From the IMG/VR virus record IMGVR_UViG_3300025769_001066, positions 1-20,725 of that record: a stretch of 20,725 nucleotides of DNA. One strand, written 5' to 3'. Below, piece by piece: positions 1-20,725 of this stretch; within the stretch, counting starts at the first letter, position 1, and the number at the start of each line of letters is the position of its first letter. The DNA comes from a virus. The translations under genes and the position numbers were made by a program. The notes beneath the pieces were generated by a model. It did not search any database and had not been told where the DNA came from. It saw only the letters and a list, made by a program, of their open reading frames with translations.

Positions 1-1
1 A

Positions 2-313
2 TGGACAGGTAAATATTTAATTCATTCTAAAACAGTAATGAATTATATAAAAAACACAAAACAAGACTGGATTAAAAACAAAGAAAAGTTTGAAGAACTA
101 ATTAAAGACAAAGAAATGCCATACAAAATAGAATTTACATTTATAAGAAATAGCAGAAGAAAGTTTGATTATATAAATCCTTGTCAAACAGTTCAAGACT
201 TAATGGTTACATATGATTACATAGAAGATGATAATTGTGATTGTGTAATACCTAGCTTTGGCGAGTATAAATACGACAAAAATGATTCAGGAGTAAAAAT
301 AAAAGTATTATGA
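2..313 (+). CDS. RusA-like Holliday junction resolvase, C-terminal part (truncated by window edge)
   Basis: The reading frame is open from base 2, upstream of the first ATG at 38, so this is probably the C-terminal ~103 residues of a longer gene rather than a 91-aa protein. Counting from that ATG, residues 44-65 carry a RusA-type acidic signature: FDYIN (D44, N47), then D54, then EDDN (D64/D65). This matches the spacing of the Asp residues that bind Mg2+ in RusA. RusA-family enzymes resolve Holliday junctions and other branched DNA, and phages use them in recombination and before packaging. The missing N-terminus should hold the first beta strand (PxxKxR-type region). The stop overlaps the next gene by ATGA, so the two are probably translationally coupled. 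Family assignment is from motif spacing only. Confidence 0.72.
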   Translation, partial: WTGKYLIHSKTVMNYIKNTKQDWIKNKEKFEELIKDKEMPYKIEFTFIRNSRRKFDYINPCQTVQDLMVTYDYIEDDNCDCVIPSFGEYKYDKNDSGVKIKVL

Positions 314-753
314 CAAAAAATCAAGCATTAACAAATTTTCTTTTAGATTATTGCAAAAAAGTTAATATAACAATAGAGCAATTGTATCATAAATCTAGAA
401 GAAGAGAATTAGTAGAACACAGAATGACTTTAGCATTTATTTTAAGAAAATCATTAGGAATGAAATATCAAGAAATAGCTGAAGCTTTAAAAAGAAATCA
501 TGCATCTATTATTTATCAAGTTAAAAATATGGAAAACTTTATATCAGTTTATCCACATATTAAAAGATTACATAATGTAGCAGATGAAACCTTATTAGAG
601 CATAAAGAATATTTGGTTGAATTTTATAATTCTCCAATAAGCTCTCAATTAGAAAGAGAAAAAAAGTTAGTTGAAATACTATTAGATAACAATTATAAAT
701 TAAAATCAAAAATTAAACAATTAAAAAAAGAATTAGATGGCGTTAAAAACTAA
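310..753 (+). CDS. Stand-alone DnaA domain IV-like DNA-binding protein
   Basis: A 147-aa protein. Residues ~15-75 resemble the C-terminal DNA-binding domain of DnaA: a basic helix (SRRRELVEHRM, 29-39), then a helix-turn-helix (QEIAEALKRNHASIIYQVK, 54-72) in which RNHASII takes the place of the canonical GRDHSTV signature. There is no AAA+ ATPase domain. Residues ~110-142 are a charged, probably coiled-coil tail that could mediate self-association. Bacterial DnaA uses this domain to read DnaA boxes. A phage protein carrying only the domain could mark a phage origin, compete with host DnaA or act as a repressor; that part is inference. It starts within an ATGA overlap with the RusA-like gene and overlaps the next gene by 17 bp. 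A perfect DnaA box lies inside its own coding sequence (549-557). Confidence 0.78.
   Translation: MTKNQALTNFLLDYCKKVNITIEQLYHKSRRRELVEHRMTLAFILRKSLGMKYQEIAEALKRNHASIIYQVKNMENFISVYPHIKRLHNVADETLLEHKEYLVEFYNSPISSQLEREKKLVEILLDNNYKLKSKIKQLKKELDGVKN
549..557 (+). promoter_or_regulatory. Perfect DnaA-box sequence TTATCCACA
   Basis: TTATCCACA is identical to the strongest known DnaA-box consensus. It sits inside the gene for the DnaA domain IV-like protein (encoding Val-Tyr-Pro-His). I found no second perfect copy on either strand, only near matches. A single 9-mer like this is expected by chance roughly 0.2-0.3 times in a window of this size and composition, so its position is suggestive only. 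Confidence 0.35.
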
Positions 754-1090
754 AAAAGAAAAAATCAAAATTATGGGTAAAAGCTACAAAGTAGAAAAAC
801 CTATATCAGATACAATGAAAGCAATGTCAGATGCATTAAGATCTCATGAGGTTGCGTTATTAACTTGGGTTCATAAAGATTATACATCTAAAGGTAAATT
901 TGCAAAAGAAGAATTAGATGGCTTTAGAAATAGTTTACATGATTATTGTTTACAGATACCAGAAGCTCAAAATATTCTTAAAAGAATGGATGAAATAGAC
1001 AATCAACTAGAACAAGACAATCAAAATAAAGAAAAGGAAGAAGAGAAAAATCAAAACAAACAAGAGAAAGATACGGGAGCAAAAGAATAA
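737..1090 (+). CDS. Hypothetical protein with acidic/lysine-rich C-terminal tail
   Basis: A 117-aa protein I do not recognise. Residues 1-18 are very basic (MALKTKKEKIKIMGKSYK) and could touch nucleic acid. Residues ~20-80 look helical. Residues 83-117 are a low-complexity Glu/Lys/Gln/Asn run that is probably disordered or coiled-coil. The start overlaps the 3' end of the DnaA-like gene by 17 bp, supporting membership of the same replication operon. It is the last gene before the structured leader at 1091-1195, so the operon may end there. No catalytic motif is visible. Confidence 0.7.
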   Translation: MALKTKKEKIKIMGKSYKVEKPISDTMKAMSDALRSHEVALLTWVHKDYTSKGKFAKEELDGFRNSLHDYCLQIPEAQNILKRMDEIDNQLEQDNQNKEKEEEKNQNKQEKDTGAKE

Positions 1091-1095
1091 TTTAC

Positions 1096-1103
1096 TACTT
1101 TTG
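1096..1103 (+). promoter_or_regulatory. Candidate Bacteroidetes-type -7 box (TAnnTTTG)
   Basis: TACTTTTG matches the TAnnTTTG -7 element recognised by the Bacteroidetes primary sigma factor. It begins six bases after the stop of the preceding gene. Transcription would start around 1109-1111 and produce an ~85-nt leader containing both hairpins before the ATG at 1196. No clear TTTG/TTG -33 element is seen ~19 bp upstream, so the call rests on one half-site and location. The same TTTGTA core recurs in three minus-strand gaps. Confidence 0.38.
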
Positions 1104-1117
1104 TAGAACTTTCTTGT

Positions 1118-1141
1118 CCATGTTCGCATGGTTTTTGTTTT
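1118..1141 (+). terminator. UUCG hairpin followed by U-rich tract (terminator or attenuator)
   Basis: CCATG (1118-1122), loop TTCG (1123-1126) and CATGG (1127-1131) form a perfect 5-bp stem, followed at once by TTTTTGTTTT (1132-1141). This is the layout of an intrinsic terminator. It lies 27 bp after the stop at 1090 and could end the first plus-strand operon. If transcription starts at the box at 1096-1103, it would instead be an attenuator in the leader of the nuclease gene. The stem is short, so efficiency is uncertain. Confidence 0.55.
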
Positions 1142-1192
1142 GATTGCATTGGGGCCCTCCTTCGGGAGGGTCTTAATGTCTCTAAAATCAAA
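1139..1192 (+). promoter_or_regulatory. Long UUCG-capped stem-loop in the leader of the nuclease gene
   Basis: Bases 1147-1160 pair with 1165-1178 without interruption around a TTCG loop (1161-1164): 14 bp, including three G-U pairs (1151/1174, 1152/1173, 1154/1171) and a GC-rich upper stem CCCTCC/GGAGGG. After a small asymmetric internal loop, TTTGATT (1139-1145) pairs with AATCAAA (1186-1192), adding 7 bp. The structure closes three bases before the ATG at 1196, so folding would bury the translation start region. The G/C content of the upper stem stands out from its AT-rich surroundings. The outer stem uses the U-tract of the preceding hairpin. A cis-acting leader is the likeliest role; ligand, protein partner or processing function cannot be read from sequence. 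Confidence 0.65.
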
Positions 1193-1195
1193 CAC

Positions 1196-2005
1196 ATGAA
1201 ATTAATAGAAAATCACAACCTTACGCATGACAGCTACTATCAAGATACAGAATATGTATCTAACAGTATGCTGAATAATCTTACTGGTAAATCACCAGAA
1301 TACTTTAGGTTTGCTATGGACAATCCACAACCTACTACACCAGCTATGAAATTTGGATCAGCATTACACATGAATGTATTGCAACCAGAAGAGTTTGCTA
1401 ATAATTATGTTGTAGCGCCTAAGTTTGATAAACGAACTAAACAAGGTAAAACAGATTATGCAGAATTTATTAAGTCTAATATGTTAAAAACTGTTATTTC
1501 AGAACAAGATTATCATCTTATGAATCAAATGACTGAAAAAATAATGAGAGATAGTGATGCTAAAACATTACTTACTAATGGTATTAAAGAACATATTATT
1601 GCTTGGAATAATGACTTCTGGGATATAAAATGTAGAGGCATGCTAGATGTTTATAATAAAGATGCTAATATTATAATAGATTTAAAGACAACACAAGATA
1701 GCTCTTATTACGGCTTTGCAAGCTCTGTAAGGAAGTTTAAGTACTATAAGCAGGCTGCATTCTATATGGACGCTGTAAAGGCTCAGGAGTTCTATATTGT
1801 AGCTATAGAGAAAAATCCACCATTTAGTATTAATATAATACAGTTGGGAGATAATCTTATAGATATGGGTAGAGATTTGTATAACACAGACCTAGAAATA
1901 TATAAATATTGTCTTGATAATGATTATTGGCCTAGCCAAGGATTTGATTATCTTGACAAAAAATCAGAAAGAACTATACATATAATGAACGAAGATATAT
2001 TATGA
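1196..2005 (+). CDS. RecE/exonuclease VIII-like PD-(D/E)XK nuclease
   Basis: A 269-aa protein resembling the phage PD-(D/E)XK nuclease family (DUF3799 / exodeoxyribonuclease VIII-like). Visible motifs in order: FGSALHMNVLQPEEF at 53-67 (conserved Gly/His helix); GMLDVYNKDANIIIDLKTT at 148-166, with probable metal ligands D151 and D162 and catalytic K164; and YKQAAFYMDA at 184-193, the Q-x3-Y motif downstream of the active site. These enzymes degrade one strand of double-stranded DNA to give 3' overhangs for phage single-strand annealing. No annealing partner (RecT, Erf, Redbeta) is recognisable in the window; the unknown gene at 2201 is a positional candidate only. First gene after the structured leader. 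Its stop overlaps the next start by ATGA. Confidence 0.85.
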   Translation: MKLIENHNLTHDSYYQDTEYVSNSMLNNLTGKSPEYFRFAMDNPQPTTPAMKFGSALHMNVLQPEEFANNYVVAPKFDKRTKQGKTDYAEFIKSNMLKTVISEQDYHLMNQMTEKIMRDSDAKTLLTNGIKEHIIAWNNDFWDIKCRGMLDVYNKDANIIIDLKTTQDSSYYGFASSVRKFKYYKQAAFYMDAVKAQEFYIVAIEKNPPFSINIIQLGDNLIDMGRDLYNTDLEIYKYCLDNDYWPSQGFDYLDKKSERTIHIMNEDIL

Positions 2006-2196
2006 AAATACCAAAAGGAAGAACACCAAAAGGAGCAGTAAAAGCATATGATGCAGAAGGCAATTTTATAGGATTTGTATTTAAGGATTTTTATGACAAA
2101 ATTACTTATGATATTGCAAAAAAAGACAGAAAAGATAGAAAAGAACGTCAAGACAAGGCAATAGAAATGATTATGAACGGGGAAATTAAAGATTAA
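2002..2196 (+). CDS. Small basic hypothetical protein
   Basis: A 64-aa protein of unknown function. The first half is GRTPKGAVKAYDAEGNFIGFVF, which has a beta-hairpin look. The second half is a charged helix rich in Lys, Asp and Arg (KKDRKDRKERQDKAIEMIMNGE). The start lies in an ATGA overlap with the nuclease gene, the main evidence that it is translated. It may be an accessory factor of the recombination genes around it, but nothing in the sequence proves that. Confidence 0.65.
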   Translation: MKIPKGRTPKGAVKAYDAEGNFIGFVFKDFYDKITYDIAKKDRKDRKERQDKAIEMIMNGEIKD

Positions 2197-2200
2197 AAAA

Positions 2201-2593
2201 ATGAAAAATTCAGTAGTATTTGAAGGGGGTATTGATAAAGTTAGTACCTTAGCAGACGGGAGCCTACGTATCTATGTAGGTACTCCTGAGCTGGCACACG
2301 AAACTATGGTTAATCTATTTGGATTAATTAAAAGACCTGGCTATGTATTAATATCAGCTAATCATATTAATCAAGACCAGATAGATGCAGTAGAAAAAGC
2401 AACAACTAACGCAGAGTTTAGTGAAAAAACTCCTAGTCAAAGAATGAGGGGAGTGCTTTATAAGCTATGGGAAAAAACACAGCCTAAAAATCTTAATGGA
2501 GATACAGGCCAAATGGAATATGTAGAATTTGATTTATTCTACAAAAGACAAATGAATAAAATAATTGATCACTTTAAAACTAAATTAGACTAA
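2201..2593 (+). CDS. Conserved-looking phage hypothetical protein in recombination operon
   Basis: A 130-aa protein with no recognisable enzymatic motif. Residues 7-52 (FEGGIDKVSTLADGSLRIYVGTPEL...GYVLISA) look like an alpha/beta domain. Residues 77-94 (TPSQRMRGVLYKLWEKTQ) and 108-129 (VEFDLFYKRQMNKIIDHFKTKL) are amphipathic helices of a style common in small phage replication/recombination proteins. It starts four bases after the preceding stop and shares one base with the following gene (TAATG), so it belongs to the same operon. A role next to the nuclease, for example in single-strand DNA handling, is positional inference. Confidence 0.7.
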   Translation: MKNSVVFEGGIDKVSTLADGSLRIYVGTPELAHETMVNLFGLIKRPGYVLISANHINQDQIDAVEKATTNAEFSEKTPSQRMRGVLYKLWEKTQPKNLNGDTGQMEYVEFDLFYKRQMNKIIDHFKTKLD

Positions 2594-2892
2594 TGACAAA
2601 ACATAATGAGCATTATTGGGAAGTGGGTAGAAATGGATATATTGCAAATACCACTGGAGATAAAAGAATACCATCTTATTATATAGGAAAGTATCATAAA
2701 TACGAAGCTCGCAAAGTAGTAGAAGACTTTGATCTTTCGTATAACTGTGGGACAGCAGTCACATATATTTTGCGTGCAAAACGTAAACATAAATCACCAA
2801 TAGATTGCATTACAAAAGCAATAGCTCATTTAGAATTTGAATTAGAAAGATTAAAACATGAAAGTAAAGAAAGTAAAAAGAAAGACATTTAA
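2593..2892 (+). CDS. DUF3310-family protein
   Basis: A 99-aa protein. Residues ~47-87 match the DUF3310 pattern: NCGTAVTYILRAKRKHKSPIDCITKAIAHLEFELERL corresponds to the family's GNAxKYxxRAxxK...DLxKAxxYLxxE. DUF3310 proteins are common in phages and are sometimes labelled nucleotide kinase-like, but the biochemical role is not settled. The N-terminal half (HYWEVGRNGYIANTTGDKRIPSYYIGKYHKYEARK) is not the usual short PxHY entry and may be a lineage-specific extension. The start shares a base with the previous stop (TAATG), and the Lys-rich tail overlaps the next gene by 35 bp. Confidence 0.75.
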   Translation: MTKHNEHYWEVGRNGYIANTTGDKRIPSYYIGKYHKYEARKVVEDFDLSYNCGTAVTYILRAKRKHKSPIDCITKAIAHLEFELERLKHESKESKKKDI

Positions 2893-3715
2893 AATTAGGC
2901 CTTCTGGTAGGTCAACAGATTTTATATCACCAAGCTTTGGTTATGGTTGCCTCTATAATTGTTCATACTGTTATATGAAGCGCCATATGCCTTTTGGTTT
3001 AGGTGTAGCAACTAATACAGAAGACATACTTACTGAAATAAACTCGCATGCAGCATTTGCACAAATAGAAAAACCTAATCAAACGCATGAAAAATATATT
3101 ACATACGATATAAGCTGCAATGAAGATTTTGCTTTGCACGCTAAACACCATGAGTGGGAAAAAATATTTACATTTTTTAAAAATCACCCTGACATTATGG
3201 GTAGTTTTGCTACTAAATATGTAAATAAAGATTTGTTATATTTTGATCCTAAAGGAAAAATACGTATTAGATTTAGTTTAATACCGCAAAATAAAGCTGA
3301 TTTACACGAACCAAATACATCAAAAATTATAGACAGAATATTAGCTATTGATGCTTTTACATTTGCTGGTTACGATGTGCATGTAAACTTTAGCCCTATA
3401 ATGGTGTATGATGGATGGCTAAATGATTATTTTGAATTATTTAGATTAATGGATAAGTATATAGAAATTAAAGAAAATGTTTTATCAGAATGTATATTTC
3501 TTACACACAACATAGAAAGACATACTTTAAATCTTAAAAACAATCCAAAAACAGAAATAGATTTATGGGTTCCTAATATACAAGAAACTAAAATATCAGA
3601 ATATGGATGTGAAAATATTAGATATAATTACAAGTTAAAACGTGAATACATTAAACAATTTAAAGACTTACATGATAAGGTAATACCTTGGAATAAAATT
3701 AGATATATATTTTAA
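2858..3715 (+). CDS. Spore photoproduct lyase-like radical SAM enzyme
   Basis: A 285-aa protein. Residues 28-40 hold the radical SAM motif C31-x3-C35-x2-C38 (GYGCLYNCSYCYM), which binds a [4Fe-4S] cluster to cleave S-adenosylmethionine. The rest follows spore photoproduct lyase (SplB): C87 in DISCNED aligns with the H-donor Cys of SPL (C141 in B. subtilis, in a CTSD context); FATKY...KIRIRFSLI (117-142) and EPNTSKIIDRI (151-161) match conserved blocks; HVNFSPIMVYDGW (175-187) matches the 'APIYIHEGW' region. Y37 and Y39 flank C38 as the radical-relay tyrosines do in SPL. SPL reverses a UV-induced thymine dimer. The N-terminus is shorter than in Bacillus. The 35-bp overlap with the upstream gene makes the start at 2858 plausible. 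The substrate is unproven. Confidence 0.85.
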   Translation: MKVKKVKRKTFKIRPSGRSTDFISPSFGYGCLYNCSYCYMKRHMPFGLGVATNTEDILTEINSHAAFAQIEKPNQTHEKYITYDISCNEDFALHAKHHEWEKIFTFFKNHPDIMGSFATKYVNKDLLYFDPKGKIRIRFSLIPQNKADLHEPNTSKIIDRILAIDAFTFAGYDVHVNFSPIMVYDGWLNDYFELFRLMDKYIEIKENVLSECIFLTHNIERHTLNLKNNPKTEIDLWVPNIQETKISEYGCENIRYNYKLKREYIKQFKDLHDKVIPWNKIRYIF

Positions 3716-3716
3716 A

Positions 3717-3881
3717 ATGGCAATAATTATATTAATATTTATTATATTAGCAACTATCTGTTTGTGTGCACATGCATATAAATCAAGTTTAGAAATGCAA
3801 GAAAATAACATAATTAAAAATATGGAAGAATATGAGCAAAAAGAAAAAGCTAAACAGCAAGAATCCAAAATATTGGAGTAA
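3717..3881 (+). CDS. Small single-pass membrane protein (54 aa)
   Basis: A short frame starting two bases after the stop of the radical SAM gene. The product begins MAIIILIFIILATICLCAHA, a strong hydrophobic segment (residues 2-18) that is a transmembrane anchor or uncleaved signal. A hydrophilic Glu/Lys/Gln-rich helix follows to residue 54 (NMEEYEQKEKAKQQESKILE). Layout and exact junction with both neighbours (it overlaps the next frame by 50 bp) support a real gene. Small membrane-anchored helical proteins in early phage operons often affect host functions, but no specific role can be assigned. Confidence 0.6.
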   Translation: MAIIILIFIILATICLCAHAYKSSLEMQENNIIKNMEEYEQKEKAKQQESKILE

Positions 3882-3972
3882 AGAACAATTAAACCAAAAG
3901 GTTGTAAAAAGAAAAGAACTTGCTTGTACAACATCTAACGGATGTAAGATTTATAAGGTTTGGTATGAATAA
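3832..3972 (+). CDS. Small basic protein (46 aa)
   Basis: A 46-codon frame beginning inside the preceding mini-gene. The product starts MSKKKKLNSKNPKYWSKEQL and is strongly cationic, then has two Cys residues (C32, C38) in ACTTSNGCKIYKVWYE. The Cys pair could bind metal or form a disulfide. It overlaps upstream by 50 bp and downstream by 8 bp. Such nested overlaps fit this compact operon, but a 46-codon frame could also arise by chance in AT-rich DNA. No homologue recognised. Confidence 0.5.
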   Translation: MSKKKKLNSKNPKYWSKEQLNQKVVKRKELACTTSNGCKIYKVWYE

Positions 3973-4171
3973 TATAGAATATACAATTATGACAATAATT
4001 ACAATAAGTTTAGCAATAGGTTTTATTATAGGATTTGCAACAGCTTTTATAATAAAAATAAAAGAATGTAAAGAACTAGAAAAAGAAATGGATAAATTTA
4101 GAGATTTATATTTTAATGAACTAGATAAATGGAGGGATAAATACACTGAAGATGATTATGAAGCGTATTAA
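3965..4171 (+). CDS. Small single-pass membrane protein with coiled-coil tail (68 aa)
   Basis: An in-frame ATG at 3920 would add 15 residues, but the start at 3965 is preferred because it overlaps the preceding mini-gene by only 8 bp and puts the membrane segment near the N-terminus. From this start, residues ~7-31 (TIMTIITISLAIGFIIGFATAFIIK) form a transmembrane helix, followed by a charged coiled-coil (KECKELEKEMDKFRDLYFNELDKW). Same anchor-plus-helix layout as the 54-aa protein at 3717, without clear sequence identity. The two may form a pair, which is speculative. Confidence 0.6.
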   Translation: MNNIEYTIMTIITISLAIGFIIGFATAFIIKIKECKELEKEMDKFRDLYFNELDKWRDKYTEDDYEAY

Positions 4172-4289
4172 ATATATCTTACATAGATTAGGGTTTCATA
4201 ATAAAAATTGTAGAAGAAGAGTCTATACTACAGAGCAAGATTATTTATGTTTAATAACGGGCAACACCCATAAAAAATTTGAACTATGA
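4152..4289 (+). CDS. Small basic protein (43-45 aa)
   Basis: A short frame that overlaps the preceding gene by 20 bp (14 bp if the second ATG at 4158 is used) and ends in an ATGA overlap with the GroES-like gene. The product MIMKRIKYILHRLGFHNKNCRRRVYTTEQDYLCLITGNTH... is basic with two Cys. The ATGA junction is good evidence for translation, and coupling would tie its expression to the co-chaperonin. No homologue recognised. Confidence 0.55.
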   Translation: MIMKRIKYILHRLGFHNKNCRRRVYTTEQDYLCLITGNTHKKFEL

Positions 4290-4546
4290 TACAAATGATA
4301 AACAACAAAGTTTTAATAACGCCAGAAACTGTAAAGGAGACAACAGAGTCAGGAATAATATTATCTAAAGCAGAAGCAGAAATTCCTAATACAGGAACAG
4401 TTGTTTCTGTTGGTAATAAAGTTAAAGAATTAAAAGAAGGAGATTATGTTATATATCAACCCATGCATGCTATGAAAATTAATCATGAAGATGTTGATTA
4501 CTTAATGTTTCCTGAGTCAAGTATAATAGCTAAAATAAATAAATAA
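4286..4546 (+). CDS. GroES-like co-chaperonin (Cpn10)
   Basis: An 86-aa protein, slightly shorter than bacterial GroES (~97 aa), covering the Cpn10 fold. Residues 6-13 (NNKVLITP) are the first strand. Residues 16-30 (VKETTESGIILSKAE) are the mobile loop, with GIIL in place of the GroEL-binding GIVL. GTVVSVG (37-43) and EGDYVIY (51-57) are the conserved core strands, and PESSIIAKI (76-84) is the C-terminal strand. GroES caps GroEL during folding. Phage versions such as T4 gp31 alter the GroEL cage to suit phage proteins. No GroEL partner lies in the window, so it would work with host GroEL. The start overlaps the upstream mini-gene; an internal Met4 is an alternative. Confidence 0.87.
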   Translation: MIQMINNKVLITPETVKETTESGIILSKAEAEIPNTGTVVSVGNKVKELKEGDYVIYQPMHAMKINHEDVDYLMFPESSIIAKINK

Positions 4547-4547
4547 T

Positions 4548-4766
4548 ATGAGATTTTTAACGCATTTAAAAAAAACCGCACACGAAGAAGACACAAGATG
4601 GATTGTTAAATACGATTCTAAAAATTTAGTTAGAGAGGTTAAGCAAATTTATAAACCATCTGAGTATTATGCCTTAAACCTACACAAAGGCAAAAACGCT
4701 AGACCTTTACATAATAAAAATGTTTTAATTAAAATATTAGAAGATGACAAAACAAAACGAAATTAG
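4548..4766 (+). CDS. Small hypothetical protein after the co-chaperonin
   Basis: A 72-aa basic protein (MRFLTHLKKTAHEEDTRWIVKYDSKNLVREVKQIYKPSEYYALNLHKG...) with no recognised family. It starts one base after the stop of the GroES-like gene and overlaps the next mini-gene by 23 bp, so it fits the operon. Alternating hydrophobic residues in WIVKYDSKNLVREVKQI suggest a small beta/alpha fold. Confidence 0.6.
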   Translation: MRFLTHLKKTAHEEDTRWIVKYDSKNLVREVKQIYKPSEYYALNLHKGKNARPLHNKNVLIKILEDDKTKRN

Positions 4767-4857
4767 AAAGTGGGTTAAATATAGAACTAGATTAGCTAAA
4801 TGGCTAAAACGAGTAGATAAGCATATAGAAAAACTTAAAGGGTTACGTTATAGTTAA
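4744..4857 (+). CDS. Basic amphipathic helical peptide (37 aa), overlapping the opposing gene
   Basis: A 37-codon frame whose product MTKQNEIRKWVKYRTRLAKWLKRVDKHIEK... is almost entirely a cationic amphipathic helix with two Trp residues. It starts 23 bp before the end of the upstream gene, and its last 23 bp overlap the 3' end of the convergent metallophosphoesterase gene. Position and coupling favour a real gene, but its size leaves doubt. Confidence 0.45.
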   Translation: MTKQNEIRKWVKYRTRLAKWLKRVDKHIEKLKGLRYS

Positions 4858-6118
4858 GTATACCTTGTAATCCATTTTGCCTACTATATATAAACGCTTG
4901 CGCTTTCTTTATATTTCCTATAAATCCTTTGCTGTCATGCCAATAATCAGTTGCAGACATAGATGATAAGTTTCTAACGGTTATACCGTTAAGCTCTTCT
5001 ATGGCCTGTAACTTCATGGCTTTATTAGTATGATAATGACCTCTATGTACTTCTACGTATACAGTATTACTCCATAAGTTTTTAAATCTTTGAGCTATTA
5101 TACCAGGAAGATCATTTGTTTTAGGTCCGTCACCATGATCAGATATAATAAGATTATTACCATAAGGTATAGCCTTCATTAAACAATCACTATTATCTAC
5201 TTTAACATTTTTATTATTTTCATAATATAACTCTAGAGTATCACCAAGATGCATAACAGATTCTCTATCATGATTACCAGGTATTACCATAACATGCACA
5301 TCTGCAACTTCAGATAAAATGTCTATTGCTTTTATCATAAGCTTTCTTGCGTGCCTATAAATATCTATATGGTAATCTGAGTTAAATTGAGGAGTGCCTC
5401 TTGTTGTAGCAGGTATAGGCCAATCTTTATCAGAATTTAATAAATCATGTCCTACGATAAAAAGTATCTTATCTATGTAATACCCTTGAGCTCTATATAA
5501 TAAGTGTTCTATAGCGCTTAAAAGACGTTCTTCAGCTATATCTAAACTATACTCATCTCCTTTAATACCAATTTTACCTAAATGTAAGTCAAAAGCTGAT
5601 ATTTCTAATAGATGTAGATCATTTCTATCATTAGGTCTTTTTCTTTTAATCTTTGAAACTTTAGGAGATAGGTTACGTAAATCTTCAATAAGTTCTGCTT
5701 TTAGTTTTTTAATATTAAGCTCTGGCCTTATTCTTTTAAGAAAAGCTTTAGTTCTAAACATAGTAACTGTAATAGGATTTCTATCATTGTCAAACCCTGT
5801 CACTTCATACGTACCTATATCGTATTTATCTACTTCCCAATTATCTAAATCTACTTTACACTCAGACAAAAGGTCTTCTAAAGACTTTACTCTTGTGCAA
5901 TTTTCTGCGGTTAATACAGCATTAGTTTTAGTTTCTTGAAAGTTAATAACTTCTTTTTCTTTTGGCTCTGTATCTGGATTCTTTTTTCTAATAGCCCTTG
6001 CTAAAGTTCTTATTTGCTCGTAATTAGTGCCAAATTTTTTAGCAGTATCTGCGTACTTACTACGCATTAAGTGAGGGTTGTTTAATAAATACTCTCTGAT
6101 TTCATCATTTAAAGACAT
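4835..6118 (-). CDS. Calcineurin-like metallophosphoesterase with N-terminal HTH-like segment
   Basis: A 427-aa protein. Residues ~1-47 (EIREYLLNNPHLMRSKYADTAKKFGTNYEQIRTLARAIRKK) look like a helix-turn-helix. Residues ~165-427 hold the metallophosphoesterase motifs in order: D177-x-H179 (SAFDLHLG), GHDLLNSD with D225 and N228, GNHD at 281-284, SDHGDG with H328, and GHYH with H361 and H363. These residues bind a two-metal centre that cleaves phosphodiesters or phosphomonoesters; SbcD/Mre11-type nucleases belong to the same superfamily. The HTH plus phosphatase layout suggests DNA as substrate, but that is inference. It is the last gene of the minus-strand block, starts three bases after the stop of the next gene upstream, and its 3' end overlaps a plus-strand mini-gene. 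Confidence 0.85.
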   Translation of the reverse strand: MSLNDEIREYLLNNPHLMRSKYADTAKKFGTNYEQIRTLARAIRKKNPDTEPKEKEVINFQETKTNAVLTAENCTRVKSLEDLLSECKVDLDNWEVDKYDIGTYEVTGFDNDRNPITVTMFRTKAFLKRIRPELNIKKLKAELIEDLRNLSPKVSKIKRKRPNDRNDLHLLEISAFDLHLGKIGIKGDEYSLDIAEERLLSAIEHLLYRAQGYYIDKILFIVGHDLLNSDKDWPIPATTRGTPQFNSDYHIDIYRHARKLMIKAIDILSEVADVHVMVIPGNHDRESVMHLGDTLELYYENNKNVKVDNSDCLMKAIPYGNNLIISDHGDGPKTNDLPGIIAQRFKNLWSNTVYVEVHRGHYHTNKAMKLQAIEELNGITVRNLSSMSATDYWHDSKGFIGNIKKAQAFIYSRQNGLQGILNYNVTL

Positions 6119-6121
6119 GTT

Positions 6122-6367
6122 CTATTTTTTAATTTCTTCAACACCATAGCCGTGTTGACTTATGAGTGTTAAATTTACGGGAACAAGCTTTTTCTTTGAA
6201 CGACTTCCTATTAATTTATTAACAGTTTTGTTAACAATTTTTTGATCAGTAAATATACTTCCTTTATTATACCCCTTAACCACAACATTATCTAGTCTAT
6301 ATAATTTGTTTTTTGAATCTTTAAAAACCCAATTAGAAAGCCATATAGGAATACAATATTTAGACAC
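6122..6367 (-). CDS. Small hypothetical protein
   Basis: An 81-aa protein (MSKYCIPIWLSNWVFKDSKNKLYRLDNVVVKGYNKGSIFTDQKIVNKTVNK...) with no recognised family. The N-terminal half looks beta-rich; the C-terminal half is Lys-rich. The start overlaps the upstream gene by 8 bp and the stop lies three bases before the metallophosphoesterase start, placing it firmly in the minus-strand operon. Confidence 0.65.
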   Translation of the reverse strand: MSKYCIPIWLSNWVFKDSKNKLYRLDNVVVKGYNKGSIFTDQKIVNKTVNKLIGSRSKKKLVPVNLTLISQHGYGVEEIKK

Positions 6368-6950
6368 TGCTTGTGCTAAAGGTTATAGTTGGGCCTGCTT
6401 GAGATGATGTAATGTAAAAATAAATAGCTTTACTTACATCTTTAAACGCTGTATTAGTTATTTGTGATAAATCTACTCCAGCTAAATAAGGTACAGACCC
6501 TTGAAATATACAGTTTAATTCAGCCCCTTTAGACGCAGTAACTACGCCACTTGAAATAGTTGGAGTTAGTCTTGATTGGTCTCCATAACTCCAATGAACA
6601 CCCATTGTAGCAGCAGCGCTTGAACCGTTAAAATTGTTTATTATAAGACTGTTTAATGACCCGCCTTTTAATATAGAAACTAAAGGAATTAAAATATTAG
6701 TTTTAGTAGAATCTATAATTAAATTATTTACAATATTTAATCCTACAGGATTAATGTTTGAACTAATATTACTTATTTGTGCTGAATTTTCAGGATTAGC
6801 TCTATAAGAATTTTTAGCTATTTCTCTTTTTTGTTGCTCAGAAAGACCAGAAGGAGCTTGCGCAGACATAGCTTTATTTTCTTTTCTTGTTAAAAATTTA
6901 GATCTAGTTTGTGATCCTTTTCCTTCGTATTTATCTTTTATTATAGGCAT
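6360..6950 (-). CDS. Hypothetical protein, possible tail/fibre accessory
   Basis: A 196-aa protein. Residues 1-50 are basic and polar (MPIIKDKYEGKGSQTRSKFLTRKENKAMSAQAPSGLSEQQKREIAKN). Residues ~55-196 are Ser/Thr/Asn/Ile-rich with alternating hydrophobics, typical of small beta-sandwich virion proteins (SLNSLIINNFNGSSAAATMGVHWSYGDQ...YFYITSSQAGPTITFSTSSV). It lies directly downstream of the fibre gene in the same direction, so a fibre-tip, chaperone or decoration role is possible. No sequence family recognised. Confidence 0.62.
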   Translation of the reverse strand: MPIIKDKYEGKGSQTRSKFLTRKENKAMSAQAPSGLSEQQKREIAKNSYRANPENSAQISNISSNINPVGLNIVNNLIIDSTKTNILIPLVSILKGGSLNSLIINNFNGSSAAATMGVHWSYGDQSRLTPTISSGVVTASKGAELNCIFQGSVPYLAGVDLSQITNTAFKDVSKAIYFYITSSQAGPTITFSTSSV

Positions 6951-6963
6951 AATATATTATTTA

Positions 6964-8154
6964 TTAATAAGAACTAAAATCTAATTCAAAAACCATTGTT
7001 ACTAAATAATTTGTTGTAGCTAAATCTACAGAATTTTTTATAGTTACACCTATTAAATCTCCAGCAGAAAACGCGTTTGTACCGCTAGACCCTGATGTAG
7101 TTAAGTCTGTAAAATCAGCAACCATAAGATCTTCTTTTGCTGTTCCGTCTATAACCTTTGTTCCTAGGACATTAGAGTTACCAGCATTCCAAATTTCACC
7201 ATCATCTACATCATATAACTTAAAAGTAACTGTATTACTTGTAGTATTATGGTGATTATTAACTCTCATGTGTATTTTTAATAATTTACCATCAACTGGC
7301 ATTACCATTGGTATAGCTATATTAGTTATATTAGCATGCTCCGTTGTAGTGTTAAAAGGTATAAAGTGCTCTGTAGTAGTTAAATCATCATTAAAAGAAG
7401 TTTGTTGAATATGGATTTTTTTATCCTTTGTCATTATTTCTTTACCTTCTATAGTAACAGTTCCAGAAGCGCTTCTAGCTATCGTAGTATCATCTGCATG
7501 GCCTAATTCTACACTACCAACACCTATAGAGTTACTTGTGCTTGCTGTTAATCCTCCAGCGTTACCAGATACAGAAGTTACATTAGAATTTAATAAAGTA
7601 GATATACTAGTTAAACCAGTTCCTCCATTAGCTACAGCTAGAGTTCCAGTTACGCCATGAGTGTTTGCTGCACTTCCGTCAAAATTAGCAGAAGATGTGC
7701 TTGCAAGATCAGTTTGAAAGGCCCTTGTAGTTGTAAGTGTAGCGGCAGATCCAGTTGTGTCTTGATTTAAAGTACTAATATATGTACCGTTAATAGCTGT
7801 TCCCCTCCAATCTCCAGTTGTAATAGTTCCTAAAGTATCTATATTTGTAGACCCTTGAAAGCCATCTTTTAAACCATCAGGAGTAACAACTCTACTAGTG
7901 TCAGTACCTGTTGTTGTTTCAGCTGTTGTTGCTAGCTCAACAATTCCTTCAGATGTAGTTGATGCTGCTTCAGGAGTAGAAGCATCTATATCAGAACGAA
8001 TGTCTGATCCTGTTCTATAAACAATTTTATTATCTGCGTCTAAAGCAAGAAATTTATCTGGATCTGAATCTGTAGTAGTAAGGCTTTCTAAATAAACATC
8101 ATTACGAAATCTAGATATAAAATCCCATATATGCTGACCTATCCACTTTATCAT
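6964..8154 (-). CDS. Tail fibre-like protein
   Basis: A 396-aa protein. Residues 1-25 (MIKWIGQHIWDFISRFRNDVYLESL) form a short helix that probably anchors the fibre. Residues ~60-100 hold a phage tail-fibre repeat (ASTTSEGIVELATTAETTTGTDTSRVVTPDGLKDG). Residues ~105-240 are Gly/Ser/Thr/Ala-rich fibrous sequence (TITTGDWRGTAI, LAVANGGTGLTS). Residues ~247-396 form a beta-rich distal domain (HMRVNNHHNTTSNTVTFKLYDVDDGEIWN...YLVTMVFELDF), the likely receptor-binding or lectin-like part. Tail fibres trimerise and bind the host surface. The DUF5675 gene ends two bases upstream. Confidence 0.8.
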   Translation of the reverse strand: MIKWIGQHIWDFISRFRNDVYLESLTTTDSDPDKFLALDADNKIVYRTGSDIRSDIDASTPEAASTTSEGIVELATTAETTTGTDTSRVVTPDGLKDGFQGSTNIDTLGTITTGDWRGTAINGTYISTLNQDTTGSAATLTTTRAFQTDLASTSSANFDGSAANTHGVTGTLAVANGGTGLTSISTLLNSNVTSVSGNAGGLTASTSNSIGVGSVELGHADDTTIARSASGTVTIEGKEIMTKDKKIHIQQTSFNDDLTTTEHFIPFNTTTEHANITNIAIPMVMPVDGKLLKIHMRVNNHHNTTSNTVTFKLYDVDDGEIWNAGNSNVLGTKVIDGTAKEDLMVADFTDLTTSGSSGTNAFSAGDLIGVTIKNSVDLATTNYLVTMVFELDFSSY

Positions 8155-8156
8155 TA

Positions 8157-8636
8157 TTATTCAGGTATAATATCAAAATCTACATATTCAATAGTTACGT
8201 CTTGTCCTGATTTTATCGCTTTAGCAATATTTGGATATATTCTTTTGTACGCATTAGTTGATTTCCCAATGAATCCATCCTTAATAATGATGTTGTTTTC
8301 TTGTGAATCACCCACAAGTAAACATCCAGCAGTATGAGAATCATCATTGCCAGTGTGTATAAGAATCCATTCAAAACCTGGGACATCAATAATATGTAAC
8401 ATCCCTTTATGAATAGACGAAAATCTTTTTTTATATTTTTCATGAAAACCACCTTCAGTTCTTAATTTAATTTCATAAGTACCAGCAGGCACTCTTGTTT
8501 CTCCTCTTATTTTTAAAGCCCTAGCCTCATCTTCTAGCGTATAGCATAGAAATTCTAAACCTAGGTCTCCCTCTAAAAAAAGTAAACCAGAAGTGCTATC
8601 CTCCTGGCTACTAAATCTTAATACTTTAAGCTTCAT
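8157..8636 (-). CDS. DUF5675-family protein, candidate peptidoglycan-active enzyme
   Basis: A 159-aa protein resembling DUF5675: CYTLEDEAR (31-39), RVPAGTYEIKLR (48-59), VPGFEWILIHTGNDDSHTAGCLLVG (85-109). The H94-T-G-N ... G104-C105 arrangement recalls the His/Cys active site of L,D-transpeptidase (YkuD)-like folds, though that relation is inference. Phage DUF5675 proteins are often found with lysis or tail genes. No conventional endolysin (amidase, lysozyme or M23 peptidase) is visible in the window, so this is the best candidate here for a cell-wall enzyme. The start is preceded by an A/T-rich run and a 71-bp gap. Confidence 0.75.
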   Translation of the reverse strand: MKLKVLRFSSQEDSTSGLLFLEGDLGLEFLCYTLEDEARALKIRGETRVPAGTYEIKLRTEGGFHEKYKKRFSSIHKGMLHIIDVPGFEWILIHTGNDDSHTAGCLLVGDSQENNIIIKDGFIGKSTNAYKRIYPNIAKAIKSGQDVTIEYVDFDIIPE

Positions 8637-8655
8637 TTATTTATTATTTAAGAAA

Positions 8656-8704
8656 TTAAAAAGGTACTCAGAGAACGTTTGCATGTATGCTTTTCCCTTT
8701 TTAA
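8656..8704. repeat. 9-bp inverted repeat in the 71-bp gap upstream of the DUF5675 gene
   Basis: TTAAAAAGG (8656-8664) is the exact reverse complement of CCTTTTTAA (8696-8704). The 31-nt loop contains a small palindrome, GCAT-GT-ATGC (8681-8690). On the minus strand it follows the stop at 8708 and precedes the start at 8636, so it could be an intercistronic stem or weak terminator. The A/T-rich stem lowers its significance. A 15-codon frame (MQTFSEYLFNFLNNK) also lies in this gap. Confidence 0.4.
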
Positions 8705-8707
8705 CTA

Positions 8708-9133
8708 TTAATCGTCAGTGTTAATACCAGTATCTTTTCCGTCACAGATTAAATATTGACATTTTTGTGCAGCAGTTGCAGCGTCTAAATCTAAATTGTT
8801 TGACGCATCACCAGCGCCATCTATGTGGACTGGAGAGAAAAAACAATGACCTGGAGCTAAATCTGCTATATCATCACCATCTGCCTGTACTGTTACAACA
8901 TAATCAGTATCTACATTTTTTACAAATGTATATATTAAATCTTTATTGTTGTGTGCAGTATTAATTGTAGTAGCTGAAGTACCAGCTAATATTTCTCCTG
9001 TATGCATTTGTGTTGAATCAGTTACTTCTGCCGCAGTAGTAAAAGAAGGTGAGAATGAAAATACTGTAACTCCTTCAGAGTCTACTAAACTAAAAGATCC
9101 TGATGCTGTTATTGATAAACTTTGTGTTGCCAT
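8708..9133 (-). CDS. Small beta-rich probable virion protein
   Basis: A 141-aa acidic, Ser/Thr/Ala-rich protein (MATQSLSITASGSFSLVDSEGVTVFSFSPSF...) with few Lys/Arg, typical of phage decoration or tail-sheath-like proteins. Residues ~66-103 (IYTFVKNVDTDYVVTVQADGDDIADLAPGHCFFSPVH) share the pattern IYxxxxN-x-D...V-x-V...L-x-x-G-x-x-F with the next gene upstream (9158-9547), so the two may be distant paralogues. The precise structural role is unknown. Confidence 0.65.
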   Translation of the reverse strand: MATQSLSITASGSFSLVDSEGVTVFSFSPSFTTAAEVTDSTQMHTGEILAGTSATTINTAHNNKDLIYTFVKNVDTDYVVTVQADGDDIADLAPGHCFFSPVHIDGAGDASNNLDLDAATAAQKCQYLICDGKDTGINTDD

Positions 9134-9157
9134 TTTATTATATTTTAATATTATTTA

Positions 9158-9547
9158 TTAAGCGTTTGCATCTATTTCTACAGCAAAATATTCCGCAGTA
9201 ACTGTACCTCCTAAACCTCTTGCCGTTACTGTATCTGTATCACGTAGAATTGTAAATAAAAATTCACCCGCCTTTAAAACTCCTAATAAATCATTGTCAC
9301 TAGAAGCTCCTCCATAAACTTCTAAAACATTTGCATTGTCTAAATTTCTTACATATATTGCTTTACCGTATCCAGGCGCAGCCATAATTGTAGCGTCTCC
9401 GTCTGTAGCACAATCAATTCTTCCTGTAGCTACTTGATCAACACCAGTAATATTCATTGCAAATGCACCTGATAAGCCTTGTGTGTATCCAGTTGAAGTA
9501 ACAGCAGACATGTTTAGCGCAACATTTAATGTGTAGTTTTTTGCCAT
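9158..9547 (-). CDS. Small beta-rich probable virion protein
   Basis: A 129-aa protein, Ala/Gly/Thr-rich and acidic (MAKNYTLNVALNMSAVTSTGYTQGLSGAFAMNITGVDQ...). Residues ~64-105 (AIYVRNLDNANVLEVYGGASSDNDLLGVLKAGEFLFTILRD) match the pattern of the neighbouring 141-aa protein. Composition and strand periodicity suggest a beta-sandwich. A TAAATTTG box 17 bp upstream of its start could give it its own promoter, which would suit an abundant structural protein; I have no direct evidence of abundance. Confidence 0.65.
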   Translation of the reverse strand: MAKNYTLNVALNMSAVTSTGYTQGLSGAFAMNITGVDQVATGRIDCATDGDATIMAAPGYGKAIYVRNLDNANVLEVYGGASSDNDLLGVLKAGEFLFTILRDTDTVTARGLGGTVTAEYFAVEIDANA

Positions 9548-9561
9548 TGTTTTTTAATTTT

Positions 9562-9828
9562 TTACAAATTTATAAAATTTTTCTTATATTTTTTAGATTC
9601 TTTTAACTTTTTAAGCTCCGCACACTTTTCAAATTCTTCTAATATACAAAAATAATCAATTATTTTATCAATAACATGATTATCAATCTTTTTTTTAGGG
9701 TTAAACGGTAGCGCACATCCATTATAATCTAATAGTTCATCAAATGATAGCTTGTTTGTTATAATCATATAAGAGTTTGTCATTGACTCATATAACAATA
9801 CTTCAGGGCTATCATCTAATTTTTCCAT
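9562..9828 (-). CDS. Small hypothetical protein downstream of the holin-like gene
   Basis: An 88-aa protein, not recognised. Residues 1-45 (MEKLDDSPEVLLYESMTNSYMIITNKLSFDELLDYNGCALPF) look mixed alpha/beta; residues 50-85 are helical, with two Cys, and end very basic (CILEEFEKCAELKKLKESKKYKKN). It starts one base after the stop of the holin-like gene, so it is co-translated with the membrane/lysis genes. It may modulate them, but there is no sequence proof. Confidence 0.6.
   Translation of the reverse strand: MEKLDDSPEVLLYESMTNSYMIITNKLSFDELLDYNGCALPFNPKKKIDNHVIDKIIDYFCILEEFEKCAELKKLKESKKYKKNFINL
9565..9572 (-). promoter_or_regulatory. Candidate Bacteroidetes-type -7 box (TAAATTTG on minus strand)
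   Basis: The minus strand reads TAAATTTGTAAAAAA here, matching TAnnTTTG. The box overlaps the last codons of the 88-aa gene and lies 17 bp before the ATG at 9547, so transcription would begin about 10 bp upstream of the gene. No clear -33 TTTG is seen. The TTTGTAAAAA continuation is shared with the box at 19289-19296. Confidence 0.35.
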
Positions 9829-9829
9829 A

Positions 9830-10222
9830 TTATTTTTTTACCTTTTCTAAAGATCTTCCTCCAAAATAAGCTCCAATAACTGTTATTAATACTAACTGCA
9901 ATAAATCAACCCAAGTAGATTTTACTTCAAAATTTAATGCACCTGCATCTATAAATATTAATAACATAGTACACACTATTAAAAATATTAAAACCATTGG
10001 CCTAACATTTTTACTAAGCCATGAGTCTGATTTTAAATCTGCCTCCCAACGAGATGTAATATTTTTTTCCATCTCTATTTCATAATTAGAAATTAATTCT
10101 TTTATCTTTCTTTCTGCTTCAAGCTTTTCTTCTTTAGATGTATGTAAATTATCTATAACACCACCAACACCTTTTACAAGATCAGCTGCTCCGCTAGAAA
10201 ATATTTTTGTTAATATACTCAT
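9830..10222 (-). CDS. Holin-like membrane protein (GTA-holin '3TM' type)
   Basis: A 130-aa protein. Residues ~25-60 form a charged coiled-coil (TSKEEKLEAERKIKELISNYEIEMEKNI). SDSWLSKNVRP (65-75) leads into two membrane segments, ~76-94 (MVLIFLIVCTMLLIFIDAG) and ~104-121 (WVDLLQLVLITVIGAYFGG), ending in the basic tail GGRSLEKVKK. This layout fits the 'holin of 3TMs, for gene-transfer release' family, in which SWxxRP...FGGRSxEK is typical. Holins permeabilise the inner membrane to time lysis. It could alternatively be an unrelated virion-associated membrane protein. Two bases separate it from the poly-Asn protein gene upstream. Confidence 0.72.
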   Translation of the reverse strand: MSILTKIFSSGAADLVKGVGGVIDNLHTSKEEKLEAERKIKELISNYEIEMEKNITSRWEADLKSDSWLSKNVRPMVLIFLIVCTMLLIFIDAGALNFEVKSTWVDLLQLVLITVIGAYFGGRSLEKVKK

Positions 10223-10224
10223 AA

Positions 10225-10485
10225 TTAATATCCGCCTCCTCCGCCTCCTAAATTATTATTATTGTTATTATTGTTGTTATTGTTGTTGTTAAACTGAACA
10301 TTTGCACCATTTAATCCTTGTGAAGAAGAAGCAGCAGCAGCATGAGTGGTGCCTCCCATATAGCCTTGAACTCCTTGAAACATATGAGTATGAAAGCCTT
10401 GCTGACCATTAGCTAAAGCCCATTGTGTTGCTTCTTGTGGTGTGCTATATAAAGGCACTCCACTTATTGTTGTTAATATTGGCAT
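10225..10485 (-). CDS. Small protein with poly-Asn tract and Gly-rich tail
   Basis: An 86-aa protein. Residues 1-46 (MPILTTISGVPLYSTPQEATQWALANGQQGFHTHMFQGVQGYMGG) look folded and contain HTH-type metal-friendly histidines (H32, H34). Residues 47-64 are Ala/Ser-rich. Residues 66-78 are thirteen consecutive Asn, followed by L-G6-Y. The low-complexity tail suggests a flexible linker or virion tip. It sits between two holin-like genes with 2-3 bp gaps. No family recognised. Confidence 0.65.
   Translation of the reverse strand: MPILTTISGVPLYSTPQEATQWALANGQQGFHTHMFQGVQGYMGGTTHAAAASSSQGLNGANVQFNNNNNNNNNNNNNLGGGGGGY
10252..10290 (-). repeat. AAY trinucleotide run encoding 13 Asn
   Basis: Thirteen uninterrupted Asn codons, a mix of AAT and AAC, lie within the 86-aa protein. 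Because the unit is three bases, slippage would change the tract length without breaking the frame. The mixture of AAT and AAC reduces slippage relative to a pure repeat. Confidence 0.8.
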
Positions 10486-10488
10486 AAT

Positions 10489-10707
10489 TTATTTTGTTTT
10501 TACTTTTTCAAATGAGCTAATTCCAAAGCATCCTAATGTTACCCATACAAATGAATTATAAACAACTTCATTTATAATTAAATCTTTATCAGCTATTACG
10601 CTAGTGCCAAGATCAGCTACAGCAAATAAAACCATAACAACAAAAGATGCAAATCCAACTACATTTTTTTCATTAATTTCGTTTTTATCTTTAAACAAAC
10701 TCCACAT
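10489..10707 (-). CDS. Two-TM holin-like membrane protein
   Basis: A 72-aa protein. A charged N-terminus (MWSLFKDKNEINEKN) is followed by TM1 ~15-33 (NVVGFASFVVMVLFAVADL), a loop (GTSVIADKDLIINE) and TM2 ~47-65 (EVVYNSFVWVTLGCFGISS), ending FEKVKTK. The ending FGISSFEKVK parallels FGGRSLEKVKK in the 130-aa holin-like protein two genes downstream. The pair could be a holin and antiholin or regulator, which is inference from shared layout and proximity. The start at 10707 lies two bases after the stop of the 930-aa gene. Confidence 0.68.
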   Translation of the reverse strand: MWSLFKDKNEINEKNVVGFASFVVMVLFAVADLGTSVIADKDLIINEVVYNSFVWVTLGCFGISSFEKVKTK

Positions 10708-10709
10708 AA

Positions 10710-13502
10710 TTATTTTATTTTTATTTTCTTTTCAATACTTCCATCACTATAAATATAAAAAAGCAAATTATTATTATTATTTTTTGCAGGTCTTCCTAAT
10801 AAATCTGTAATCATTATTAATTCTTTTTTATCATATCTGCTAAATAAAGGCCCAGACCAAGTTCCTGTACAATAATCATAAGTAGCTTGACATATTGTAT
10901 CCCATTCATTTTCACAACAGTAATCATCTACTTCTATTACCCAAGCGTAACATTCATCATTTAAAAAGAAAGGATTTCCAGATCCATTTATACACCAGGT
11001 TGCAGCATATAAACACCCTAGAGAGTCATGCCCGTGATTTATGTTTGCTAAAGGATTATAATTCCATGCGTTTAAATCCATACATCCCTGAACCACTTCA
11101 ATACACGAACCGTTATCAGTATTAGCTGTTGAATCATAATTAAAAGCAGTACTATCCATACAACCATAAACATAAGAAATGCAATTAAAATCTTCTGTAT
11201 TAGCTTCTGGGTTAAAGTTAAGCATTGAGGGGTCAGTACAACCGTAAATATAAGGAATACAAGAATTATTATCAGCATTTGCTAAAGGGTTATAATTAAA
11301 CATTGTGCTGTCTATACAGCCGTAAACAAATGGTATGCAAGACCCATTGTCTATATTTGCTAATTGATTATAATTAAACATCGTAGGGTCTGTACAGCCA
11401 TATACTATATCTATGCAGCTATTATCTTCTACATTAGCCAACGGGTCATAGTTAAATGCATTAGGATCCATACAGCCATAAACAACACCTATGCAACTAC
11501 CGTCATCAGTGTTAGCGTCAGGGTTATAATTAATAGCTATACTACTAGTGCAGCCAGTTACAACAGGTATGCAATTACCAGCTGTATTAGCACTTGCATT
11601 ATAATTAAATGCTAAAGGATTCATACAACCTACAACTACTGCTATGCAACCACCATTATCTACGTTAGCAGAAACATCGTAATTAAAAGCATTTATGTCT
11701 GTACAACCAAACACCGCTAAGTTAACACAACTAGTGTCATCTATATCAGCGGTATAACCTTGCGTGTAATATTCTAAATAAGCTGGAGATGTACAACCAG
11801 GACTGTAATAACACGTGTCAGAAGTATTAGCTGTATCACTATAATTATAAGCTGTAGCATCTAAACAACCAACTATTACATCTATACACTCGTTACCACA
11901 GTAAGGTAAAGCAGCGTGAATATCTTCTGGATTTTTAAAATCTCTTAATTTGTTTTCGTTTGGACCAGGCCAAGGGTTATTACCTTCATAAAGTATAACA
12001 CCATAATTGTTTTCTAGTTTAAATGAATTTTGTATCGTCTGTATATCTAACTGTTGAGGATTTTGCTGAGGAGTTGGTACCTCAAAGTAATACACGTAAA
12101 CTTCTTTGTAAGCGCTTAAAGATAAATTAAATGTATCAGAATAAATACCTATTGAATCAATTTTAAATTGCCACAAAGAATCACCTTGTCTTACACCTAA
12201 CCAACAATTACCCCATGAATCACCACCTGCGTCATATAATATTAAATTATAATCACAAGGAGTTGTTAGTTCCATTTTATCAGCCAAAGGATCGTAGTTA
12301 AAAGCCAGAGGATCTGTGCAGCCGTAAGTAGCTAAATTGGTACACGACCCATCATCTGTGTTAGCAAACTCATTATACTCTACATAGTTGTCATCCATAC
12401 AACCAAGTATTGGTGTATTACCATCACAAACACCAGCGACATAAGGAGTTGACGATGCGCTAAACCCAAAGTTAGGTGGGTTTAAATTAAATATAGTATC
12501 AAGACAATCTGTATTAGTAACTAAACAACTACCAACAACCGCGCCCCCTCCAATACCATCACCGTAAGTATCATTAATAGTAAAGACTATAGTATCTCCA
12601 ATAGGTACACATACTTCTGTATATACAGTTTGCCCAACTTGTGTGTAGTCATAAGTTCCAGATGGTATAGACTGTATAATGTTACCGTTAGCTTTTATTT
12701 CCCAATAAGTTTCAGCAGGCCAATTATCTAGTAATATAGCTATTTCAATTAATGATTGATTTACATTACAAGCAACCTCCATTACACATGTACCGTTATC
12801 TATATTAGCCCATGGGTTATAATTTTCAGCTAATGAATCCATACAACCAAGAACATAAATACAACTACCATTACTAACAGTCGCTAAAGGATTATAATTT
12901 GGAGCTACAGAATCAGTACAGCCAAAAACAACAGCAAAAGCATCACTAACTTTTACATCATCAATACATATATCACTAGTATATAGAGAACCAGTGTTAC
13001 CTACAAAAGCTATTTTAAAGTCATGTTGTAAGTTTAGACTATCTAATGGGTAATAAGCAAAATGCCAAGGCATACCTTGATCACCATCGTAAGCGCCTAT
13101 AAATATATAATTACCCATTACATCTATAGCTGCTATTTCTAGCTCACCCATTTCAGGACCAAACATATGGTACCAAAAAGATAACACTTTACCAGGAGTA
13201 GATGATACATCAAAAATAGGAGTGTAGCTTATAAATTGTTTATTAGGATAATTAGGATGAGATGCTTCTACATAAAAATAAGTACCACTACCTGTAGTGT
13301 GATCTCCAGTAGGTCCAGTGTTAAACGAAGAGGTTGGTCCTTGATTTAAAAGCCAGTCTCCATCATCATTTGGGTCTTGCTCTAAAGGAATATTACCTTC
13401 AAAATTATTAGCCCAAGGAAAAGTATTTACCTGCGAACAACACTCTTTAGGCGCGCCACAAGAAACTATTATTAATGCTAATAGTAATATTATTCTTATC
13501 AT
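10710..13502 (-). CDS. Large exported protein: signal peptide, MAM-like domain, GCTD repeats, T9SS-type sorting domain
   Basis: A 930-aa protein. Residues 1-16 are hydrophobic (MIRIILLLALIIVSC), with a possible lipobox IVSC at C15. Residues ~28-190 resemble a MAM-type adhesion domain (WANNFEGN...DDGDWLLNQGPT...DICIDDVKVSD). Fifteen GCTD...NYNP-A-N-D-GSC units each hold a Cys pair: two at 192-240, two at 366-417, one at 543-565, one divergent at 568-594, and nine in tandem at 597-830. Two inserted beta-rich domains lie at ~245-362 and ~418-542. Residues ~836-878 form a Cys-rich knot (DDYCCENEWDTICQATYDYC). Residues 888-930 (LIMITDLLGRP...LFYIYSDGSIEKKIKIK) resemble a type A T9SS C-terminal sorting domain. 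Predicted fate: export by Sec, then across the outer membrane by host T9SS. A lipoprotein anchor and a T9SS signal together would be unusual. Start overlaps the 56-aa gene by ATGA. Confidence 0.85.
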   Translation of the reverse strand: MIRIILLLALIIVSCGAPKECCSQVNTFPWANNFEGNIPLEQDPNDDGDWLLNQGPTSSFNTGPTGDHTTGSGTYFYVEASHPNYPNKQFISYTPIFDVSSTPGKVLSFWYHMFGPEMGELEIAAIDVMGNYIFIGAYDGDQGMPWHFAYYPLDSLNLQHDFKIAFVGNTGSLYTSDICIDDVKVSDAFAVVFGCTDSVAPNYNPLATVSNGSCIYVLGCMDSLAENYNPWANIDNGTCVMEVACNVNQSLIEIAILLDNWPAETYWEIKANGNIIQSIPSGTYDYTQVGQTVYTEVCVPIGDTIVFTINDTYGDGIGGGAVVGSCLVTNTDCLDTIFNLNPPNFGFSASSTPYVAGVCDGNTPILGCMDDNYVEYNEFANTDDGSCTNLATYGCTDPLAFNYDPLADKMELTTPCDYNLILYDAGGDSWGNCWLGVRQGDSLWQFKIDSIGIYSDTFNLSLSAYKEVYVYYFEVPTPQQNPQQLDIQTIQNSFKLENNYGVILYEGNNPWPGPNENKLRDFKNPEDIHAALPYCGNECIDVIVGCLDATAYNYSDTANTSDTCYYSPGCTSPAYLEYYTQGYTADIDDTSCVNLAVFGCTDINAFNYDVSANVDNGGCIAVVVGCMNPLAFNYNASANTAGNCIPVVTGCTSSIAINYNPDANTDDGSCIGVVYGCMDPNAFNYDPLANVEDNSCIDIVYGCTDPTMFNYNQLANIDNGSCIPFVYGCIDSTMFNYNPLANADNNSCIPYIYGCTDPSMLNFNPEANTEDFNCISYVYGCMDSTAFNYDSTANTDNGSCIEVVQGCMDLNAWNYNPLANINHGHDSLGCLYAATWCINGSGNPFFLNDECYAWVIEVDDYCCENEWDTICQATYDYCTGTWSGPLFSRYDKKELIMITDLLGRPAKNNNNNLLFYIYSDGSIEKKIKIK
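11013..11714 (-). repeat. Nine tandem ~75-78-bp GCTD repeats
   Basis: This part of the 930-aa gene encodes nine back-to-back units of ~24-26 residues with consensus (V)YGC-(T/M)-D-x-x-A/M-F-N-Y-N/D-P-x-A-N-x-D-N/D-G-S-C-I. Units differ at the nucleotide level, so the array is old or diversifying rather than freshly amplified. The last unit carries a six-residue insertion (NHGHDSLGC). Each unit probably closes a disulfide loop, giving a rigid rod outside the cell. Confidence 0.85.
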
Positions 13503-13669
13503 ATTTCAAATCCAAAATTTAAAAGTATAATTCTTGCTCTTTTTTTAGAACATCCTTCTGTACAAAATAAACATAGTTTTAGCTCTAATAAAGTTAAAGT
13601 TCCTAACCTTAAAGTTATTTCGTATTTTTCTTTTTTATTACCTTTTTTCCAACTGTTTATTAAATTCAT
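13499..13669 (-). CDS. Small Cys-containing basic protein (56 aa)
   Basis: A 56-codon frame filling most of the gap between the 930-aa gene and the nuclease gene. The stop overlaps the start of the 930-aa gene by ATGA, the main reason to accept it. The product MNLINSWKKGNKKEKYEITLRLGTLTLLELKLCLFCTEGCSKKRARIILLNFGFEI is Lys-rich, with C33-x2-C36-x3-C40 between two hydrophobic stretches. The Cys cluster could bind a metal or be a redox site. No homologue recognised. Translational coupling would link it to the large secreted protein. Confidence 0.55.
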   Translation of the reverse strand: MNLINSWKKGNKKEKYEITLRLGTLTLLELKLCLFCTEGCSKKRARIILLNFGFEI

Positions 13670-13674
13670 AATTT

Positions 13675-14037
13675 TTATCTTTTTCCGCCATGATATTCTA
13701 CAGCATGACCATCTTTAATTAATTGTTCGTTTATACAACATTCTCCTTTTTCGGTTTCTATATGAAGAGTTCCTAAAACCCTTCCATATTTTCCTACACT
13801 TTGACTTTCTAATATAAAAAAATTATTTTTATTTGTTTCATTAATCATTACTATTAATGCGTCTTTTGCAGCAAGACCTCTAGCCTTTTCTTCTAAATCT
13901 CTAGTTCTAGACTCAGGGGTATTAATTCCAGCTAATCTAATTCTTTTACGAACTATAACATCAAACCCTAAATCTATTTCAGCATCTAATGTGTCACCGT
14001 CTACTACTCTATCTAATTTTGCTTTATATGTATACAT
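13675..14037 (-). CDS. Staphylococcal nuclease (SNase)-like protein
   Basis: A 120-aa protein covering the SNase OB-fold core. RVVDGDTLDAEI (10-21) gives D13 and D15, equivalent to D19/D21 of micrococcal nuclease. RIRLAGINTPES (32-43) gives R34, T40 and E42, equivalent to R35, T41 and E43. KYGRVLGTL (83-91) gives R86, equivalent to R87. So both catalytic Arg and the Glu are present, but the Ca2+ ligand D40 is replaced by N39. SNase homologues cleave single- and double-stranded DNA or RNA. No signal peptide is seen, so it may act inside the cell or be packaged. Its start shares a base with the stop of the thioredoxin-like gene (TAATG). Confidence 0.87.
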   Translation of the reverse strand: MYTYKAKLDRVVDGDTLDAEIDLGFDVIVRKRIRLAGINTPESRTRDLEEKARGLAAKDALIVMINETNKNNFFILESQSVGKYGRVLGTLHIETEKGECCINEQLIKDGHAVEYHGGKR

Positions 14038-14399
14038 TAAAAATCACTCATTAATATGTTATCAATCTCTTCTTGAACTTCTTTTTTTGTTGCAACCATT
14101 TTAAAACTAAGATCAGCCTGAAATCTAGCAACCTCAACATCATCTTTAAATATTATAATAGTAGGTATAACAGCTATTTTATTTTTTTTAGCTAATTTTG
14201 GTTCTTTAGCTATATCTATATAAGATATTGTTTTAACATCTGTTAAATCATGCACCCAGCCTACCTCATTATTTTTATTCCACTCTGCATTATATTGCGC
14301 TATTTGTATTTGTCCAAAGGCTGTGCTAGACAATAAAACAAAAAGTATAATACCAAAATACACAACATATAATCTCCAACTAACATCTACTTTATCCAT
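14037..14399 (-). CDS. Exported thioredoxin-fold protein lacking the CxxC motif
   Basis: A 120-aa protein. Residues ~10-30 (LYVVYFGIILFVLLSSTAFGQ) are a signal peptide or anchor with a likely cleavage before Q30, a site type common in Bacteroidetes. The remainder follows a thioredoxin fold: QIAQYNAEWNKNN (32-44) is where AEWCxxC is expected, but no Cys is present; YIDIAKEPKLAKKNKIAVIPTIIIFKDDVEVARF (60-93) holds the central beta-alpha-beta unit with the cis-Pro motif (IPT, P79). Without the Cys pair it cannot do disulfide exchange, so a binding or structural role is more likely. It lies between a TM/coiled-coil gene and the SNase gene, with one-base TAATG overlaps on both sides. Confidence 0.75.
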   Translation of the reverse strand: MDKVDVSWRLYVVYFGIILFVLLSSTAFGQIQIAQYNAEWNKNNEVGWVHDLTDVKTISYIDIAKEPKLAKKNKIAVIPTIIIFKDDVEVARFQADLSFKMVATKKEVQEEIDNILMSDF

Positions 14400-14680
14400 T
14401 ATCTATTATACAATTTATCTTCAATTTTTTCAAGAGTCTTTTTTATTTCCTCTACATCTGACTGTGTTGTCATAATAGTATTACGTATCATTTGATCTTT
14501 CATGTCAAACTCCATTCTTGTTACGTCTGGAGGTAAAGGTTCTGGCAACTGCTTAGCCTCTTCTATATCGGCTTGTAAGGCAAACCACATTCCTATTATA
14601 GTTGCCATTGCAAAACCTATAGCAATTAATGTTTTAATGCTTACCTGAAACCCTGTGTCTTCATTTAATTCTTTAGCCAT
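14399..14680 (-). CDS. Single-pass membrane protein with coiled-coil tail
   Basis: A 93-aa protein. Residues ~15-36 (IKTLIAIGFAMATIIGMWFALQ) form a TM helix, followed by a Pro-rich hinge (QLPEPLPPD, 44-52) and a probable coiled-coil at 55-92 (RMEFDMKDQMIRNTIMTTQSDVEEIKKTLEKIEDKLYNR). The helix-hinge-coil layout is spanin- or holin-accessory-like, but no family is certain. It is coupled through one-base TAATG overlaps to the XhlA-like gene upstream and the thioredoxin-like gene downstream. Confidence 0.68.
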   Translation of the reverse strand: MAKELNEDTGFQVSIKTLIAIGFAMATIIGMWFALQADIEEAKQLPEPLPPDVTRMEFDMKDQMIRNTIMTTQSDVEEIKKTLEKIEDKLYNR

Positions 14681-14886
14681 TATTTAAACATCATTTTTGT
14701 AACTATACCTATTATAGAAGTAAAAAATATTCCAAGCCAGATTCTTGCAGATTTTCTAAAAGAAGTATTAACATTAATACGAGCAATTACACCATCATCA
14801 GGATCAAGAAGACGTTTTTTTATTTCTCTTACGTCTTTCTTAAGCTCAACTAATTCTTCGTGTAATTGTTCGTTAGTTCTCTCCAT
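14680..14886 (-). CDS. XhlA-like coiled-coil/TM protein
   Basis: A 68-aa protein. Residues 5-28 are a charged amphipathic helix with heptad spacing (NEQLHEELVELKKDVREIKKRLLD), followed by a linker and one C-terminal TM helix at ~49-66 (IWLGIFFTSIIGIVTKMM). Size and layout match haemolysin XhlA-type proteins, which work with holins in phage lysis. Distinguishing it from other tail-anchored phage proteins needs profile comparison. It opens a chain of TAATG-coupled genes ending at the SNase gene. Confidence 0.65.
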   Translation of the reverse strand: MERTNEQLHEELVELKKDVREIKKRLLDPDDGVIARINVNTSFRKSARIWLGIFFTSIIGIVTKMMFK

Positions 14887-14972
14887 TAGATTTTACATTT
14901 TCTTTTACAAGAATTTAAACATAATTTTCTAAAACTTATTTTATATACAAATTTACAAATTATTTTTTTCAT
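14886..14972 (-). CDS. Tiny cationic Cys-rich peptide (28 aa), tentative
   Basis: A 28-codon frame that exactly fills the space between the barrel gene (stop at 14974) and the XhlA-like gene, ending in a one-base TAATG overlap. The product MKKIICKFVYKISFRKLCLNSCKRKCKI has 4 Cys (6, 18, 22, 26) and about ten Lys/Arg. The perfect junction favours translation. Against it, the same DNA contains a promoter-like box (14948-14955), and AT-rich DNA yields such short frames by chance. Confidence 0.4.
   Translation of the reverse strand: MKKIICKFVYKISFRKLCLNSCKRKCKI
14948..14955 (-). promoter_or_regulatory. Candidate Bacteroidetes-type -7 box (TAAATTTG on minus strand)
   Basis: The minus strand reads TAAATTTGTATA, matching TAnnTTTG, 24 bp after the end of the barrel gene and ~60 bp before the XhlA-like start. 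It could launch the coupled lysis/secretion cassette. It overlaps the tentative 28-aa frame, so one of the two may be spurious, or the peptide may need a transcript starting further upstream. No clear -33 element. Confidence 0.33.
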
Positions 14973-14973
14973 T

Positions 14974-16089
14974 TTAAAATATAACATAATTAACTCCAAA
15001 TTTAAAATCATACCACTCTCTGTTCCAATACTTATTATATTTTGCTTCAAAAAAGTACCCTAAATGTTTATCTATTTTAACGCCAAATATTAATCCTGCT
15101 GAGTAGTCATACCACTGCTCTCCATTATTATAATTATGATAAGAAAACTCACTACCGTCATCATAATGATATGGTAGTAAATTACCCCAAGCATGCACCC
15201 ATTTGTTTTTACTATACTTATAATAATCAAACCCTATTATAATTGAGTGTTGTATTTGCTTTTTTAGCTCAAGCCTCTTCTTTTGTCTGTAGTCAGCAAT
15301 TACTTGCGGGACCACAACCTCCTTCCAAACTTCTGCGCTATTAGCAACTATGTTTCCGCTAGGGTCTTTATACTCACTATTTGCTACGTCTATGGTATAC
15401 CCTTCCTGTATCGCTAAGTAAGTGTAATGCAAATTTCCATTATCCAAGATCCATTCTTCTAGCGGATTATATCCATAAGGCTCTGCTAATCTATGAGCAA
15501 GCCCTATACTAAATGCCAAGTCAGCATTTTTTTTCATTCTATATCTTTCTGATAATTCAAAGTACTCTATATCAGCAAAACCATCTTTTAAATATTCTAC
15601 TTTTGCCGCAAAATGATCTACACATAAAGGCCCATCACAATCATCATCAGAACTATATCTAATAAAATGATGCTGGTCTATATAGTCTACACCTTGCTGT
15701 CTTGCATAATCTATCTCAAATAAATACTCAAATCCTTGCACCTTTCCTACAGTAGCAGCATCTGTATAATTAGACTCTGTACCATCATAAAAAGTATTTG
15801 CTCTATTTTCATATCCAAATCTAGCAATTTTTCTAATACCCATTGTAAAAGAGTAATCGTATGGTGTTACTATTAAATTTTCTTGTAACTGTCCAGAAGT
15901 AACAGAAAAAGTTTTTACATCTGATACAGAAGTCCCTCCATTTACAGCTCCATAAATAGTAGAAAATTTTAAATGTTTTTTGAAATTCTTTTTTAAATCT
16001 ATATCTTTTATATAGTCTAAATAATTAATTTGACCTTTTGTAAAAAAAGAAAAAAACATACATAACATTAAAATTAGATTATATTTCAT
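14974..16089 (-). CDS. Outer-membrane beta-barrel-like protein with signal peptide
   Basis: Start taken at the ATG at 16089 because it gives a normal signal peptide (MKYNLILMLCMFFSFFTKGQ, cleavage probably before Q20); an ATG at 16113 would add 8 polar residues and overlap the LamG gene by 14 bp. The mature ~350 residues are rich in aromatic, alternating strands (HHFIRYSS, FAAKVEYLKDGFADIEYFELSERY, HSIIIGFDYYKYSKNKWVHAWGNLLPYHYDD, WYDYSAGLIFGVK, REWYDFKFGVNYVIF). The protein ends in Phe after an amphipathic strand, as expected of a BAM-recognised beta-signal. It should reach the outer membrane of the infected cell or associate with the virion. No enzymatic motif. Phage-encoded barrels can mask receptors, but that is inference here. 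Confidence 0.75.
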   Translation of the reverse strand: MKYNLILMLCMFFSFFTKGQINYLDYIKDIDLKKNFKKHLKFSTIYGAVNGGTSVSDVKTFSVTSGQLQENLIVTPYDYSFTMGIRKIARFGYENRANTFYDGTESNYTDAATVGKVQGFEYLFEIDYARQQGVDYIDQHHFIRYSSDDDCDGPLCVDHFAAKVEYLKDGFADIEYFELSERYRMKKNADLAFSIGLAHRLAEPYGYNPLEEWILDNGNLHYTYLAIQEGYTIDVANSEYKDPSGNIVANSAEVWKEVVVPQVIADYRQKKRLELKKQIQHSIIIGFDYYKYSKNKWVHAWGNLLPYHYDDGSEFSYHNYNNGEQWYDYSAGLIFGVKIDKHLGYFFEAKYNKYWNREWYDFKFGVNYVIF

Positions 16090-16099
16090 TTTATTATTT

Positions 16100-17071
16100 T
16101 TATGCATAGCCACCCCCTAATGTTGTTACATCTAAAGATGGAACTAATGCGTTAAGAGTCATAGACTGACCTAAAGTAATATCAAAGTTTCCAGTATGAG
16201 CAGGCCATGATGTACCGCTTAAATCTTGTGCTCTGTAATATCCACATATATCACTAGGATGCATAGTAGACATATCTATAGGTTTATGATAATTATATAA
16301 AGTATCAATTTCTGTTGTAGTTAACTCTCTATTCCATTGACATATATCTCCTAGGTGTCCTCCTAAATACTCTGAACCTACAGAAGTTTTTGGGTTATTT
16401 GCAGCGTTAAAAGTTCCAGTACATCCTACTAGAGAGTCTACAGCATCGTCTTTATATTTAATATACCACTTATTATTTCCAGTAGGATTGTTTCCAGTTG
16501 GCGCTGGTGCTGTTTTTTTGCTATCCGAATCTTCTGGATTTGAACCAAATGCCGATCCAATAGTAAATCCTAAACTTCTACCTCCGTCTACATACATTTG
16601 TAGAACTCTGTTTCCATCCCATGTTCCTACTACAAAATGCCATCCATCTGATTTATACAAAGGTTTATTAAGTTGAGTACCTACCTGAAGTCTCATCATA
16701 CTAAAGTCTGAAGTTACTTGTTGGTTAGTGAAATTTCCAGCCCCGTCTTGTAATCTTAAATCAAAAGCAAACCTTTTTGATTGATATGACAAAGAAAACC
16801 CTCCTTGTATTTTACATCCAAACAGTTTTTGCACAGCAGTTGTATTATATATACCAGCTCCATCACTTTCATCGTCAGTTAACTTAACCCAAGCAGCTAA
16901 TGTTAATCCATTTTCATCTACTGGTTTCATAGTTCCATTAGCAGGAGTAAGGCTTTCTAACCCAAAACGCCCAAAATCATCAACACCATCAAACAATATA
17001 GATCCGCCCATGCTATAGGCTGGCTCTATAAAATCTACTTTAGTTGCGCTTAATCCTGTTCCTAGTGCCAT
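16100..17071 (-). CDS. LamG/concanavalin A-like domain protein (probable virion adhesin)
   Basis: A 323-aa protein. GGSILFDGVDDFGRFG (22-37) and LTLAAWVKL (56-64) start a LamG-type jelly roll; DGWHFVVGTWDGNRVLQMYVDGG (142-164) is the characteristic W...V-x-x-T-W-D...YVDG block; YLGGHLGDICQWNRELTTTEIDTLYN (235-260) is the closing strand plus 'xWNxxLsxxEI' helix. Residues 175-200 are an Asn/Pro/Thr-rich insert. LamG domains bind carbohydrates or proteins; in phages they occur on tail tips and fibres. No signal peptide. It follows the 86-aa gene by one base and precedes the barrel gene. Confidence 0.82.
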   Translation of the reverse strand: MALGTGLSATKVDFIEPAYSMGGSILFDGVDDFGRFGLESLTPANGTMKPVDENGLTLAAWVKLTDDESDGAGIYNTTAVQKLFGCKIQGGFSLSYQSKRFAFDLRLQDGAGNFTNQQVTSDFSMMRLQVGTQLNKPLYKSDGWHFVVGTWDGNRVLQMYVDGGRSLGFTIGSAFGSNPEDSDSKKTAPAPTGNNPTGNNKWYIKYKDDAVDSLVGCTGTFNAANNPKTSVGSEYLGGHLGDICQWNRELTTTEIDTLYNYHKPIDMSTMHPSDICGYYRAQDLSGTSWPAHTGNFDITLGQSMTLNALVPSLDVTTLGGGYA

Positions 17072-17072
17072 A

Positions 17073-17333
17073 TTATTCGTCTTCGTCTATTGGTGGAGGT
17101 ATATACCATATACCATTAACATTATCTAATATTTCTTTAATTTCATAATGAGTGTACTTTTCTTTATCTTTTAAAAAACCAGGAGTGTTGCCCTCAAATT
17201 TTACTATAAAATAATCTTTATCTCTACTATACCTTAAAGAGCTAACAGAAGATTCTATTATTTCATCAAAATTAATATTATCAATATCAGAAGATTCTAA
17301 TATAATATATTCTCTATCTGGATACTCAGCCAT
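17073..17333 (-). CDS. Small protein paralogous to the 82-aa protein at 17496-17744
   Basis: An 86-aa acidic protein. YIILESSDIDNINFDEI...SLRYSRDKDYFIVKFEGNTPGFLKDKEKYTHYEIKEIL aligns with the 82-aa neighbour over most of its length; the shared core is V/I-x-x-G-x-x-P-x-F-L-x-x-K-x-x-Y-T-H-x-E-I. Immediately upstream of the larger LamG gene (one-base gap), so it may be its chaperone, connector or partner. It ends in an acidic Pro-rich tail (IPPPIDEDE) absent from the paralogue. Function unknown. Confidence 0.68.
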   Translation of the reverse strand: MAEYPDREYIILESSDIDNINFDEIIESSVSSLRYSRDKDYFIVKFEGNTPGFLKDKEKYTHYEIKEILDNVNGIWYIPPPIDEDE

Positions 17334-17488
17334 TATTTCCAGTTTTTTAAATTTAAAACATACTTCCAGGTAAGCCTAGGTATTCTTACTTTATAATAAT
17401 ATTCACATTCACAATTTTTTGAATACTTTGGGTTTGGATTTTTTTTAATCCTTTCGCTTTTAGTTACTAATTTTTGTATAAATCCCAT
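17333..17488 (-). CDS. Small basic protein (51 aa) between two paralogous genes
   Basis: A 51-codon frame filling the gap between the two ~85-aa paralogues, ending in a one-base TAATG overlap with the downstream one. The product MGFIQKLVTKSERIKKNPNPKYSKNCECEYYYKVRIPRLTWKYVLNLKNWK is basic and aromatic-rich, with a C-x-C pair (C26, C28). The fit between neighbours (7 bp after the upstream stop) supports a real gene. No homologue recognised. Confidence 0.55.
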   Translation of the reverse strand: MGFIQKLVTKSERIKKNPNPKYSKNCECEYYYKVRIPRLTWKYVLNLKNWK

Positions 17489-17495
17489 ATCTTAT

Positions 17496-17744
17496 TTAAT
17501 ATAAATCTTCTATCCAATCTTCTTTAGCCATTTCTGCTAAAATTTCTTCATGAGTATACGTTGTTTTACCATTTAAAAAAGAAGGCTGGTCTCCGCTATA
17601 TCTAATTACAACCTTGCCGTCATCTAAACTAGTTCTTAGTGCGTTTGGATCTTTATAGTCTAGTTGAGAAAAATCTATAGTAGAGTTTTTATCTGTTACT
17701 TCTGTCTTGTTTAATATTACGTATGTTTTATTATTGTATTCCAT
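17496..17744 (-). CDS. Small protein paralogous to the 86-aa protein at 17073-17333
   Basis: An 82-aa acidic protein (MEYNNKTYVILNKTEVTDKNSTIDFSQLDYKDPNALRTSLDDGKVVIRYSGDQPSFLNGKTTYTHEEILAEMAKEDWIEDLY). It shares the GxxPxFLxxKxxYTHxEI core with the 86-aa protein and has the same length and strand order. It begins 8 bp after the smaller LamG gene. The two LamG genes and two paralogues form a mirrored LamG-small-small-LamG cluster, suggesting that each small protein serves one LamG protein. This is inference. Confidence 0.68.
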   Translation of the reverse strand: MEYNNKTYVILNKTEVTDKNSTIDFSQLDYKDPNALRTSLDDGKVVIRYSGDQPSFLNGKTTYTHEEILAEMAKEDWIEDLY

Positions 17745-17752
17745 AATTTATT

Positions 17753-18514
17753 TTAAGGTACATCGTTATCCCATTGCGGATCTCCTAAAAAAGTGCCGTG
17801 ATTAACTCCTACCGAATCAAAAGCTGTAGTTCCAGTATTTTCTTCTAATTTCCAATACCCAACAAGATTTGAAGAATTATTATAATTACCAGTATCTGTT
17901 TTTAAATCAGCTGGATCTCCACTATTATATATTTCTGTTATAGCATTTGCGGCTAAATCTGTATTAAATATACCAAAGTCATTTAAATGTCCAACATAAG
18001 GCGCTACAGTACCTCCTAACCTAAGGGTGTTTGCAGACAAAGGACTAAAAGCAGAATGATCAGCCTCGGAAACTGCTATACCACTCATTGATATAGCAGA
18101 CCCGTCTACATAAACCGCAAATGTAGTGTTAGAACCAGTGTTTTTAGTAAAAGTTACAGCTAAATGTTTCCATCCAATAGCTCCATTTGCAAAAGTTACG
18201 CTACTAGCATTAGTTAAATATGCTGTTCCTGCGGTAGCAAAAAGTACTGCTAGTTTTCCATTAGCCTGAAGATCAAAAATAAAACTACCATTATTACCAC
18301 CAGCAAGCTGTATAAAACTACGTTGACCAGCAGGCTGTCCGTCAGGTATTTTTGCCCATAAACTAACAGTAAAAGAATTTTGAAAAACAGATGTATAGTT
18401 ATACGATGTTTCTAAAGAGTCTCCAACGCCATCAAATTCTAACGAAAAACCATCAGTATAAACCTCTTTAGTAATACCAGATTTTGCTAGTACGGTATTT
18501 ATTAACCCTAGCAT
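17753..18514 (-). CDS. LamG/concanavalin A-like domain protein (probable virion adhesin)
   Basis: A 253-aa protein. FSLEFDGVGDSLE (23-35), FTVSLWAKIPD (48-58), GWKHLAVTFTK (114-124), FAVYVDG (132-138), LRLGG (164-168) and GHLNDFGIFNTDLAANAITEIYNSG (175-199) are the ordered LamG/jelly-roll landmarks. LVGYWKLEENTGTTAFDSVGVNHGTF (217-242) is the standard closing block of LamG-3 type domains. It likely binds a surface polysaccharide or a virion partner. No signal peptide. Its start codon shares a base with the stop of the upstream gene. Confidence 0.84.
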   Translation of the reverse strand: MLGLINTVLAKSGITKEVYTDGFSLEFDGVGDSLETSYNYTSVFQNSFTVSLWAKIPDGQPAGQRSFIQLAGGNNGSFIFDLQANGKLAVLFATAGTAYLTNASSVTFANGAIGWKHLAVTFTKNTGSNTTFAVYVDGSAISMSGIAVSEADHSAFSPLSANTLRLGGTVAPYVGHLNDFGIFNTDLAANAITEIYNSGDPADLKTDTGNYNNSSNLVGYWKLEENTGTTAFDSVGVNHGTFLGDPQWDNDVP

Positions 18515-18876
18515 TACTCTCCTATATAAGCAATAATCATTCCTGTGCCAACATCTATTTCAGACCATCTTCCAAAAATAGTTACACCAGCAGGAAAAAC
18601 ATCACTTACGTCAATAGCATCTCCTCCTGATCCAGAATTAATAGTTTCACTTCCACCTGTTTCATTATGAGCAGCAATATCTGTTCCAGCAAATTCACAA
18701 CTTCTATAATTAGTATCAGCAATTAATCCTCCAGCAGTATCTAAGGTAGTATTTGCTAAAAAAGTAATTGCTATAAACACTTTATTAGTTGGAGGTTTAA
18801 TTGGTCCATCAACAGATGTAAAAACAGATCCCATTTGACCAAAACCTTTTTTTACTAAATCATCTACGTTTGCCAT
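18514..18876 (-). CDS. Small probable virion protein, paralogue of the gene at 18900
   Basis: A 120-aa protein from the ATG at 18876. An in-frame ATG at 18933 would add 19 residues and overlap the neighbour by 34 bp. The shorter start is chosen because MANVDDLVKKGFGQMGSVF then aligns with MNVNDLFKASFGQFGSVY of the upstream paralogue. Shared blocks continue through FIAITFLANTTLDTAGGLIAD and FPAGVTIFGRWSEIDVGTGMIIAYIGE. The poly-A/T run before this start is a typical Bacteroidetes translation signal. The Ser/Gly/Thr-rich middle suggests a beta-rich capsid-decoration or tail protein. Role unknown. Confidence 0.72.
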   Translation of the reverse strand: MANVDDLVKKGFGQMGSVFTSVDGPIKPPTNKVFIAITFLANTTLDTAGGLIADTNYRSCEFAGTDIAAHNETGGSETINSGSGGDAIDVSDVFPAGVTIFGRWSEIDVGTGMIIAYIGE

Positions 18877-18899
18877 TTTTTTTATTTTTTTTATTAATA

Positions 18900-19274
18900 T
18901 TAATATCCTACTGGAGCTAAGTAACAAATACAAGAACCGCTATTTAATTCTATATGATCCCACTTACCATAGATAGTAATCCCTTTTGGAAAGGTGTGGG
19001 TCGGTTCTAATGTATCCATATCTGTATTTGTAGACTCATTTGTTAACGCTCCAAAAGCATCTCCAGCATTATCTTCAGCTACGTCTGATGTAATAGAGCT
19101 AACCAAACCATCTAATGTTTGTATTTTTTGAAATGTAGTGTCTTCCATAAATTGTATAGCTATAACAAATCTATTAGCAGTAGCACCATCTAAATCTAAT
19201 AAAGCACCATCTCCAGTTAAATATACAGAACCAAATTGACCAAAAGACGCTTTAAATAAATCGTTTACGTTCAT
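18900..19274 (-). CDS. Small probable virion protein, paralogue of the gene at 18514
   Basis: A 124-aa acidic protein. MNVNDLFKASFGQFGSVYLTGDGALL, RFVIAIQFMEDTTFQKIQTLDGLVS and FPKGITIYGKWDHIELNSGSCICYLAP align with the downstream neighbour along the whole length, showing a tandem duplication. First complete gene of the minus-strand run after a 37-bp gap containing a TATATTTG box 14 bp before the start, so it may head a highly expressed virion operon. Function unknown. Confidence 0.72.
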   Translation of the reverse strand: MNVNDLFKASFGQFGSVYLTGDGALLDLDGATANRFVIAIQFMEDTTFQKIQTLDGLVSSITSDVAEDNAGDAFGALTNESTNTDMDTLEPTHTFPKGITIYGKWDHIELNSGSCICYLAPVGY

Positions 19275-19288
19275 GTGTTAAATTTTTA

Positions 19289-19296
19289 CAAATATA
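19289..19296 (-). promoter_or_regulatory. Candidate Bacteroidetes-type -7 box (TATATTTG on minus strand)
   Basis: The minus strand reads TATATTTGTAAAAATTT in the 37-bp gap between the large right-edge gene and the paralogue pair. The match to TAnnTTTG is exact. The distance from box to ATG (14 bp) is close to that at 9565-9572 (17 bp), giving leaders of only ~10 nt. No convincing -33 TTTG was found upstream. Confidence 0.4.
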
Positions 19297-19311
19297 ATCA
19301 ATTTTAATTAT

Positions 19312-20725
19312 TTAATTATATATAGTGTTTAGTATTTGTTTTCTAGTTTCTGCATAAGGAGCTATTTCAGTAAGTAATGTTTTCTTAGCTAAAGACGATC
19401 CTTTTTCTGCATAAGCACTTGTTCTTTGTACTTTATCTCCTGATGATGCTTGCCTTATAAACTTTGCAGCATTTTGTAATGTACTAGTAGAAGCGGGTAC
19501 TAAAGTGTAATTAACAAATCTTCTTAAGTCTGTAGTTACAAATACATCATGTGAAAACTTTTTTAATGTTCTTAGTGTTTTAGTATCTGATTCATCATCA
19601 TCTTCCATTATAGCAATTAATGATAATAAAGTAACTCCTATGCCTAAACCAGCTATGTGAGCTCTCATACCCTTTTTTCTTTCTTCACTAGACTTGTTAT
19701 ATATATCTATTATTTCTTTTTTAGTTATATTGCCTGCAAAGTAATTTCTAAATAAGTCTGTTATAAATTCAGAACTCGCTCTATAACTTCCAATGTTTAC
19801 ATTCCCAAATCTATCTATGTCTTCAGCTTTAAATCTATCTTGCCATAAAGTAATAAACCATTTTTTAAATTGCAGTAATGCTCTACCATAAGAGTACATA
19901 GAAAGTAAATTAGCATCTAAAGCCGTATAACCTTCTCCGTGTAGTGTAGATATCTTATGGTTAATATTCATAACTCTTTGTTCTGATATATTTCCTGTAG
20001 CATACTCCTCGTCTGTTAATTCTCCTAAAAAAGCTGCACCCTGTATGTATCCCTCTGATTTATCCATAAACCAGTAAGCTGCTTTTTCTATTGTACCAGC
20101 AAAACCTTTTTGATCAGATAGATGTATAAATTCATCAAAACTATACTCTACTATTCTATTTTCTTTTAATATTTCTTGAGACCTTCCAAAGTCTTTCCAA
20201 AATCTAGTCTCTCCTTTTATAAATTGTTTACCACCTCTTTTACGTAACTCTTGATATTTACCAGCTAATAAATTACCAATACCAACAGTATAATTAAATC
20301 CAAGCAATCGTAATGATGTTAATTTAACAAAACCATTTATAATACTATCTGCTCTAGCTCCTAACGGGCTTATCTGTTGTTTCTTTTCTAAAAACCCTTC
20401 TTTCCACCATTCAGTTAAATATCTTGTAGCATTCTTATTGTCTAAATTTTTATTAAAAGCTATAACAGAATCTGTAAGTATTGCTAAATCACCCATACCA
20501 GTAAAACGATCCTCTCTTTCTACTATAGCGCCATCTTCCATTTTATACTCTCCTTCTCCATTTTTAAATATATTAGACCGAGCAAATTCTAAAAGCGTGC
20601 TGTTAATGTCATAAGATATATTTTGCGCTCTAACACCTTTACGTCTTTCATACTCTTCTATTAATTCAGCATCTAAACTATTATTACTGTTAGAGCCAAT
20701 AAGTCTTTTCATCATTTCATTATCA
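19312..20725 (-). CDS. C-terminal part of a large phage protein (truncated by window edge)
   Basis: At least 470 residues; the frame stays open through the last base of the window (D-N-E precede the first Met at 20715), so the true start lies outside. The visible part is mostly helical and charged (LDAELIEEYERRKGVRAQNISYDINSTLLEFARSN...; LTSLRLLGFNYTVGIGNLLAGKYQELRKRGGKQF; YGRALLQFKKWFITLWQDRFKAEDIDRFG). One hydrophobic helix (HIAGLGIGVTLLSLIAIM) precedes an acidic patch MEDDDESD. The layout fits the C-terminus of a giant polyvalent or internal virion (ejection) protein often found in marine podovirus-like phages, but no catalytic domain is in view, so this is tentative. Confidence 0.62.
   Translation of the reverse strand, partial: DNEMMKRLIGSNSNNSLDAELIEEYERRKGVRAQNISYDINSTLLEFARSNIFKNGEGEYKMEDGAIVEREDRFTGMGDLAILTDSVIAFNKNLDNKNATRYLTEWWKEGFLEKKQQISPLGARADSIINGFVKLTSLRLLGFNYTVGIGNLLAGKYQELRKRGGKQFIKGETRFWKDFGRSQEILKENRIVEYSFDEFIHLSDQKGFAGTIEKAAYWFMDKSEGYIQGAAFLGELTDEEYATGNISEQRVMNINHKISTLHGEGYTALDANLLSMYSYGRALLQFKKWFITLWQDRFKAEDIDRFGNVNIGSYRASSEFITDLFRNYFAGNITKKEIIDIYNKSSEERKKGMRAHIAGLGIGVTLLSLIAIMEDDDESDTKTLRTLKKFSHDVFVTTDLRRFVNYTLVPASTSTLQNAAKFIRQASSGDKVQRTSAYAEKGSSLAKKTLLTEIAPYAETRKQILNTIYN

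Follow-up and report, generated by a model that had tools for sequence, protein, structure and literature searches.

The two-component spanins of the Rz/Rz1 type consist of an inner-membrane coiled-coil protein and an outer-membrane partner, encoded by small overlapping genes near those for the holin and endolysin. To our knowledge, no spanin built on a barrel has been demonstrated so far. Phages also encode other outer-membrane proteins, including lambda Lom, the Lc porin of PA-2 (whose gene lies beside the lysis genes), Cor and Llp. Kongari et al. regard it as unsettled how phages without recognised spanins rupture the outer membrane; they count Croceibacter and Bacteroides phages among these and name as a possibility that 'an OMP could act as an o-spanin' (PMC6139136). 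Bacteroidetes phages are described elsewhere as using exclusively unimolecular spanins (PMC12596118). In bacteria, the PorV and PorP-like carriers, which are 14-stranded barrels of the FadL type, are known to hold T9SS cargo at the cell surface (PMC9143113), and genes with T9SS sorting domains have been described in cryophages (PMC7468147).

The locus described here lies in a 20,725-base virus record (the window, i.e., the whole stretch of DNA that was analysed), which is probably a fragment, and shares features with each of these systems. Similarly to Rz/Rz1, a probable inner-membrane protein with a likely coiled coil and an outer-membrane partner are encoded near holin and endolysin genes, and small genes overlap. 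Here, however, the outer-membrane partner is a predicted barrel, mostly without a lipobox, and there is a third component, a thioredoxin-fold protein (Trx); named spanin families gave no match in the libraries searched. As with Lom, Lc/NmpC, Cor and Llp, a virus gene specifies an envelope protein, and the location of Lc by lysis genes is a further likeness, but the present barrel has no Pfam match and belongs to a fixed three-gene module. As in the cryophages, linked phage genes carry T9SS sorting domains, whereas the available portion of that report describes no linked module of barrel, Trx and TM93, the third protein of the present trio.

The gene under study (14974..16089, minus strand, start at 16089) is an open frame of 371 codons encoding a protein of 371 aa, and the plus strand of the same interval is full of stops. 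The ORF is real and not a chance reading frame, since 396 stretches in IMG/VR encode relatives, those listed being 66-85% identical to it over nearly the full length. IMG/VR scans with four different members returned 396, 547, 123 and 276 confirmed relatives, sets that may overlap, and the best 80 relatives from each scan were kept. The kept loci form two groups, subfamily 1 (L001-L245) and subfamily 2 (L251-L331), which are ~33% identical to each other; subfamily 2 proteins are 30-37% identical to the window protein. Each of ten records checked held one barrel copy, and L029 held two.

The family is very common in IMG/VR, in ocean viral contigs, and is unnamed in the libraries searched. Homology searches with the barrel produced zero matches in Pfam, PHROG, NCBIfam and PDB sequences; nothing appeared in Pfam or PHROG at E 1, including Lom and porin-type families, and no NCBIfam family was matched by the window barrel at E 1. 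The tblastn search of INPHARED (50,697 phage records) with the barrel found nothing, and tblastn with several divergent barrels, TM93 or Trx gave no convincing homologue in cultured phages. A scan of genome contigs yielded four MAG loci, with one relative in a Sphingobacteriales MAG. Two loci, L082 and L083, were rejected as host copies and treated as viral contigs binned with bacteria because their viral neighbours are the same as at the family loci; among 395 genomes of the class of the L082 MAG, the single match was that MAG itself. The T9SS tails and the type of export signal suggest that the hosts are probably Bacteroidota.

Read by eye, the N-terminus of the barrel, MKYNLILMLCMFFSFFTKG, is a Sec-type export signal, and the residue that follows the likely cleavage site is Q. 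The signal peptide (residues ~1-19) is followed by a helical N-linker (20-40) and 12 predicted strands between residues 44 and 369, with a partly helical loop of 75 residues (203-277) placed outside by our topology. The C-terminus ends in YDFKFGVNYVIF. The initial annotation had pointed to a terminal Phe beta-signal; F is indeed the commonest last residue in subfamily 1 (F 169, R 34 and L 28; n=240) but is no constant of the family, as subfamily 2 barrels end mostly in L or R. The window barrel has no lipobox. By a rough regex classification, 65 of 246 barrels have a lipobox-like segment followed by PKxCCxQ, and most others have an ordinary signal ending before Q. Across the family (window 16033-16089; L001-L245) the export signal alternates between this lipobox-like CxxPKxCCxQ module and the ordinary type, and a quick FastTree of 156 barrels requires at least 25 switches between them. 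Because the signal type changes so often, the lipobox-like signal was set aside as support for an o-spanin.

AlphaFold, which the initial annotation had proposed as a check on its claim of an outer-membrane barrel, predicted such a fold. The AlphaFold2 model had a pLDDT of 69.5 with an alignment of 44 sequences and 75.7 with a broader alignment of 57; by our count, this moderate-confidence model has 12 long strands and a partly helical insertion. Top PDB fold matches of the first model were outer-membrane barrels (KdgM, Z 15.5; NalP, Z 14.9; NanC, Z 14.7), as were the leading matches of the second barrel model, for which Tsx had the highest Z (13.6). The predicted meander of amphipathic strands and the export signal support an integral outer-membrane beta-barrel, with closure judged from the fold matches only. 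Residues 91-116 are conserved, yet model confidence there is low. In BFVD there was one strong match, the unnamed viral protein A0A516LKJ4 (E 1.7e-22, 23% identity), which by fold is a probable distant homologue of the barrel; it was not recovered by tblastn in INPHARED.

Several of the best fold matches (KdgM, NanC, Tsx) are channels, which could indicate a nutrient or small-solute channel that aids the infected cell as a metabolic extra. We consider this highly improbable, as a shared barrel fold says little and a channel leaves the fixed Trx and TM93 partners and the lysis linkage unexplained. Matches to OMPLA and OmpT-type enzymes and to solute channels were not read as function, given the shared barrel fold and ~10% identity.

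The partners of the barrel were identified by de novo clustering of neighbours at 190 non-redundant subfamily 1 loci, many of them cut by contig ends. Ranked by occurrence, the clusters were barrel (190), a repeat protein (169), Trx (163) and TM93 (148), and the next cluster outside this cassette was found at 91 of 190 loci. In subfamily 2, Trx was present at 79 of 81 loci and TM93 at 78 of 81. TM93 (14399..14680, minus strand), assigned to the core by linkage, has by eye an N-terminal hydrophobic segment followed by a likely coiled coil, and its gene overlaps each neighbouring gene by one base. In the subfamily 2 loci L278-L281, L292 and L298, the TM93-Trx pair is duplicated and flanks the barrel gene on both sides.

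The Trx gene (14037..14399, minus strand) had been annotated as an exported thioredoxin-fold neighbour. The product does look exported and thioredoxin-like, although its Pfam score is just below the cut-off (PF00085, E 2.3e-4) and the CxxC is missing: the window protein has AEWNKNN in place of the typical AEWCGPC while keeping VIPT, and CxxC occurs anywhere in only 15 of 314 Trx homologues. Of the proteins compared with the barrel, Trx is the one whose pairwise distances correlate best with those of the barrel (r 0.72-0.80 for subfamily 1; 0.63 for subfamily 2), although TM93 often sits between both genes. The correlations are modest (TM93, 0.45; other linked genes, 0.59-0.70 with the barrel), and short proteins are noisy. 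We read the barrel-Trx value as a hint that the two proteins may be in contact.

The fourth member of the cassette, an exported Cys-rich repeat protein (10710..13502, minus strand), has a MAM domain, GCxD..NY..AN..DDGSC repeats and a lipobox-like LIIVSC plus PKECCSQ export signal. A CxxPKxCCxQ-type module like that of the barrels is found on it in the window (13440-13502), L040 and L076, and a short poly-Asn run occurs near its end. Its description as a T9SS-type protein holds for relatives, which carry T9SS sorting domains (of 41 family tails scanned, 17 match TIGR04183 and 5 match the type C model), but not for the window copy, whose C-terminus matched none of the NCBIfam models, including TIGR04183. 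The presence, at most subfamily 1 loci, of a protein whose relatives have sorting domains of type A or type C would suit a barrel that carries or anchors it in the manner of PorV or PorP/SprF, which likewise are outer-membrane barrels near T9SS-type cargo, here in probable Bacteroidota hosts. This explanation is improbable, however, because all 81 subfamily 2 loci lack the cargo while the subfamily keeps barrel, Trx and TM93. In addition, the model has 12 strands rather than 14, and the barrel matches no NCBIfam or other profile and has no paired-Cys C-tail of the SprF kind. The 50 fold matches listed include no solved T9SS carrier, though one could lie further down. Since the trio is kept in both divergent subfamilies and the T9SS-type protein in only one, we regard barrel, Trx and TM93 as the core envelope module.

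The same comparison bears on the earlier suggestion that the infected cell surface is remodelled, or superinfection excluded, by a barrel that occupies or masks the outer membrane. A viral barrel beside other exported products stands, as judged from sequence and predicted fold, and so does the lysis linkage. The barrel fold, its export signal, the usual presence of a T9SS-type surface protein beside it in subfamily 1 and the PA-2 precedent, also by lysis genes, are all consistent with remodelling. On the other hand, what is conserved beside the barrel is a probable inner-membrane protein and a redox-dead exported Trx rather than a surface protein, the repeat protein being missing in subfamily 2. 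Moreover, the loops to which we gave an extracellular position show about the same conservation as the strands, which is not the usual pattern in a barrel that masks a receptor or serves as an adhesin. We hold remodelling to be unlikely, although a surface function expressed late keeps some probability; the wider evidence agrees somewhat better with a role linked to lysis.

The initial annotation placed the barrel next to the lysis genes. In the window, the nearest such gene with profile support is a holin (9830..10222, minus strand; PHROG 3427, E 1e-29, with Pfam GTA_holin_3TM just under the cut-off) that lies ~4.8 kb away; linkage is seen across the family. Further off, a DUF5675 protein (8157..8636, minus strand) with an HTGN..HTAGC motif (PF18925, E 1.3e-26; also a weak match to Tlde1 that stays below the cut-off, E 0.0024) is perhaps a peptidoglycan enzyme. 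Subfamily 2 loci have an M15 hydrolase in 69 of 81 cases, at a median gap of 625 bases, and a holin-like protein in 42 of 81; those M15 and holin proteins that were tested belong to PHROG 894 (endolysin) and PHROG 3427 (holin) by profile match. With DUF5675 counted as a hydrolase, a hydrolase or holin lay within 6.5 kb at 29 of 30 subfamily 2 and 65 of 96 subfamily 1 loci with enough flank, leaving 31 of the 96 with no recognised lysis gene within that distance. On contigs longer than 100 kb, 12 of 16 had a lysis gene within 6.5 kb, several with an amidase right after Trx; by our estimate, one randomly placed lysis site would give ~1/8, a comparison weakened by contig kinship and extra hydrolase genes. 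The family-wide data thus support lysis linkage better than the window alone.

The location of the module beside holin and hydrolase suggests a role in lysis, and the spanin literature (PMC6139136, PMC12596118) leaves room for a barrel. We put at about even the chance that the trio spans the envelope as a module that serves in lysis or is timed with it, perhaps in the manner of a spanin whose outer-membrane partner is the barrel. The virus-encoded barrel would sit integrally in the outer membrane, TM93 would be anchored in the inner membrane with its coiled coil in the periplasm, and Trx would be a redox-dead exported fold in the periplasm. Barrel and Trx would bind each other, and TM93 would tie both to the inner membrane. 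Made late, alongside holin and peptidoglycan hydrolase, the module would act at lysis and, once the wall is cut, would disrupt the outer membrane or join it with the inner membrane, a spanin-like job with a barrel in place of a lipoprotein. Subfamily 1 would add the T9SS-type surface protein, which has no obvious place in lysis and counts against the lysis reading. That genes lie close together does not establish what they do, and late genes are clustered in any case.

The same predicted outer-to-inner-membrane span beside holin genes, together with the conserved outer loops, would also fit a sensor that informs the holin of a signal from the surface or envelope and sets the moment of lysis without breaking the outer membrane. 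Such a part has no known relative and a spanin-like role fits the data equally, and we consider a sensor very unlikely. The most specific form of the lysis reading, a three-part spanin system of marine Bacteroidota viruses in which the barrel replaces the o-spanin lipoprotein and the redox-dead Trx bridges to the inner-membrane coiled-coil protein, is tentative and less likely than not. The module is a candidate new way for viruses to break the outer membrane, common in ocean viral contigs and not detected at the sequence level in the cultured-phage collection searched (INPHARED). If this is true, it would give a function to an abundant unnamed family and to an exported thioredoxin fold without an active site. 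The trio is defined well enough for standard spanin-complementation testing.

No ORF for a small lipoprotein turned up in a pattern scan of the window, which therefore has no classical o-spanin candidate. Within 4 kb of the module, small lipoprotein ORFs were found in 22 of 245 relatives and in 24 of 81, the latter being subfamily 2, and those of subfamily 2 are possibly ordinary o-spanins, a point against the spanin-like reading of the barrel. Examples are L251 9074-9397, L278 10246 and L292 9570, and one recurring type, which contains ITHVLAVT, lies near the M15 gene.

The remaining neighbours are less constant. Between TM93 and the barrel, a 68-aa protein (14680..14886, minus strand) with a C-terminal hydrophobic segment is holin or XhlA-like by eye; it had no match in Pfam and a weak one to a PHROG of unknown function, and was found at 16 of 85 loci. 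The SNase-type nuclease (13675..14037, minus strand; PF00565, PHROG 452) is a frequent neighbour outside the core and occurs at 1 of 81 subfamily 2 loci. An ORF at 10225-10485 ends in a poly-Asn and poly-Gly run. The ORF at 2858-3715, with a Cys-rich N-terminal motif, appears radical SAM or photolyase-like by eye and has relatives in 11 of 190 loci. Also by eye, a GroES-like ORF lies at 4286-4546 of the window, and L251 carries GroEL-like (31-1638) and GroES-like (1855-2133) ORFs.
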